From an uncultured Tateyamaria sp. (GTDB lineage Bacteria > Pseudomonadota > Alphaproteobacteria > Rhodobacterales > Rhodobacteraceae): 64,000 bases of DNA. The stretch covers positions 1-64,000 of the forward strand of contig NZ_CANNGP010000001.1 of assembly GCF_947504105.1 (NCBI RefSeq), read 5' to 3'. Positions 1 through 64,000 of the stretch are shown in pieces. Within the stretch, counting starts at the first letter, position 1, and the number at the start of each line of letters is the position of its first letter. The notes beneath the pieces were generated by a model that was not told the origin of the DNA, did no database searches, and saw only the letters and a list, made by a program, of their open reading frames with translations. The position numbers and the translations under genes are program-made.

Positions 1-414
1 AACAAAAGGCTGAAAGAATGCCCCAACCGCGCCCGTGCCAACACGATCTTGAGGTCGATACCTGGCATCGGTGAAGTCGCAGCATCAACCATTCTGATTG
101 AGATGCCAGAGATCGGCAATCTTCGTAAGAAACGGGCAGCTAGCCTCACGGGACTGGCTCCAATGACCCAGCAATCAGGAAAGTGGTATGGAAAAGCCCG
201 CATTCAGGGTGGACGAAAGCCCTTGCGTGACGCGCTATATATGCCCGCGCTTGTAGCGGTAAAATACAACCCAGATCTACGCGACAAATACAAAGCTATG
301 ATCGATCAGGGAAAACCAAAAAAGGTCGCCCTCACGGCCATCATGCGAAAGCTCATCGAACTCGCAAATGCATTGGTCAAAGCAGACAGGCTATGGATGC
401 AAAACCGTACTTGA
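1..414 (+). mobile_element. IS110-family transposase, C-terminal part (cut by window edge)
   Basis: The reading frame is open from the first base, so the 5' part of the gene lies outside the window. What is visible is the C-terminal Transposase_20 domain of IS110/IS116/IS902 transposases: a helix-hairpin-helix-like IPGIGEVAAS motif, then LTGLAP, QQSGKWYGKARIQGGRK, and a run of small residues in the LRDALYMPALVAV helix. These enzymes are DEDD-type recombinases that move circular intermediates without long terminal repeats. The catalytic DEDD part would be upstream, so completeness cannot be judged. It borders a corrinoid-activation gene and marks a possible rearrangement point. Family assignment is firm; whether the copy is active is unknown. 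Confidence 0.88.
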
Positions 415-478
415 ACAAGACGGATACTCATTTGAGACCTTCGCCGCGCTTTGTTTGAACGGCCGCTTCGTAGAATCC

Positions 479-531
479 GCAAGGGCATTGAGCGTTCCGA
501 AATTTGAGTTCTCCACGCTCAATGCCCTTGC
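479..531. repeat. 17-bp perfect inverted repeat downstream of the transposase
   Basis: Arms at 479-495 and 515-531 are exact reverse complements (gcaagggcattgagcgt and its complement), separated by 19 nt. It lies 64 nt after the transposase stop codon. It could be a structured end of the insertion sequence or a transcription barrier; there is no T-run directly after either arm. The remaining DNA between 415 and 690 holds no convincing gene. Confidence 0.7.
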
Positions 532-689
532 TACCGTTGCTCTCAGATGTTGACCGAACGTCCACGGTAGATATTTTCAGCCAGAAGAAAGCGCAAACTG
601 CCGCCTTGGAACCGGGCCATGTCGTTTGACACCTTTCCCCTGCGCGCAGGCCAACTATGGTAACGGAAAGATAGATTTACGAGGCGTTC

Positions 690-2729
690 ATGAGCACCGA
701 TCCACTCGTCGTATTCACCCCGTCTGGCAAACGCGGCAACTTCCCCGTCGGCACCCCAATCCTGACCGCTGCGCGGCAGTTGGGGGTTGACCTTGATTCC
801 GTCTGCGGCGGGCGCGGGATTTGTTCCAAATGCCAGATCACGCCCAGTTATGGCGAGTTTCCCAAACACGGTGTGACCGTGGCAGACGATGCCTTGTCAG
901 AGTGGAACAAGGTCGAAGAGCGCTACAAATCCAAGCGCGGCCTGATCGATGGTCGCCGTCTGGGCTGTCAGGCAACGGTGCAGGGCAACGTGGTCATTGA
1001 CGTGCCCCCGGAAAGCCAAGTGCACAAACAGGTGGTGCGAAAACGGGCCGAGGCGCGCGACATCGTCATGAACCCATCGACCAAGCTCTATTATGTCGAG
1101 GTGGCCGAACCCGACATGCACGACCCGTCGGGCGATCTGGAACGGCTGGTGTCGGCCATCGAAACCGATTGGGGCATCAAGAATATCCATGCCGATCTGC
1201 ATATCCTGCAGACTCTGCAACCGGTGTTGCGCAAGGGCGGCTGGAAGGTCACCGTCGCCATCCACCTCGGCGATGACGAAAACGCCCCCCGGATCATGCA
1301 TATCTGGTCTGGCTACTACGAAGGCTCGGTTTACGGTCTTGCCGTCGATCTGGGGTCCACCACCATTGCCGCCCACCTGTGCGATCTGACCAGCGGAGAG
1401 GTCGTGGCCTCATCCGGCATCATGAACCCGCAGATCCGCTTTGGTGAAGATCTGATGAGCCGCGTGAGCTATGGCATGATGAATGCAGGCGGCGCCGACG
1501 AGATGACGCTCGCCGTGCGCGAGGGGATGAACGCCCTTTTCACCCAGATCGCAACCGAGGCCGAGATCGACAAGGGCCTGATCGTTGACGCCGTCTTTGT
1601 CTGCAACCCGGTCATGCACCATCTTCTGCTGGGCATTGATCCGTTCGAACTGGGCCAAGCGCCCTTTGCTCTCGCCACATCAAATGCGCTGCGCCTGCGC
1701 GCGGATGACCTGAACCTGAACATTCACCCTTCGGCCCGCATCTACCTGCTGCCCTGCATCGCGGGACATGTCGGTGCCGACGCCGCCGCCGTGGCGCTCA
1801 GCGAGGCGCCGGACAAGTCGGATGATCTGATGCTGGTGGTCGATGTCGGCACCAATGCCGAAATCCTGCTGGGGAACAAGGACAAGGTGCTTGCATGTTC
1901 TTCCCCCACCGGCCCCGCCTTCGAGGGCGCACAGATCAGCGCAGGCCAGCGCGCGGCCCCCGGCGCGATTGAGCGGGTCGAGATTGATCCTGTCACCAAG
2001 GAACCCCGCTTCCGCATCATCGGCGTTGACCTCTGGTCGGACGAAGATGGCTTTGATCAAGCCGCAGCGGGTACTGGCATCACCGGCATCTGCGGGTCGG
2101 GTATCATCGAGGCAATCGCCGAAATGCGTCTGGCCGGTCTGCTCGATGCCTCGGGCCTGATTGGCAGCGCAGCGCAGACAGGATCGGACCGCAGTGTCGT
2201 GGATGGCCGAACGCATGCCTATGTCCTGCACGATGGCAGCGCCACAGGCGGGCCACGGATCACCATCACCAACCCCGACATCCGCGCCATCCAGATGGCC
2301 AAGGCGGCCCTCTATTCCGGTGCGCGCCTGCTCATGGACAAGTTTGGCGTGGACACCGTCGACCGCGTGGTGCTGGCCGGGGCATTCGGGGCACACATCT
2401 CATCCAAACACGCCATGGTGCTGGGCATGATCCCCGACGCACCGCTCGACAAGGTCACGTCCGCAGGCAACGCCGCCGGAACCGGCGCCCGCATCGCCCT
2501 CCTGAACCGCGACGCCCGGGCCGAGATCGAAGAGACCGTGCGCCGCATCCACAAGGTGGAAACGGCCATCGAACCCCGGTTCCAAGAGCATTTCGTGAAT
2601 GCCTCTGCCATCCCCAATTCGGCTGATCCGTTCCCGATCCTCAACAGCCTCGTTGACCTTCCAGACGTCAGCTTCAACACGGGCGGCGACAACGAAGGTG
2701 GTGGGCGCAGACGCCGGAGGCGTGCATGA
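690..2729 (+). CDS. RACo-like corrinoid-protein reductive activator (2Fe-2S + ASKHA ATPase, DUF4445)
   Basis: The 679-residue protein has the architecture of RACo/RamA-type activators, which use ATP and an iron-sulfur cluster to re-reduce inactive Co(II) corrinoid proteins of methyltransferase systems. The N-terminal ferredoxin-like domain has four cysteines in the plant-type 2Fe-2S pattern: C39, C45, C48 and C93. A linker leads to an actin-like ATPase region with phosphate motifs DLGSTT at 220-225 and VDVGTN at 384-389, plus a C-terminal GAFGAH segment. The C terminus ends in an unusual run of six arginines. A GAGG ribosome site precedes the ATG. It overlaps the following methyltransferase gene by ATGA. 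No corrinoid protein or corrinoid methyltransferase is visible nearby, so its client must be encoded elsewhere. Confidence 0.87.
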   Translation: MSTDPLVVFTPSGKRGNFPVGTPILTAARQLGVDLDSVCGGRGICSKCQITPSYGEFPKHGVTVADDALSEWNKVEERYKSKRGLIDGRRLGCQATVQGNVVIDVPPESQVHKQVVRKRAEARDIVMNPSTKLYYVEVAEPDMHDPSGDLERLVSAIETDWGIKNIHADLHILQTLQPVLRKGGWKVTVAIHLGDDENAPRIMHIWSGYYEGSVYGLAVDLGSTTIAAHLCDLTSGEVVASSGIMNPQIRFGEDLMSRVSYGMMNAGGADEMTLAVREGMNALFTQIATEAEIDKGLIVDAVFVCNPVMHHLLLGIDPFELGQAPFALATSNALRLRADDLNLNIHPSARIYLLPCIAGHVGADAAAVALSEAPDKSDDLMLVVDVGTNAEILLGNKDKVLACSSPTGPAFEGAQISAGQRAAPGAIERVEIDPVTKEPRFRIIGVDLWSDEDGFDQAAAGTGITGICGSGIIEAIAEMRLAGLLDASGLIGSAAQTGSDRSVVDGRTHAYVLHDGSATGGPRITITNPDIRAIQMAKAALYSGARLLMDKFGVDTVDRVVLAGAFGAHISSKHAMVLGMIPDAPLDKVTSAGNAAGTGARIALLNRDARAEIEETVRRIHKVETAIEPRFQEHFVNASAIPNSADPFPILNSLVDLPDVSFNTGGDNEGGGRRRRRRA

Positions 2730-3565
2730 CCAACGCCGAACAGGAGGAGTTCTGGACGTCGAACGCGGGTCCCAAATGGGTCGCACAACAGGCACAGATG
2801 GATGCAGTACTCGCCCCGGTGATGGCGCTTTTGATGGCGCGTGCGCCTTTGGAAAAAGGCGACCGGGTGCTTGATATCGGCTGCGGCACGGGCGTGAGCG
2901 TGGCCGCCGCCGCACAAGCCATCGGTGACACCGGGCATGTCACCGGCCTGGATATCTCGCAAACCATGCTGGACCTCGCCACGCAGCGCATACGTGCGGC
3001 GACCAACATCTTACTGCTGAAAGCAGATGCGCAGTCCCATCGGTTTGCATCCCCCTTCGATGCGATGATTTCACGCTTTGGCGTCATGTTCTTTGACGAC
3101 ACGGTAGCGGCATTTTCCAATCTCGACACGGCACTGGCACCGGGCGGCAGCATGACCTTTGCGGCATGGGGACCTGCACCGCAGAACCCCTTTTTCCTGG
3201 TTCCGGCCAAAGCAGCCGTGAGCGTATTGGGCGACATGCCCAAGGTGGATCGCACCCTGCCCGGTCCCTTCGCGTTCGAAGACAGCGCGCGCGTCCTCGA
3301 AAAGATGGAACAGGCCGGGCTGGCCAACACGGGCGTCGAAACAGTCGCCTTGGATCTCACTCCCCCCGGCAATGCCTCCGAAACAGCCGCGCTGTTCCTC
3401 GATATCGGCCCGGCGCAGCGCGCGGTTGAATATCACGAGACGGACGCGGCCATGACGGCCAAAGTGCAGCATGCCGTGGCCGAGGCAATCTCTGTCTTCG
3501 AAACACCCTCAGGCCTGCGCATCCCCGCCTGCATCCACATCTACAGCGCACGCAAACCCGCTTGA
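2726..3565 (+). CDS. Class I SAM-dependent methyltransferase
   Basis: A 279-residue Rossmann-fold methyltransferase. Motif I, VLDIGCGTG, is at about residues 49-57, and an acidic strand end (GLDIS) follows, both standard for SAM binding. The substrate cannot be read from sequence; the C-terminal half resembles UbiE/Methyltransf_11-type proteins of small-molecule metabolism. The start codon sits inside the stop codon of the RACo-like gene (ATGA), implying translational coupling and perhaps a shared pathway, such as one-carbon or corrinoid-linked methyl transfer, but that link is inference. No signal peptide or membrane segment is seen, so it should be cytosolic. Confidence 0.85.
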   Translation: MTNAEQEEFWTSNAGPKWVAQQAQMDAVLAPVMALLMARAPLEKGDRVLDIGCGTGVSVAAAAQAIGDTGHVTGLDISQTMLDLATQRIRAATNILLLKADAQSHRFASPFDAMISRFGVMFFDDTVAAFSNLDTALAPGGSMTFAAWGPAPQNPFFLVPAKAAVSVLGDMPKVDRTLPGPFAFEDSARVLEKMEQAGLANTGVETVALDLTPPGNASETAALFLDIGPAQRAVEYHETDAAMTAKVQHAVAEAISVFETPSGLRIPACIHIYSARKPA

Positions 3566-3601
3566 CGCCAGCCGCCCCCACGCCTATCCCAAGCCCCGGG
3601 C

Positions 3602-3675
3602 GCGGGTATGGTGAAAAGGTATCACGGCAGCTTCCCAAGCTTTAGTTACGGGTTCGATTCCCGTTACCCGCTCCA
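3602..3675 (+). tRNA. tRNA-Gly (anticodon CCC)
   Basis: A 74-nt cloverleaf can be folded by eye. The acceptor stem is GCGGGTA/TACCCGC, the D-stem GTGA/TCAC, the anticodon loop TTCCCAA with CCC at 3634-3636, and the T-arm ACGGG-TTCGATT-CCCGT. The discriminator is T and the CCA end is encoded. The anticodon stem (GCAGC/GCTTT) has one C-U mismatch and one G-U pair. It decodes GGG codons and stands alone, on the same strand as its neighbours. Confidence 0.93.
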
Positions 3676-3762
3676 GCTTTCTTCACAGTTACGTGCAAAA
3701 ATGGGCAACAGCGTTGCATTTGGAACCATATGGTCCAATTCTATGGGTCAGGAGATCACGTG

Positions 3763-4005
3763 ATGGCACATCCAACAGCTTGGCAAATCGCAACTGACCG
3801 CACGGTGATGAGGCGCGCGACCAAGATCGCCCTCGTCGTCGGCATCGTCATCGCAGTGATCAACCACGGCGACAGGATGGCCACGGGCCAGATGGACGCC
3901 AGTGCATGGCTGAAATGCGCGCTGACCTTCCTTGTGCCCTACTCCGTCTCAACCTACTCTTCGGTCATGGCCGTACGGGAGCGGCTGCAGAGCCTCGGGG
4001 ACTGA
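3763..4005 (+). CDS. NrtS-like nitrate/nitrite transporter
   Basis: An 80-residue membrane protein with two hydrophobic segments. The segments carry the motifs that mark the small NrtS family of nitrate/nitrite transporters described in cyanobacteria and marine bacteria: an INHGD segment after the first helix and VPYSVSTYSS in the second. The start chosen is the ATG at 3763, which has AGGAG eight bases upstream; an in-frame GTG lies directly before it, and an upstream ATG at 3730 has no ribosome site. The stop is six bases before the sulfatase start, so the two may be cotranscribed. Such small proteins probably act as oligomers. Family recognition is from motifs only. Confidence 0.72.
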   Translation: MAHPTAWQIATDRTVMRRATKIALVVGIVIAVINHGDRMATGQMDASAWLKCALTFLVPYSVSTYSSVMAVRERLQSLGD

Positions 4006-4011
4006 TCCACT

Positions 4012-5655
4012 TTGAACATTCTGTTTGTGATGTATGACCAGCTGCGGTTCGACTACCTCAGCTGTGCCGGGCATCCGCATCTGCATACGCCGAACTTCGA
4101 CCGTGTGGCGACGATGGGCGTGCGTTTCACCAACGCCTATGTCCAATCCCCGATCTGCGGCGGATCGCGGATGTGTTTCTATACCGGGCGTTACGCATCC
4201 TCTCACGGCGCCCATTGGAATGGGTTTCCCTTGCGGGTGGGCGAACACACGTTGGGGGATCACTTGCGCAAGGTCGGCATGTCCTGCCACCTGATCGGCA
4301 AAACGCATATGACGGTCGATGCCGAAGGGATGGAACGGCTGGGGTTGGACGCAGAAAGCGTGATCGGCGTGCGCACATCGGAATGCGGGTTCGATCCATG
4401 GGTGCGTGATGACGGGCTCTGGGCCGAAGGGCCAGACGGTTTTTATGATGAAAGACGAAGCCCTTACAACGAATACCTCAAGTCCCAAGGCTATGACGGC
4501 AGCAACCCATGGGCCGACTACGCCAACGCCGGTGTCAAGGACGGGCAAATCGCATCCGGCTGGTTCTTCGACAACACCGACCTGCCCGCCAACATCCGCG
4601 AGGAAGACAGCGAAACACCGTGGCTCACATCCGAAGCCATCCGTTTCATGGATCAGGCGACCGGCCCATGGTGCGCGCATCTCAGCTACATCAAACCGCA
4701 CTGGCCCTACATCGTCCCCGCACCCTACCACGACATGTACGGCCCCAACCACGTGCCCGTCGCCACCCGCGCCGACAGCGAACGGATCAATGCGCACCCG
4801 GTCTTCGACACCTTCATGAACGGCCCCGTCGGCCGCGCCTTTCAGGATGAAAAGGTCCGGGCCAAGGTGATCCCCGCCTATATGGGCCTGATCAAGCAAT
4901 GCGACGACCAGTTGGGCCGCCTGCTCGATCATCTGGAAGCGACGGGCCAGATGGACAGTACCATGATCGTGCTGACCTCGGACCACGGCGACTACCTTGG
5001 CGACCATTGGTTGGGCGAGAAAAACCTGTTCCACGACCCTTCCGTCAAGGTGCCCATGATCATCTATGACCCGCGCGAGGCTGCGAACAGCACCCGCGGC
5101 ACCACATGCGGTGCACTGGTCGAATCCATCGACCTCGCCGCGACATTCATCGAAGCGGCGGGCGGCACTGTCCCCGACCACATCATCGAAGGGCGCAGCC
5201 TCCTGCCATGGTTACAGGGGCAAACGCCCCAATGGCGCGACTACGTGATCTCCGAATATGACTTCTCAGCCACACCAGTCGCGGTGAAACTCGGGCTTGA
5301 GCCGCGCGATTGCCGCCTCTTCATGGTGTTCGACGGGCGCTACAAACTGATGCACTGCGCGGCCCCCGGCCTGCGCAACATGCTGTTCGATCTCGAAACG
5401 GATCCGGACGAGTTGCGCGATCTGGCAAAGACAGACCAGCACAGCGACATCGAAGCCAAGCTGCTGACCCACCTCCACGACTGGGGCCTGCGCATGTCAC
5501 AGCGCACCACCCGCTCCGAAGACCAGATCAAGGCCATGCACGGCGCCTCAAACGGTAAGGGCATCCTGATCCACCTCAAGGATGGCACGGAAGTCGATGA
5601 AAAACTGACACAAAAGTATCGCGGCCCCGCCCGCCAAATCCACCCCAAGGACTGA
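4012..5655 (+). CDS. Sulfatase / phosphonate monoester hydrolase-like enzyme
   Basis: A 547-residue member of the alkaline phosphatase/sulfatase superfamily, most like Rhizobium phosphonate monoester hydrolases. It has the N-terminal metal strand NILFVMYDQLR (D9), the nucleophile segment C49-G-G-S-R53, and the metal/active-site block DHGDYLGDHWLGEKNLFHDPS with D324, H325 and K337. The predicted activity is hydrolysis of phosphate, phosphonate or sulfate esters. The formylglycine motif is unusual: position +2 is Gly where the modifying enzyme normally meets Pro or Ala. There is no signal peptide, so it should be cytosolic. The start is a TTG with a weak GGGGA upstream; the next ATG (codon 7) would cut into the first beta strand. 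The substrate is unknown. Confidence 0.82.
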   Translation: MNILFVMYDQLRFDYLSCAGHPHLHTPNFDRVATMGVRFTNAYVQSPICGGSRMCFYTGRYASSHGAHWNGFPLRVGEHTLGDHLRKVGMSCHLIGKTHMTVDAEGMERLGLDAESVIGVRTSECGFDPWVRDDGLWAEGPDGFYDERRSPYNEYLKSQGYDGSNPWADYANAGVKDGQIASGWFFDNTDLPANIREEDSETPWLTSEAIRFMDQATGPWCAHLSYIKPHWPYIVPAPYHDMYGPNHVPVATRADSERINAHPVFDTFMNGPVGRAFQDEKVRAKVIPAYMGLIKQCDDQLGRLLDHLEATGQMDSTMIVLTSDHGDYLGDHWLGEKNLFHDPSVKVPMIIYDPREAANSTRGTTCGALVESIDLAATFIEAAGGTVPDHIIEGRSLLPWLQGQTPQWRDYVISEYDFSATPVAVKLGLEPRDCRLFMVFDGRYKLMHCAAPGLRNMLFDLETDPDELRDLAKTDQHSDIEAKLLTHLHDWGLRMSQRTTRSEDQIKAMHGASNGKGILIHLKDGTEVDEKLTQKYRGPARQIHPKD

Positions 5656-5659
5656 TCCC

Positions 5660-6214
5660 ATGCACCGCCGCTTCTGCTTTGCCGCGTTGGCAATCACCGC
5701 GTTCCTCGCGCAGCCCGCCATTGCGCAACCGACCTATGACATGGGTGCGATTCCCAAGGGCGCAACGTTCACGTGGCGCGCGGACAATGGCAATGCCACG
5801 GTCAAGTACCTGGGCCAGAACGGCCCGCTCTTCAAATTCCGCTACACCCGTGACGCCAGCCAGGGCCAGCCCGTCAAGGTCACCTCCTGGTCGGACCGTG
5901 CAGGCAACACGGTCAAGGCACGCGTCCCAGGCGGCACGGTCGCCTTCACCCCACATGATTGCAGCATGACGCCCGGCACCTGTCAGTACACAGAATCCCA
6001 TTCCCGCTATGGCAGGCGCAATGTTGTCTCCACCGTCACAGTCAAAAGCGGCACCAGGCACTACACCAAGCATGAAGACCGGGTATCACCGGGCACTTTG
6101 TTTGAGAAAGGCACGGTCAGCATCGACCAATACGGCGTGGCGCTCGACCGAGACTATCAGCATTTCGAAAACGGTGCCGTGACCAAGACCGGTTGGACCC
6201 GGCGCAATCGCTGA
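5660..6214 (+). CDS. Secreted protein of unknown function
   Basis: A 184-residue protein with a clear Sec signal peptide (basic MHRR, hydrophobic core, AIAQ cleavage region around residue 22). The mature part is rich in Thr, Arg, Tyr and Gly and looks like an all-beta periplasmic domain; two cysteines in a DCSMTPGTC segment may form a disulfide. I do not recognise the family. It begins four bases after the sulfatase stop, with AAGGA inside the sulfatase end, so it is probably the last gene of the NrtS-sulfatase transcript. The convergent acyl-CoA ligase gene ends 12 bases beyond it. Confidence 0.7.
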   Translation: MHRRFCFAALAITAFLAQPAIAQPTYDMGAIPKGATFTWRADNGNATVKYLGQNGPLFKFRYTRDASQGQPVKVTSWSDRAGNTVKARVPGGTVAFTPHDCSMTPGTCQYTESHSRYGRRNVVSTVTVKSGTRHYTKHEDRVSPGTLFEKGTVSIDQYGVALDRDYQHFENGAVTKTGWTRRNR

Positions 6215-6226
6215 CCGATACGGTCT

Positions 6227-7846
6227 CTAGCCGATCAACACCTCGCCAAATTCCTCTCGCAGGTTCCGCTTGAGCACCTTGCCGGTCGCATTGCGCGGCA
6301 GCACGTCGGTGAAAACAACCTTGTCCGGCACCTGCCACTTGGCGATCTTGCCGTCAAAAACGGCCAAAACTTCGGCCTCCGATGGCGCTTGCCCCTCGGC
6401 CGCCACCGCCACCAGAACCGGGCGTTCGTCCCATTTCTCATGCCGCGCACCAATCACCGCAGCATCGGCCAAGGCCGGATGCGCAATGGCGATATTCTCC
6501 AGATCCACGGACGAAATCCACTCGCCCCCCGACTTGATGATGTCCTTGGACCGGTCCTTGATCGACAAATACCCATCCGGGTCCAACGTCGCCACATCAC
6601 CGGTGTCAAACCAGCCGTCGGTCAGTGTTTCGTCCACGGTCTTCTGGAAATAGCTGTCCAGGATCCAGTGGCCCCGCACCATCAGCGCGCCCTGTGCCTC
6701 TCCATCATGGGACAGTGGGTTGCCGTCATCATCCATGATTTCCAGCTCGACACCCCACGGCGGACGGCCCTGGTTCTCGCGCAGCTTGTGCTGCGCATCG
6801 ATCGGCAAGTCGGCGTGTTTGGCCAGCGGCTGGTTGGACGACCCAAGCGGCGACATCTCGGTCATGCCCCAGGCGTGGATCAGCTCCACATCATATGTCT
6901 CGCGGAAGGCGGCAATCATCGACGGCGGACAGGCCGACCCACCAACCACGGTCCGTTTGAGCGACGTCAGTTGCGACCCGGATTTCTCAGCCTCACCCAA
7001 AAGCCCCAGCCAAATCGTCGGCACACCCAGGGCAATAGACACCTTGCATCCATCGATCAGCTTGACCAGCGACGGCCCATCCAGTCCCGGGCCCGGCAAC
7101 ACCATCCGCGCGCCCACCTGCGCACAGGCATAGGGTGTGCCCCACGCGTTCACATGGAACATCGGCACAACGGGCAGCACAACGTCGCGGGCAGAAAAGC
7201 CAATGCAATCAGGCGTGTTCGACGCAAAAGCATGCAGGACGGTGGACCGGTGGGAATACAGAACACCCTTGGGGTTTCCCGTCGTTCCCGACGTATAGCA
7301 AAGCGACGACGCGGTATTCTCGTCGAATTCCGGCCACGCGAAATCAGGGGATCCGGTGGCGATCAACTCGTCATAGAACTCCAGCCCCTCGATCTCCGCC
7401 GCTGCTGCCTCATCGCGGCCTTCCATCAGCACCACATGTTTCACACCCGGGATCTTGTCGCGGATGGCTTTCACAAGCGGGACAAAGGTGCGGTCGATAA
7501 ACAGCACCCGGTCCTCGGCATGGTTGATGATATAGATCAGCTGTTCGGGAAACAGACGCGGATTGATCGTGTGGCAGACCAGACCGGCGCCTGAGACACC
7601 AAAGTAAATCTCAAGGTGCCGCCGGTTGTTCCACGCAATCGTCGCGTAACGGGCATGCGGCTCCAGACCCAGCTTGAGCAGCGCGTCGCCCAAGCGATGG
7701 GCATTGGCCCCGACCTGCCCCCATGTCGTCTCTTCGACGCCGCCACCTGTGTTCACGGACGTAATGGCCGTCTCACCATGATACCGCGCCGCATGGCCGA
7801 CCAGTGAAGAAATGGTCAGGGGGTAGTTCATCATTTGGCCAAGCAT
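6227..7846 (-). CDS. dmdB: Acyl-CoA ligase, probable 3-methylmercaptopropionyl-CoA ligase (DmdB-like)
   Basis: A 539-residue AMP-forming acyl-CoA synthetase. It has the ATP-binding loop YTSGTTGNPKG, the GWFDTGDVA hinge and the C-terminal PRNATGKVLKR with the adenylation lysine. The N terminus (MLGQMM..., then WNNRRHLEIYFGVSGAG and HTINPRLFPEQLIYIINHAEDR) matches my memory of the DmdB group of Roseobacter enzymes. These activate 3-methylmercaptopropionate in the demethylation route of dimethylsulfoniopropionate. Close relatives also take short and medium fatty acids, so the substrate is inferred. It is transcribed away from the peroxidase gene end and is not next to other dmd genes. Confidence 0.75.
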   Translation of the reverse strand: MLGQMMNYPLTISSLVGHAARYHGETAITSVNTGGGVEETTWGQVGANAHRLGDALLKLGLEPHARYATIAWNNRRHLEIYFGVSGAGLVCHTINPRLFPEQLIYIINHAEDRVLFIDRTFVPLVKAIRDKIPGVKHVVLMEGRDEAAAAEIEGLEFYDELIATGSPDFAWPEFDENTASSLCYTSGTTGNPKGVLYSHRSTVLHAFASNTPDCIGFSARDVVLPVVPMFHVNAWGTPYACAQVGARMVLPGPGLDGPSLVKLIDGCKVSIALGVPTIWLGLLGEAEKSGSQLTSLKRTVVGGSACPPSMIAAFRETYDVELIHAWGMTEMSPLGSSNQPLAKHADLPIDAQHKLRENQGRPPWGVELEIMDDDGNPLSHDGEAQGALMVRGHWILDSYFQKTVDETLTDGWFDTGDVATLDPDGYLSIKDRSKDIIKSGGEWISSVDLENIAIAHPALADAAVIGARHEKWDERPVLVAVAAEGQAPSEAEVLAVFDGKIAKWQVPDKVVFTDVLPRNATGKVLKRNLREEFGEVLIG

Positions 7847-7987
7847 CGGCGCCTCCCGTTTTTCCTGTCAGAGCAACGCCTTGCCTGCACGGCCCTCCCC
7901 GGCCCCGCGCGTTCCTCCCTTGGGTCAACCCTGCCAAGGGGCGGCGGCCCATGCAAGCGCGGCGTGCACGGGATGACGCAAAGACAA

Positions 7988-8010
7988 GGGGCCAGCCACC
8001 GGCCAGCCCC
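7988..8010 (-). terminator. Probable terminator of the peroxidase gene
   Basis: Read on the minus strand, a 10-bp stem (GGGGCTGGCC with GGCTGGCCCC, two G-U pairs) closes a 3-nt GGT loop, followed by a weak TTGTCTTTG tail. It lies 24 bases past the peroxidase stop codon. Confidence 0.55.
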
Positions 8011-8034
8011 TCGTTCGAACGCCTCAGGCTCAGA

Positions 8035-9519
8035 TCAGCCGCATTGCAGCGCCTTGGCGTGCTGAATGTGACCGCGATGCGCCTCGACATAGGCGATCAT
8101 ACCGGCCAACACACTCGGCTGCCCCTTGAACCCATGCCACGGCTTGAAATGCGGCACATGCAGGAACGTGGTCGGGTCACGCTTGAGCAGGTTGGCAAAG
8201 ACCGACGCCACCAGACGGCCCCCGGCCCCGGTCAGCTTGCCATCACCCTTCTCCTTTGCCTCTTGCAGGCAGTAGAACCACAGCGGCGTCTTGGTGATGC
8301 TCTTGGCCTTGAGGATCGCGGGCGGATCGATGGGATGGGTGCCCAGGTGCGCCGCCATATGCTGACCGCTGGCCAACTGATAGGTATAGCGGTCGCGCAC
8401 CATGTTGCGCAGGGCCAGGTTGCGGGACTGATCCAAGGTCAGCGTTTCCTCGATATCCGCCAGTTCAATCGGCGCATGGACAAAGGGCAGGTTCAAAAGC
8501 GGCATACCCAGTTTCGGCCCCACCGGCCGCGCCTTTTGCGAGGCGACCGCCCCATTCATGCCAAAGAACTTGGCATAATCGATATTCCCGCTTGTGGGCC
8601 TGCCTCCAAAGCCAAGGGTTGCAAACAGCCCCTTCGGATCGGCGCCTTCCGTCAACGCATACTCGAACTGGGTGGTGGCGTGACCAAAGCGATACCCGGC
8701 CCCGGTGAACTCCACCGGCATCACCGGCGCATCCCATCCAAAGGCGTGGTTGTCCAGCGCCCAATCCAGGCATTCCTGCTGGACGAAGGCAGGCAGCAAT
8801 TCGCACCACACGATCCATTGGTAATGCAGCCGAATGAAACGGCGGACTTCCTCGAAATTGGTCAGCTTGGGGCTGACATGATCATGCCAGACATGTTTGG
8901 GCAGGCCCTCATGGGCGCACGCCTTGATGTCCTTCGCATCATCACCGTCTTCGACGCGCTTGCTCATCAGGATGTTGTGCAGCTCGATGAAAATCGCCTG
9001 CACTTGCGCCACAATGATGTTCTCGTCATTGCGCGGATCACCAATCAGCGCCTTGCCCGCACAGGTCCGGGCCAAATCGCGCGGATTGTCCTTGCGACCA
9101 AAGACAAGAAACTGCTCGGCCTCACCCTTACCATACAGATGCGGTGACGCTTCCGGCCCCGCACCATAGACGCAATCCAGATCAAGGCTCGGGGTGCGCA
9201 CATTCGGGATGGTCGAAGGATCGATACGGGAGCCAAGGGCAGATGTCGCATCCAGCGTAATGTCATGATCCACGAATTGGCCAAGAAAGGTCATGCCAGC
9301 ATCCGCATGTCCGTCCTCGTTCTCGGTGGCCCCCATCGACTGCGAAAGCTCATCCAGCGCCGCAATGACATCTGCATGGTTGATGTTCTTGATGTGAACC
9401 GGGTTCGCGGGCAAGACCCGCCCCAGCGTCTGCGCAAAGGGTCTTGAGGGGCCCTTGCCATGAATACACGTTTTAAAAAGTTGATCGAGCCGTGTCAGCC
9501 CGTGTTGTGTGCCAGCCAT
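8035..9519 (-). CDS. Animal-type haem peroxidase family protein
   Basis: A 494-residue protein of the peroxidase-cyclooxygenase (animal haem peroxidase) superfamily. Recognisable parts are the distal-histidine motif GQFVDHDIT (D84-H85-D86), the GDPRNDENIIVAQVQAIFIELHN block with the conserved Arg and Glu region, and YRFGHATTQFEY, whose His should be the proximal haem ligand. Family members oxidise halides or phenolic substrates with hydrogen peroxide. No signal peptide is visible, unlike eukaryotic relatives, so it is either cytosolic or exported by another route. It stands alone with its own promoter region and terminator. In bacteria the role of this group is poorly known. Confidence 0.85.
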   Translation of the reverse strand: MAGTQHGLTRLDQLFKTCIHGKGPSRPFAQTLGRVLPANPVHIKNINHADVIAALDELSQSMGATENEDGHADAGMTFLGQFVDHDITLDATSALGSRIDPSTIPNVRTPSLDLDCVYGAGPEASPHLYGKGEAEQFLVFGRKDNPRDLARTCAGKALIGDPRNDENIIVAQVQAIFIELHNILMSKRVEDGDDAKDIKACAHEGLPKHVWHDHVSPKLTNFEEVRRFIRLHYQWIVWCELLPAFVQQECLDWALDNHAFGWDAPVMPVEFTGAGYRFGHATTQFEYALTEGADPKGLFATLGFGGRPTSGNIDYAKFFGMNGAVASQKARPVGPKLGMPLLNLPFVHAPIELADIEETLTLDQSRNLALRNMVRDRYTYQLASGQHMAAHLGTHPIDPPAILKAKSITKTPLWFYCLQEAKEKGDGKLTGAGGRLVASVFANLLKRDPTTFLHVPHFKPWHGFKGQPSVLAGMIAYVEAHRGHIQHAKALQCG

Positions 9520-9612
9520 AATATTGGCCTCCGGTGCATGTTAAAGAAACAGAGCGCAAAATATGACGCACTCTGCGCAACATTATTGCACAGATGCACA
9601 ACTGCAGGTCAG

Positions 9613-9628
9613 GTCAGGCATTCCTGAC
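9613..9628. repeat. Short inverted repeat upstream of the peroxidase gene
   Basis: Arms gtcagg (9613-9618) and cctgac (9623-9628) are perfect complements around a 4-nt spacer, about 95 bp upstream of the peroxidase start. It could be an operator; no regulator is implied by the sequence. Confidence 0.35.
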
Positions 9629-9719
9629 TGCCCCAAGTTTGGGCGAATAACCGCTCACCAAGGGCCAAACGCCTCAGTTTTTTGGCAAAGATACAATCCT
9701 GAATTGAACTAAAAACACC

Positions 9720-9737
9720 CCATTTCCACGGAAATGG
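9720..9737. repeat. 18-bp dyad between pgi and the peroxidase gene
   Basis: Arms ccatttcc and ggaaatgg flank a 2-nt centre. It lies 40 bp past the pgi stop. No T-run follows on the minus strand, so a protein-binding site is as likely as a terminator. Nothing else gene-like is visible between 9520 and 9776. Confidence 0.45.
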
Positions 9738-9776
9738 ATCGCGTGTGGCGCCGTTCAGACCATTCGACAGCTGCTT

Positions 9777-11351
9777 TTAGCGGTGCGCATGCAGATATTT
9801 GACCAGCGCTTGGGTGGAGCCGTCCTTGCCATCTGCAGGCGCCGCCCCCTCGACAATGGGCTGCAAGGCCGTTGCAAGTTCCTTGCCCAACTCAACGCCC
9901 CATTGGTCGTAAGAGTTGATGCCCAGAATGACGCCCTCGACAAACACCCGATGCTCGTACAGCGCCACGATCTGACCCAGGGTGAACGGATCAAGCGTGG
10001 GATAAATCAGCGTGGTAGACGGCCGGTTGCCGGCAAAAACCCGATGCGCCGCCTGACGCTCCAACTCGTCTCCCTCGAACTTGCCGGCAATCTTCGCGCG
10101 CGCCTCATCCAGCGTGCGCCCGCGCATCAACGCCTCGGACTGCGCAAAGCAGTTGGCGACCAGCAGGTCGTGATGATGACGCAACTCGGGTTCATGCCCC
10201 GCACAAGCCACCATGAATTCGCACGGAATGACGGACGTGCCCTGATGGATCAGCTGGTAAAACGCATGCTGCCCGTTCGTGCCGGGCGCGCCCCAGACAA
10301 CGGGACCACTCTCGACCGGAACAGCACCGCCATCCATCGTCACCGACTTGCCATTCGACTCCATCTCAAGCTGTTGGAAATAGGCAGGCAACTGCCCCAG
10401 CCGCTGATCATAAGGCAGAACGGCCCGTGACGCATGCCCCAGCACCTGCCGATGCCAGATACCCACAAGGGCCAGCATCAAAGGCATGTTTTCGACGCCC
10501 TCAGCAGCCCTGAAATGGGTGTCCATATCCTGTCCGCCGCGCAGGAAGGCACGGAACCCATCCGGCCCCACGGCCATCATCAGGCTCAGGCCAATCGGCC
10601 CCCACATCGAATAGCGGCCCCCAACCCAATCCTCGAAACCAAACACACGCTCCGCCGGAATCCCGAACTCGGATGTTTTCTCAAGGTTGGTCGACAGGGC
10701 CGCAAATTGCGCCGCCGGATCGCCACCATGATCCAACATCCACGCCCGCGCCGTGCGCGCATTCGTCATGGTCTCGATCGTGGTGAATGTCTTGGACGCG
10801 ACGATCACCAATGTCGTCTTCGCATCCAGCCCGCGCAGCGTGTCCGCAATGTGCGCGCCATCCACGTTCGACACGAAATGGCAGCGTGGCCCGTCGTGAT
10901 ACGGCGTCAAGGCCTGAACAGCCATGGCAGGCCCAAGGTCCGACCCGCCGATCCCGATATTGATCACATCGGTGATGGCACTGCCGCGAATCTCGCCTGC
11001 ATAAGCCTCCATCCGACCCAGCGTTTCCAGAACGCCCGGCATGACATCCTCGCCATCGACCAGAACCGGACCGCCATCCAGATTGCGCAAGGCGGTGTGC
11101 AGAACCGCCCGCCCCTCGGTCTCGTTGATCTTTTCACCGGAAAACATCGCATCACGCCGTGCCGCAAAGCCCGATGTCTCGGCCAGGTCCAGCAGCATAT
11201 CACGTGTTTCAGTGTCTATGTTGGTCTTGGAATAATCGAACAGCATGTGCTGCGTCTGAACCGCGAACACATCCGCACGCGCATCATCGAACAGGTCCAG
11301 AAGGGCGCGACCGGACACGGCCTCCGCCTTGGCCTTCAAAGCGTTCCACAT
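9777..11351 (-). CDS. pgi: Glucose-6-phosphate isomerase
   Basis: A 524-residue cytosolic isomerase that interconverts glucose-6-phosphate and fructose-6-phosphate. The family landmarks are all present: the sugar-phosphate loop [22 protein letters not shown], the PROSITE block [17 protein letters not shown] with the catalytic His, and a C-terminal [10 protein letters not shown] with the catalytic Lys. It is the last gene of the zwf-pgl-pgi operon, starting five bases after the pgl stop. In Rhodobacterales, which lean on the Entner-Doudoroff route, this enzyme feeds fructose-6-phosphate back to glucose-6-phosphate. Confidence 0.97.
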
Positions 11352-11356
11352 GTCTC

Positions 11357-12025
11357 TTACTCCGCCCAGTGCACCGTCAGGCCGCTCATAACAGCTTTGA
11401 TGGGCGCCTCAACCGGATCAAGCCCTTCTGCGCGCTCCAACGCCACCCGCTTCTCGGATCCATAGATCACGAGGTGTTTCGCCATTGCCCCTGCCAAGGC
11501 CGGACCGGAAAACGAAATCCTCGGCTCCTGCCCCGCAACCGACACCGGCACAACCAAAGGCGCGTTATCGGCCAGCATCGTGTCCAGCCCGACAGCCCCC
11601 GGAAAAAGGGACGCCGTATGCATATCCGCACCCATCCCCAGCAACAAAAGCGAGATTGGCATCTGTTCCGCCAATTGCTCCGACAAAGCCGGAGAGGCCT
11701 GTTCAGGCGTTTGCCCGTCCCTGTAGAACGGCACGAACTTGGCCTCCGCCGCACGGCTCTGGAACAATCGATCCTTCAGCAGCTTCGTATTCGACCTGTC
11801 GTGATCCTCCGGCACCCAACGCTCATCGCTCAACATGACATTGACGCGCGACCAGTCCAGGTCCGCCGCACACAGACTGTCAAAGATCGGGCCCGGCGTC
11901 GTCCCGCCCGGCACAACGAAAGAGGCCGAGGGGTGCACCAGCAGGCAGTTCTTCAACTCGCTCGCCAGCGCATCGGCCAGTCCCATGGCCAGCAGGTCAC
12001 GGTCAGGATACTCAACGATATTCAT
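11357..12025 (-). CDS. pgl: 6-phosphogluconolactonase
   Basis: A 222-residue lactonase that hydrolyses 6-phosphogluconolactone to 6-phosphogluconate. It carries the family motifs [14 protein letters not shown] near the N terminus, [18 protein letters not shown], and [18 protein letters not shown]. The last normally reads GxGxDGHxASLFPG, so GA-DM replaces the usual residues just before the conserved His. The start used is the ATG at 12025, which overlaps the zwf stop as ATGA and has AGAAAGGTGG upstream; an in-frame start six codons earlier would overlap zwf further. Confidence 0.94.
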
Positions 12026-13473
12026 GGGGCCACCTTTCTCCACACTCTGGTGTCGCGGGCCAGAAGCTGAACGGCATCCACTGGCCCTTCGCTGCCCGCA
12101 TCATAGGTCTTCGGCACTTCCCCACGCGCTTCCCATCCATTTATGATCGGATCGGTCCAGGCCCAAGCCGCCTCGACCTCATCGCCACGCATGAACAGGG
12201 TCTGGTTGCCACGGATCACATCCATGATCAAACGTTCATAGGCATCGGTCTGATCCGCGCCATCCGCCCCCAACGCCTCGGCAAAGGACATATCCAGCGG
12301 CACATCAACCAGACGCATGCCCCCGGGACCGGGTTCCTTGATTGTCACGCCCAGCGTAATCCCCTCGTTCGGCTGCAACCGGATCGACAGGACATTGCGA
12401 TGATCCGATTGCTCACCAAAGATCGAGTGATTCAACTCCTTGAACACCACGGTGATCTCGCTGGACCGGGCTTTCAGCATCTTCCCCGTACGCAGGTAAA
12501 ACGGCGTCCCCGCCCACCGCCAGTTGGAAATGCCCACCTTCATGGCAATGTAGCTTTCGGTGCGCGTGCGCGGGTCCCCCACCGCCTCGCGATAGCCGGG
12601 CTCGCTCTCGGACGCTTCATATTGACCGCGCACGATGTGATACGGCTCGACATCATCCAGCGCCCTGATCACCTTCAACTTTTCATCGCGCACCGCATCA
12701 GGATCGAATTTGGATGGCGGCTCCATCGCAATCAGGCACAAAAGCTGCATCAGGTGGTTCTGCACCATGTCCCGCATCGCGCCCGACTTGTCATAATACT
12801 CACCCCGACCACCCACGCCGACCGTCTCGGCCACGGTGATCTGGATGTGGTCGACATATTGCGAATTCCACAACGGCTCGAACAGCATGTTGCCAAAGCG
12901 CACAGCCATCAGGTTCTGCACCGTCTCTTTGCCAAGGTAGTGATCGATCCGGTAAATCTGGCTTTCGTCGAAATGCATCGCCAGATCGCGGTTCAGCGCC
13001 TGTGCCGAGGGCAGATCGCGACCAAAAGGTTTTTCCACCACGATCCGGCTGTCCGCATCGGTCAGCCCATGCGCATTCAACCGGTGGGCCAGATCCGCAA
13101 ACAGGCTTGGACCGACAGAGAAGTAATAGGCACGCACCACATCCGGGCGGACAAGTTTCGCCAGCTCGTCCCACCCCTTGTCGCCTCGGGCGTCAATCGT
13201 GACAAACTCCATCCGCTCCAGGAAACCGGCCAGCGTGCCTTCTTCACAGCTGTGGATCCCACCAAACTCTGCAATCGCCTCGGCCACGAACTCGCGATAG
13301 GCCGCACTGTCCATATCACCGCGCGCGGCACCGATCACCCGGGCCCCCTTGGGCATTTGCCCTGCACAAAAACGGCGGAACAGACCCGGCAGAATCTTGC
13401 GGCGTGCAAGGTCTCCTGTGCCGCCAAAGATCACCAGATCAAACGGATCGACCGGGATAACGCGCGATACCAT
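12022..13473 (-). CDS. zwf: Glucose-6-phosphate 1-dehydrogenase
   Basis: A 483-residue NAD(P)-dependent dehydrogenase, the entry to the Entner-Doudoroff and oxidative pentose-phosphate routes. It has the nucleotide-binding loop IFGGTGDLARRK (GGTGDLA at 17-23) and the substrate/catalytic signature RIDHYLGKET at about residues 175-185. The ATG at 13473 is preceded by AGAGGGAG; the frame stays open 53 codons further upstream, but that extension does not resemble the family. It heads zwf-pgl-pgi. The edd and eda genes, which often accompany it, are not in the window. Confidence 0.97.
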   Translation of the reverse strand: MVSRVIPVDPFDLVIFGGTGDLARRKILPGLFRRFCAGQMPKGARVIGAARGDMDSAAYREFVAEAIAEFGGIHSCEEGTLAGFLERMEFVTIDARGDKGWDELAKLVRPDVVRAYYFSVGPSLFADLAHRLNAHGLTDADSRIVVEKPFGRDLPSAQALNRDLAMHFDESQIYRIDHYLGKETVQNLMAVRFGNMLFEPLWNSQYVDHIQITVAETVGVGGRGEYYDKSGAMRDMVQNHLMQLLCLIAMEPPSKFDPDAVRDEKLKVIRALDDVEPYHIVRGQYEASESEPGYREAVGDPRTRTESYIAMKVGISNWRWAGTPFYLRTGKMLKARSSEITVVFKELNHSIFGEQSDHRNVLSIRLQPNEGITLGVTIKEPGPGGMRLVDVPLDMSFAEALGADGADQTDAYERLIMDVIRGNQTLFMRGDEVEAAWAWTDPIINGWEARGEVPKTYDAGSEGPVDAVQLLARDTRVWRKVAP

Positions 13474-13681
13474 GGCAAGGCTCCCTCTTGCATGCCCAGA
13501 AAATGTTTGCGCTACCACTAGCAGATTCAAACAGATACTCAACGCCCGATGCTGCACCTGCATCACACGGTCACATATTTCTATCACAAAGCCGTCAATG
13601 GGACACAGTCCGCTTTCACCTTGCCCCCGCACGACATAACTCTACGCTCGGACCGCACAGAAAAAGACGGAAACAGGCGAT

Positions 13682-14623
13682 ATGAAAGACTTGGCAAATC
13701 TGGGCAAGTTCCAGGACCCCCATGTAACGGCCAAGGGCGAAGCGCGGGCAACGGTTGCGCTGACCCATCCCGAAACCCTTTGGTTCAACACCGGCACGCT
13801 GTGCAACATCGCCTGTGCCAACTGCTATATCGAAAGCTCGCCCACCAACGATGCGCTGGAATACATGACGGCGGATGAGGTCTCCGGCTATCTCGACCAG
13901 CTTGAAGACCGCAATTGGAACGTGCGCGAGATCGGCTTTACCGGTGGCGAACCGTTCATGAACCCCGCCTTCCTCGACATGGTCGAACGGTCGCTGGATC
14001 GCGGATACGATGTTCTGATCCTGACAAACGCCATGGCCCCAATGACGCGCCCAAAGGTCCAGGCCGGCATCGTACCCTTGGTCGAGACCTATGGTGACAA
14101 GCTGACCTTCCGCATCTCGCTCGACCACCACGCAGCCTCTGTTCACGACACGGAACGCGGTGTCGGCACTTTCGCCAAAACCCTGCGCGGCGTGGATTGG
14201 CTGTCGTCTATCGCGGCCCGACTGGCTGTCGCGGGCCGGATCGAAATGGCAGAAGACGAAAATGAGGCACGCGTGGGATATGCCGCGCTCTTTGCCAAAC
14301 ACGGCTGGGACATCGACGCCCAGGACCCCGGCATGACGGTCCTCTTCCCCGAAATGGACGCCAATGTCGAAGTGCCCGAAATCACGACCGCCTGCTGGGG
14401 CATCCTGAACAAACATCCCGACGCGGTGATGTGTTCTTCCTCCCGCATGGTGGTCAAACGCAAAGGGGCCGCAACCCCCGTCGTTCTGGCCTGCACCCTC
14501 CTGCCCTACGACCCGCAATTCGAGATGGGCGAAACGCTCGCGCAGGCCGAGGCGGACGTCTCCCTCAACCACCCGCATTGCGCCAAGTTCTGCGTTCTGG
14601 GTGGCGCATCCTGTTCAGCCTGA
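13682..14623 (+). CDS. Radical SAM protein of unknown function, with C-terminal cysteine clusters
   Basis: A 313-residue protein with the radical SAM 4Fe-4S motif CxxxCxxC at C41, C45 and C48 (LCNIACANCYIE), then the GFTGGEPFMNP (GGE) SAM-binding strand. The C-terminal third contains further conserved-looking cysteines (TACWGI, AVMCSSSRM, LACTLLP, HPHCAKFCVLGGASCS), which suggest an auxiliary iron-sulfur cluster of SPASM/Twitch type. The enzyme would cleave SAM to start a radical reaction on an unknown substrate. No precursor peptide or partner enzyme is nearby. It is divergent from zwf, with 208 bp between, and is followed by gyrA. No promoter is obvious in that gap. Confidence 0.85.
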   Translation: MKDLANLGKFQDPHVTAKGEARATVALTHPETLWFNTGTLCNIACANCYIESSPTNDALEYMTADEVSGYLDQLEDRNWNVREIGFTGGEPFMNPAFLDMVERSLDRGYDVLILTNAMAPMTRPKVQAGIVPLVETYGDKLTFRISLDHHAASVHDTERGVGTFAKTLRGVDWLSSIAARLAVAGRIEMAEDENEARVGYAALFAKHGWDIDAQDPGMTVLFPEMDANVEVPEITTACWGILNKHPDAVMCSSSRMVVKRKGAATPVVLACTLLPYDPQFEMGETLAQAEADVSLNHPHCAKFCVLGGASCSA

Positions 14624-14652
14624 CGAAACAGTATCATTTGCAATCGACACCG

Positions 14653-14669
14653 AATGCCCTCTCGGCATT
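14653..14669 (+). repeat. Small hairpin between the radical SAM gene and gyrA
   Basis: Arms aatgcc and ggcatt close a 5-nt loop, 30 bp after the radical SAM stop codon. It has no T tail, so it is either a weak terminator or part of the gyrA control region. Confidence 0.35.
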
Positions 14670-14697
14670 GCACCTTATCTGTGGTTTCTGCTAGGGT
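14668..14697 (+). promoter_or_regulatory. Possible sigma-70 promoter for gyrA
   Basis: TTGCAC at 14668-14673 and TAGGGT at 14692-14697 are spaced by 18 bp. The start of transcription would be near 14704, leaving a short leader if translation begins at the GTG at 14740. The -10 match is weak. Confidence 0.3.
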
Positions 14698-14739
14698 TCA
14701 CCGCAACATCTAGTGACGCGCAAGAACGAGCAGAAAAAC

Positions 14740-17487
14740 GTGAACGACACGCCCCAACCACCTGAAAACGATGATGAAATGATGCCTGAGCGGCCCGCCT
14801 ACGATGGACCTTCGGTCTCCATCGAAGACGAGATGCGTACATCCTATCTGGACTACGCCATGTCGGTCATCGTCTCCCGTGCGATTCCCGACCTGCGCGA
14901 CGGGTTGAAACCGGTCCACCGCCGCATTCTTTATGCGATGCATGAGACCGGCAATACGCACGACAAATCTTACCGCAAATCGGCACGTCCCGTAGGCGAT
15001 GTGATGGGTAAATATCACCCGCATGGTGATGGCGCGATCTATGATGCGCTGGTGCGGATGGCACAGGATTTCTCGATGTCCCTGCCGCTCCTCGATGGGC
15101 AAGGCAACTTCGGTTCGATGGACGGCGACAACCCTGCCGCCATGCGATACACCGAAGTACGAATGGACAAGCCAGCGGCCTTTGTCCTTGCCGACATCGA
15201 CAAGGACACCGTTGATTTCCAGGACAACTACGACGGCAAGGACCGTGAGCCCACTGTCCTGCCTGCACGTTTTCCCAACATGCTGGTCAACGGCGCGGGC
15301 GGCATTGCCGTCGGCATGGCCACGAACATCCCGCCCCACAATCTGGGCGAAGTGGTCGATGCCTGCCTTGCATTGATTGAAGATCCGGACCTGTCGTCCG
15401 AAGACCTAATTGAATACGTGCCGGGCCCGGATTTCCCGACGGGTGGTATCATGTTGGGTCGGTCTGGTGCGCGCAAAGCTTATCTGGAAGGGCGTGGCAG
15501 CGTCATTGTGCGTTCCAAGACCCGCGTCGAGGAAATCCGTAAAGACCGCTACGCCATTGTCATCGACGAGATCCCCTATCAGGTGAACAAGGCCACGATG
15601 ATCGAACGCATCGCTGAGGCAGCGCGTGACAAACGGATCGAAGGGATTTCGCACGTTCAGGACGAATCTGACCGCAACGGCGTGCGGGTGGTGGTCGAAT
15701 TGAAGCGGGATGCCACGGCCGAGGTCGTGTTGAACCAACTCTTCCGTTTCACGCCAATGCAAACATACTTCGGATGCAACATGCTTGCGCTGAACGGGGG
15801 CCGTCCAGAGCAGCTTACATTGCGCCGCTTCCTGACCTCCTTCCTCGACTTCCGGGAAGAGGTTGTGATCCGCCGCACAGCCTTTAACCTGCGTAAGGCG
15901 CGCGACCGGTCGCACATCCTGTGCGGTTTGGCGGTGGCCGTCTCGAATGTGGACGAAGTGGTTGCAACCATTCGGTCCTCCGCCGACGCCGCAGAGGCAC
16001 GCGAAAAGCTTATGACCCGCCGCTGGCCCGCAGCCGACATCGCGGACTACTTGCGTCTGATCGATGATCCATTGTCGAAAATGCACGACGATGGCACCTA
16101 TAACCTGACTGAGGTGCAGGCCCGTGCGATCCTTGATCTGCGCCTGCAACGCCTGACACAGATCGGCGTCAAAGAGGTCACGGATGAACTTGAAGAATTG
16201 GCTGCTAAGATCTCGGAATATCTCGAAATTCTGGGATCACGCGAACGGATTCTCGGCATCATCTCGGATGAGCTGACAGAGGTCAAAGACCAGTTTGCCG
16301 TGCCGCGCCGCACCGCGATTGTCGACTGGTCCGGCGACATGGAAGACGAAGACCTGATCGAGCGCGAGGATATGGTCGTGACCGTCACATCCGGCGGCTA
16401 CATCAAGCGCACGCCATTGGCAGACTTCCGCAGTCAGAAGCGTGGCGGCAAAGGTGTTAGCGGCATGCAAACCAAGGAAGAGGATGTGATTACCACCCTC
16501 TTCGTCGCCAATACTCACACGCAGCTTCTTTTCTTCACGACCGATGGCATGGTGTACAAGCTCAAGACATGGCGCCTGCCGCAAGGCGGTCGCACATCCA
16601 AGGGCAAGGCTATCGTCAACATCCTGCCCATCCCCCAAGGCGTAAGTATCGCCGCCATCATGCCCGTCGACCGGGATGAAAAGGAATGGGATGACCTGCA
16701 GGTCGTGTTCGCCACTTCCGCTGGAACCGTCCGGCGGAACAAGCTGTCGGACTTCACCAATGTGATGCGGAACGGCAAGATCGCGATGAAGTTTGAGGAT
16801 GAGCACGCTGATACGACCCTGATCAACGCACGTATCGCGTCGAATGATGACGATGTGATGCTTGTTACAAATTCGGGCCGCGCGATCCGCTTCCCGGCGA
16901 CCGACGTACGCGTGTTTAATAGCCGTTCTTCTGTCGGAGTGCGTGGTGTCAAGCTAAGCGGGTCGGACCGCGTCGTATCAATGTCGATCATCCGGCATTT
17001 CGACGCAACCAGCGATGAACGGTCGGCCTACCTCAAGATGCGCCGCGCCGTCGCCGGGCTTGCCGACGATGGCGAAGCCTCCGACGAGGAAGAAACCAAC
17101 GCCAACGCAACCATCAGCCAGGAACGCTATGCAGAAATGTCTGCGGCCGAAAACCTGATCCTGACGATCACGGCGCAAGGCTCGGGCAAGCTCAGCAGCA
17201 GCCATGACTACCCCGTCCGCGGGCGCGGTGGCCTCGGTGTTGCGGCGATGGACAAGGCCATGCGCGGCGGCGACATCGTGGCATCGTTCCCCGTCGACTT
17301 GGATGACCAGATCATGCTCGCTACATCCAAGGGTCAGTCAATCCGCGTGCCCGTGGATGGCATCAGCTTCCGCTCGCGCAACGCTGGAGGCGTACGCGTC
17401 TTCAACACCGGCAAGGGCGAAGAAGTCGTCAGCGTCGCATGGATCGCTGATCAGGGTGACGAAGAGGAAGAAGGCAGCGAAGGCTGA
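14740..17487 (+). CDS. gyrA: DNA gyrase subunit A
   Basis: The A subunit of DNA gyrase, which breaks and rejoins DNA during supercoiling. From the GTG at 14740 it has 915 residues: a winged-helix/TOPRIM-contact N-terminal domain with catalytic Tyr137 (AAMRYTE), and a C-terminal pinwheel domain with the GyrA box QKRGGKG at about 566. That box distinguishes it from ParC. The tail is acidic ([10 protein letters not shown]). An alternative GTG at 14713 would add nine residues; neither start has a strong ribosome site, but the later one has purine-rich DNA upstream. The position equivalent to E. coli Ser83 in the quinolone region is Gly98 ([11 protein letters not shown]). The gene ends three bases from a convergent gene. 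Confidence 0.97.
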
Positions 17488-17490
17488 TCT

Positions 17491-19116
17491 TCAGTTCAGC
17501 GACGGCAGAACATCTTGTAACGGGATCGGCGTGTACCACAGCGTGTCGATCTCGGCCTCGCGCACCGCGTCGCAGTGCGGCGTATCACGTGCCATGTCCA
17601 CGACGATGGCATAGCTCTCTTCCATTAACGGAATGTGTTCGGCGCAACTTGGGTACACATCCACGTCGTGCTCGCAAATGTGCGCCCGCAGCCGCTCTGC
17701 GCGTACAAATGGGCACAAGATATCTCGTTCAAAGTCTACGCTTTCGGCGGCCTTGACCCACTGCGGTGTCGCACCATCCTTTTGGGCGTCATAGTAGGTC
17801 TGTACTTGCCGGGTCTTTGACAAAAGATACAAATCGAGCCCTCGAACAATGTCACTTTCATAGACAAGTGCGTTTATTTCGGCGTCTTCGTAAGCGTAGT
17901 ACTGACTGAAATCGCTTTGGATATGCGCGCTCGCATATCTGTGCCAAAAGTCGCTTGAGTACGGTGCAGCATGAAGCCTGCGAACTGAAAAGTCGCGCTT
18001 CTGTTTGGCCAGCGCCTCAAGCCGCTCTGCCTTGTCCACCTCGCTTTCGTCGCTGTTCACGCGCCGTGTCGTCGCGCTGCCATCTGAGTTAAATACGGTG
18101 ATCCACGGCAGTTCGAATTGAACATCTTCAACCATGTCCAAAAGGCGAAGATTGAGCGGGTCCATCTCAAGGAACGCAAGACTGCGCTCAAGATGAGCCC
18201 GTCGCATTTTGTTCTTCATGTTGCGGCGCTTGTGGTAGAGGCCGAAACGGTTTTGAAACGTGCTCGCCCACCGGTCCAGATCCATCAGTTCATACAGATC
18301 TGGTTCCATGCTCACGAACGCACTTTCGATCCAGTCCAATTGAGCTTCGGACACCGCGTCATAGCCAAAGTTGTTCATCATGTTCAGCAATCTGACTGAC
18401 ACCATGTCCGGATTGTCGGGGTTGTAGTCCGGCCACTCAGCGATGTCCTGGTTTCTTACCTCGCCATAAACCGTCTGCCCGTACATCAGGCACAAGGTCC
18501 GCGCCTCGTCCGAGATTCGAGTGGCATACTCCTGGCAAAAGGTGGCTATCGCCTCCATTCCGTAGCGCCCAACAAATTCATATGCACGTTGCAAGGTGCC
18601 CCAATTCGGATGACTGTCCATGACACGATTCACAGCGGCGACAGGATCACCAACCTGTTTGTCATAGCCATACATGACAATCACCGCATCAGAGGCCGGG
18701 ATCAGATCGGGTGCCGCCGCATAGGCAAACCGGGCATGCAGCACGCCTTGGTCCCGCATCTTGCGCGCGACATCATAGCTCCAACCGTTGCGGCTTGACG
18801 CGATTGCGCCCGCAGCATTCCAAAGGCTCCAGGCTCGGGCAATCCGCGCGTAATGATTGCCGGTGTCCCGGTTCAACCACTCCTTCACAAAGGTGGTTGT
18901 TTTCGGGTGGCTGCGCGACAATACGATAAACAAATCGCGCATGTCATCCGCGCTCAGATCATCCCGTTCAAAGCGCTGTTGTGCGTCTTCGACCAATGCT
19001 TGAACGGCGATGAAGTCACCGTCCTGAACCTTGTCAAAAAGCTGCCGATCAAGCGATGGCTCTGCAGCTGCTGGAAAGCCAAAGACCATCAAAACCAACG
19101 CCAGAATTGCGCGCAT
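17491..19116 (-). CDS. Secreted alpha-helical protein of unknown function (possibly DUF4034-like)
   Basis: A 541-residue exported protein with signal peptide MRAILALVLMVFGFPAAAE. The mature chain looks like helical repeats: an N-terminal LFDKVQDGDFIAVQALVEDAQ segment, then a pattern of WLNRDTGNHYARIARAWSLWNAAG that recalls DUF4034/Sel1-like proteins, in which sets of short helices describe work done on a neighbouring 'household'. I cannot name a function. Cysteines near the C terminus (DILCPF, HICEHD, PSCAEH, PHCDAV) suggest disulfides in the periplasm. The ATG at 19116 fits AGG eight bases upstream; an in-frame GTG sits at 19125. Its expression is probably separate from gyrA, with which it converges. 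Confidence 0.68.
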   Translation of the reverse strand: MRAILALVLMVFGFPAAAEPSLDRQLFDKVQDGDFIAVQALVEDAQQRFERDDLSADDMRDLFIVLSRSHPKTTTFVKEWLNRDTGNHYARIARAWSLWNAAGAIASSRNGWSYDVARKMRDQGVLHARFAYAAAPDLIPASDAVIVMYGYDKQVGDPVAAVNRVMDSHPNWGTLQRAYEFVGRYGMEAIATFCQEYATRISDEARTLCLMYGQTVYGEVRNQDIAEWPDYNPDNPDMVSVRLLNMMNNFGYDAVSEAQLDWIESAFVSMEPDLYELMDLDRWASTFQNRFGLYHKRRNMKNKMRRAHLERSLAFLEMDPLNLRLLDMVEDVQFELPWITVFNSDGSATTRRVNSDESEVDKAERLEALAKQKRDFSVRRLHAAPYSSDFWHRYASAHIQSDFSQYYAYEDAEINALVYESDIVRGLDLYLLSKTRQVQTYYDAQKDGATPQWVKAAESVDFERDILCPFVRAERLRAHICEHDVDVYPSCAEHIPLMEESYAIVVDMARDTPHCDAVREAEIDTLWYTPIPLQDVLPSLN

Positions 19117-19131
19117 CACTGCCACCTCTCA

Positions 19132-19150
19132 ATACTATCAAGAGTAGTAT
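19132..19150. promoter_or_regulatory. Dyad upstream of the secreted-protein gene
   Basis: Arms atacta (19132-19137) and tagtat (19145-19150) are separated by 7 nt. The dyad lies 16 bp upstream of the chosen start codon, so a bound protein there could block transcription or translation start. Operator function is inference. Confidence 0.35.
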
Positions 19151-19210
19151 CGTGGCCGATTGCGACTCCGCTGGGCCCACACTTGGGCGATGCTGTGGCG
19201 CAGAACAGTT

Positions 19211-20686
19211 CTACAGCCTGTAGATGCCCGCGAACTTGTCCCGAAGATATGCAACCAAAGGCTCGGGGCCGGGGCTGCGTCCGCTGGCACGTTCGATCAC
19301 CTCGCGCGGCTCGTACAGGCTGCCATGGGTTTGCAAATTGTCGCGCAGCCAGGTCGTCGCCGCCGATGTATCCCCTTGTGCCAACTGCGCATCAAGGTCC
19401 GGCACGGCGGCACGCAAAGCCTCATGCAGACACCCGGCATAGACATTGCCCAAGGAGTAGGTCGGGAAGTACCCGAACAATCCGACGGACCAATGCACAT
19501 CCTGCAACACACCGTTTGACGGCTTATCGACGGCATATCCGAAATCAGCCTCGAACCGATCATTCCAAGCGGCTTCCAAGTCATTAACGCTCAGATCCCC
19601 GGACATCAGCGCCCGTTCCAAATCAAAGCGCAACAGCACATGCAGGTTGTACTGCACCTCGTCTGCTTTGGTCCGGATGTAGCCCTTGGACACCGTGTTC
19701 ACCGCGGCAAAGAAAGCGTCCTCACTCTCGATCCCGAAATCCCCAAATGCATCACGCATCTGACCGTAGAGCCAACCGGTAAAGGCACGGCTGCGGCCCA
19801 ACTGGTTCTCGTAGATGCGACTTTGGCTCTCATGCACTCCCATCGACACCCCGCGCCCAAGCGCGGTCATCAGATAGGCATCGTCGATGTTCTGCTCATA
19901 GCAGGCGTGCCCGACCTCGTGGATGGTCGAGTAGAAACAATTAAACGGGTCTTCGGGGTTGATGCGCGTCGTGATCCGCACGTCTGTGCCCGACCCGGAT
20001 GAGAATGGGTGTACCGCCTTGTCGATCCGCCCATGTCCCATGTCATAGCCGAATGTCTTGGCCAACAGCGTGCTCAGCCGAAGCTGCACCACGTCGTCAA
20101 ATGTCCCGGTGACTCCATCGGGCGCAGGGCGCTCCAGAATGGCCGCGCGCAGGGATGTCAGGGCGGGCCGCAGCGCCCCAAACATCGCTTCCAGATCCGC
20201 GCCCGTGGTGCCCGGCTCGTAATCCTCAAGCATCGCATCATACAGATCGCCGCCATTGGCCAGCGCCGCACCTTCTTCGCGTTTGAGGGTGACAACCTCC
20301 TCCAGCACAGGCGCGAACGCCTTGTAATCATCCGCTTCGCGCGCCTCGGCCCATTTGCCTTGTGCCGTCGACGTCACCCGCGCGATCTGGGCTGCAAGAT
20401 CGGCCGGCACCTTCGACGCCCGGTCATAGCTGCGCTTGATCTCGCGCAGCTTGGCCGCACCCACTTGATCCAGCACGCCCCCTTCAATGGCGGCCAACCA
20501 TTCACCCACCTGCGGATCAGTCCGGCGGGCATGCAGAACGCTTTCCATCGCCGCCATTTCCTCGCCCCGTTGGGCAGCGGCACCGCGCGGCATCATCGTC
20601 TCCTGGTCCCAGCCCAGACGTCCCGCAACCTGCCCCAAGGCCTGTGTCGTGTGGTCAAAGGCCAAAAGGTCGTCAAACGCTTTCAT
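19211..20686 (-). CDS. M32-family metallocarboxypeptidase
   Basis: A 491-residue cytosolic zinc carboxypeptidase of the M32 (Taq carboxypeptidase) family, which trims amino acids from peptide C termini. The zinc motif H256-E-V-G-H260 is intact, and other family segments are present (LGWDQETMMPRGAAAQRGEEMA at the N terminus, VHESQSRIYENQLGRS after the zinc site, FPTYSLGNVYA near the C terminus). The ATG at 20686 shares one base with the stop of the haem A synthase gene (TGATG) and has GAGGA upstream; the frame's earlier start at 20800 would run inside that gene and is not used. Confidence 0.93.
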   Translation of the reverse strand: MKAFDDLLAFDHTTQALGQVAGRLGWDQETMMPRGAAAQRGEEMAAMESVLHARRTDPQVGEWLAAIEGGVLDQVGAAKLREIKRSYDRASKVPADLAAQIARVTSTAQGKWAEAREADDYKAFAPVLEEVVTLKREEGAALANGGDLYDAMLEDYEPGTTGADLEAMFGALRPALTSLRAAILERPAPDGVTGTFDDVVQLRLSTLLAKTFGYDMGHGRIDKAVHPFSSGSGTDVRITTRINPEDPFNCFYSTIHEVGHACYEQNIDDAYLMTALGRGVSMGVHESQSRIYENQLGRSRAFTGWLYGQMRDAFGDFGIESEDAFFAAVNTVSKGYIRTKADEVQYNLHVLLRFDLERALMSGDLSVNDLEAAWNDRFEADFGYAVDKPSNGVLQDVHWSVGLFGYFPTYSLGNVYAGCLHEALRAAVPDLDAQLAQGDTSAATTWLRDNLQTHGSLYEPREVIERASGRSPGPEPLVAYLRDKFAGIYRL

Positions 20687-21831
20687 CAGGATGTTCCTCG
20701 AATGGATGTGGCAATGGGATAGGCCGACAGGAACCGGGCGCGCAGGATCAGCGCCCAAAGCACCACAGCCAGGAATTGGTGCAGGATCGCCACCTGCCAT
20801 GGCGCGCCATAAAGCACGGTCGCGATGCCCAGTACGATCTGCAGGCTCATCGCTGCAAAGACGGCATTGAAAGCAAAGCGCGTGTTCTCATGCGCCGATC
20901 TGCGTCCGCGCAACCAGACCACCACGGCAAAGGCAAACAGCAGATAGCCGGTCACGCGGTGGATAAACTGGACCAGCCCAGGGCTTTCAAAGAAATTCCG
21001 CCAGAAGGGTTCAAACACAAATGCACTGGCCGGGAACACCTGCCCGCCCATCAAAGGCCAATCAGTATAGGATCGCCCTGCATCAATCCCAGCCACAAGC
21101 GCCCCAATCAGGATTTGCAGAAAGGCAAAGTGCATCAGGCCCGTCGACATCGAAAACAGCTTGGCCTCTTTCGACCGGCGCGCCTGCATCAGATCCCGCT
21201 CGGACCGGCCAAGCAGGTAGGTATACCATGCAATGAAACCCAGAATGACAAAGGCAAGGCCCAGATGCGTGGCAAGCCGGTAGCTGGCCACATCCACCAT
21301 GCCCTCGCCCTGCGTCACGCCGCTGGCAACCATCCACCAGCCAATGGCCCCTTGCAGGCCACCCAGAACACCCAGCCCCAACAATCGCGGCGTCCAACCC
21401 GTGGGTATCTGGCGGCGGATCAGGAACCAGAAGAACCCAATGGCCCAGACCAGACCAATGACCCGACCCAACTGCCGGTGCCCCCATTCCCACCAGTAGA
21501 TGACCTTGAAATCGGCAAGCGTCATCCACTGGTTCTGGATACGAAACTCATCAATCTGCTGGTACAGGGCAAACTCCGCCTGCCAATCCGCTTCGTTCAG
21601 CGGCGGAATGGCCCCGGTAAAGGGACGCCATTCCGTGATGGACAGGCCGCTATCGGTCAAACGGGTCAAACCACCCACCGCGATCATCACGACCACGAGG
21701 GCGAAAAGGATCATCAGCCAGACCCGGATGGCACCGCGCGCACCGCCCCTGCCCTTATCGATGACCCCGGTTTCAACCACCTGTTTTTCAGTGGTGCCAA
21801 CCTCTTCGAAAATGCTGCGGTTCTTTGCCAT
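20686..21831 (-). CDS. ctaA: Haem A synthase (COX15/CtaA family)
   Basis: A 381-residue integral membrane protein with about eight predicted helices. It oxidises the methyl group of haem O to the formyl group of haem A for aa3-type cytochrome oxidase. The family motif GGLTRLTDSGLSITEWRPFTGAIPP follows the first helix, and later helices carry HRQLGRVIG and HRVTGYLLF histidines for haem. The ATG at 21831 has GAGGCTGAA before it. The M32 carboxypeptidase gene is translationally coupled downstream, and trmJ ends 61 bp upstream, so the three may share a transcript. No other cytochrome oxidase assembly gene is in the window. Confidence 0.94.
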   Translation of the reverse strand: MAKNRSIFEEVGTTEKQVVETGVIDKGRGGARGAIRVWLMILFALVVVMIAVGGLTRLTDSGLSITEWRPFTGAIPPLNEADWQAEFALYQQIDEFRIQNQWMTLADFKVIYWWEWGHRQLGRVIGLVWAIGFFWFLIRRQIPTGWTPRLLGLGVLGGLQGAIGWWMVASGVTQGEGMVDVASYRLATHLGLAFVILGFIAWYTYLLGRSERDLMQARRSKEAKLFSMSTGLMHFAFLQILIGALVAGIDAGRSYTDWPLMGGQVFPASAFVFEPFWRNFFESPGLVQFIHRVTGYLLFAFAVVVWLRGRRSAHENTRFAFNAVFAAMSLQIVLGIATVLYGAPWQVAILHQFLAVVLWALILRARFLSAYPIATSIRGTS

Positions 21832-21892
21832 TTCAGCCTCGGGTTTCTGTGTTGACGCGCAACCTAGGCCTGCCCGTACCCAAGGTCCAGCG

Positions 21893-22621
21893 TCACTGAC
21901 GCGACGCCCAGCGGACCATCTGACGCAGCATGCCATGCAGGGTCTGTACGTCGGCACGTGTCAGGGGCATCCGGCTCCACAGATTGCGCAGGTTCATCTT
22001 CATGCTTGGCGCCTTGTGCTCGGGGAAAAAGAAACCGGCGTCCTCCAGCCGCTCCTCGAAATGACGCGCCAAGTGGTCAATCTCATGGCCGTCGGCCCAG
22101 TCCGTGCCTGCCATCTCGACCACGCGATGTTCTACCTCTGCACTCGCACGCATCCACTCATAGCCCACCAGCAAAACGCATTGGGCCAGGTTCAAAGACG
22201 GAAACTCCGGGTTCACGGGGACCGAAATCAAGGCATTGGCCTGCGCGATATCCTCGTTCTCAAGGCCCGCGCGTTCCGGGCCGAACATCACGGCCACATG
22301 CTGGCCCTCGGCAATCCGGCGCGCCGCATCCTGCATAGCCGCCTCGGGGCTGAAGACCTGCTTGGTCATGTCGCGCATCCGCGCAGTCGTGGCATAGACA
22401 AAGCTGCAATCCGACAGGCTGCCCGCCACGTCCGGATGCACCGTGGCCGCATCCAGCACACGGCCTGCCCCGCTGGCCATGGCCACCGCTGCCGGGTTCG
22501 GCCAGCCATCGCGCGGATCAATGATGCGCATCCGGTCCACGCCAAAGTTCAGCATCGCCCGGGCCGCAGCCCCGATGTTCTCGCCCATCTGGGGGCGTGT
22601 CAGCACAAATGTCGGTGTCAT
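21893..22621 (-). CDS. trmJ: tRNA (cytidine/uridine-32-2'-O-)-methyltransferase TrmJ-like
   Basis: A 242-residue SPOUT-class RNA methyltransferase. The trefoil-knot motifs are visible: the N-terminal LTRPQMGENIGAAARAMLNFG, the central VMFGPERAGLENEDI, and ISVPVNPEFPSLNLAQCVLL, the last typical of TrmJ, which methylates the ribose at position 32 of the tRNA anticodon loop. The C-terminal extension would be the dimerisation tail. The ATG at 22621 begins exactly at the family N terminus; an upstream in-frame ATG at 22708 adds a basic non-homologous stretch and is rejected. Another SpoU-family target cannot be fully excluded. Confidence 0.88.
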   Translation of the reverse strand: MTPTFVLTRPQMGENIGAAARAMLNFGVDRMRIIDPRDGWPNPAAVAMASGAGRVLDAATVHPDVAGSLSDCSFVYATTARMRDMTKQVFSPEAAMQDAARRIAEGQHVAVMFGPERAGLENEDIAQANALISVPVNPEFPSLNLAQCVLLVGYEWMRASAEVEHRVVEMAGTDWADGHEIDHLARHFEERLEDAGFFFPEHKAPSMKMNLRNLWSRMPLTRADVQTLHGMLRQMVRWASRQ

Positions 22622-22757
22622 GGCGCGCCGTCTACCCCGACGCGGACGGCCCGACAATCCCCTTCCCTGTTTCCAAAAAATCCCCGCCGGAGGCAAAAAA
22701 GTTTCCAAGTGCCATGGTTTCGGCTAGAGCGACAAACAGAACAAAAGGACCACGCCA

Positions 22758-23372
22758 ATGAGTGCCCCCGAGCAGCCGCAGATCTACCTTCTGACCCCGC
22801 CCGTGTTCGAATTGTCGGTGTTCCCCGATCAACTGGCCTCGGTCCTCGATGCACATGACGTGGCGTGCATCCGTCTGGCCCTGGCCACCCGGGACGAAGA
22901 TCGTATTTCCCGCGCCGCCGATGCCTGCCGTGAAGTGGCCCATGCCAATGACGTGGCCATCGTGGTAAACGATCATACACAACTCGCCGAACGTCTGGGT
23001 CTGGATGGCGTACACTTGTCCGATGCCTCGAAATCGGTCCGCGATGCGCGCAAGGCGCTTGGCCCGGATGCCATTGTTGGCAGCTTCTGCGGCACATCCC
23101 GCCATGACGGCATGACAGCAGGCGAAGCCGGTGCCGACTATGTCGCCTTCGGCCCGCTCACCGGGGTCGGAGATGAAGCCACGGCAGAGCACGACCTGTT
23201 CGCCTGGTGGTCCGAGATGATCGAGGTGCCAATCGTGGCCGAGGGTGGATTGACCCTCGACATCGTCAAGCGGCTCGCCCCCATCACCGATTTCTTCGGC
23301 GTCGGCGAAGAGATTTGGGGCGACGAGGATCCCGCCGCCGCCCTTGCCCGCCTGATGGACCCACTGGGTTAA
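22758..23372 (+). CDS. thiE: Thiamine phosphate synthase-like (ThiE/TenI fold)
   Basis: A 204-residue TIM-barrel protein of the TMP-TENI family. The pyrophosphate-binding and phosphate-binding strands can be followed: VVNDHTQLAERLGLDGVHLSD, VGSFCGTSRHDGMTAGEAGADYVAFGPLT, and VAEGGLTLD near the C terminus. True ThiE joins the pyrimidine and thiazole halves of thiamine. The match is divergent in places (CG where a typical ThiE has SxH after the GxS), so the TenI branch is possible. The upstream 136 bp, shared with trmJ, shows no TPP riboswitch. The stop overlaps the convergent HupE-like gene by four bases. Confidence 0.78.
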   Translation: MSAPEQPQIYLLTPPVFELSVFPDQLASVLDAHDVACIRLALATRDEDRISRAADACREVAHANDVAIVVNDHTQLAERLGLDGVHLSDASKSVRDARKALGPDAIVGSFCGTSRHDGMTAGEAGADYVAFGPLTGVGDEATAEHDLFAWWSEMIEVPIVAEGGLTLDIVKRLAPITDFFGVGEEIWGDEDPAAALARLMDPLG

Positions 23373-24562
23373 AGCAGCGTCCGCTCAATCACCCAATAGA
23401 TCGCCACAACCGCGATGATCAGCGATCCGGTCATGGACCATGCCCGGAACATGACATTGTAGTCGGTGATCGTCTCTTCCTGCCCCTCAAGGTCAGACAC
23501 GCGTGCGGCACGCACACCCAGCCACAAGGCAAAGGCCGCAAGCGCAATGACGGTCAGCTGGCCCAGTTCAACCCCGACATTGAACCCGATCAGGGCCGGG
23601 ATGAATTGCCCCTCTGGCAGGCCGAACTCCCCCAGCACGGACGCAAAGCCAAGGCCGTGCAACAGACCAAAGCCAAACACGATCATCGGTCGCCACCGGT
23701 TGAGACCACGGGCAAAGATGTTCTCGACCGCGACATAGACGATCGAGGCCGCAATCAAGGGCTCAACGATACTGCCGGGCAGGTTCACCAGCCCCAGCGC
23801 GCCAAGCGCCAGCGTGACCGTGTGCGCCAACGTAAAGGCCGTGACCTGCCACAGAAGTGGACCCAAACGGGTCGACAGGAAGAAAAGACCAAGAACGAAC
23901 AGGATGTGATCCAACCCCTTAGGCAGGATATGGTCAAAGCCAACCGGGACGTAGGCACCAAAAGTCTGCCAGCCAGACGCCTCATCCCCACCGGCAACCG
24001 CAATCGGGCCACTGTTCTCGCCACCACCAATCAGCCCGGTATAGGGCGCCTCTACCCCTTGCTGGCGCAGGATCAGATCCCCCGCACCGTCAGGCCAGGC
24101 CACCTGCAAAACGTTTGTCCCCGCGGGGACAGATCCGGTCAGCGCCACGTCGGAAATGCGCGCAAGCTCTTCATTTGGCACCTCGGGCACGGTCACATTT
24201 TCAAGGCTGAGTGCAACGGGCTCACCATTGGCGATCAGCAACGGCAAACTGTTCCATGTCGTCACAAGCGTAGAAACACGCGCCTCGACCTCTGCGCCAC
24301 TCAATGCGCGCAAGGCGTCATAATCGCCCGCATTCTCGGCATTGTCCGTATCTGCCACAACATCCAGATCGATGCCCGACAACTGCGCCTCGACATTCAC
24401 GCGCACCTCAAGCCGCACCGCACCATCCACAACGGTCAGGTCTGCAATCGTCGGCACAACTTCGTGAGCCACAGCCACATTGGACCAAATCGCCCAGCAA
24501 AGAGTTGACAACACCGCCCAAAGCCGCAGCTTCAAAGGCACTCGAACAAAGGCAGCCTGCAT
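23369..24562 (-). CDS. HupE/UreJ-family membrane protein
   Basis: A 397-residue protein with a signal peptide ending in AVA-HE, a roughly 170-residue extracytoplasmic beta-type domain and a C-terminal membrane part of about six helices. The membrane part carries the HupE/UreJ signatures GLDHILFVLGLFFLS and FGLLHGLGFASVL; the conserved His residues in these helices are thought to pass nickel or cobalt. The start chosen is the ATG at 24562, which gives a clean signal peptide; an ATG 13 codons earlier is possible. It is divergent from a DUF4198 gene, and the two ATGs overlap within one CATG. Metal specificity cannot be read. Confidence 0.82.
   Translation of the reverse strand: MQAAFVRVPLKLRLWAVLSTLCWAIWSNVAVAHEVVPTIADLTVVDGAVRLEVRVNVEAQLSGIDLDVVADTDNAENAGDYDALRALSGAEVEARVSTLVTTWNSLPLLIANGEPVALSLENVTVPEVPNEELARISDVALTGSVPAGTNVLQVAWPDGAGDLILRQQGVEAPYTGLIGGGENSGPIAVAGGDEASGWQTFGAYVPVGFDHILPKGLDHILFVLGLFFLSTRLGPLLWQVTAFTLAHTVTLALGALGLVNLPGSIVEPLIAASIVYVAVENIFARGLNRWRPMIVFGFGLLHGLGFASVLGEFGLPEGQFIPALIGFNVGVELGQLTVIALAAFALWLGVRAARVSDLEGQEETITDYNVMFRAWSMTGSLIIAVVAIYWVIERTLL
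24116..24131. repeat. 16-bp perfect palindrome inside the HupE-like gene
   Basis: tgtccccgcggggaca is self-complementary and encodes part of a SVPAGT segment. With three further bases (gat) the word is identical over 19 bp to part of the terminator palindrome at 54206-54229. Confidence 0.6.
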
Positions 24563-25364
24563 GTATATCGTCCGTCTTCTATTTGCTCTTTGGTGCGCCA
24601 TCCTGACGACAAGCGCAACCGCTCATGAATTCTGGATCGAACCAGAGACGTATCAAGTGGAGCCATCGGGTAAAATCGTGGCACGACTTAAAAATGGTGA
24701 GAACTTCGAAGGCGTGAATCTCGCCTATTTCGAACGTCGCATCGAACGGTTCGACGTGGTGGTCGGTGACACCATACGCCCGGTCGAAGCGCGAATGGGT
24801 GACAATCCGGCCCTTGATGTGTCCGCACCTGTCGACGGTCTGGTCGTGGTTGTGCATGAAACGACATCGTCTTCATTAACGTATAAAGACTGGGCAAAGT
24901 TTCAGAAATTCGCCGATCACAAGGATTTCGCGAACATCGAAGCCCGGCACGCCAGCAATGGCTTCCCTGAGCCACCTTTCAAAGAACGCTACACCCGCCA
25001 CGCTAAGTCCCTGATCGCTGTTGGAGATGGTCAAGGCGCGGATCGGGCACTGGGTCTGAAAACCGAATTCATAGCGTTGACCAACCCCTACGCGCCAGCG
25101 TTCGATGGCACCATGCGGGTTCAAGTCAATCTCGACGGTGCTGTGCGCCCAGACGTACAGGTCGAGGTGTTTGATCGTGATCCTGATGGAAGTGTTGCCG
25201 TCACCCTGCATCGCACGGACGATGCGGGCATTGCATCTGTTCCGGTGGAACCCGGCCATACATACCTCTTTGATGCCGTTTCGATCGCGCCGATAACAGA
25301 TGGCGGCGACGTCGTATGGGACACGTTCTGGGCCGCTTTGACATTCGCCGTCCCGACCCGGTGA
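24561..25364 (+). CDS. DUF4198-type periplasmic protein
   Basis: A 267-residue exported protein: signal peptide MYIVRLLFALWCAILTTSATA, then a mature N terminus HEFWIEPE that is typical of DUF4198 proteins. That family often sits beside nickel or cobalt uptake genes. The C-terminal part is a carboxypeptidase-regulatory/Ig-like beta domain (VQVEVFDRDPDGSVAVTLHRTDDAGIASVPV). The ATG at 24561 has AAAGG eight bases upstream; it overlaps the start codon of the divergent HupE/UreJ-like gene. Both mature proteins would begin with His-Glu, compatible with metal binding at the N terminus, but this is inference. Confidence 0.82.
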   Translation: MYIVRLLFALWCAILTTSATAHEFWIEPETYQVEPSGKIVARLKNGENFEGVNLAYFERRIERFDVVVGDTIRPVEARMGDNPALDVSAPVDGLVVVVHETTSSSLTYKDWAKFQKFADHKDFANIEARHASNGFPEPPFKERYTRHAKSLIAVGDGQGADRALGLKTEFIALTNPYAPAFDGTMRVQVNLDGAVRPDVQVEVFDRDPDGSVAVTLHRTDDAGIASVPVEPGHTYLFDAVSIAPITDGGDVVWDTFWAALTFAVPTR

Positions 25365-25409
25365 CCACATCCCCTTGCCTCTTCCCGCAGTGGACGGCAC
25401 AAGGCGGGC

Positions 25410-26303
25410 ATGACGCGATCACATGACATTCTCTGCATCGGTTCCGTCCTCTGGGACGTGATCGGCCGCGCGCCGCTGGCGATGCGCCAAGGATCAGACG
25501 TGCCGGGCAGGATCACCCGCCTACCCGGCGGTGTTGCCATGAACATCGCCATGACATTGGCCCGTTTCGGCCTGACACCAGCCTTGCTGACGGCCATTGG
25601 CCGCGATGCTGAAGGGGACGAGTTGATCGCGGCCTGCACCGCGCGCGGCATGATCACGGACACCGTCTATCGCTCCGAAGACTTGCCAACCGACCAGTAC
25701 ATGGCCGTCGAAGGTGCCAATGGCCTGATCGCAGCCATCGCAGACGCGCATTCGCTGGAAAGCGCCGGAGCCAAGATCTTGCGCCCGCTGACCGATGGCA
25801 CCATCGCAACAGATCGCGCGCCCTACACCGGCCTTGCAGCCCTTGATGGCAACCTGACACTGGACCTGCTGAACGAAATTGCGACCAGCCCGGTTCTTGC
25901 AAATGCAGACCTGCGCGTCGCCCCGGCCTCTCCCGGCAAGGCCGAACGGCTGGGTCCGTTTTTGACGCACAGCCGCGGGACGCTCTACGTGAACCTCGAA
26001 GAAGCGGGCCTACTCTGCCAACGCGGTTTCGAAACATCCATGGACGCGGCCGAGGGGTTGCTGGACCGCGGCGCGGCCCGTGTTCTTGTGACAGATGGCG
26101 GCAACACGGCCACCGAAGGATCAGCTGACGGGTTGGTCAGCGAAACACCCCCGCAAGTGCTGGTCACCCGGATCACCGGCGCCGGCGACACATTCATGGC
26201 AGCCAACATTGCGGCGGAAGTCCGGGGGGCAGATCGCCCGGAAGCGCTGCACGCCGCGTTGGAAGCCGCCGCGATTTATGTTTCAGGAAAGACGCCCACA
26301 TGA
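25410..26303 (+). CDS. psuK: PfkB-family kinase, probable pseudouridine kinase
   Basis: A 297-residue ribokinase-fold sugar/nucleoside kinase. It has the N-terminal GSVLWDVIGRAPL substrate lid region, the GGVAMNIAMTLARFG segment and the catalytic anion-hole motif ITGAGDTFMAAN with the active Asp. PfkB kinases have many substrates; pseudouridine is inferred because the gene overlaps psuG by ATGA, the standard two-gene module that phosphorylates pseudouridine and then splits it into uracil and ribose-5-phosphate. No dedicated transporter gene is adjacent. Confidence 0.88.
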   Translation: MTRSHDILCIGSVLWDVIGRAPLAMRQGSDVPGRITRLPGGVAMNIAMTLARFGLTPALLTAIGRDAEGDELIAACTARGMITDTVYRSEDLPTDQYMAVEGANGLIAAIADAHSLESAGAKILRPLTDGTIATDRAPYTGLAALDGNLTLDLLNEIATSPVLANADLRVAPASPGKAERLGPFLTHSRGTLYVNLEEAGLLCQRGFETSMDAAEGLLDRGAARVLVTDGGNTATEGSADGLVSETPPQVLVTRITGAGDTFMAANIAAEVRGADRPEALHAALEAAAIYVSGKTPT

Positions 26304-27220
26304 CGCTGTTCACCCCCTCGCCCGAAGTCGCAGACGCATTGGCCGCTGGCGCGCCGGTTGTTGCGCTGGAAAGCACGATCATCACGCACGGCATGCCCTA
26401 TCCGCAGAACCTCGAGGTCGCGCGCCAAGTCGAGGCTGACATCCGCGCGGCCGGAGCTGTACCCGCGACGATGGCCGTGATCGACGGCACTTTGCATGTG
26501 GGCCTGACAGACACACAGCTTGAAACGCTGGCACAGGCCAAGAACGTGGCCAAGCTGAGCCGCGCGGACATGGCGACTTGCATTGCCAACGGTGGCACGG
26601 GTGCGACAACGGTCGCCGCCACAATGATCGCTGCCCGGATCGCAGGCATCTCCGTTTTTGCCACCGGCGGGATCGGTGGTGTGCACAAAGGCGCTGAAAA
26701 TAGCTTTGATATCTCTGCCGACCTGCTGGAGCTGGCGCAAACCCCCGTGACTGTGGTTGCGGCCGGGGCCAAGGCCATCCTCGACATTCCGAAGACGCTC
26801 GAGGTCCTAGAAACTCAAGGTGTGCCGGTCATTGCCTATGGGCAGGATGACATGCCCGCCTTCTGGTCACGCAGTGCGGGCATTGCCGCCCCACTTCGCA
26901 TGGACAGCGCCGCATCGATTGCCGCGGCCCACGCGCAACGTGCCGCAATGGGTATCCCGGGGGGACAACTGGTCGCAAATCCGATCCCCGAAACAGACGA
27001 GATCGACCGGGCAACACTTGCCCCCATCATCGCACAGGCTGCACGGGACGCAGATGCACACGGCATCACCGGCAAAGGGGTGACGCCGTATCTGTTGCAA
27101 CGCATCTTTGAACTGACCGAAGGGCGTTCGTTGACGGCAAACATCGCTTTGGTGCGCAACAATGCGCGGCTGGCAGCCGCCATTGCAACGGAATTGGGCG
27201 CAATGGGGCCAAATGCCTGA
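26300..27220 (+). CDS. psuG: Pseudouridine-5'-phosphate glycosidase
   Basis: A 306-residue enzyme that breaks the C-C glycosidic bond of pseudouridine monophosphate. The family is highly conserved and easily recognised: ALESTIITHGMPYPQN at the N terminus, PATMAVIDG, the catalytic Lys region NVAKLSRADMA, GGTGATTVAATM, FATGGIGGVH, and IPETDEID near the C terminus. It is translationally coupled to the PfkB kinase. The pair salvages modified uridine from RNA turnover. Confidence 0.96.
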   Translation: MTLFTPSPEVADALAAGAPVVALESTIITHGMPYPQNLEVARQVEADIRAAGAVPATMAVIDGTLHVGLTDTQLETLAQAKNVAKLSRADMATCIANGGTGATTVAATMIAARIAGISVFATGGIGGVHKGAENSFDISADLLELAQTPVTVVAAGAKAILDIPKTLEVLETQGVPVIAYGQDDMPAFWSRSAGIAAPLRMDSAASIAAAHAQRAAMGIPGGQLVANPIPETDEIDRATLAPIIAQAARDADAHGITGKGVTPYLLQRIFELTEGRSLTANIALVRNNARLAAAIATELGAMGPNA

Positions 27221-27292
27221 ATAAAGGGCGGAAACCATTGTAGTGCCCGAGCCGTTGACTTACTTCTTCCGTGAACTTGTGCCGGGACACCG

Positions 27293-28039
27293 ATGAACAC
27301 GCCTTTTGATCCAGAAACGCCGCGGCCACCCGGTTTGTTTTCAAGAGTGCGCGCATCGTTCCTGACAGGTCTTGTGGTGATTGCGCCGGTTGGCCTTACC
27401 ATCTGGTTGATCTGGACCGTCATTGGGTGGATCGACGGGTTTGTCTGGCCGCTGGTACCAAGCGCGTGGCAACCGGATGCAATCGTCAACTATTGGCTGA
27501 ACAACCCGCGCATCATCGATCAGAACGGCGCGCGTGTGCCAAACCCGGACTGGATCCACGTGAACGTGCGCGGTGTGGGCGTGATCGTGTTTCTTTTGTT
27601 CACGGTCTTCATCGGTTGGATCGCCAAGGGCTACATCGGACGGTCGCTGATCCGCTATGCGGAAAGCCTGGTGGAACGAACGCCGGTTGTCCGATCGATC
27701 TATTCCGGGATCAAACAGATTTCGGAGACGATCTTTGCCCAGTCCGAGCGGTCTTTTGAAAAGGCGTGCCTGATCGAGTACCCGCGCAAGGGAATCTGGG
27801 CCATCGGTTTCATCTCGACCACGGCCAAGGGCGAAGTCAGCGAACGGGCCGGAAACACTGGCGCACTGCTCAGCATCTTTGTTCCCACGACGCCAAACCC
27901 GACATCGGGCTTTCTGCTGTTTCTTCCGGCCGAAGACGTGATTGAGTTGGACATGTCGGTTGAAGATGCCGCGAAACTGGTGATCTCTGCCGGGCTGGTC
28001 TATCCCAACGGCAAAGATCCCACCAAACCGCCCAAGTGA
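27293..28039 (+). CDS. DUF502-family membrane protein
   Basis: A 248-residue protein with two transmembrane helices (about 21-45 and 95-115) and a cytosolic or periplasmic domain carrying the DUF502 motifs TPVVRSIYSGIKQISETIF and PTTPNPTSGFLLFLP. The family is widespread and unassigned; plant relatives (LCV/COV1) affect vascular patterning, which tells little about bacteria. The start has only a weak GGGA ribosome site. The convergent patatin gene ends 16 bp beyond. Confidence 0.9.
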   Translation: MNTPFDPETPRPPGLFSRVRASFLTGLVVIAPVGLTIWLIWTVIGWIDGFVWPLVPSAWQPDAIVNYWLNNPRIIDQNGARVPNPDWIHVNVRGVGVIVFLLFTVFIGWIAKGYIGRSLIRYAESLVERTPVVRSIYSGIKQISETIFAQSERSFEKACLIEYPRKGIWAIGFISTTAKGEVSERAGNTGALLSIFVPTTPNPTSGFLLFLPAEDVIELDMSVEDAAKLVISAGLVYPNGKDPTKPPK

Positions 28040-28055
28040 CAGGGATCGCAGAAGT

Positions 28056-29087
28056 TCAACTGAACATCTCGGGCATATTCACACTGTCACCATTGCCGAT
28101 CCGGTCGAAATGCGCTGCCAGGAATTCCTCTGCTGCGCGCGCGCCCGCATCCCGCAACCGCCCCATGACAAAGCCATTCGGGACAATCTTGGTCGCAACA
28201 CTCAGGTCGTTCATCAACGCAACGTCAGCGATCATGTGCATGTTCACCCGACGCATCTTGCCGCGCTCAATCGTGCCCTCGTCAATCAACCGTTTCACGA
28301 ATGAGATGGCGCGCATCTCGCGCAGGAGCGATGAGTTGAAGCTGATCTCGTTGATCCGGTTCTGGATCTGCTGCGGCGTCCGCGGCAATTGCTCACGCTC
28401 GAGCGGGTTGATGTTGATAACAACGATGTCGTCCGGCAATGAGACATCAAAGAGCGGGAACAGCGCGGGATTGCCAGTATACCCACCATCCCAGAACTCT
28501 TCGTCCTGACCGGTTTCACTGTCGTGAACGACGACCGCCTGAAACAGCGTCGGCAAACAGGCCGACGCCATGATCACATCCGGCGTGACCTCTGCCTGCT
28601 TGAAGACCCGCAACTTGCCGTTGCGCACGCGCGTCGCGTTGATGAACAATTGCGGACCCTCTTCGCAACAGACCTTGTCCATGTTGAACTTGGCGACAAT
28701 GTCTGTCAGCGGATTGCGATAGAATGGGCCATAGAGATAAGGCGACATCATGCGCCCAACAGCTTCGCCAACCGCATAGGGCAGCGAATTTTCCAGCGCC
28801 AGCGACACCTGAGCGGGGCCAAAGGGCGCCATCCACTGAGCAATGCGCATATCCTGAATACCGGCCACTTGTGACCATAACCAATCCAGGTTCTCGCGCG
28901 CTGAATCTTCGCCCCCGATGGCCAGCCCTGCCTTGACGGCCGCACCGTTCAAAGCTCCGGCAGATGTGCCAGAAATCCCCGCCACTTCGATCCGATCATC
29001 GGCCAGCAGAACGTCGAGCGCACCCCATGTGAACGCACCATGTGCCCCGCCCCCCTGCAGTGCCACGTTGATTTTCTTGCGCGTCAT
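28056..29087 (-). CDS. Patatin-like phospholipase / possible PHB depolymerase
   Basis: A 343-residue patatin-fold serine hydrolase. The oxyanion loop GGGAHGAF is at 12-19, the nucleophile GTSAG at 40-44 (Ser42), and the catalytic Asp lies in DGGYTGNP near residue 200. No signal peptide is present. It follows the 3-hydroxybutyrate dehydrogenase gene on the same strand with a 72-bp gap; that arrangement suggests a role in polyhydroxybutyrate or lipid mobilisation, in which the hydrolase would release 3-hydroxybutyrate for the dehydrogenase. The substrate is inferred from the neighbour only. Confidence 0.86.
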   Translation of the reverse strand: MTRKKINVALQGGGAHGAFTWGALDVLLADDRIEVAGISGTSAGALNGAAVKAGLAIGGEDSARENLDWLWSQVAGIQDMRIAQWMAPFGPAQVSLALENSLPYAVGEAVGRMMSPYLYGPFYRNPLTDIVAKFNMDKVCCEEGPQLFINATRVRNGKLRVFKQAEVTPDVIMASACLPTLFQAVVVHDSETGQDEEFWDGGYTGNPALFPLFDVSLPDDIVVININPLEREQLPRTPQQIQNRINEISFNSSLLREMRAISFVKRLIDEGTIERGKMRRVNMHMIADVALMNDLSVATKIVPNGFVMGRLRDAGARAAEEFLAAHFDRIGNGDSVNMPEMFS

Positions 29088-29159
29088 GGATCAACCCTTT
29101 GATCTGGTGGGAAGTACAGGAGCCTCCGGCGGGAGTTTACTTGGCAAGATGAAGATGGA

Positions 29160-29945
29160 TCAGAGCGCCGTCCAACCCCCGTCGACACTGATGGTCGTGC
29201 CTGTGATTTGATCCGCCGCAGGTGAACATAGAAAGACTGCAGTGCCGCCCATCTGTTCGGTCGTTGCGAATTCCTTGGAGGGCTGACGCTTGAGCATGAC
29301 GTTCTTGATCACCTCTTCGCGCCCCATGTCGTATTCTTTCATCGTGTCGGGGATCTGGCTTTCGACCAGCGGCGTCAGCACATAGCCTGGGCAAATGGCA
29401 TTGGCGGTGATCGGCTCTTCAGCCGTTTCCAGTGCCGTGGTCTTGGTCAGGCCGACAACACCGTGTTTGGCGGCGATGTAGGCCGACTTGTACGGCGATG
29501 CCGTCAACCCGTGGGCCGAGCTGACATTGATGACCCGGCCCCAGCCAGCGGCACGCATCATCGGCAGGGCCGCGGCTGTGGCATGAAAGGCAGAGCTGAG
29601 GTTGATGGCAATGATGGCATCCCATTTCTCGACCGGGAAATCGGGAATGCCTGCCACGTGCTGAATACCTGCGTTGTTGATCAGGATATCACATGCGCCC
29701 GCCTCTTCGATCAGGGCGCGGCATTGATCACCCTTGGACATGTCCGCCTGAATGTAGCGTGCGTTTGTTCCGGTCCCATCCGCGATTTCCTTGGCTAGCG
29801 CGTGATCCTCGGCCCGGTCCGTGAAAGAATTCAAAACCACATCCGCCCCGGCGCGCGCCAGCTCCCACGCCATCCCGAGGCCGATGCCCGAATTCGAACC
29901 GGTGATGACAGCCGTTTTACCGGTCAGGGAAATCTCAAAAGCCAT
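29160..29945 (-). CDS. bdhA: 3-hydroxybutyrate dehydrogenase
   Basis: A 261-residue short-chain dehydrogenase. It has the cofactor loop TGSNSGIGLG, the catalytic Ser-Tyr-Lys set in NVSSAHGLTASPYKSAYIAAKHG, and the long C-terminal substrate loop seen in D-3-hydroxybutyrate dehydrogenases (ICPGYVLTPLVESQIPD). It oxidises 3-hydroxybutyrate to acetoacetate with NAD. The start is the ATG at 29945, preceded by AAAGGAT. Its 5' leader may contain an intrinsic terminator about 95 nt before the start codon (see the candidate sRNA), which would make its expression attenuated or would separate a small RNA gene from it. Confidence 0.9.
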   Translation of the reverse strand: MAFEISLTGKTAVITGSNSGIGLGMAWELARAGADVVLNSFTDRAEDHALAKEIADGTGTNARYIQADMSKGDQCRALIEEAGACDILINNAGIQHVAGIPDFPVEKWDAIIAINLSSAFHATAAALPMMRAAGWGRVINVSSAHGLTASPYKSAYIAAKHGVVGLTKTTALETAEEPITANAICPGYVLTPLVESQIPDTMKEYDMGREEVIKNVMLKRQPSKEFATTEQMGGTAVFLCSPAADQITGTTISVDGGWTAL

Positions 29946-30037
29946 GGGCGGGATCCTTTCGTCAAAGCTGGGCACATCCTGTCATGCTGCACATGCGAAA
30001 GGAATGGCTACACAGCTCGTGCGGCTGCCTTCCGCAC

Positions 30038-30066
30038 AAAAAAAACGCCAGCACGAAGCTGGCGTT
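30038..30066 (-). terminator. Strong intrinsic terminator
   Basis: Read on the minus strand: AACGCCAGC, loop TTCGT, GCTGGCGTT, then a total run of eight T at 30045-30038. It is a textbook Rho-independent terminator, yet no protein gene on the minus strand ends here. Confidence 0.85.
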
Positions 30067-30113
30067 AAGTTATTGAGGCAGGTTTCATACAGGCAAGAAA
30101 CCTATCGAGCAGT
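30038..30113 (-). ncRNA. Candidate small RNA or transcription attenuator upstream of bdhA
   Basis: On the minus strand a promoter-like pair (30120-30149) would start a transcript near 30113. The transcript folds into a hairpin with 7-bp arms AGGTTTC/GAAACCT (30080-30103) and a second hairpin (30044-30066) followed by eight T. This is the form of a free-standing sRNA of about 75 nt. It could equally be a leader whose terminator gates bdhA, 95 nt downstream on the same strand. I do not recognise an RNA family. Confidence 0.55.
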
Positions 30114-30119
30114 GACCTC

Positions 30120-30149
30120 GTTATACGCAAATCCGCCCGAAGAGTCCAA
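30120..30149 (-). promoter_or_regulatory. Sigma-70-type promoter on the minus strand
   Basis: TTGGAC (30149-30144), an 18-bp spacer and TATAAC (30125-30120), with a predicted start about 7 nt further at 30113. It would drive the candidate sRNA and possibly bdhA. Confidence 0.55.
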
Positions 30150-30189
30150 GCTAAAAGTTTGATAATGCGTAAATGTCCAAGGGCCGCTA

Positions 30190-30199
30190 TTGTTAACAA
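30190..30199. promoter_or_regulatory. 10-bp palindrome upstream of the solute-binding protein gene
   Basis: ttgttaacaa is self-complementary and lies 29 bp before the ATG at 30229. It may be an operator; no regulator gene is adjacent. Confidence 0.3.
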
Positions 30200-30228
30200 A
30201 ACAAGGGCGATCAAGGATTGTTTACGAA

Positions 30229-32061
30229 ATGAGCAGGCATTTTTTCCAAATTGGACGCACCAAAATCAAAGGTGCCGGCGTGATTCTTGCGAGCCTAGTA
30301 TCACTTGCCGCCACGGCACAAGCAGAGCCAAGCCATGGCATAGCTATGTATGGCGACCCTGCCCTTCCACCGGATTTTGTGGCCCTTCCGCACGCAAACC
30401 CCGATGCCACCAAGGGTGGTGCCATCACGCTGGCCAACACTGGCAGCTTTGATTCGCTCAATCCCTACATTCAAAAGGGCAACGTGCCCTGGCAGCTGCG
30501 CTTTCTGACCCATGAAAGCCTGATGGGTCGCAGCCGAAACGAACCGTTTGCCCTTTACGGGTTGCTCGCCGAATCGATTGAGACGGACCAGGACCGGTCC
30601 TGGGTCGAATTCACCCTACGCGAAGAGGCGCAGTTTTCGGACGGCAGCCCCGTGACGGTCGAGGATGTGCTGTGGTCCTATGAAAAGCTCGGCACCGAAG
30701 GGCACGGTCGCTATCGTAGCCTGTGGACGCAGATCGAAAGCCTTGAACAAACCGGCCCGCGCAGCATCCGCTTCACCTTCAACACGGAAAACCGGGAACT
30801 GGCCCTGCTCGCCGGGATGCGTCCGATCCTTCAAAAGGCGCAGTGGGAGGGCAAAGATTTTGCCAATTCAACGATCAACGACGTGCCCATCGGCTCCGGC
30901 CCCTATGTGGTCAGCGGTTATGAGGGGTCACGCTATGTCACGCTGACCCGCAACCCGGACTACTGGGGCAACGACCTGAACTTCCGCCGTGGCACATTCA
31001 ACTTTGATGAGATCAAAATTGATTTCTACGGCGATGGCGATGTGGTGCTGGAGGCCTTTAAGGCAGGTGACATTTCTGCATGGCGTGAGTTCAATGCCGA
31101 AACCTGGAACAGCGAGTATGACTTCCCGCGCGTCCAATCCGGTAATGTCATCAAGACCGAGATCACCCACCAGAAGCCGTCAGGCATCACCGGCTTTGTC
31201 ATGAACACCCGCCGCGCACCCTTTGATGACTGGCGGGTGCGCGAGGCCCTGATCACCGCCTTCAACTTCGAATACATCAACGACACGCTGACCGGCGGCG
31301 CACAGCCCCGCATCACCTCCTACTTCTCGAACTCGCTACTCGCGATGGAGCCGGGCGCCGCCAAGGGCCGCGTCGCAGAGCTTCTTGCCCCGTTCAACGG
31401 CAAACTGCTACCCGGCGTCATGGAAGGCTACGCCCTGCCCGAAAGCGACGGCACCCTGCGCAACCGCAGGGCCTTGCGACGTGCCATCGGCCTGCTGGAA
31501 GAGGCCGGCTGGACAACACAAGAAGGCAAGCTGCGCAACTCTGACGGTCAGGCGATGCGTTTTACTATCCTGCTGGACCAACAACGGACCGAGGACCGGG
31601 CGATTGCCAACCTCTACATCCAGGCATTGGAGCAGCTTGGCATTGACGTCACCGTTGACCTTGTGGACGGCGCTCAGTTCACGGCACGCGAAGACAGTTT
31701 CGACTTCGACATGACCTACATCCGCCGCGCCCTGTCGCTGAGCCCCGGCAATGAACAATGGTTCTATTGGGGAACCGACGCGGCGGTCGAGGACGGCTCC
31801 GGCAACCTGATGGGTGTGCAGGACCCGGCCATCGACGCCATGATCACCGCCATGCTGACCGCCACAACGCGTGAGGACAGCATTGCAGCCACGCGCGCGC
31901 TCGACAGGTTGCTGACCGCCGGGCGCTACGTCGTACCGTTCTGGCAATTCACGACCGGCCGCATCGCTCATGTCTCAGAAATGAAACACCCCGATGTGAT
32001 CCCTCTTTATGGAGACGGGCCGGACTGGATGCCCCAGTTCTGGTGGTGGGACGCGAACTGA
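30229..32061 (+). CDS. Periplasmic solute-binding protein, peptide/YejA type (family 5)
   Basis: A 610-residue extracellular substrate-binding protein with signal peptide ending in ATAQA-EPSHG. It is of the SBP_bac_5 type that feeds oligopeptide or microcin-C/YejABEF-like ABC transporters (NPDATKGGAITLANTGSFDSLNPY, FSDGSPVTVEDVLWSYEKL, GSGPYVVSGYEGSRYVTLTRNPDYWG). The ATG at 30229 was chosen over a TTG at 30190 because the latter prefixes the signal peptide with extra charged residues. No permease or ATPase follows: the next gene is an aquaporin 15 bp downstream, so the transporter it serves is encoded elsewhere. Confidence 0.9.
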   Translation: MSRHFFQIGRTKIKGAGVILASLVSLAATAQAEPSHGIAMYGDPALPPDFVALPHANPDATKGGAITLANTGSFDSLNPYIQKGNVPWQLRFLTHESLMGRSRNEPFALYGLLAESIETDQDRSWVEFTLREEAQFSDGSPVTVEDVLWSYEKLGTEGHGRYRSLWTQIESLEQTGPRSIRFTFNTENRELALLAGMRPILQKAQWEGKDFANSTINDVPIGSGPYVVSGYEGSRYVTLTRNPDYWGNDLNFRRGTFNFDEIKIDFYGDGDVVLEAFKAGDISAWREFNAETWNSEYDFPRVQSGNVIKTEITHQKPSGITGFVMNTRRAPFDDWRVREALITAFNFEYINDTLTGGAQPRITSYFSNSLLAMEPGAAKGRVAELLAPFNGKLLPGVMEGYALPESDGTLRNRRALRRAIGLLEEAGWTTQEGKLRNSDGQAMRFTILLDQQRTEDRAIANLYIQALEQLGIDVTVDLVDGAQFTAREDSFDFDMTYIRRALSLSPGNEQWFYWGTDAAVEDGSGNLMGVQDPAIDAMITAMLTATTREDSIAATRALDRLLTAGRYVVPFWQFTTGRIAHVSEMKHPDVIPLYGDGPDWMPQFWWWDAN

Positions 32062-32076
32062 CCCTCGGCCACTGAC

Positions 32077-32733
32077 ATGACACAGAAACTCTGGGCCGAA
32101 GGGCTGGGCACCGCGCTGCTTCTTATCGGCGTGGTCGGGTCGGGCATCATGGGCGAGGCGCTTGCAGGCGGAAACGTCGCCATCGCCCTGCTGGCAAATG
32201 CTATCGCGACCGGCTGCATGCTCTACGTGATTATCACCGTGCTTGGCCCGATCTCCGGCGCGCATTTCAATCCGGCAGTCACGCTGGCCTTTTGGTTGCG
32301 GGGCGACATCGCCACGCGCCCTGCGCTTGGTTATGGGGCTGTGCAGGTTGCGGGAGGCATTCTGGGCGTCTGGGCCACGCACCTCATGTTCGATTTGCCC
32401 GTCTTGCAGAGTTCCACAACCTTGCATCGGACCGGTCTCGCGCAATGGTGGTCCGAGGGCGTAGCCACCTTTGGATTGCTCTTCGTGATCTTCGGTGGCC
32501 TGCGTTCGCGCCCCGAGGCAGTACCGACTTTGGTCGCAATCTACATCACCGGCGCTTACTGGTTCACGGCCTCAACCAGCTTTGCCAATCCGGCAGTCAC
32601 CATTGCACGCGGATTTTCCGACACGTTTGCAGGCATTTACCCGGGGCATGTTGCGGCCTTCGTCGGCGTGCAACTTTTGACAGCTCTGATCGCACATCCG
32701 ATCCTGCGCAAACTGCTTCTGATCAAAGGTTGA
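32077..32733 (+). CDS. MIP-family aquaporin
   Basis: A 218-residue channel protein with six hydrophobic segments and two NPA boxes (HFNPAVTLAF and FANPAVTIARG). The Arg after the second NPA belongs to the selectivity filter. It could pass water, small polyols or metalloid acids; nothing in the neighbourhood (no ars genes) points to arsenite. The start overlaps the ribosome-site spacing from the preceding binding-protein gene (15 bp gap), so cotranscription is likely. Confidence 0.9.
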   Translation: MTQKLWAEGLGTALLLIGVVGSGIMGEALAGGNVAIALLANAIATGCMLYVIITVLGPISGAHFNPAVTLAFWLRGDIATRPALGYGAVQVAGGILGVWATHLMFDLPVLQSSTTLHRTGLAQWWSEGVATFGLLFVIFGGLRSRPEAVPTLVAIYITGAYWFTASTSFANPAVTIARGFSDTFAGIYPGHVAAFVGVQLLTALIAHPILRKLLLIKG

Positions 32734-32851
32734 ACTGTCACGAATTTGCAATATTGTCTGGCGCAGGGTGGATGTCTGGCCTGCAGTGGGACCTGCTGGC
32801 CGCCACATGCAATCAACGCACGTGGTAAACCAAAGGTAATCGGGGGTATAC

Positions 32852-33070
32852 ATGAACTGGAATGATCTGACCCGCAATTGGGCGGACAGCTACCACGCGC
32901 TGTGCCAGGAATTTCCCAAACTCGAAGCCAGCGCGATGCCCTTTCTCAAGGCAGATCAAGACCGTTTCGAAAGTTACCTCGCCGCAACCCACGACATGTC
33001 ATTGAAAGAAGCGCAGGACGCGTTTGACGCCTTCCTGTCGCAGCACGCGCAAGCCCTGCACACGGCGTGA
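32852..33070 (+). CDS. Small helical protein, weakly CsbD-like
   Basis: A 72-residue acidic protein with GGGGGT seven bases before the ATG. It begins MNWNDLTRNW and has a KLEASAMPFLKADQDRFESYL / SLKEAQDAFDAFL pattern that loosely resembles the CsbD family of small stress-linked proteins; the similarity is too weak to rely on. No signal peptide or membrane segment. Its stop is six bases from the end of the convergent XRE-cupin gene. Confidence 0.55.
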   Translation: MNWNDLTRNWADSYHALCQEFPKLEASAMPFLKADQDRFESYLAATHDMSLKEAQDAFDAFLSQHAQALHTA

Positions 33071-33076
33071 GCGCCA

Positions 33077-33700
33077 TTAAGCGAGCGATGTCACCCACAA
33101 GATCAAAGCATCTTCGTCACTGACGGACACCACGTTGTGTCCCATCGTGGCATCGTAGTAGGCGCTATCGCCCCGGCGCATATCGACGGGCTCGTAAAAC
33201 TCGGTATACAGGCGGACAACTCCGGTCAGCACATACAGGAATTCTTCGCCATCGTGCCGCACCCAGCCATCGAACTCGTCCATCGACCGCGCACGCACGC
33301 GTGCTCGGTAGGGCAGCATTTGCTTCTTGGTCAGCGTCTCTGCCAGCAGCTCATGTTCATAGGTGACCGTGGCTTGCGCATTGCCCTGCCCCGATTGCGT
33401 CACCACCATGCGGCCGTTGATCTGGCCTTTTTCCGGCGGGGTAAAAAGTTGCGGCACGCTGATCTCAAGGCCTATGGCCAGCTTTTTGAGTGCCTCGTAA
33501 GTCGGCGACATCTGTCCATTTTCGATCTTGGACAGGGTCGACCGGGCCAATCCGGCCTGGTTTGCCGCCTGCTCCAACGTCCAGTCACGCGCCTTGCGCA
33601 GCTCACGCACACGCGCGCCCAAATCCAGCGGTTCAGCCGTTTCGTCCTGGCCCGTGGAGCGGGCGATCTGGATCAGCGTCTTGGGATCTTTTCCTTGCAT
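33077..33700 (-). CDS. XRE-family regulator with C-terminal cupin domain
   Basis: A 207-residue transcription factor. A helix-turn-helix of XRE type spans about residues 30-82 (VRELRKARDWTLEQAANQAGLARSTLSKIENGQMSPTYEALKKLA), and a cupin_2 sensor domain fills the C terminus (GEEFLYVLTGVVRLYTEFYEPVDMRRGDSAYYDATMGHNVVS). Such regulators usually control a nearby metabolic gene in response to a small ligand. The ATG at 33700 has GAGGTCGCC upstream. It is divergent from an acyl-CoA synthetase gene with only 26 bp between the start codons, making that gene the likely target. Confidence 0.88.
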   Translation of the reverse strand: MQGKDPKTLIQIARSTGQDETAEPLDLGARVRELRKARDWTLEQAANQAGLARSTLSKIENGQMSPTYEALKKLAIGLEISVPQLFTPPEKGQINGRMVVTQSGQGNAQATVTYEHELLAETLTKKQMLPYRARVRARSMDEFDGWVRHDGEEFLYVLTGVVRLYTEFYEPVDMRRGDSAYYDATMGHNVVSVSDEDALILWVTSLA

Positions 33701-33726
33701 GGCGACCTCTATAGGACGCAGGCCCC

Positions 33727-35268
33727 ATGCTTGCAACGCCACCCATGCTGAGCATCGTCAACAGCGGTCCGATGCCACCCTACCCGACCCCGTTCAACAT
33801 GGCCGCGCACGTTTTGCATCGCGCCGACACGTACCCGGACAAAATTGCCGTATCCGTCGTAGAAGGGCAAACTGCCAAATCGATGTCCTATGGCGCCATG
33901 AAACGTGCTGTATTAGGCACCGGCGGGGGCTTTCTGGCCGCAGGATGCATCCCTGGCGATATCGTGCTGCTGCGTCTGGGGAACACGATCGACTTTCCCA
34001 TCGCCTATTTGGGGGCACTGGCCGTGGGGCTGGTCCCCGTCCCGACATCTGCAGCATTGACGGAAGAAGAGGTGGCACAGATCGTATCAGACCTACGCCC
34101 GCGGCTGATCCTGCGGGATCCGGATGTAACGACAGCCCCCGGCGCACCGGAAATCGGCCTCGCCACGTTGCAGGCCCTGCGTGAACATCCAGGTGCCGAC
34201 TGGCACATGGATGACCCTGAACGGCCGGGTTACATTATCTATACGTCCGGAACCTCGGGCCAGCCTCGGGCGGTGGCCCATGCGCACCGCGCCATCTGGG
34301 CACGGCAGATGATGCATGACGGATGGTACGGACTGCGCAACGACGATGTGCTGATGCATGCAGGGGCATTCAATTGGACCTACACGCTGGGCACAGGATT
34401 GATGGACCCATGGACCGTTGGGGCAACGGCCCTCATCCCGACAGCGGGCACACCACCCGACGCGCTTGGTTCGCTTCTGGCAATACACAAAGCCACGATC
34501 TTTGCAGCAGCGCCAGGCGTATATCGTCAGATGATGGACCGGACAGCCCTGCCGACATTGCCGAATCTGCGACACGGTCTGAGCGCGGGGGAAAAGCTGC
34601 CACAAACCACGCTGGACGCATGGCGACGCGCAACCGGTACCGACCTCTTCGAAGCCTACGGCATGTCAGAATGCTCAACGTTCATTTCGGCCAGCCCCGC
34701 CAAGCCAGCCAGGCCGGGTGCGTTGGGCCAACCACAGGCAGGACGGCATATTGCCATCCTGGGTGACCATGGCCCCACTCCGCGTGGCACGCCTGGCACC
34801 ATTGCCGTGCATCGATCCGATCCCGGCCTGATGCTGGAATACCTGCACGCCCCCAAAGACACAGCAGCTCGCTTTGACAAGGACTGGTTTCTCACCGGGG
34901 ATGTGGGGGCAATGGATGATGACGGACAGATCACCTATCTGGGCCGCAATGACGACATGATGAATGCGGGTGGATATCGCGTGTCTCCGCTCGAGGTCGA
35001 GGCGGTCCTGGCGGATGCCCCTGGCCTGACCGCTGTTGGGGTCACGCAGATCCAAGTCAAGCCGGGCGTCTTCATCATCGCCGCCTTCTACACAGCCGAC
35101 ACACCTCTGGACGAGGACAGTTTGCGTGCCTATGTCGACACCAAGCTGGCGCGATACAAGCAACCTCGCGCCTATGTTCACCTGCCCATGCTGCCTACAG
35201 GCGCGAATGGCAAGCTGGTGCGGCGGCGATTGCCGTTGTTCTGGCCACTAGCGACGAAAGCCCCCTGA
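33727..35268 (+). CDS. AMP-forming acyl-CoA synthetase
   Basis: A 513-residue ANL-superfamily ligase. The ATP loop is IIYTSGTSGQPRA, with Arg where Lys is usual, followed by AYGMSECS, WFLTGDVG, YLGRNDDMMNAGGYRVSPLEVE and the C-terminal PTGANGKLVRR with the adenylation Lys. Overall it resembles benzoate/short-chain acyl-CoA ligases; the substrate is not predictable. Several in-frame ATGs (33727, 33745, 33772) precede the domain; the first has GGACGCAGG upstream. The stop overlaps the DsbA-like gene by one base (TGATG). The divergent XRE-cupin gene probably regulates it. Confidence 0.87.
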   Translation: MLATPPMLSIVNSGPMPPYPTPFNMAAHVLHRADTYPDKIAVSVVEGQTAKSMSYGAMKRAVLGTGGGFLAAGCIPGDIVLLRLGNTIDFPIAYLGALAVGLVPVPTSAALTEEEVAQIVSDLRPRLILRDPDVTTAPGAPEIGLATLQALREHPGADWHMDDPERPGYIIYTSGTSGQPRAVAHAHRAIWARQMMHDGWYGLRNDDVLMHAGAFNWTYTLGTGLMDPWTVGATALIPTAGTPPDALGSLLAIHKATIFAAAPGVYRQMMDRTALPTLPNLRHGLSAGEKLPQTTLDAWRRATGTDLFEAYGMSECSTFISASPAKPARPGALGQPQAGRHIAILGDHGPTPRGTPGTIAVHRSDPGLMLEYLHAPKDTAARFDKDWFLTGDVGAMDDDGQITYLGRNDDMMNAGGYRVSPLEVEAVLADAPGLTAVGVTQIQVKPGVFIIAAFYTADTPLDEDSLRAYVDTKLARYKQPRAYVHLPMLPTGANGKLVRRRLPLFWPLATKAP

Positions 35269-35912
35269 TGTCCAATTCGATCAAGCTCGATATCATGTCC
35301 GACCCCATTTGCCCGTGGTGCTATATCGGCAAGGCCCATCTGGATCGGGCACTTGAGGCGCACCCGGATCACCCGTTCGTCATCGAATGGCACCCCTTTC
35401 AGTTGAACCCCGATATGCCTGCCGAAGGTATGGACCGGCGCGCCTATTTGGAAGGCAAGTTCGGCGGCAAGGAAGGTGCGGTGCGTGCTTATGCACCGGT
35501 TGTTGAACATGCTGAAAAGGCGGGTCTCAAGATTGACTTCGAAGGGATGAAACGCACGCCCAATACACTCGACGCCCATCGCCTGATCCACTGGGCCGGG
35601 ATCGAGGGCAAACAGACAGCAGCCGTATCATCCCTGTTCAAAGCCTATTTCGTGGACACGCGGGATATCGGAGATCACGATGTTCTGGCCGATATCGCGG
35701 ACAGTATCGACATGGACGCCAGCGTTGTGCGGCGTCTTCTGGCCTCGGATGCGGATCGCGACGATATCGCCGCGCGGGATGCCCATAGCCGCCAGATGGG
35801 GATCGGATCGGTACCCACATTTGTCGTGGCAAATCAACACGCGGTTCCCGGTGCACAACCGCCTGAACTTTGGGCAAAGGTGATCTCGGAATTGAGCGAG
35901 GGCGCGACCTGA
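35268..35912 (+). CDS. DsbA-family oxidoreductase (FrnE / HCCA isomerase-like)
   Basis: A 214-residue thioredoxin-fold protein with the active-site CPWC in SDPICPWCYIGKAHLDRAL at residues 14-17, an inserted helical domain and the cis-Pro region GSVPTFVV near 180. It lacks a signal peptide, so it belongs to the cytosolic FrnE/2-hydroxychromene-2-carboxylate isomerase branch, not to periplasmic DsbA. It is translationally coupled to the acyl-CoA synthetase gene, suggesting a joint role in degradation of an aromatic or other acid, though this is inference. Confidence 0.88.
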   Translation: MSNSIKLDIMSDPICPWCYIGKAHLDRALEAHPDHPFVIEWHPFQLNPDMPAEGMDRRAYLEGKFGGKEGAVRAYAPVVEHAEKAGLKIDFEGMKRTPNTLDAHRLIHWAGIEGKQTAAVSSLFKAYFVDTRDIGDHDVLADIADSIDMDASVVRRLLASDADRDDIAARDAHSRQMGIGSVPTFVVANQHAVPGAQPPELWAKVISELSEGAT

Positions 35913-35932
35913 CGGTTCCGAACGTTCACAAT

Positions 35933-35962
35933 TTGACCAAACGATAGATTTTCAACCATAAG
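35933..35962 (+). promoter_or_regulatory. Possible promoter of the Bcr/CflA efflux gene
   Basis: TTGACC (35933-35938), an 18-bp spacer and CATAAG (35957-35962), giving a leader of about 30 nt to the ATG at 36001. Confidence 0.35.
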
Positions 35963-36000
35963 TCGTTGCCATTCTCGAATTAGACGGCCAATGTGGCGCG

Positions 36001-37251
36001 ATGTCGTGTCACAAGAAGCCGAGAAGGGCCGCAGTCACCTTGACCGATCCTAAGGGACAACGATTGGGCAAAGCCGAATTCATCACCTTGATGGCGATGA
36101 TGTTTGCGACGATTGCGTTCTCTATTGATGCGATGCTGCCGGCTCTGCCAGATATTGCAACCGAAATCGCTCCGGGTGGGGTGGCACAGGCCGCGCTGGT
36201 CATGACTTTTTTCGTGATTGGTATGGGCGCTGGCACCTTTGTCACCGGCCCGTTGTCGGACGCCATCGGGCGCAAGCCCATCGTGTATGTGGGCCTTGCA
36301 GTCTACGCACTTGGGGCTGTGCTCAGCTGGGTGGCGCCCACACTTGAACTGATGCTGGCAGCGCGCGTGTTGCAAGGTCTGGGCGCCGCAGGTCCACGGG
36401 TTGTGTCCGCTGCGATCATCCGTGATCTTTACTCGGGACGTGCCATGGCCAGCATTCTGTCCTTGACCATGATGGTTTTTCTGCTGGTGCCTGCAATTGC
36501 CCCCCTCTTGGGCCAGATCATCGCGGACGCGGCCGGATGGCGGGCGATTTTCCCGGCGTTCCTTATCTTTGCGGTTTTGCTGCTGATCTGGTTCGGCACG
36601 CGCATCGACGAAACCTTGCCGCCGGCAAATCGCCGCCCGCTGCGTTGGTCACTGATGAAAGATGCAGTACGGCAGATGTTCATGCATCGCACAGTGCGCC
36701 TGTCGATCTGCGTTCAAACGCTGATGTTGATGATCCTCTTTTCCATCCTCACCATGGTGCAGCCCATCTTCGAAACATCTTTTGACCGGGCTGACAGCTT
36801 CCCGCTCTGGTTCGGGGCCATCGCATTGGCCTCTGGCGTATCCAGCTTGTTGAATGCCGCGATCGTGGGGCGGTTCGGGATGCGAAGACTGGTGACATGG
36901 GCGCTGACGGCACAAGTCATCATCTCAACCATCTTCGTGTTCTGGATGGTGGCCGACATGCCAGGCCTGTTCTGGTTCTACATCTTCTGGCAGTGGGGCG
37001 TCATGTTTCAGGGCGGCCTGACCGTCGCGAACCTGAACGCCATCGCGATGGAACCGATGGGCCACATTGCAGGCATGGCCGCGTCGGTAATCGGGGCCGT
37101 ATCGACCGTGTTCGGGGCCGCCTTCGCCTCACCTATGGGACTGATGTTTGACGGCACACCCATGCCACTGGTTGCGATGGTGCTGATCGCATGCGTTGTC
37201 GCATCGATCCTGATGCAAATGATGCGCCGGGCCGAACAGGCCGTGGCCTAG
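36001..37251 (+). CDS. Bcr/CflA-family multidrug efflux MFS transporter
   Basis: A 416-residue protein with twelve predicted helices. The DHA1 Bcr/CflA group is indicated by FSIDAMLPALPDIATE in helix 1, the conserved GPLSDAIGRKPIVYVGL loop between helices 2 and 3, and RVLQGLGAAGPRVVSAAIIRDLYSG after helix 4. It should export drugs or metabolites in exchange for protons. The gene has its own possible promoter. Its stop codon and that of mfd on the other strand overlap within one CTAG sequence. Confidence 0.93.
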   Translation: MSCHKKPRRAAVTLTDPKGQRLGKAEFITLMAMMFATIAFSIDAMLPALPDIATEIAPGGVAQAALVMTFFVIGMGAGTFVTGPLSDAIGRKPIVYVGLAVYALGAVLSWVAPTLELMLAARVLQGLGAAGPRVVSAAIIRDLYSGRAMASILSLTMMVFLLVPAIAPLLGQIIADAAGWRAIFPAFLIFAVLLLIWFGTRIDETLPPANRRPLRWSLMKDAVRQMFMHRTVRLSICVQTLMLMILFSILTMVQPIFETSFDRADSFPLWFGAIALASGVSSLLNAAIVGRFGMRRLVTWALTAQVIISTIFVFWMVADMPGLFWFYIFWQWGVMFQGGLTVANLNAIAMEPMGHIAGMAASVIGAVSTVFGAAFASPMGLMFDGTPMPLVAMVLIACVVASILMQMMRRAEQAVA

Positions 37252-40200
37252 GCTTTTGCCTTCTTCTTTTGCTGCACGACCTTTTCTGCAAGATCGCGGG
37301 CAATGGCGAAGGCCCCCTTTATCTTGTCGGCATCCTTCTTCCAGTCGCGGCGTACGACAATCTTGTTGTCCTTGACCTTGGCCAGACCGCGCTGGTCCTG
37401 AATGAAATCCACCAGCCCCTGCGGCGAGGCGAACTTGTCATTGTGGAACTGGATCGTCGCCCCTTTCGGCCCGCCATCCAGTTTGGCAATCCCCGCCCGC
37501 TTGCACATCGCCTTGATGCGTACGACCAGCAGCAGCGTATTTACCTCGCGCGGCAGCTTGCCAAAGCGGTCAATCAGCTCGGCCGCAAACCCTTCCAGCT
37601 CTACCTTCGTGGTCAACTCTGACAAGCGACGATACAGGCCCAGGCGCACATCCAGATCAGGCACATACTCTTCGGGGATCAGCACGGGAACACCCAAATT
37701 GATCTGCGGCGCCCATTGGCCGTCATCATCCATCAGGCCTTCCATCTCGCCCGCCTTGATCTTGCCAATCGCCTCTTCCAGCATGGATTGGTACAGTTCA
37801 AAACCGACATCGCGCATCTGGCCGGACTGTTCCTCTCCCAAGAGATTCCCTGCCCCGCGAATGTCCAGGTCTTGGCTCGCCAACGTGAACCCTGCGCCCA
37901 ATGTGTCGAGGCTCCCGAGCACGCGCAGCCGCTTTTCTGCCGTCGTCGTCAGACGCGCACGCGGCTTCGTGGTCAGATAGGCATAGGCCCGCGTCTTCGA
38001 TCGGCCGACCCGACCCCGAATCTGGTAAAGCTGGGCCAGACCGAACATGTCGGCCCGGTGGATCACCATCGTGTTCGCCGTCGGGATATCCAGGCCCGAT
38101 TCCACAATCGTCGTTGCCAGCAATACGTCGAACTTGCCGTCATAAAACGCATTCATGCGGTCATCGAGCTCGCCCGCAGCCATCTGCCCATGCGCGACCA
38201 CATAGGTCAACTCCGGCAACTGCTCTTTCAAAAACTCCTCGATCTCTGGAAGATCACTGATGCGCGGCACGACATAGAATGATTGCCCGCCCCTGTAATG
38301 CTCGCGTAGCAGCGCCTCGCGGATCGTCACCGCATCGAATTCAGACACGTAGGTGCGGATCGCCAACCGGTCGACCGGAGGCGTGCCAATGATCGACAGA
38401 TCGCGCACGCCTGTGAGTGACAATTGCAGCGTGCGCGGAATTGGCGTGGCCGTCAGCGTCAGCACGTGTACATCACTACGCATCTGCTTCAGCCGCTCTT
38501 TGTGTCCGACACCAAATTTCTGTTCCTCGTCGATCACAAGCAGGCCGAGGTTGTTGAACCGCACGCCCTTGGCCAGCAGCGCATGAGTGCCAACAACAAT
38601 GTCCGCCGTACCCTTCGACATACCGTCGCGGGTCGCCGCGGCATCCTTAGCGCTGACAAAGCGGCTAAGCTGGCGGACCTCAATGGGAAAACCCCTGAAC
38701 CGCTCGGCAAAGCTCTTGTAATGCTGCCGCGCCAGCAATGTCGTTGGCGCGATCACAGCGACCTGTACACCGGACATGGCCGCGACAAAGGCCGCACGCA
38801 TGGCCACCTCGGTCTTACCAAAACCCACATCGCCGCAAATCAGCCTGTCCATGGGCTGACCCATTGTCAGGTCGTCCATGACCGCAGCGATGGCGTTCAA
38901 CTGATCATCGGTTTCCTGGTAGGGAAACCGCGCTGCAAACGCGTCCCACATGCCCGGGGGTGGTTCAAGGATCGGAGCCTTGCGCAGGGCCCGTTCGGCC
39001 GCAATCCGGATCAGCTTGTCCGCCATCTCCCGAATGCGCTCTTTGAGCTTTGCTTTCTTGGCCTGCCACGCGCCGCCACCCAGCTTGTCCAGCAGCCCCT
39101 CTTCATGCCCATACTTGGACAGAAGCTCGATATTCTCGACCGGCAGATACAGTTTTGACCGTTCGGCGTATTCCAGCAACAGGCATTCATGCGCAGCCCC
39201 AGCGGCGGTCACAACCTCCATGCCCTGATACCGGCCAATCCCGTGGTCCACGTGTACCACCAGATCGCCCGCGGACAGCGATTGCGTCTCGGTCAGAAAA
39301 TTCTCGGCCCGACGCTTTTTCTTCGGTTGTCGGATCAGGCGATCGCCCAGCACGTCCTGTTCGGAAATTACGGTCAGGCCGGGTGCCTCGAACCCGTGCT
39401 CCAACGCCCAGACCGCCAGATGCAAGCCACGCTTGCTGATACGGGTTGCGTTTTGGATCGGCACAACTTCCGCCAACCCTTCATCCTCGATCAACCCGGT
39501 CAGACGCTCCCGAGCACCTTCGGAATAGCTGGCAATGACAACGGGACCGTCCGCCATTTTCGCTTTAATATGAGACGCCAAAGCCCCAAAAAGGCTAACG
39601 GATTCCTGCTGGCGTTCGGGTGAAAAATTACGCCCGATCCGCCCCCCGGCGTCTGTCACGCCCGGTCCGGTCGCCTGCGGCAATTGAGCCAGGGACAACA
39701 CGCGGAAGCCCGCCACCGCCGCCTCCCACGCCGCATCGTCCAGATACAGACCGCTCGGTGCAGCGGGTTTGTAGACGCTGTCCATCTTCGACCGGTTCTG
39801 CATCGCCAATCGCCGGGTCTCGTACTGATCTTCGATGCTTTCCCAGCGGGCCAGCCGCGTAGGTGTGACCTGATCATCCAGCGTAATTGTGGCCCCGGGA
39901 AGATAGTCGAACAGCGTGTCCAGATGCTCATGGAACAGGGACAACCAGTGTTCGGCCCCCTGATGCTTGCGCCCTGCGCTCACCGCTTCGTACAAAGGGT
40001 CATCCGTACCAGCAGCCCCAAATTCGAGCCGATAATTCTGCCGGAACCGGGTGACGGCGGCCTCGTCCAGAATGACCTCGGACACTGGCGCCAGCTCGAT
40101 CACATCCAGCTTTTCGGTAGTGCGCTGCGTGGCCGGATCAAAGCGGCGTGCACCATCCAGTACGTCGCCAAAAAGGTCCAGCCGCACAGGCCCCAGATCA

Positions 40201-40700
40201 CCGGGAGGGTAGATGTCGATGATGCCACCGCGAATGGCATAATCACCGGGTTCCATCACAGTGGGGCTTTGCACAAACCCCATGCGAACCAGAAAGTTTC
40301 GCAACGCGCTTTCGTCCACCCGGTTGCCGACCGTCGCAGAAAACGCCGCTTCCCGCAGCAAGTCGCGCGCAGGCACACGCTGGGTCGCGGCGTTCAACGT
40401 AGTCAGCAGGACAAACTGATCGGGCATCCCGTGAACAAGGGCCGCGAGCGTCGCCATGCGCTGCGCGGAGATGTCGGCATTCGGCGACACGCGGTCATAT
40501 GGCAGACAATCCCATCCGGGAAACACAAGCACCGGCATGTCAGGTGCAAAGAACCGCAACGCGGCCTGCATCGCCGCCAGCCGCTTGTCATCGCGGGCCA
40601 CGTGCATGACCGGCGCGCCCTTGGCCACTTCATCAAGGATCAGCTTGGCGTCAAACCCCTCGGGTGCGCCGGACACGGTAATATGGGTCTGCTCGGGCAT
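37248..40700 (-). CDS. mfd: Transcription-repair coupling factor
   Basis: An 1150-residue helicase that removes RNA polymerase stalled at DNA lesions and recruits UvrA. Domains follow the family order: an N-terminal UvrB-homology region, the CarD/RID polymerase-interaction domain (LSAGDLVVHVDHGIGRYQGME, near residue 480), the helicase core with Walker A GDVGFGKTEVA (K629) and DEEQKFGVGHKERLK, the second RecA lobe with the GRVGRS motif, and a C-terminal TRCF domain. The tail VVQQKKKAKA is basic. Length is normal. It is transcribed towards the efflux gene, with overlapping stop codons. Confidence 0.98.
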   Translation of the reverse strand: MPEQTHITVSGAPEGFDAKLILDEVAKGAPVMHVARDDKRLAAMQAALRFFAPDMPVLVFPGWDCLPYDRVSPNADISAQRMATLAALVHGMPDQFVLLTTLNAATQRVPARDLLREAAFSATVGNRVDESALRNFLVRMGFVQSPTVMEPGDYAIRGGIIDIYPPGDLGPVRLDLFGDVLDGARRFDPATQRTTEKLDVIELAPVSEVILDEAAVTRFRQNYRLEFGAAGTDDPLYEAVSAGRKHQGAEHWLSLFHEHLDTLFDYLPGATITLDDQVTPTRLARWESIEDQYETRRLAMQNRSKMDSVYKPAAPSGLYLDDAAWEAAVAGFRVLSLAQLPQATGPGVTDAGGRIGRNFSPERQQESVSLFGALASHIKAKMADGPVVIASYSEGARERLTGLIEDEGLAEVVPIQNATRISKRGLHLAVWALEHGFEAPGLTVISEQDVLGDRLIRQPKKKRRAENFLTETQSLSAGDLVVHVDHGIGRYQGMEVVTAAGAAHECLLLEYAERSKLYLPVENIELLSKYGHEEGLLDKLGGGAWQAKKAKLKERIREMADKLIRIAAERALRKAPILEPPPGMWDAFAARFPYQETDDQLNAIAAVMDDLTMGQPMDRLICGDVGFGKTEVAMRAAFVAAMSGVQVAVIAPTTLLARQHYKSFAERFRGFPIEVRQLSRFVSAKDAAATRDGMSKGTADIVVGTHALLAKGVRFNNLGLLVIDEEQKFGVGHKERLKQMRSDVHVLTLTATPIPRTLQLSLTGVRDLSIIGTPPVDRLAIRTYVSEFDAVTIREALLREHYRGGQSFYVVPRISDLPEIEEFLKEQLPELTYVVAHGQMAAGELDDRMNAFYDGKFDVLLATTIVESGLDIPTANTMVIHRADMFGLAQLYQIRGRVGRSKTRAYAYLTTKPRARLTTTAEKRLRVLGSLDTLGAGFTLASQDLDIRGAGNLLGEEQSGQMRDVGFELYQSMLEEAIGKIKAGEMEGLMDDDGQWAPQINLGVPVLIPEEYVPDLDVRLGLYRRLSELTTKVELEGFAAELIDRFGKLPREVNTLLLVVRIKAMCKRAGIAKLDGGPKGATIQFHNDKFASPQGLVDFIQDQRGLAKVKDNKIVVRRDWKKDADKIKGAFAIARDLAEKVVQQKKKAKA

Positions 40701-40766
40701 GGGCGGCTGTTCACTCGGCAGGGATTGGGATCAAGAGGGCTTCAATTGGGTCTTTCGGCTCAACTG

Positions 40767-41294
40767 TCAACCGCCGAAAGGGCCAATCGACAGGTTCTGA
40801 TACATGCCCCACAGAGCAGTGATGAAAATCGACACCATGCCGATAGCCTGCACGATGGTCCGGTGACGGGTCAAACGCCGCCATAACGCCTCGCCCGTCG
40901 CCTGTTCATCCTGAATCAGCCGCGCTGTCGATAGGTTCAACGCCCCCACCATGCTCATGGGAAAACCCAGTAGAAACAAGGCCTGCGCAAACTCGACGCG
41001 ATACACGAACCCCAACAGCGCAAGACCGGTCAGCAGGAAGCAGGCCAATCCCAGCAACCACAACCCCGACACCCGACCAATAAAAAGAAGACGATTGGTG
41101 TTGATGCGGACAAGGTCCTCAAGATCCTCGGCCGCCTGACCACCATGGCGACGTGCACGCGCCACCATGTCATACGGCACGCCCAGCACCCAATGGCTTG
41201 CTGTCGACCACACAACCGCCAGCGCGATCCAGAACCACAGGTTCGAGAACGAGCGCATATCGATCAATTCAAAGATTGTGTCGTACCAGTCCAC
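40767..41294 (-). CDS. Conserved membrane protein of unknown function
   Basis: A 175-residue protein with four hydrophobic segments. The start is a GTG with AGGA six bases upstream; the next Met, codon 12, lies just before the first helix and is an alternative. I recall homologues in Rhodobacterales carrying the database name 'component of SufBCD complex', but nothing in the sequence shows a role in Fe-S assembly. It ends 66 bp upstream of mfd on the same strand and is divergent from hemB. Confidence 0.72.
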   Translation of the reverse strand: MDWYDTIFELIDMRSFSNLWFWIALAVVWSTASHWVLGVPYDMVARARRHGGQAAEDLEDLVRINTNRLLFIGRVSGLWLLGLACFLLTGLALLGFVYRVEFAQALFLLGFPMSMVGALNLSTARLIQDEQATGEALWRRLTRHRTIVQAIGMVSIFITALWGMYQNLSIGPFGG

Positions 41295-41333
41295 GCGCTG
41301 TCCTGTTGCCCCGCGCAGGGGCTTCTTGCCTGA

Positions 41334-42434
<1,101 letters not shown>

Positions 42435-42437
42435 CTT

Positions 42438-43065
42438 GTGCTTGATCAGCTCAACCTCTGGATCATTGTGGGCGCTGCGCTGCTCGGTGGCCTGACCCCC
42501 GGCCCCGCCGTTCTGGCGATTGCTGGCACATCGATGGCCCGCGGGCGCGCAGTTGGGCTTGCGCTTGCTTGGGGCGTGTCCAGCGGATCGGTGATCTGGG
42601 CTGCCGCCGCCGCGCTTGGCTTCGGCGCGATCCTGCTGGCGAACCAATGGCTTCTGGAAACCGTGCGCTATGCAGGCGCGGCCTATCTTGCATGGTTGGG
42701 TCTGAAATCCGCCCGCGCAGCACTGCAAGATCGGCCACTCACCCCACAAGACATCGGCACCGCTTCCTATGCGCGATGCTGGGCTCAGGGTGCGCTGATT
42801 CACCTGACGAATCCAAAGGCGGTCATGTTCTGGGGATCAATCATGGCCATCGGCCTGAAACCCGGCGCAGATGCGACCGGCGTGGCCACGCTCGTTGCCA
42901 TTTGTATCACCATCTCATTTGTCCTGATGACCGGTTACGCGCTTTTTGTTTTCCAGCGCGACAGCCACCCGCGCCTATCTGAAACTGCGCCGTCTCTTCG
43001 AAGCGACGTTCGCGCTTTTCTTTGGCGCGGCCGCCTGGCACCTGCTCACGCAGCGTTCCGCCTGA
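42438..43065 (+). pseudogene. LysE/RhtB-family exporter gene with a frameshift
   Basis: From the GTG at 42438, three bases after hemB, the frame encodes a LysE-type amino-acid exporter: GGLTPGPAVLAIAGTSMARGR, several helices, and GALIHLTNPKAVMFWGS. After codon 170, near 42948, the family sequence stops and resumes in the +1 frame (FSSATATRAYLKLRRLFEATFALFFGAAAWHLLTQRSA, ending in TGA at 43063-43065). A single extra G between two T-runs explains this. Without it the product would be about 208 residues, the normal family length. It is a pseudogene, a sequencing error at a homopolymer, or a rare programmed shift. Confidence 0.82.
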
Positions 43066-43191
43066 CAGGTCCATTCCATGTTGCAGGACAAGACCGGGAC
43101 CTAAACAGCCGACCGGACGAGCCACCGGAAAATTACACGATGAAAAACGCCGAAAAAACATGGCAGAAACCCGCGCACCTCTCACCATGTA

Positions 43192-43220
43192 GTGACAGGC
43201 ACGCGCAATCGGCGTATATT
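43192..43220 (+). promoter_or_regulatory. Probable promoter of the SYLF lipoprotein gene
   Basis: GTGACA (43192-43197), a 17-bp spacer and TATATT (43215-43220); the leader would be about 50 nt. Confidence 0.5.
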
Positions 43221-43275
43221 TGCGCACAAGCGCGGCCAAACCGCGCACAACCAAGAGAAATACAGGCGGTTCAAA

Positions 43276-43842
43276 ATGAAAACGAACGGGATCTCGCGGC
43301 GTGCCTTCGCCGCAGGGGCGCTGGCTGGCACGGGGCTGCTGGCGGCATGTGGAAACGGTGTAGGCAGCCGTGGCAGCGCGCTGATCGACAGCCGCGTGGA
43401 TGTCACGCTGGAAGAGATGTATCGCAGCTACCCTAATACGGTGGACCTTGCGCAAAAGGCCAACGGCATGCTGGTCATGCCATTGGTGACCGAAGCCGGC
43501 TTCGGCTTTGGCGGAGCGTATGGACGAGGTGCACTGCGCGTCGACAACGTGACCGTCGACTACTATTCGGTCGTCAAAGGGTCAGGCGGCCTGCAGATCG
43601 GCGCACAGCAATTCGCGCATGTTCTGTTCTTTATGACGCCAGAAGCTCTGACAGACTTCCGCCGCAGCCCCGGTTGGGCGGCTGGCGCGGATCTTGAATA
43701 TGTGGTGTCCGATCAGGGCGACAGCGTTGCCGCAGATACAACAACGGCACTGTCCCCGGTTCTGGCCGCGGTCTTTGCCCGCGCGGGCCTGCGCATCGGC
43801 GCCACACTCGAGGGCACCAAATACACGCGGATTATCCCCTAA
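43276..43842 (+). CDS. SYLF/YSC84-family lipoprotein
   Basis: A 188-residue exported protein. The N terminus combines a twin-arginine motif (SRRAF) with a lipobox (LLAAC, Cys at about 25), so it is a likely Tat-exported lipoprotein. The mature part is a SYLF (YSC84-type) domain: GMLVMPLVTEAGFGFGGAYGRGALRV and GGLQIGAQQFAHVLFFMTPEAL. SYLF domains bind lipids in eukaryotes; the bacterial role is unclear. The ATG at 43276 has AGGCGG upstream. It is a single-gene unit between a promoter and a large hairpin. Confidence 0.85.
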   Translation: MKTNGISRRAFAAGALAGTGLLAACGNGVGSRGSALIDSRVDVTLEEMYRSYPNTVDLAQKANGMLVMPLVTEAGFGFGGAYGRGALRVDNVTVDYYSVVKGSGGLQIGAQQFAHVLFFMTPEALTDFRRSPGWAAGADLEYVVSDQGDSVAADTTTALSPVLAAVFARAGLRIGATLEGTKYTRIIP

Positions 43843-43851
43843 GCATCAAGG

Positions 43852-43897
43852 GTCGGCGGGTGGGCGACTTGGCAAAGCCAAGAGTGCACCCGCCGAC
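43852..43897. terminator. Nested hairpin between convergent genes
   Basis: Outer arms gtcggcgggtg (43852-43862) and cacccgccgac (43887-43897) are perfect over 11 bp. Inside them cttggc-aaa-gccaag (43868-43882) forms a second hairpin. The element starts 10 bp after the SYLF stop and ends 8 bp before the end of the convergent dehydrogenase gene, so it probably terminates both; it lacks T-runs. Confidence 0.6.
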
Positions 43898-43905
43898 GTG
43901 CTACA

Positions 43906-44778
43906 TCAGCCGATGTTGCGCAGCCGTTTGAACAGGCTGGACGTATCCCAACGCCCGCCGCCCATTTTCTGCACATCCTTATAGAACTGGTCGACCAGCG
44001 CCGTCACGGGCAGGCTGGCCCCATTCTCGTCCGCCGTGTCCAGACAGATGCCCAGATCTTTGCGCATCCAATCCGTGGCAAAGCCATGGTCAAAGTGATC
44101 GTCCAGCATGGTTTCGTACCGGTTCGACATTTGCCACGACCCGGCAGCCCCCTGCGAGATCACCTCGACCACCGCGCGCCCATCAAGACCCGCCTTTTCG
44201 GCAAAGTGCAGCGCCTCGGACAGCCCCTGAACCACTCCCGCAATGGCAATCTGGTTGCACATCTTGGTCATCTGGCCCGCACCGCTGTCACCGATGCGAC
44301 GGCACAACTTGGCATAGGCCTGCAGGATGGGTTCAGCCCGGGCATAAACGCCCTGGTCGCCGCCACACATGATCGACAGCTGGCCGTTCTCGGCCCCCGC
44401 CTGCCCGCCTGAAATCGGCGCATCGACAAAGCTGACCTGCCTGGCATCGGCAGCCGCATACAGCTCTGCCGTTACCTTGGCAGAGACAGTAGTATGATCA
44501 ACAAAGACGGTGCCACTGCCCATCCCCGCAAAAGCACCACTGTCACCCAGACAGACCGATCGCAAATCGTCGTCATTGCCGACACATGCCAGCACGAAAT
44601 CCGCGCCCTCGGCTGCGGCGCGCGGCGTGGTTGCCATCGCGCCACCGTTGGTATTCACCCAATCCTGCGCCCGTGACGCCGTGCGGTTGAACACGGTGAC
44701 ATCGTGCCCTGCCTTAAGCAGATGCCCAGCCATCGGGGCGCCCATGACGCCCATACCCAAGAATGCCAGTTTTGCCAT
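43906..44778 (-). CDS. NAD(P)-dependent oxidoreductase of the 3-hydroxyisobutyrate dehydrogenase family
   Basis: A 290-residue beta-hydroxyacid dehydrogenase. It has the Rossmann loop LAFLGMGVMGAPMAGHLLKAGHDVTVFNRT, the substrate motif VDAPISGGQAGAENG and the catalytic Lys in GAGQMTKMCNQI. Members of this family act on 3-hydroxyisobutyrate, tartronate semialdehyde or glyoxylate/succinic semialdehyde; the exact substrate is undetermined. It stands alone, divergent from the penicillin acylase gene. Confidence 0.9.
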   Translation of the reverse strand: MAKLAFLGMGVMGAPMAGHLLKAGHDVTVFNRTASRAQDWVNTNGGAMATTPRAAAEGADFVLACVGNDDDLRSVCLGDSGAFAGMGSGTVFVDHTTVSAKVTAELYAAADARQVSFVDAPISGGQAGAENGQLSIMCGGDQGVYARAEPILQAYAKLCRRIGDSGAGQMTKMCNQIAIAGVVQGLSEALHFAEKAGLDGRAVVEVISQGAAGSWQMSNRYETMLDDHFDHGFATDWMRKDLGICLDTADENGASLPVTALVDQFYKDVQKMGGGRWDTSSLFKRLRNIG

Positions 44779-44885
44779 CGTGATCCCTCGTATCTTTGCA
44801 CCGCCTGCGGCTTGCGCTTCCGTCCCTGCCTACCTAACAGTCGTGGCCCAAGGGTCAACGCAGCAACACGAAGGAGACGAACAGA

Positions 44886-47351
44886 ATGGTAGTGGTGTTT
44901 CAGTGGCTTGTCCGCCTGACGGCGGCGCTGATCGTGCTGGCTGTTCTGGGTGTGGGCATGGTGTATTACCTCGCCGCACGGTCTCTGCCAAATTACGACG
45001 CACGTGTGCGTGTGCCTGCTATCTCTGCCCCGGTCGAGATCGTGCGCGACAACGCCAACGTCCCGCACATCTTTGGTGAGACGGACGCAGACGTATTTCA
45101 CGGCCTGGGCTTTGCCCATGCGCAGGACCGATTGTGGCAAATGATGATGCTGCGCCGCACAGCACAAGGGCGACTCAGCGAGCTTTTTGGCATGACGACC
45201 GTTGATGTCGACAGCTTCGTCCGCCGACTTGATATCTATCGCCTGTCCGTCCAATCGGTCGAAGCGCAGGACCCGGCCACCCGCGCCGCCCTCGAAGCCT
45301 ATGCCTCTGGTGTGAATGCCCGTCTCGACCAGATCAATGCCGAGGCTCTGGGGCGCGGCGCGCCTGAGATGTTTTTGTTCAACACACCGTTGGCGCCCTG
45401 GCGGCCCGCCGACAGTATCGCCGTGGCCAAGCTCATGGGCCTGCAACTGTCCGGACACCTGAGCGAGGAAGTGCTTCGGGCGCGTATGTCACTGGCCCTC
45501 GACGACCCTGCCCGGCTGGCAGATATTCTGCCCGACGTGCCGGGTGAAGGCATTGCCAGCCTGCCCGAATACGCCGCGCTCGTTCCAGGCGTGGAACAGG
45601 ACTACGCCGTTGCAGACGTCAAAACCCACCCCCTCTCGCCCTTCAAACCCCGCGGCTTTTCAGGCGCCTCCAATGCCTGGGCCGCCGCCACGGCACGCTC
45701 GGCATCCGGCGGCACCTTACTGGCCAATGACCCGCATCTTGGCTTTTCCGCCCCCGCGATCTGGTATCTTGCCCGGCTTGAGCTGCGCACCGGTGGCGTG
45801 ATCGGCGGCACGATCCCCGGCATGCCCACGGTCCTCACCGGACGTTCCGACCGTCTCGGCTGGGGCCTCACCACCGCCTATGTCGATGATCAGGATGTGT
45901 TCATTGAGGAACTGAACCCCGAAAACCCGTCCGAGTACCGCACCCCCACGGGCTGGAAAGAGTTCGAAAGCCGCGACTCGATCCTGCAAATCGCGGATGA
46001 GGACCCCATCACGCTGACCCTGCGCTGGACTGACAACGGCCCCGTCCTGCCCGGCAGCTTCCGCAACCTGCGCTCCGTCACACCGCCGGGTCATGTCGCC
46101 GCCCTCAGCTGGACCGTGCTCAGCCCGCGCGACACCTCCTTGTCGGCCGCCATGGGGATCATGAAATCGCAAACGGTGGCCGAAGCCATCACAGCCGGCG
46201 AAGACTACGTTGCACCCGCCCAGAACATCACTCTGGTCTACCGCGGCTCAATCGCGATGAAAACCATTGGCGCGGTCCCGAAACGCAGCGAAGCCCACCA
46301 AAGCCAGGGTCGGCTCCCCTCCCTCGGTTGGCGGGCCGAAAACCGCTGGCAAGGGCGCATGGCCTATACTTCGAACCCCGGCTTCGTCTCACCTGTGGGC
46401 GGCATCCTCGGCAACACCAACAACAAGACGGTCGACCGTCCCTTTCCCAACCACATCAGCTTTGTCTGGGGCGACACCCAGCGCGTACAACGCTGGCGGC
46501 GCCTGATGCAGGCGCGCGAGGTGCACACCCGCGACAGCTTCATCGAAGCGCAACTCGACACGGTCAGCTTCACCGCCCGCTCGCTCCTGCCGCTGATCGG
46601 GGCGGAGCTTTGGTTCACGGGAGAGGCAGCCCCGTCAGACACACCCGAACGCCAACGCCAACGTGCCCTCGCGCTGCTTGCCGAGTGGAACGGCGAAATG
46701 AACGAACACTGGCCCGAGCCACTGATTTACGCCGCGTGGCTGCGCAAGCTTCAGGACAGGCTGATCCGGGATGAACTCGGACCGATGGCCGATACGCTAA
46801 CGCATGTGGAACCACTGTTCATCGAACGCGTCTTTCGCAACGTGGGTGGCGCGGGCATCTGGTGCGACGTCCGCCAGTCCGCCCCGGTCGAAACCTGCCC
46901 CGACATGGCAAGGCTGGCCCTCGACGATGCGCTGCTCGAAATCAATGAAACTTATGGCAGCCAGCTCGAATCCCTGCGCTGGGGTGACGCGCACCAGGCC
47001 ACCCACGACCACCAGGTGCTGGGCGAGGTGCCGATCCTGCGTTACTTCGTCAACATCCGGCAAAGCACATCCGGTGGCGACAACACGCTTTTGCGCGGAT
47101 TGACCAAGGGAACCGGCCCCGACCCGTTCCACAATGTCCACGGCGCAGGCTACCGCGGCGTCTACGACTTCGCCGATCCAAATTCCTCGGTCTTTGTCAT
47201 CTCGACCGGGCAATCGGGCCACTTTCTGTCCCGCCACTACGACGATATGGCCCAGCTGTGGCGACGCGGCGAATACATCCCGATGTCACTGGACGAAGGG
47301 CTGGCCCGCGCCGCCGCCGTTGGGGTCACGCGGCTTGAGCCGCTGCAATGA
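44886..47351 (+). CDS. Penicillin acylase family protein (Ntn hydrolase)
   Basis: An 821-residue Ntn hydrolase precursor. An N-terminal hydrophobic segment (about 6-30) serves as signal or anchor, placing the enzyme in the periplasm. The alpha-chain part precedes the cleavage site GA|SNAWA, where Ser262 becomes the new N terminus and nucleophile of the beta chain. Further signatures are [35 protein letters not shown] and [18 protein letters not shown]. The family cleaves amides such as beta-lactam side chains or acyl-homoserine lactones; the natural substrate here is unknown. AAGGAG precedes the ATG. The rluE gene overlaps its stop (ATGA). Confidence 0.93.
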
Positions 47352-47890
47352 CGACAATCCTGTTCAACAAACCCTACGGCGTGCTGTCGCAATTCACCGA
47401 CAAAGGGACCCAAGGCTCGCCCCGTCCCACCCTCTCAAACTACATCGATGTGCCGGGCGTCTACGCCGCGGGCAGACTGGACCGTGACAGCGAAGGGCTG
47501 ATGGTTCTGACCAGCGACGGCAAGTTGCAGGCCAAGATCGCGCACCCAAAGTACAAAGCGCCCAAGACCTACCTTGCACAGGTCGAAGGCACCGTGACCG
47601 ACGGCGCGCTCCAAGCCTTGCGCACAGGCATCACGCTCAAGGACGGCCCGACAAAACCGGCCAAGGCCCGCGCCATTGCGCCGCCAGATGTCTGGGACCG
47701 CGATCCACCCATCCGCGTGCGCAGATCCGTGCCTGACAGTTGGTTGGCGCTCACCATTGTCGAAGGGCGCAACCGGCAGGTCAGGCGGATGACGGCACAT
47801 GTGGGCCTTCCCACGCTGCGGCTGATCCGGGTCCGCATCGACGCTTGGACATTGGACGATCTGTACCCCGGTGAATGGCGCCCGGTATGA
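47348..47890 (+). CDS. rluE: 23S rRNA pseudouridine synthase RluE-like
   Basis: A 180-residue pseudouridine synthase of the RsuA/RluE group, without the N-terminal S4 domain, as in RluE (which modifies U2457 of 23S rRNA). The catalytic motif is [19 protein letters not shown] (active Asp), followed by [14 protein letters not shown] and the [24 protein letters not shown] end. Its start is inside the stop codon of the penicillin acylase gene, an odd coupling between a periplasmic hydrolase and an rRNA enzyme that is probably just packing. Confidence 0.93.
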
Positions 47891-47897
47891 TCAGAAT

Positions 47898-47948
47898 TTG
47901 ACACGGGTTCTGAAAAGGTTTCGGCTCCAACCCGGAGAATCGTGTCAA
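47898..47948. terminator. Inverted repeat between rluE and hflX
   Basis: Arms ttgacacg (47898-47905) and cgtgtcaa (47941-47948) are perfect, with an inner gggtt/aaccc pair. The loop is long and there is no T-run, so a bidirectional terminator is only a suggestion. Confidence 0.4.
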
Positions 47949-47967
47949 TTTCCAGATATCTTCCGCG

Positions 47968-49239
47968 TCAAAGACCCTCGAATCGTGCTTTCTGGATCGC
48001 AGTCCAACGCACGTCGAACTCGAACCCCTCTTCGCCCTGCCGCTCGGCCTGCACCACGTCCTGCTCGAACAACCACGCGCGCTTGCGCCCCTCGGCATAG
48101 GGCAAAATCAGCGTCTCTTCGGTCACGGCGCCCTGCAACGTGTCGGCCACGTTCACCAGCAGAGCCGCGATCCCCTCACCGGTGATCGCCGACATGGCAA
48201 AAACGTCGTCCTCTCGCTTGGCACGTGCGCGGACCGCATCCGCCTCATCATCAGGCAACAGGTCAATCTTGTTCCAGACCTCAACCATCTCACGACCTTC
48301 GCCCACACCCAGATCGGTCAGAATGGTGCGTACATCCTCGGCCTGCGCGTCGGTTTCGGGGTGCGAGATATCACGCACATGCAGAATCACATCCGCCGCC
48401 AGAACCTCTTCCAATGTCGCCCGGAACGACGCAACCAACTCGGTTGGCAAGTCCGAGATAAATCCAACCGTGTCCGACAGGATCACTTCGGGGCCGTCTT
48501 CCAACTCCACCCGTCGCATGGTCGGGTCCAAAGTGGCGAACAGCATATCCTTGGCCATCACATCCGCCCCGGTCAGGCGGTTGAATAAAGTCGATTTGCC
48601 AGCGTTTGTGTATCCGACAAGGGCTACAATCGGATATGGGACCTTGGCCCGCGCTGCCCGGTGCAGGGTCCGCGTCTTGACCACTTTGTCCAGCTGACGA
48701 CGCAGCCGCACCAGCTGCGTGTCGATGGCACGGCGGTCCGCCTCGATCTGCGTTTCACCAGGACCGCCCACAAACCCCAGCCCGCCGCGCTGGCGTTCCA
48801 GGTGGGTCCATGCACGAACAAGACGTGTGCGTTGATAGCTCAGCGCCGCCATCTCGACCTGCAGCACACCTTCGCGGGTTGCGGCACGGTCGCTGAAAAT
48901 CTCCAAAATCAGGCCTGTGCGATCGAGCAGCTTGACCTTCCAAGCCTTTTCGAGATTGCGCTGTTGCACGGGCGTGACCGGCCCGTCGATCAGCACAAGC
49001 TCAACGTCGGCCTCCTTGATACGTTCGGCGAGTTCCTCGATCTTGCCGGACCCGAACAGCAGGCCAGCACGGACGCGTGGCAACGGCACAATCTCGCTGC
49101 CCACCACCTCGAGCTCGAGCAGCGCATGGGCCAAAGACACGGCTTCGGCCAGCGCGAATTTCGCTTCGCGCCGGTCAGGATCAGATTTGATATCGGGGTG
49201 GAGCACCCACGCGCGGGTAAACTCCGGCAGCTCACCCAT
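47968..49239 (-). CDS. hflX: GTPase HflX
   Basis: A 423-residue ribosome-associated GTPase that splits stalled or hibernating 70S ribosomes. The N-terminal HflX domain includes GLLFGSGKIEEL and LVLIDGPVTPVQQRNLEK, a coiled-coil QRGGLGFVGGPGETQIEADRR, then the G domain with GYTNAGKSTLFN (G1), DTVGFISDLP (G3) and WNKIDLL (G4). The start used is the ATG at 49239, which shares a base with the hfq stop (TGATG); a TTG lies one codon upstream. The hfq-hflX order is widespread. Confidence 0.96.
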   Translation of the reverse strand: MGELPEFTRAWVLHPDIKSDPDRREAKFALAEAVSLAHALLELEVVGSEIVPLPRVRAGLLFGSGKIEELAERIKEADVELVLIDGPVTPVQQRNLEKAWKVKLLDRTGLILEIFSDRAATREGVLQVEMAALSYQRTRLVRAWTHLERQRGGLGFVGGPGETQIEADRRAIDTQLVRLRRQLDKVVKTRTLHRAARAKVPYPIVALVGYTNAGKSTLFNRLTGADVMAKDMLFATLDPTMRRVELEDGPEVILSDTVGFISDLPTELVASFRATLEEVLAADVILHVRDISHPETDAQAEDVRTILTDLGVGEGREMVEVWNKIDLLPDDEADAVRARAKREDDVFAMSAITGEGIAALLVNVADTLQGAVTEETLILPYAEGRKRAWLFEQDVVQAERQGEEGFEFDVRWTAIQKARFEGL

Positions 49240-49478
49240 CAAGAAGCGTCTTCGCCCTCATACAGGCTGATCGGCTGGCTTGGCATGATGGTCGAGATGG
49301 CGTGTTTATAGACAAGCTGGCTTTGACCATCGCGGCGCAACAGGACACAGAAGTTGTCAAACCACGTGATAACCCCCTGCAATTTCACACCATTGATCAG
49401 GAAGATGGTCACGGGCACCTTGGTCTTGCGCACGTGATTCAGAAATGCATCTTGTAAATTTTGTCGGTCCGAAGCCAT
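49239..49478 (-). CDS. hfq: RNA chaperone Hfq
   Basis: A 79-residue Sm-like protein that forms hexamers and pairs small RNAs with mRNAs. The Sm1 motif ([29 protein letters not shown]) and the Sm2 YKHAIST motif are intact; the C-terminal tail is short, as in other alphaproteobacteria. AAGGG lies upstream of the ATG. It is coupled to hflX by a one-base overlap and separated from trkH by a terminator, so it probably has its own promoter in the 128-bp gap 49479-49606. Confidence 0.98.
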
Positions 49479-49568
49479 GTCGGTTAACCCTTTTTTTCTT
49501 GCTAGGCCTGCGGATCAGACCGTCCCTCCGGACAGAGTATGTCTTGGGGCTTGGGAAGATTCCAGCCC

Positions 49569-49590
49569 AAAAAACAGTCCGTTACGGACC
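49569..49590 (-). terminator. Intrinsic terminator of the trkA-trkH operon
   Basis: On the minus strand: arms GTCCG and CGGAC around TAA, then TGTTTTTT. It lies 17 bp past the trkH stop and ahead of hfq, which separates hfq-hflX from trkAH. Confidence 0.7.
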
Positions 49591-49606
49591 TACCGCGAAG
49601 GCCCGC

Positions 49607-51154
49607 CTACCCGCGCCACAAATCGGGTGTAAAAAGTGCGATGATGGCCAGTGTCTCCAGCCGCCCCAACACCATGGCGGCGATAAAGATCGTCTTGGCC
49701 CCGCCATTCAATTCGATCAGGGCAATCGGGGCATCCGCAGCCACCTCCAAAAGTGGTCCGGTGGTCGACAGCCCCGACACCGCAAGGACCAAGGCAGTGT
49801 CAAAGGCCACCCCGGTCAGCGTCAGCAGGATCGTGATCAGCGCAAGCGTCAGGGCAAAGAGCATGAAGAATATCCAGGCGATGAATGCACCATCCTTTTG
49901 CAGACGCCGCGCGCGCGGTCCGGCACTGCTGACCGATGATGGATGCACCAGCCGTTCCATCTCGCGCACGCCGTTGCGATAAAGTGCAAACACGCGCAAT
50001 AGCTTGACCCCACCCGCCGTGGTGGCGACCCCCCCGCCGATCAGCGCCAACCCCATCAGCAACAGACCCGGGGTCAGGAGCCCGGACCAGGCTTGGGCAT
50101 CTGCCCAATGCGCAGATGCAAAACCGGTCGTGGTCAGAAAGGACAACACTGTAAACGCGCTGCCCCAAAGTGCGCGACCTGCATCCACCACGTCACGCTC
50201 GGCCGCAACGTCGAAGGCGCCAAGGAAATGGCGTAGAAACAGGAACACAGGCACCGCAACCACAACCGCTATGCCAATGCGAAACTCCGGGTCCTGCGGC
50301 AGTCCACCCGATTCAGCTGTGGTCGTATCGGTTGAAAAGGTCAGGCGCGATAAGGCGAACAGCATGAACAGCAGCATCACCGCCTCACCCGCCATGCCAG
50401 AGCCACCTCCGCCCAGCCCCCCGACAGGCGATATGCCAGAGGTCGCCATGATCGCCATGGCGTGACAAATGGCGATCAGTCCCACATCTCCGCCCACAGC
50501 AAGCAGAACCCACAACAGCAGGGTCAGACCCGCGTAGATCGGGATCAGAACCGCCGACACCTTGGCCAGACGGCGCCGTACCTCTGGGGCGGTCATGCCG
50601 ATCTCCCGGCTGGCGCTGCGCCCCGGTTCGGCGCGGGCGGTCACTTCGAACCCACCAAGGTTAAGGGGCGCCAGAATGGCCGAAGCGGCCACCCACATCA
50701 GCAACCCGCCCAACCAGCCCACAAGTGAGCGCCAAAGATGCAAGGTGCCGTTCAACCGCCCCGGATCATCGAACATCGTGGCACCGGTCGTGGTGATGGC
50801 GCTGACCATTTCGACATAAGCGTTCAGGAACGTCGTGGTGCGCAGGCCCTCGTAGAACGGCACGGCAAGAATGACGGGCAAGATGACAAAGGCGCTCATC
50901 AGGGACAGAAGCGGCCCCAACGTACCATGCCGCGGATCGCGCCCCGCATGCGCCAGGCCGATAAGGCCAAAGATCACCACCCCAAGAACACCCGAGTACA
51001 GAAATGCCCGCGCTGCCACGAGGTCCCGCACCACACCGCCATATATGGCGGGCACCAGCATAGCCGCGGAAAAGACGCCAAACAGCAACAGGAACAGCGG
51101 CAGTTGCAGAACCGACGCCCAGAACGGTTGCCGCGGTTGCGCGCGCCCCTGCAT
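49607..51154 (-). CDS. trkH: Trk potassium uptake system membrane subunit TrkH
   Basis: A 515-residue potassium channel-like transporter subunit with about ten helices and P-loop repeats (EMVSAITTTGATMF, ATSGISPVGGLGGGGS, TTTGFASAHWA, VSGLSTTGPLLEV), each with the pore-lining Gly. It imports K+ under control of the cytosolic TrkA ring. The ATG shares one base with the trkA stop (TGATG), so the two are translated together. A terminator follows. Confidence 0.95.
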   Translation of the reverse strand: MQGRAQPRQPFWASVLQLPLFLLLFGVFSAAMLVPAIYGGVVRDLVAARAFLYSGVLGVVIFGLIGLAHAGRDPRHGTLGPLLSLMSAFVILPVILAVPFYEGLRTTTFLNAYVEMVSAITTTGATMFDDPGRLNGTLHLWRSLVGWLGGLLMWVAASAILAPLNLGGFEVTARAEPGRSASREIGMTAPEVRRRLAKVSAVLIPIYAGLTLLLWVLLAVGGDVGLIAICHAMAIMATSGISPVGGLGGGGSGMAGEAVMLLFMLFALSRLTFSTDTTTAESGGLPQDPEFRIGIAVVVAVPVFLFLRHFLGAFDVAAERDVVDAGRALWGSAFTVLSFLTTTGFASAHWADAQAWSGLLTPGLLLMGLALIGGGVATTAGGVKLLRVFALYRNGVREMERLVHPSSVSSAGPRARRLQKDGAFIAWIFFMLFALTLALITILLTLTGVAFDTALVLAVSGLSTTGPLLEVAADAPIALIELNGGAKTIFIAAMVLGRLETLAIIALFTPDLWRG

Positions 51155-52530
51155 CAGAAAAAGTCGATGGACACCTGCATCAGGCGCTCCACCTCGGGCA
51201 CGTCGGTGGCCAGGGCAAAGATGGCGATCACATCACCCTCGTCAATGCGGGTGCTGCCCACCGGCCGGATCACATCGTCCCCCTTGCGCACAGCCCCGAT
51301 CAAAACGCCCTCAGGAAAATCAATCTCGTTGATCTTCTTGCCCGCCAGGGGTGAGGTCGACAGCACCTCGGCCTCTATCACCTCGGCGTCCGCATCCCCG
51401 ATGGAATAGACCGAGCGCACGCGCCCATGCCGAATGTGGCGCAGGATCGACGACACCGTTGTGGCACGCGGATTGATATAGGCGTCAATACCAAGCGGTC
51501 CCATCATAGGCACCAACGTGGGATCGTTGATCAGGGCAATGGCATAGGGGCAGCCCTCGGCCTTGGCGCGTACGGCGGCCAGCATGTTCGTTTTGTCATC
51601 ATCAGTCACGGCCAGCATGGCATCGGCGCGCGACACGCCCGCCTCGGCCAACAGGGTCACGTCCAGACCATCCCCGTTCAAGACAATGGTACGCTCAAGC
51701 GCCTCGGCCGCCAGTTCGGCACAGCTTCGGTTGCGCTCGATCACCTTGGCGCGCACGCGGCTCGCACGCTGTTCAAGGGCGCGGGCCACGGTCAGGCCGA
51801 CATTGCCACCGCCCACCAGAACCACACGCTCTTGCTTGCGCATCGTCTTGCCAAACACCTCCATGGTGCGCGGCACATCATCCACATGGGCAAAGACATA
51901 GGCCTCGTCCCCGGCAAACAGCTGGTCGGACGCTTCGGGGGCAAAGAGCATCCCGTCGCGGCGCACACCCACGACGACCACGCGCAGGGTCGAAAACAGG
52001 TCGGTCAGCTGACGCAGTGGAGTATTCAGAACCGGGCAATCCGCGTCCAACGCGATGCCCAGAAGCTGTGCCTGCCCATCAATGAACAGTTCGGTATCAA
52101 ATGCGGCAGGTGCACTGAGACGCTGCAAGGCTGCGGCGGCCACCTCGCGCTCGGGCGAAATCACCACATCGATGGGCATGTGATCGCGCCGATACAAGTC
52201 GGAATAAATGGCGGTCAGGTAGGACTGACTGCGCAGACGCGCGATCTTGCGGTTTACGCCAAACACGGAATGGGCCACCTGGCAGGTGACCATGTTCACC
52301 TCGTCCGAATAAGTTGCAGCGATCACCATATCGGCATCGCGCGCACCCGCGCGGTCCAGCACATCGGGGTAACTGGCAAAGCCCGCCACACCCTGCACAT
52401 CCAGCGTGTCAGTGGCCCGACGCACCAGATCGGGATCACTATCGACCACCGTGACGTCGTTGCGCTCGCCCGAAAGATGGCGCGCAATCTGCCACCCCAC
52501 CTGGCCAGCCCCGCAGATGATGACCTTCAT
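51154..52530 (-). CDS. trkA: Trk system regulatory subunit TrkA
   Basis: A 458-residue cytosolic gating protein with two RCK repeats, each a Rossmann NAD-binding domain (KVIICGAGQVGWQIARHL at residue 2 and RVVLVGGGNVGLTVARAL near 232) followed by a TrkA_C domain. It binds nucleotides and controls TrkH. The ATG at 52530 gives the family N terminus MKVIICGAG; the frame runs nine codons further upstream. In many Rhodobacterales it follows ntrX directly; here two opposite-strand genes lie between. Confidence 0.96.
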   Translation of the reverse strand: MKVIICGAGQVGWQIARHLSGERNDVTVVDSDPDLVRRATDTLDVQGVAGFASYPDVLDRAGARDADMVIAATYSDEVNMVTCQVAHSVFGVNRKIARLRSQSYLTAIYSDLYRRDHMPIDVVISPEREVAAAALQRLSAPAAFDTELFIDGQAQLLGIALDADCPVLNTPLRQLTDLFSTLRVVVVGVRRDGMLFAPEASDQLFAGDEAYVFAHVDDVPRTMEVFGKTMRKQERVVLVGGGNVGLTVARALEQRASRVRAKVIERNRSCAELAAEALERTIVLNGDGLDVTLLAEAGVSRADAMLAVTDDDKTNMLAAVRAKAEGCPYAIALINDPTLVPMMGPLGIDAYINPRATTVSSILRHIRHGRVRSVYSIGDADAEVIEAEVLSTSPLAGKKINEIDFPEGVLIGAVRKGDDVIRPVGSTRIDEGDVIAIFALATDVPEVERLMQVSIDFF

Positions 52531-52676
52531 CCATGTCCCCGTTTTGACGTGCCGCATCGCAGCACATTCAGCCTCTTTGCATGACAGACGGGGCGCAGGC
52601 GGTCAACGTTTGCGCAAAGTCAGCCAACGGGCATTCGTGAATTGTCAAACCGGACGGGCTTCGGCAAGATCAGGGC

Positions 52677-53138
52677 ATGCGCGCCATCGTCACTCTTCTC
52701 ACCCCTCTGGTTCTGTCCGCGTGCCTGCCGCTGTCAACCTACTATGCCGAGGGCGTCAGCTTTGCCCAATTCGAACGGGACAACACCAATTGCGATGTGC
52801 GTGCATTGCGCGATGCCCCTGTAGCAAACCAGGTCCGGCAAGGCGCACCACGCTATATTCCGCGCCGGATCTGCAACAAGGACGGTGATTGCTACAGCCG
52901 CGGCTACTGGGTGCCCGGTGACGTGTATTCGGTTGACGTGAACGCCAATCTGCGCTCCCGGGTCAAGGGGCAGTGCATGGGGGATCGTGGTTACCGTCCT
53001 GTCGAAATTCCTGCCTGCCCGCAGGGGGTTGCAAATGCCGCCCCGCCCGGCCCCTCAAGCACGCTGCCCCGGCTGAACGCCCGCAGCTGCGCCATCAAGA
53101 CCGGCGATGGCCGGTTCCGCGTCGTTACCCAAGGATAA
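52677..53138 (+). CDS. Cysteine-rich lipoprotein of unknown function
   Basis: A 153-residue exported protein with a short lipobox signal (VLSAC, Cys at 16). The mature part contains several further cysteines (NCDV, RICNKDGDCY, GQCMGD, IPACPQ, RSCAIK) and aromatic/Gly residues, suggesting a disulfide-stabilised periplasmic or outer-membrane protein. I do not recognise a named family. It is the first of two plus-strand genes inserted between trkA and ntrX, and its stop is two bases before the next start. Confidence 0.75.
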   Translation: MRAIVTLLTPLVLSACLPLSTYYAEGVSFAQFERDNTNCDVRALRDAPVANQVRQGAPRYIPRRICNKDGDCYSRGYWVPGDVYSVDVNANLRSRVKGQCMGDRGYRPVEIPACPQGVANAAPPGPSSTLPRLNARSCAIKTGDGRFRVVTQG

Positions 53139-53140
53139 AC

Positions 53141-54154
53141 ATGACCACAGACCTCGCCCGGGCCAAAGCCGTTGTGCTAGCCCATCACGCCGCCCTCGGG
53201 CGCGCCGAACCCGGATGCTGCGCCACCGCGCTGTCGCAGCACTTTCTGCCCGACACGCTGTGGCGCGGCATGCACCCGTTCCACGAACAGCGCGGTCCCC
53301 AAGCGGTGGCCGAGGCATTCTGGTCCCCCTTCCTGACCGCCATGTCCCGCGTGCAGCGACGGCAGGATGTCTTCTTTGCCGGACACAACCATCTGGACGA
53401 AGGGGGCGGCACTTGGGTCGCGTCCATGGGTCATCTCATGGGTCTCTTCGATGCGCCTTTCCTTGGTATCCAGCCCACGCGCAAGATTGTCATGGTCCGC
53501 TATGCCGAGTTTTCGCGGGTCGAAGACGACCGAATTGTCGAACAGGCGTTGTTTGTCGATCTGCTGCACTTGATGGCACAGGCAGGTCAATATCCCCTGC
53601 CCGGTATGACCGGCGCGCAACTGGTTCAACCCGGGCCGATGACACATGACGGCCTGCTCTTTGACGATCAGGACCCCGCGGTCGGTCAGGACACACTCGA
53701 CCGGATTCACGCGATGATGGACGCAATCACGCAGGCCAACGCAACCGAAGCCCCGCCGTCACCGCAAGAGGAACTGGCCCGCGACTGGCATGATGACATG
53801 ACTTGGTGGGGCCCGACCGGGATCGGTGCAACCTACACAATCGACCGCTACATCGAACAGCATCAGCGTCCGTTCCGTACGCAGCTTGGCGCGCGTACGT
53901 TCAACGGCCACATCTGCCGCATGGCCGAAGGAAACTATGGTGGCTTCTTTGGCTGGCCAAACCTGACGATGGAATGCAGTGGTCCCTATCTCGGTCTACC
54001 GCCCTCGGGCCAAAAGGCGGATATGCGGGTGGTCGACATCTATCGTCGCGACGGTGACAAGCTGGCTGAGAACTGGGTGTTCATCGACATGCTGCATTTC
54101 CTGAACATGCAAGGACTCGATGTTCTGGCGCAGCTGGATGTGCGCAAAGGTTAA
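53141..54154 (+). CDS. SnoaL/NTF2-like protein with two tandem domains
   Basis: A 337-residue protein composed of two cone-shaped SnoaL/NTF2-like domains: about residues 5-170 (LSQHFLPDTLWRGMHPFHEQRGPQAVAEAFWSPFL) and 205-335 (DDMTWWGPTGIGATYTIDRYIEQHQRPFR). The fold is shared by polyketide cyclases and many small-molecule enzymes, so a catalytic role on an unknown substrate is plausible. The ATG at 53141 has AAGGA six bases upstream; the frame runs back into the lipoprotein gene but without support. With the lipoprotein it splits the conserved ntr-trk cluster. Confidence 0.82.
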   Translation: MTTDLARAKAVVLAHHAALGRAEPGCCATALSQHFLPDTLWRGMHPFHEQRGPQAVAEAFWSPFLTAMSRVQRRQDVFFAGHNHLDEGGGTWVASMGHLMGLFDAPFLGIQPTRKIVMVRYAEFSRVEDDRIVEQALFVDLLHLMAQAGQYPLPGMTGAQLVQPGPMTHDGLLFDDQDPAVGQDTLDRIHAMMDAITQANATEAPPSPQEELARDWHDDMTWWGPTGIGATYTIDRYIEQHQRPFRTQLGARTFNGHICRMAEGNYGGFFGWPNLTMECSGPYLGLPPSGQKADMRVVDIYRRDGDKLAENWVFIDMLHFLNMQGLDVLAQLDVRKG

Positions 54155-54205
54155 CGCATTTTAACCTTTGCGAATTTCAAGTCTCTGTTTTTGTTGAATT
54201 TTCCG

Positions 54206-54229
54206 AATCTGTCCCCGCGGGGACAGATT
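54206..54229. terminator. 24-bp perfect palindrome, likely bidirectional terminator
   Basis: The two 12-bp halves are exact complements (half-site aatctgtccccg). It sits between the convergent SnoaL-like gene and ntrX, one base beyond the end of ntrX. TT/AA-rich flanks are on both sides. Nineteen of its bases recur inside the HupE-like gene. Confidence 0.75.
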
Positions 54230-54230
54230 T

Positions 54231-55643
54231 TCAGCTTGCCTGCACCTCTTCCTCATCCAGATGCGCCACCCGCGCACCCGCCTTGGACGACGTGACAACG
54301 CCCAGCGATTTCAGTTTCCGGTGCAACGCCGAACGCTCCATGCCAACAAAGTTCGCGGTCCGGCTGATGTTGCCACCAAAGCGGTTGATCTGGGTCAGCA
54401 GATACTCCCGCTCGAATGCCTCTCGCGCCTCTCGCAGAGGCAGAGTTGCCAGGGCGCCAGACAGAACCACGCGGCCCTCTTCGCCCGTGGGCTCTTCGGA
54501 GCCAGGCAGTTCCTTGGCGTCGATGGGTCCAGTCCCGTCGCCGAGGATCAACACCCGCTCCACCATGTTCTTGAGTTGCCGCACATTGCCCGGCCACACC
54601 ATCGTCTGCATCAGCGCCGCCGCATCCTCGCTCAGGTCGCGTTTGGGCAGTCCCTGGGCCGTGTTGCACTCCTCGATGAAATGCGCGGCGAGCACCGGGA
54701 TATCCTCGCGCCGCTCTTCAAGACTCGGCACCGCAATCGGCACGACGTTCAGGCGGTGATACAGTTCCTGCCGGAAGGTCTCGGCCGCGATAGCCTGCTC
54801 CAGATCGCGGTTAGTGGAGGAGATGACGCGCAGGTCCACACGCACCTTATCGGTGCCGCCCACCCGCTGGAACTGCTGGTCTACAAGCACACGCAGGATC
54901 TTGGACTGGGTGCCGATGGGCATATCTGCCACCTCGTCGAAATAGATCACCCCACCATGCGCTTGTTCCAGCAGACCGGGCTCTACCCCACGTTCACCGC
55001 CCTCCTTGCCGAACAGAACCTCTTCCATCGTTTCAGGCGCCACGCCGGCACAATTCACGGTGACAAAAGGGGCATCCGCCCGGTTTGAATTGGCGTGAAT
55101 ATAGCGCGCGGCGACTTCCTTGCCCGACCCCGCGGGGCCCGTAAGCATTATGCGACCATTGGATTTGGTCACCTTGTCGAGTTGCGAGATCAGCGCGCGG
55201 AAGCTGGCAGAAGCGCCGATCATCTTGGCTTGTGCCACCTCCGGACGACGCAGGCTCTGGTTTTCGCGGCGCAGACGCGAGGTTTCCATGGCCCGGCGGA
55301 TGACAACCAGCAACTGGTCTATGTTGAACGGTTTTTCGATGAAGTCGTAAGCGCCCTGCTTGATCGCCGCCACCGCGATCTCGATATTGCCATGGCCCGA
55401 AATGATGACCACCGGCACCCCCGGATTGTCGCGCTTGACCGCCTTCAGAATGTCGATCCCATCCATCCTGCTGTCTTTGAGCCAGATATCGAGGATCATC
55501 AGCGCGGGTTCGGTCGCGTCGATCTCGGCCATCGCGTCGTCAGAGTTGCCCGCAAGCCGGGTGGAAAACCCTTCGTCCTTGAGGATGTCCGAGATTAGCT
55601 CCCGGATGTCCCGTTCGTCGTCCACGATCAGAATGTCACTCAT
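54231..55643 (-). CDS. ntrX: Nitrogen-assimilation response regulator NtrX
   Basis: A 470-residue NtrC-type regulator: receiver domain with phosphoacceptor D52, AAA+ domain with Walker A GPAGSGKE at 169-176 and Walker B GVIYFDEVAD, then a Fis-type helix-turn-helix (NISRTANFVGMERSALHRKLKSLG). The sigma-54 contact loop GAFTGA is absent; the corresponding residues 211-222 read FGKEGGERGVEP, so sigma-54-dependent activation is doubtful. NtrX pairs with NtrY and in related species governs nitrogen, redox or envelope genes. Its ATG overlaps the ntrY stop (ATGA). It ends beside a large palindromic terminator. Confidence 0.95.
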   Translation of the reverse strand: MSDILIVDDERDIRELISDILKDEGFSTRLAGNSDDAMAEIDATEPALMILDIWLKDSRMDGIDILKAVKRDNPGVPVVIISGHGNIEIAVAAIKQGAYDFIEKPFNIDQLLVVIRRAMETSRLRRENQSLRRPEVAQAKMIGASASFRALISQLDKVTKSNGRIMLTGPAGSGKEVAARYIHANSNRADAPFVTVNCAGVAPETMEEVLFGKEGGERGVEPGLLEQAHGGVIYFDEVADMPIGTQSKILRVLVDQQFQRVGGTDKVRVDLRVISSTNRDLEQAIAAETFRQELYHRLNVVPIAVPSLEERREDIPVLAAHFIEECNTAQGLPKRDLSEDAAALMQTMVWPGNVRQLKNMVERVLILGDGTGPIDAKELPGSEEPTGEEGRVVLSGALATLPLREAREAFEREYLLTQINRFGGNISRTANFVGMERSALHRKLKSLGVVTSSKAGARVAHLDEEEVQAS

Positions 55644-57958
55644 ACTGCTTCCTCTTCCTCAACTGCTGTGGCGGGCACCATGACAGGCAGCGTTATTACA
55701 GCCATTGCCCCGCTATGGGTCTGGCCCTCGAACGGGGCCGCGTCTTCGAGGGTCAGGGTACCCCCGTGTTCTTCGATGATCTTCTTGACGATGGGCAGGC
55801 CAAGGCCGGTGCCTTCGTCCCGCGTTGTCACGTAAGGCTCAAACAGGCGCGCCCTGTCTTCGGGCAAGCCAATGCCATTGTCGGAGATGGTGATCGTGGC
55901 ACCGATCGGGCCTGTTTTCATGGCAACTTCGATGCGAGGCACATGCCCATCTGGGTTTCCATTTTTCTTCAAACTTTCAATGGCTTCACCGCCATTCTTC
56001 ACCAAGTTTGTAAGCGCCTGGGAAATCATTGTCGCATCCACTTCGGCATGCACGGCATGGCCCGGGAGATTGGCAACGATCATCACATCCGGCTGGCCGG
56101 ATTGCTGCAACACCACGGCATCCTGCACCAGCTTGGTCAGGTCATGGCTTTTGCGATCCGGTTCCGGCATCCGGGCGAATTTCGAGAATTCGTCCACGAT
56201 ACGCCGCAGGTCACCCGTCTGGCGCACGATCACATCGGTCATCTGCTCAAGGCTGTCGCTGTCTTCGCCCACTTTGGGGCTAAACTTGCGCTTGATCCGT
56301 TCGGCGCTGAGCTGAATGGGGGTGAGCGGGTTCTTGATCTCGTGTGCGATGCGGCGGGCCACATCCCCCCATGCAGCCATGCGCTGTGCGGACACCAGAT
56401 CGGTCACGTCATCAAAGGCGACCACGTAGCCCTCAAGTGCACCGTCGATACTGCGCCGGGTGGCCATCCGGACCAGCAGGTTTTCCAGGCGACCCGCGCG
56501 TGTCACCTTGACTTCCCCTGTCGCCACCTCGTTCGGGCTGGCTTTGAGCAACGCAAAGAGAGCCGCAAATTCGGGAACTGCCACGGCAAGCGGGACCGCC
56601 TCGCGCTCTTCTTGCCAATTCAGCAACTGCGCGCCCGAACGGTTCACGAAAGTGATCCGTCCGCTGGCATCCACTCCGACCACGCCCGAGGTGACGGAGC
56701 TGAGGACCGAGTCGAACAGGCGACGGCGGCGTTCGATCTGTTCGGTGTTTGACAACAAGGTTTGGCGCTGGCCCTTGAGCTGCTTGGTCATCTGGTTGAA
56801 GTAGCGGCCCAGCATGGCGATTTCGTCGTCGCCTTCTTCCTCGCGCACCTGCACGTCGAGGTCCCCGGCCCCAACCCGCTGCGCCGCACCTGTCAGGCGC
56901 CCAACCGGGCCGGAGAGACGTTCAGCAAACCAAAGCCCAAGCCAGATCGCAGCAAGAATCAGGATGACCGCAAAGCCCAGATACAAAAGACCAAACTGAA
57001 ACAGCACCGTACCCCGTTCGCTTTCAAGCTGCTGGTAGAGCCGTACCGTTTCCTTGGTTTCGTCCAGAAGGGACAGGATTTCGCCGTCCACCTCACGGCT
57101 CACATACAGGAACCGATCCACATAGCTGGCCAGCGGCACAAGGGCGCGAAATTCGTTATTCGTCCAGTCCTGTATGACCAGCCCACCCGTATCAATGGAT
57201 TGCGAGATTTGGTCCGGCGACGGCTTTTCGAAGTTGAAGAGGTAGGATCGGTCACCCCGGGCGCGCAGTTCACCTGTGCCATCCACAAGGAACGCTTCGC
57301 GCAAGCCGCGCTGTACTTGTATTTGGCCCTCACTCAGCACCTCGCGATCACCGACCACCTGGGTGCCGCGCACAGTATCGATATAACGGGCCAATGCGCG
57401 GGCGTCCGTGATCAGGTCGCTGCGTTGTTCTGATTCATACGCCTCGGCCGCCGCCAACGATGCCCCAACCACACGACTGACCCGATCCGAGAACCACCCC
57501 TCAAGTCCGATATTCACCGTCAGTCCCGCGAACACGGCAACCGTCACGGTCGGGATCAGGGCCAGAAGCGCGAAAACGGCAGCAAGCCGCAGGTGTAGTC
57601 GTGACCCCGCCGACTTGGCGCGCCGCGCCGCGACGAGCCGCGCAATCTGCGACAACACCAGCGCACCCAGAACAATAACGTAGACAAGGTCAGCCAGCAG
57701 AACGAGCCGCAGCGACAGTGCATTTGCGCCCTGGTCAAGCGGTCCAAGAACAAGAAACGTCGCAAGCGCGAGCACCGGCCCCAAGAGCACAAGACCCAAG
57801 GTTGCTGCGTTGCGCACCCGTCTGCGTCGCCGCAGACGGCCCAGCGTCAACCACCAGCTGGTGCGTGTTCCGGATGCCACGTGGCCCGCCCTCGATGATG
57901 TGGCACCGATGGTGCCGTACCGCCATATCCAGTGATCCGGGGGACAAGTGCGCCCCAT
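55640..57958 (-). CDS. ntrY: Sensor histidine kinase NtrY
   Basis: A 772-residue membrane sensor: an N-terminal pair of helices near residues 50-105, a third near 125-150, an extracytoplasmic sensor region, another helix (about 320-345), a HAMP linker, a PAS domain (GVVGVDASGRITFVNRSGAQLL), the HisKA segment RRIAHEIKNPLTPIQLSAERIKRK with His539, and a HATPase_c domain (NLVKNGGEA, DNGIGLPED, GTGLGLPIVKKII). It phosphorylates NtrX. The start is uncertain: the ATG at 57958 has a poor ribosome site and later GTG codons are possible. Confidence 0.94.
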   Translation of the reverse strand: MGRTCPPDHWIWRYGTIGATSSRAGHVASGTRTSWWLTLGRLRRRRRVRNAATLGLVLLGPVLALATFLVLGPLDQGANALSLRLVLLADLVYVIVLGALVLSQIARLVAARRAKSAGSRLHLRLAAVFALLALIPTVTVAVFAGLTVNIGLEGWFSDRVSRVVGASLAAAEAYESEQRSDLITDARALARYIDTVRGTQVVGDREVLSEGQIQVQRGLREAFLVDGTGELRARGDRSYLFNFEKPSPDQISQSIDTGGLVIQDWTNNEFRALVPLASYVDRFLYVSREVDGEILSLLDETKETVRLYQQLESERGTVLFQFGLLYLGFAVILILAAIWLGLWFAERLSGPVGRLTGAAQRVGAGDLDVQVREEEGDDEIAMLGRYFNQMTKQLKGQRQTLLSNTEQIERRRRLFDSVLSSVTSGVVGVDASGRITFVNRSGAQLLNWQEEREAVPLAVAVPEFAALFALLKASPNEVATGEVKVTRAGRLENLLVRMATRRSIDGALEGYVVAFDDVTDLVSAQRMAAWGDVARRIAHEIKNPLTPIQLSAERIKRKFSPKVGEDSDSLEQMTDVIVRQTGDLRRIVDEFSKFARMPEPDRKSHDLTKLVQDAVVLQQSGQPDVMIVANLPGHAVHAEVDATMISQALTNLVKNGGEAIESLKKNGNPDGHVPRIEVAMKTGPIGATITISDNGIGLPEDRARLFEPYVTTRDEGTGLGLPIVKKIIEEHGGTLTLEDAAPFEGQTHSGAMAVITLPVMVPATAVEEEEAV

Positions 57959-57981
57959 CGGCCACGGGTTGTGTGGCAGTA

Positions 57982-59343
57982 TTACATCAATTTGCGGCGG
58001 CGTGTCACCTCAATATCCAAATCTGTAATTTTCTTGCGCAACGTATTTCGGTTGATGCCCAGCAGGTCCGCGCATTTCGCTTGGTTTCCACCCGTTGCGT
58101 CGAGGGCAATCTCTATCAGCGGAGCTTCGACTTCGCGCAGAATGCGTTGGTACAGGCCGGGGGGCGGAAGCATGTTGCCGTGCAGGTCGAAGTACCGTTT
58201 GAGGTGGCGACCGACAGAAGCCCCGAGCTTTTCCGTATCGCCCGCGCTGCGGATCGGTTCGAGTTCGGGCTGGCTGCCCAAGACCTGTTCCACCTCGGAA
58301 GCCGAAATTTCGAGCGCGCGGCTGGTCAGCCCAAGCCGCCGAACCGCGTTTTCCAACTGCCGGACGTTTCCAGGCCAGGAATATGTACGGAAAATTTCGG
58401 CCGCTGCTTCTGACAACACCCGGCGCGGCTGGCCAGTCTTTTCACCTCGGACCAGGAAGTGGTCGGCCAGAAGCGGGATATCATCGACCCGTTCGCGCAG
58501 GGCCGGCACGTTCAGCGTGGCACCGGAAAGGCGGTAGTACAGGTCCTTGCGCACCTGTCCTGCCTCCATCGCCGCGGTCAGGTCCGTTTGCGAGGTGGCG
58601 AGGAACCGCGGGACATATTCACCGGGCGTGTCCATCATGCGCACGATACGCGCCTGGATTTCCTCAGGGATATCACCGATTTCATCGATCAGGAGCGTGC
58701 CGCCCTTGACCCGCGCCAGAACACGGGCGGGCCCTTCGAGGTCTCGCAGTTCGGCTGCCGTCACAGTGACAAAGGGCAGCGTGCGTCTGTCGGAGAAGTC
58801 GTGGATCGCCCGCGCGATCAGCGATTTGCCCGTGCCGCTTTCACCCCAGATCAGCACCGGCAGGTCTGTGTTCATCACCCGCGCCACAACGCGGTAGAGC
58901 GCCTGCATGATTGCCGTGCGCCCGACGAGGGGCAATTCGTCCGGGCGGTCCGTGCCCCCTTCGCGCGTCGGGGCATGTGCCTTCTGTTCAAGCGCCTTGG
59001 CCGTGCGTTTCATCAGATCAGGCAGGTCGAACGGTTTCGGCAGATAATCGTAGGCTTCCGCCTCGGCCGCCTGAATTGCCGTCATGATGGTGTTTTGCGC
59101 GCTGATCACGATCACGGGCAAACCGGGCCTGTCTTCACTGATCTTGGGCAGCATTTCGAGGCCATTGCCGTCGGGCATCATCACGTCCGAAATCACGACG
59201 TCGCCCTTGCCCTCGCCCACCCAGCGCATCAGCGTGGTCAGGCTGGAGGTCGCGTGCACCTTGCACCCGGCGCGGGTCAGCGCCTGGGTCAGAACGGTGC
59301 GGATCGTGCGGTCGTCATCAGCGACAAGAACGGTGCCATCCAT
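57982..59343 (-). CDS. ntrC: Nitrogen regulator NtrC, GAFTGA-less (Rhodobacter type)
   Basis: A 453-residue response regulator: receiver with phospho-Asp53, AAA+ domain with Walker A GESGTGKS at 167-174 and Walker B LLIDEIGD at 217-224, and a C-terminal Fis helix-turn-helix ([24 protein letters not shown]). Between the two Walker motifs the usual loop with GAFTGA is missing altogether, with a shortened segment ([19 protein letters not shown]). Rhodobacter capsulatus NtrC lacks the same motif and activates sigma-70 polymerase; the same is inferred here. It follows ntrB closely and precedes ntrY. Confidence 0.96.
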
Positions 59344-59346
59344 ATG

Positions 59347-60438
59347 CTAGTCCTTTGTTTGGTCAGGGCCCGGTTGGGCAGATTTTGGGGCGCGCGGCAG
59401 CGACAGGCGGAACACTGTCTTGCCGGGCACAGAGGTGACTGAAATCCAGCCGCCGTGGTCCGAGATGATCTTGGAGACGAGGGCAAGGCCAAGGCCGGTG
59501 CCGTTTTCCTTGCCCGACACGAAGGGGTCGAAGATGTCGGCGGCGATGGCATCAGGCAAGCCCGGGCCGTCGTCGATGATCTCGACCTGCAGGGGCAAGG
59601 ATTGGCCCGCGCCATCGGCCCGGCGCAAGCGGTAGGAATGTTCGAAATAGCTGTGCAGGCGAATGGTGCCACCGCCGTCTCCTGCTGCCTCTGAGGCGTT
59701 TTTCAGCAAGTTCAGGACCACCTGAAGCAACTTGTCCGGATCGCCACAGGCCAATGGCAGCGATGGGTCATAGTCTTCGATGATTTTCATCTGGGCGCCG
59801 AAGCCCAGCAGCGCCGAGCGGCGCGCGCGGTCCAGCACGTCGTGTATGTTCACTGCCTTAAGGTCGGGGGGCGAGAGATTGCCGAACTGTTCGACCTGTT
59901 CGAGCAGCTTCACGATGCGCCGTCCTTCTTCCACGATCAGATCGGTCAACTCCAGATCCTCGGGCTTGAGGTTCATGCTGAGCAGCTGCGCCGCCCCCGT
60001 GATGCCCGCCAGAGGGTTCTTGATTTCATGCGCAAGCATCTCGGCCATCCCGATGGCAGACTTGGCCGCGGACTTGACCGAATGGTTCTGCGTCATCCGG
60101 CCCGACAGTTCGCGGGGTGAAATCATCAGGACCATGTGATCCGGTGCACCGATCAGCGGGGCGATTTGCAGCGCGCATTGCAGCGGTGCACGTTGTCCAT
60201 GGCCGACATCTACATCGTTGACGAACAGCGGTGTGCCGTTCTTGCGGGCGCGGGCAAGGCTTTCTTCAAGCGGCGCATCGACCGCCAATTCATCCCATAG
60301 CGGCAGACCTTTCATCGTCTTGACCGACGAATTGAAGAACCCCTCGGCCGCCGAGTTGATGTCTACGATCTCGTCTTGCGGCCCGATGATGATGACCGGC
60401 ACGGGCAGCGAGGCCCAGAGATCGCCTGCCCCGGTCAT
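59347..60438 (-). CDS. ntrB: Nitrogen sensor kinase NtrB (GlnL)
   Basis: A 363-residue cytosolic two-component kinase with an N-terminal PAS domain (PVPVIIIGPQDEIVDINSAAEGFF), HisKA motif MLAHEIKNPLAGITGAAQLL with His137, and HATPase motifs NLLKNASEA, DDGPGLPD and GTGLGLALVSKII. In the family it (de)phosphorylates NtrC under control of PII protein according to nitrogen status. The start at 60438 overlaps the dusB stop by ATGA; an upstream in-frame ATG at 60465 lies within dusB. Confidence 0.96.
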   Translation of the reverse strand: MTGAGDLWASLPVPVIIIGPQDEIVDINSAAEGFFNSSVKTMKGLPLWDELAVDAPLEESLARARKNGTPLFVNDVDVGHGQRAPLQCALQIAPLIGAPDHMVLMISPRELSGRMTQNHSVKSAAKSAIGMAEMLAHEIKNPLAGITGAAQLLSMNLKPEDLELTDLIVEEGRRIVKLLEQVEQFGNLSPPDLKAVNIHDVLDRARRSALLGFGAQMKIIEDYDPSLPLACGDPDKLLQVVLNLLKNASEAAGDGGGTIRLHSYFEHSYRLRRADGAGQSLPLQVEIIDDGPGLPDAIAADIFDPFVSGKENGTGLGLALVSKIISDHGGWISVTSVPGKTVFRLSLPRAPKSAQPGPDQTKD

Positions 60439-61415
60439 GCGGCAGCCATCCCCGTTTCGGCGCACAGCGCACGCGGCAGCAGATCCATCGTGGCCCCCGG
60501 TGTCTTGGCCGTCAGAACAGCGCGACGCAGGTCGGCAGATGTGCCAGCGGTGTCCATGAACCAGCCCAGATGCTTGCGCGCCACGCGCAGCCCCAGCAGA
60601 TCGCCATAAAAGCGCAGCATCTCGTCATAGTGGGCCATCACCATCTCGGCAAAGGCATCCCCCTTGGGCACAGTTGGCGCCGGGGCTCCATAGAGCGCGT
60701 GCGCAACTTCAGCCAACAACCAAGGTTTGCCCTGCGCACCGCGCCCGATCATCACACCATGTGCGCCAGACTGATCCAAAGCTTGCTTTGCCGTGGGAGC
60801 GTCCACGATATCGCCATTGGCTATCACCGGAATATTCACCGCATCGACCACCGCTCGGATCGCTGCCCAGTTGGCGCAGCCCTTGTAGAACTGGCACCGT
60901 GTGCGGCCATGGATCACGATTTGCCGGATGCCTGCGGCCTCGGCCCGTGCAGCAATGTCCGGCGCATTCATCAGCGCATCATCCCAACCCAAACGGGTTT
61001 TAAGTGTCACCGGGATATCGACCGCATTCACGACCGCTTCGATCAACGTCAGGGCGTGATCCGGGTCGCGCATCAGGGCAGAGCCGGAATAACCATTCAC
61101 AACCTTCTTGGCGGGGCAGCCCATGTTGATGTCTATGACACGCGCGCCCTGACCGGCGACCATACGGGCCGCTTCGGCCATCGGGGCCGCCTCTCGTCCC
61201 GCGAGCTGCACGGCTGTTCCGTCGGCACCGAGGCCGAGTTCGGCTTTTTCGCGGCTGCCCGGGCGCGCGTTCAGCATATCGTGGCTTGCCACCATCTCGG
61301 ACACGACCATGCCCGCCCCGAACCGGGCTACGAGAGACCGGAACGGAAGATCGGTGATTCCGGCCATCGGGGCCAGCATCACGGGTGCTGTCATGTCGAG
61401 GGGGCCTGTGACCAT
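60435..61415 (-). CDS. dusB: tRNA-dihydrouridine synthase DusB (NifR3)
   Basis: A 326-residue flavoenzyme that reduces uridines in tRNA. The N-terminal MLAPMAGITDLPFR, the catalytic-Cys segment DINMGCPAKKVVNGYSGSALM, VTLKTRLGWDD and the phosphate-binding VIANGDIVD / GVMIGRGAQGKPWLLAEV are present. In alphaproteobacteria it is the first gene of the ntr operon (nifR3-ntrB-ntrC). Its start may be the GTG-free ATG at 61415 or the Met at codon 8. The promoter of the whole ntr operon should lie in the 182 bp shared with ispD. Confidence 0.96.
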   Translation of the reverse strand: MVTGPLDMTAPVMLAPMAGITDLPFRSLVARFGAGMVVSEMVASHDMLNARPGSREKAELGLGADGTAVQLAGREAAPMAEAARMVAGQGARVIDINMGCPAKKVVNGYSGSALMRDPDHALTLIEAVVNAVDIPVTLKTRLGWDDALMNAPDIAARAEAAGIRQIVIHGRTRCQFYKGCANWAAIRAVVDAVNIPVIANGDIVDAPTAKQALDQSGAHGVMIGRGAQGKPWLLAEVAHALYGAPAPTVPKGDAFAEMVMAHYDEMLRFYGDLLGLRVARKHLGWFMDTAGTSADLRRAVLTAKTPGATMDLLPRALCAETGMAAA

Positions 61416-61495
61416 ACGATCTGCCTAATCCTTGTGCGATACTGTGTGGTATCTCAGGCGCAGGGTTTTCTCAATCAACCCAACACTGTTTCGGT

Positions 61496-61511
61496 CCCAC
61501 TGCACAGTGGG
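61496..61511. promoter_or_regulatory. Dyad in the dusB-ntr / ispD divergent control region
   Basis: Arms cccactg and cagtggg are separated by 2 nt. It lies 81 bp from the dusB start and 87 bp from the ispD start. A second weaker dyad (gatac/gtatc, around 61439-61454) is nearby. Either may be an operator for the nitrogen operon; no promoter elements are convincing. Confidence 0.4.
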
Positions 61512-61597
61512 TTGCCTAAAATTTAAGCAACACCTCTGGTCATGGACAGGCCGCACGTCACCGCCTAGAGATCGGGTATGACGTGGAAAGACAAAGA

Positions 61598-62263
61598 ATG
61601 ACGCGCGCCGCAGCGGTGATTGTGGCCGCGGGCCGCGGTGTGCGGGCCGGAGGCGATGTGCCCAAGCAATGGCGCAACCTAGCGGGGCGCCCTGTTGTGG
61701 CATATACGCTGGGCGCCTTTGTCGAACATCCGGGTATTTCGCAGGTGGTGCTGGTTTTGCATCCCGATGATGCAGACCGAGTGACTGAAGTTGCAGCCGA
61801 TGACGCAACGGTTGTGTATGGCGGCGCGGACCGTGCCGCATCCGTTGCAAATGGTTTGGCAGCCGTCGCCAATTCAGAGGTCGTATTGATCCACGACGTC
61901 GCACGCCCCCTGGTCACAGCTACAACTATTACAGCAGTGCTGGATGCCTTGGAACAAAATGCCGGTGCGGCCCCGGCGCTGCCTGTCACCGATGCCCTAT
62001 GGACCGGGAACGACGGTTTGGTAACGGGTATGCAGCGCCGCGAAGGTTTGTACCGGGCGCAGACACCACAGGGTTTTCATCTTGAAGCGATCCGCGCTGC
62101 ACATGCCGCCCACCCCGGCGGCGCAGCGGATGACGTGGAGGTTGCCCGCGCGCACGGTTTGACTGTTGCCATCGTACCCGGCGACGAGGACAATCTGAAA
62201 ATCACTTTGCCTGCGGATTTCGCGCGGGCGGAACGGATCTTGCGAGGGCGCGATGGACATTAG
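61598..62263 (+). CDS. ispD: 2-C-methyl-D-erythritol 4-phosphate cytidylyltransferase
   Basis: A 221-residue nucleotidyltransferase of the MEP isoprenoid route: it attaches CMP to methylerythritol phosphate. The N-terminal signature [19 protein letters not shown] is the CTP/Mg site; [11 protein letters not shown] and RAQTPQGFH are further family landmarks. The start used is the ATG at 61598 with GGAAAG upstream; a GTG five codons earlier is possible. It overlaps ispF by 11 bases. Confidence 0.95.
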
Positions 62264-62732
62264 ACTGGGCAACGGATTCGATGTGCATGCCTTTGGCCCC
62301 GGCGATCATGTGACGTTGTGCGGCGTTCAGGTCCCACACAATCGGGGGCTTGTCGGTCATTCCGATGCGGATGTGGGCCTGCACACGGTCACCGACGCGA
62401 TCTATGGCGCGCTGGCGCAGGGTGACATCGGGCAGCATTTCCCCCCATCGGATCCACAATGGAAAGGGGCCGCAAGTGACATATTTCTCAGCCATGCAGT
62501 GGGTATGGCGCGCGACATGGGGTTCGATATTTCCAATGTCGACTGCACGCTCATCTGTGAAGCGCCCAAGATCGGGCCACACGCTGCGCAGATGCGGGCC
62601 GTGATGGCCAAGATCATGGGGCTGGATGCGAACCGCGTATCGGTCAAGGCAACCACGTCAGAGCGCCTGGGCTTTACCGGGCGGAGCGAAGGCATCGCCT
62701 GCATCGCCACAGCCGCATTGGTCAAGCCATGA
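62253..62732 (+). CDS. ispF: 2-C-methyl-D-erythritol 2,4-cyclodiphosphate synthase
   Basis: A 159-residue trimeric zinc enzyme that closes the cyclodiphosphate in the MEP route. The zinc ligands D10 and H12 (GNGFDVHAF), the loop [23 protein letters not shown] and the C-terminal [21 protein letters not shown] are all standard. It overlaps ispD upstream and pgpA downstream (ATGA), a compact four-gene run. Confidence 0.97.
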
Positions 62733-63223
62733 TTGCCCGTATTCTGAGCACTGTCTGTTTCGTGGGATATCTGCGCCCTGCGCCCGGGACATGGGGATCG
62801 TTTGTGGCACTACCCCTGGGGTGGGCACTACATCAGCTCGGTGGCTTTCCGGTGCTGGCATTGGCAGCTGGAGCGTATTTCGTCGCAGCTTGGTGGGCCA
62901 CGGCGCAGATGACTGCGGACGGGAGTGATCACGATCCGTCCGAGATTGTCGCTGACGAGGTTGTGGGCCAGTGGATAGCATTGTTCCCGCTAAGCTATGC
63001 GGCGTGGGATCGTGGTTTGGACATTCTGGTCATGTGGCCCGGTTGGATCGCTGCCTTTGTCTTGTTTCGCCTGTTCGATATCTGGAAACCGTGGCTTGTG
63101 GGATGGGCTGATCGGCGTGGCGATGCGCTGGGTGTGATGCTTGATGACGTAATCGCCGGAGTGTTCGCCGCAATCGGCGTGCTGGTTCTGGCCGCATTGG
63201 CACATGGGGTTCTGATGACATGA
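62729..63223 (+). CDS. pgpA: Phosphatidylglycerophosphatase A
   Basis: A 164-residue membrane enzyme that removes the phosphate from phosphatidylglycerophosphate in phospholipid synthesis. Four hydrophobic segments are present; the motifs [30 protein letters not shown] (DPSEIVADE), [10 protein letters not shown] and [13 protein letters not shown] mark the PgpA family and its metal-binding acidic residues. Starts within the ispF stop (ATGA). Confidence 0.96.
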
Positions 63224-63693
63224 GTTTCACATCAGAAGTTATTGATTTAGCTAAAAAACACGAGGTAATGATCGCAACTGCGGAAAGCTGCACGGGGGGC
63301 ATGGTATCAGCTGCTTTGACAGACATCCCGGGCGCGTCTGCCGTGGTGGAACGGGCTTTCGTCACCTATAGCAACCAAGCGAAGATGGATATGCTAGGCG
63401 TGGCGGCTGCCACACTGGAGGCTCATGGCGCCGTCAGCGAGGACGTCGCCGCCGAGATGGCAACAGGTGCGCTAACACGTGCGCCCGTGCAACTGGCCGT
63501 GTCGATCACAGGCATCGCCGGACCAGGCGGATCTGAGTTCAAACCCGAGGGACGGGTGTGTTTTGGCGTTGCCGATGCGACGGGCGTGAGTACCGAGACC
63601 GTGGACTTTGGTGCGCGGGGCCGCGACAGCGTGCGCGCTGCGGCGCGGGATCACGCACTGACGCTGTTGAAGAGCGCCCTTGATACAGCCTAA
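63220..63693 (+). CDS. CinA C-terminal-type amidohydrolase
   Basis: A 157-residue stand-alone CinA C-terminal (PncC) domain, which deamidates nicotinamide mononucleotide to nicotinate mononucleotide in NAD recycling. ATAESCTGGMVSAALTDIPGAS and SITGIAGPGG are the family signatures. It lacks the N-terminal MoCF-like domain found in two-domain CinA. ATGA overlap with pgpA. No intrinsic terminator is obvious after the stop before amtB. Confidence 0.93.
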   Translation: MSFTSEVIDLAKKHEVMIATAESCTGGMVSAALTDIPGASAVVERAFVTYSNQAKMDMLGVAAATLEAHGAVSEDVAAEMATGALTRAPVQLAVSITGIAGPGGSEFKPEGRVCFGVADATGVSTETVDFGARGRDSVRAAARDHALTLLKSALDTA

Positions 63694-63734
63694 GGCTACC
63701 TTTTAAATTTGCACATTTTTTATGCGATATGGCC

Positions 63735-63790
63735 ATTGGTGCGCCTAAAAACAGTGCAATGCACCAAATGCCCGCAGAATTGGCGCGCCT
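63735..63790 (+). promoter_or_regulatory. Paired repeats upstream of amtB, possible NtrC operators
   Basis: The 12-mer attggtgcgcct at 63735-63746 recurs as attggcgcgcct at 63779-63790, 44 bp (about four helical turns) apart. The first copy also pairs with gcaccaa at 63761-63767 as a perfect 7-bp inverted repeat (ttggtgc at 63736-63742). GGTGC/GCACC half-sites resemble enterobacterial NtrC boxes. Assignment to NtrC is inference from the location. Confidence 0.5.
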
Positions 63791-63864
63791 GACCAAACAC
63801 GCCTCTTTTTTTTGCATCACCTGTCAGCCACAGGACCGCGCATATAAAAATTCCGGAGGGGACA

Positions 63865-64000
63865 ATGAACGGAGCCGATACCGCCTGGATCATCGTGGCA
63901 ACCGCACTGGTGCTGCTGATGACGTTGCCGGGCCTTGCGCTATTCTACGGGGGCCTTGTGCGCGCCCGCAACGTGTTGAGCGTTTTCATGCACTGCTACG
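63865..64000 (+). CDS. amtB: Ammonium transporter AmtB, 5' part (cut by window edge)
   Basis: The window ends 45 codons into a gene that begins MNGADTAWIIVATALVLLMT and continues LPGLALFYGGLVRARNVLSVFMHC. The pattern PGLALFYGGLVR after the first helix is the signature of the Amt/MEP/Rh ammonium channel family. GGAGGGG lies four bases before the ATG. No glnK (PII) gene precedes it; it follows cinA with a 171-bp gap. Repeats upstream suggest nitrogen control by the NtrBC pair 2 kb away. Confidence 0.92.
   Translation, partial: MNGADTAWIIVATALVLLMTLPGLALFYGGLVRARNVLSVFMHCY

Follow-up and report, generated by a model that had tools for sequence, protein, structure and literature searches.

A conserved small RNA gene upstream of bdhA in Rhodobacteraceae is probably an orthologue of StsR

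The locus and its features

We analyzed a stretch of 64,000 nucleotides (hereafter, the window) from the genome of an uncultured Tateyamaria species of the family Rhodobacteraceae. A small RNA (sRNA) gene lies on its minus strand, between a 3-hydroxybutyrate dehydrogenase gene (bdhA) and a divergently transcribed gene for a solute-binding protein. The features of the locus are:

29160–29942, minus strand: bdhA, 3-hydroxybutyrate dehydrogenase (TIGR01963, synteny), a frequent downstream neighbour outside the sRNA unit
30038–30113, minus strand: sRNA gene of 76 nt with the whole T run included, A30113 being the inferred start (probable StsR orthologue)
30044–30066, minus strand: intrinsic terminator stem-loop CGCCAGC-UUCGU-GCUGGCG (terminator scan; covarying stem)
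30079–30104, minus strand: hairpin 1, nucleotides 10–35 of the sRNA, with the 10-nt loop UUGCCUGUAU at nucleotides 18–27 (folding; invariant in 23 aligned variants)
30120–30125, minus strand: -10 element TATAAC (TATAAA or TATAAC in 121 of 153 distinct upstream sequences)
30144–30149, minus strand: -35 element TTGGAC (TTGG in 134 of the 153)
30151–30161, minus strand: conserved box CAAACTTTTAG, directly 5' of the -35 element (alignment)
30229–32061, plus strand: divergent family-5 solute-binding protein gene (PF00496), the neighbour most consistently found beside the sRNA

Read along the minus strand, the sequence runs from CTTGGAC through an 18-nt spacer to TATAAC, then ACTGCTCG, a hairpin with arms AGGTTTC/GAAACCT, the terminator and eight T (30045–30038). 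The RNA likely starts at A30113, the A of ACTGCTCG. The promoter (TTGGAC-N18-TATAAC) thus reads as the original prediction had claimed, and the sequence also agrees with its 76-nt RNA made of two hairpins, the second a terminator followed by eight T. The predicted fold of this RNA has an energy of -24.8 kcal/mol, versus -12.4 kcal/mol for shuffled sequences (z = -5.6; none of 200 shuffles was as good). No protein gene terminates at the site, the upstream gene being divergent, and 95 nt separate the end of the sRNA from the ATG of bdhA (29942), both as predicted. The identity of bdhA was likewise upheld (TIGR01963, 351 bits, cut-off 307); its closest homologue, 94% identical, is from an uncultured Tateyamaria.

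Generic scans performed near chance: under the stricter rule, no promoters were found versus 0.8 expected, and two terminators were found versus 2.6 expected by chance. The scan alone is therefore uninformative, and it is conservation that settles the reality of the gene. Among the 153 distinct upstream sequences, the spacer between the -35 and -10 elements measures 17 or 18 nt in 141, and seven have no TAT in the searched stretch. Together with the CTTG that follows it, the box CAAACTTTTAG forms an imperfect dyad, kept upstream of the -35 element in many members. The box is almost single-copy across 13 genomes of the genus; an UP element or a binding site for some regulator are candidate readings.

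Distribution and conservation of the sRNA

Using BLASTN, we found the sRNA in 37 of 61 genomes: that of the window, each of the 19 congeners and each of the 17 further family members drawn. None of the 24 genomes from outside the family had it. A covariance model built from 23 sRNA variants, the search in relatives that had been suggested along with the original prediction, identified it in 294 of 296 Rhodobacteraceae genomes (293 of 295 genera); 290 of the 294 gave one match each. The model did not find it in G164 and G183, and a repeat search of these two was again negative; both assemblies are fragmented, into 310 and 370 contigs, and their best homologues of the solute-binding protein are 37–38% identical. 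A draw of 144 genomes from the whole class gave seven matches: three strong ones (106–108 bits), all in family members, and four of 30–34 bits outside the family, which we take as chance. One genome (G296) has, besides the normal sRNA, a diverged second version of it (G296:C15:38106-38179; 55.5 bits) at a distance of about 1.7 kb.

The first 40 nt of the sRNA were located, allowing up to eight mismatches, in 161 of 169 scanned loci, and are identical in 156 of these 161. Among the eight loci not counted, two have their match near the locus end (L037 and L293, the latter reading as identical), two carry an sRNA altered by an insertion or deletion (L290 and L311), and four are bdhA loci without the sRNA (L041, L049, L050 and L064). 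Across variants, the sRNA measures about 73–77 nt with the T run included. The terminator is supported by covariation, with three pairs altered on both sides and pairing maintained among the 23 variants. Hairpin 1 is invariant in the same set, so that covariation speaks neither for nor against it.

Phages gave no match to the sRNA, viral contigs contained no exact copy of the 40-mer, and the only plasmid matches were to four Paracoccus plasmids of 1.5–2.2 Mb; an origin from phages or plasmids was rejected on these grounds. The feature is a genuine stand-alone sRNA gene.

Relationship to the neighbouring genes

The divergent solute-binding protein gene adjoins the sRNA in 30/30 loci of one set (set A), in 29/30 of another (set C), and in 22/27 loci of a further set, picked mostly because their sRNAs had diverged. 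bdhA was scored as present from 55% identity upwards, a threshold that a strongly diverged copy could fail to reach. It lies within 1.5 kb downstream in 22/30 loci of set A (one match being partial, with a computed spacing of -291) and in 22/30 of set C. It is absent in 16 of the 60 loci fetched with the sRNA. In the 27-locus set it is present in 15 and absent in 12, one locus (L312) covering only 856 nt downstream. The gene order solute-binding protein, sRNA, 3-hydroxybutyrate dehydrogenase is also found in Paracoccus ferrooxidans.

The original prediction had left two readings side by side, an intergenic sRNA or a leader with regulated termination that governs read-through into bdhA. Conservation bears out the former. 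The latter draws on position, since bdhA lies on the same strand 95 nt downstream with a terminator in between; in addition, among the best 80 loci selected by bdhA, the sRNA lies upstream on the same strand in 76 by nhmmer and in 75 by the 40-mer scan. Against this stand the loci that lack bdhA and a spacer to bdhA that ranges from 29 nt to 1.9 kb. Moreover, three congeners (L015, L016 and L017) lack the bdhA block at this position and retain the sRNA and its terminator unchanged: there the sRNA adjoins a convergent gene that in the window (27293–28039) lies beyond bdhA and a further gene, patatin-like by its motifs. Finally, no mutually exclusive antiterminator was found in the aligned variants. 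The arms of the terminator covary while the upstream 40 nt remain constant in the same variants, and no conserved antiterminator using those arms would fit. We therefore regard an attenuator of bdhA as very unlikely.

Direct pairing with the adjacent genes fared no better. The predicted duplex between the sRNA and the start region of bdhA (-23.4 kcal/mol) is weaker than the median of -25.2 kcal/mol over 118 mechanically called ORF starts of the window. For the solute-binding protein the value is -30.9 kcal/mol, and neither start is among the best eight of the 118; both were rejected as direct targets. Another set of computed duplex energies allowed long gapped duplexes, its shuffled sequences reaching about -28 to -35 kcal/mol, and we relied on exact sites in its place. 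A proposed role in hydroxybutyrate use thus found no backing, as nothing was found that links the two. The placement of the sRNA before bdhA looks incidental, a common gene order and not a sign of bdhA regulation.

Complementarity to the mraZ leader

The dcw cell-division cluster begins with mraZ. Two segments of the sRNA are complementary to the leader of this gene:

30078–30095, minus strand: nucleotides 19–36 of the sRNA, complementary over 18 nt without a mismatch to GCAGGTTTCATACAGGCA of the mraZ/dcw leader, the counterpart of UpsM
30106–30112, minus strand: nucleotides 2–8 of the sRNA (CUGCUCG), complementary to CGAGCAG of the same leader and a possible second contact

The window genome and all 12 congeners examined have the 18-nt site GCAGGTTTCATACAGGCA in their mraZ leaders. 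Its 12-nt core, TTCATACAGGCA, was found with at most one mismatch in the mraZ leader of 42 out of 53 other genera, whereas permuted cores matched in 0.08 of the same 53 genera on average and never in more than 2. These genera combine 28 from a first draw (loci were returned for 30 of the 41 genomes drawn), where the core is kept in 25, with 25 from a list mainly chosen for diverged sRNAs, where it is kept in 17. In the 36 genomes with both found, the core lies 106–239 nt upstream of the MraZ N-terminal motif. Of the 42 other genera retaining the core, 29 also have CGAGCAG no more than 100 nt downstream of the first site, as do 12 of 13 genomes from the window's own genus. By a count made by eye, about 215 of 296 genomes have at least two 18-nt sites (up to two mismatches), 80 have one and one has none; this count includes the sRNA gene itself, and extra sites were counted genome-wide, not only before mraZ. 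The reversed control pattern matched in 5 of the 296.

In the predicted fold of the sRNA, nucleotides 2–7 and the loop (18–27) are unpaired and nucleotides 28–35 lie in the stem, so the remainder of the 18-nt duplex would require opening of that stem. The predicted leader fold of the window genome leaves CATACA in the first site largely unpaired and CGAGCAG about half open. We also observed that the mraZ leader (L149, G000:C19) contains a long, strongly conserved block in many genera (GAGATCCGGCGCG...GAGCGAGCAGACATCCCCCCAGGTGGCGCGCGC), more than the sRNA contacts account for.

The core was not found within one mismatch in 11 of the 53 genera, in one of which (G036) the leader is cut by a contig end. 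Of the ten with uncut leaders, four have a changed sRNA; the other six (G068, G093, G120, G217, G301 and G323) have an identical 40-mer and no recognisable core before mraZ. Loss of the core was seen in 4/6 genomes with a changed sRNA versus 6/45 with an unchanged one (Fisher test, p = 0.01, a rough value that ignores phylogeny). This comparison omits G036 and also G164, where the sRNA was not found, and six of the 45 unchanged sRNAs (G065, G066, G076, G077, G078 and G080) were not read directly. In the genera lacking the core, either the leaders pair differently or UpsM alone fails to explain the invariance of the sRNA.

Identity of the sRNA

In Rhodobacter sphaeroides, StsR (RSs0827) is described as a 72-nt, Hfq-associated sRNA under the control of RpoHI/RpoHII and as the RNA most highly induced in late stationary phase; it pairs with UpsM and the dcw 5'UTR, promotes RNase E cleavage and retards growth (PMC8307010, PMC11354728). 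UpsM is the terminated leader of mraZ, and its regions R2–R4 are reported to be conserved in Rhodobacteraceae (PMC5089854). The leader matched by the window sRNA is therefore the published target of StsR, which makes the window sRNA very probably its orthologue. Both RNAs measure about 72–77 nt, have their own promoter, belong to Rhodobacteraceae and are complementary to the UpsM/dcw 5'UTR. UpsM itself takes part in the same regulatory circuit, but as the target, and its coding site is the dcw cluster (G000:C19). To judge from sequence, we assign a probability of about 0.88 to the window sRNA being a StsR orthologue that stands alone and acts in trans on the dcw leader.

The conserved TTGG-N17/18-TATAA fits only loosely the TTG/TAT described for the RpoHI/HII promoter (PMC10673084) and is not diagnostic. 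A difference concerns rpoE, since the pairing reported for R. sphaeroides, close to the start codon of the rpoE mRNA, was not recognised for the window sRNA, no common site emerging among 30 rpoE regions from 30 genomes searched without a control. As to Hfq, which had been said to be encoded in the window, we did recognise a frame near 49.4 kb that by its motifs is presumably this gene.

The assignment to StsR rests on target, size, family and promoter, and not on an alignment with the StsR sequence; as a family could in principle have two sRNAs that bind UpsM, a new sRNA other than StsR might pair with the same leader. We consider this unlikely, since nearly all positive genomes hold a single match, and size, family range, promoter type and target all agree with StsR. 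Even less credible is membership in the alphaR8/MmgR family, with an effect on polyhydroxybutyrate granules. The window sRNA shares with this alphaproteobacterial family the size class and the arrangement of a 5' hairpin and a terminator, has a sub-threshold match to RF00519, and sits at a place where a link to hydroxybutyrate is tempting. That match, though, scores 21.8 bits against a gathering score of 41, and the family core, given as UUUCCUCCCU in the part available of PMC12559287, is absent from 30113–30038. Furthermore, five genomes of Rhodobacteraceae (G020, G023, G027, G034 and G036) have over-threshold alphaR8 genes elsewhere and also carry the window sRNA, which together with the missing core led us to reject this membership. 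Other Rfam families likewise gave only sub-threshold matches at the site, among them BjrC1505 (RF02356), whose weak overall resemblance (28.5 bits, gathering score 50) leaves many stem pairs of the model unmatched.

A separate sub-threshold match to RF00519 (33.2 bits), alphaR8-like, was seen in the window's own genome (G000:C26:49195-49275), and weak matches to this model also occur in some congeners. Either of two conserved sRNAs of 80–84 nt described in Paracoccus denitrificans, "intergenic 134" and "intergenic 60" (PMC5107571), might correspond to the window sRNA, and no entry in the accessible part of the Ruegeria pomeroyi tables (PMC4809877) was matched to the window sRNA. Family-wide conservation of StsR beside bdhA is not stated in the portions of the literature found, a body that does not extend to the key 2021 paper.

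Proposed action and significance

For the StsR orthologue proposed here, expression, sigma-factor control, Hfq binding, RNase E cleavage and the effect on division are modelled on R. sphaeroides. Under stress and in stationary phase, RpoHI and RpoHII would induce the sRNA. In association with Hfq, it would pair with UpsM and the dcw 5'UTR through the 18 nt and possibly the 7-nt second contact. Pairing would refold both RNAs and expose them to RNase E; dcw expression would then fall and growth would slow, the sRNA acting as a brake on division.

The 40-mer is identical even where the core is unrecognisable, which suggests further partners, and these are also to be expected from the hairpin 1 pairs, which show no compensatory change. 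A tentative reading, which we hold somewhat less probable than not, is that StsR is a family-wide hub coupling stress to division, its body frozen by partners beyond UpsM; in that case one or more additional near-universal RNA or protein partners should exist.

The locus cautions against inferring function from a neighbouring gene, here bdhA. Across many genera, the sRNA co-occurs with a site that matches it ahead of the division cluster, so that control of cell division by StsR under stress was probably ancestral in Rhodobacteraceae. An observation made in the laboratory with one species would thereby become a rule that can be tested throughout an entire family of ecological importance, and the surplus invariance of the sRNA points to partners still to be discovered.
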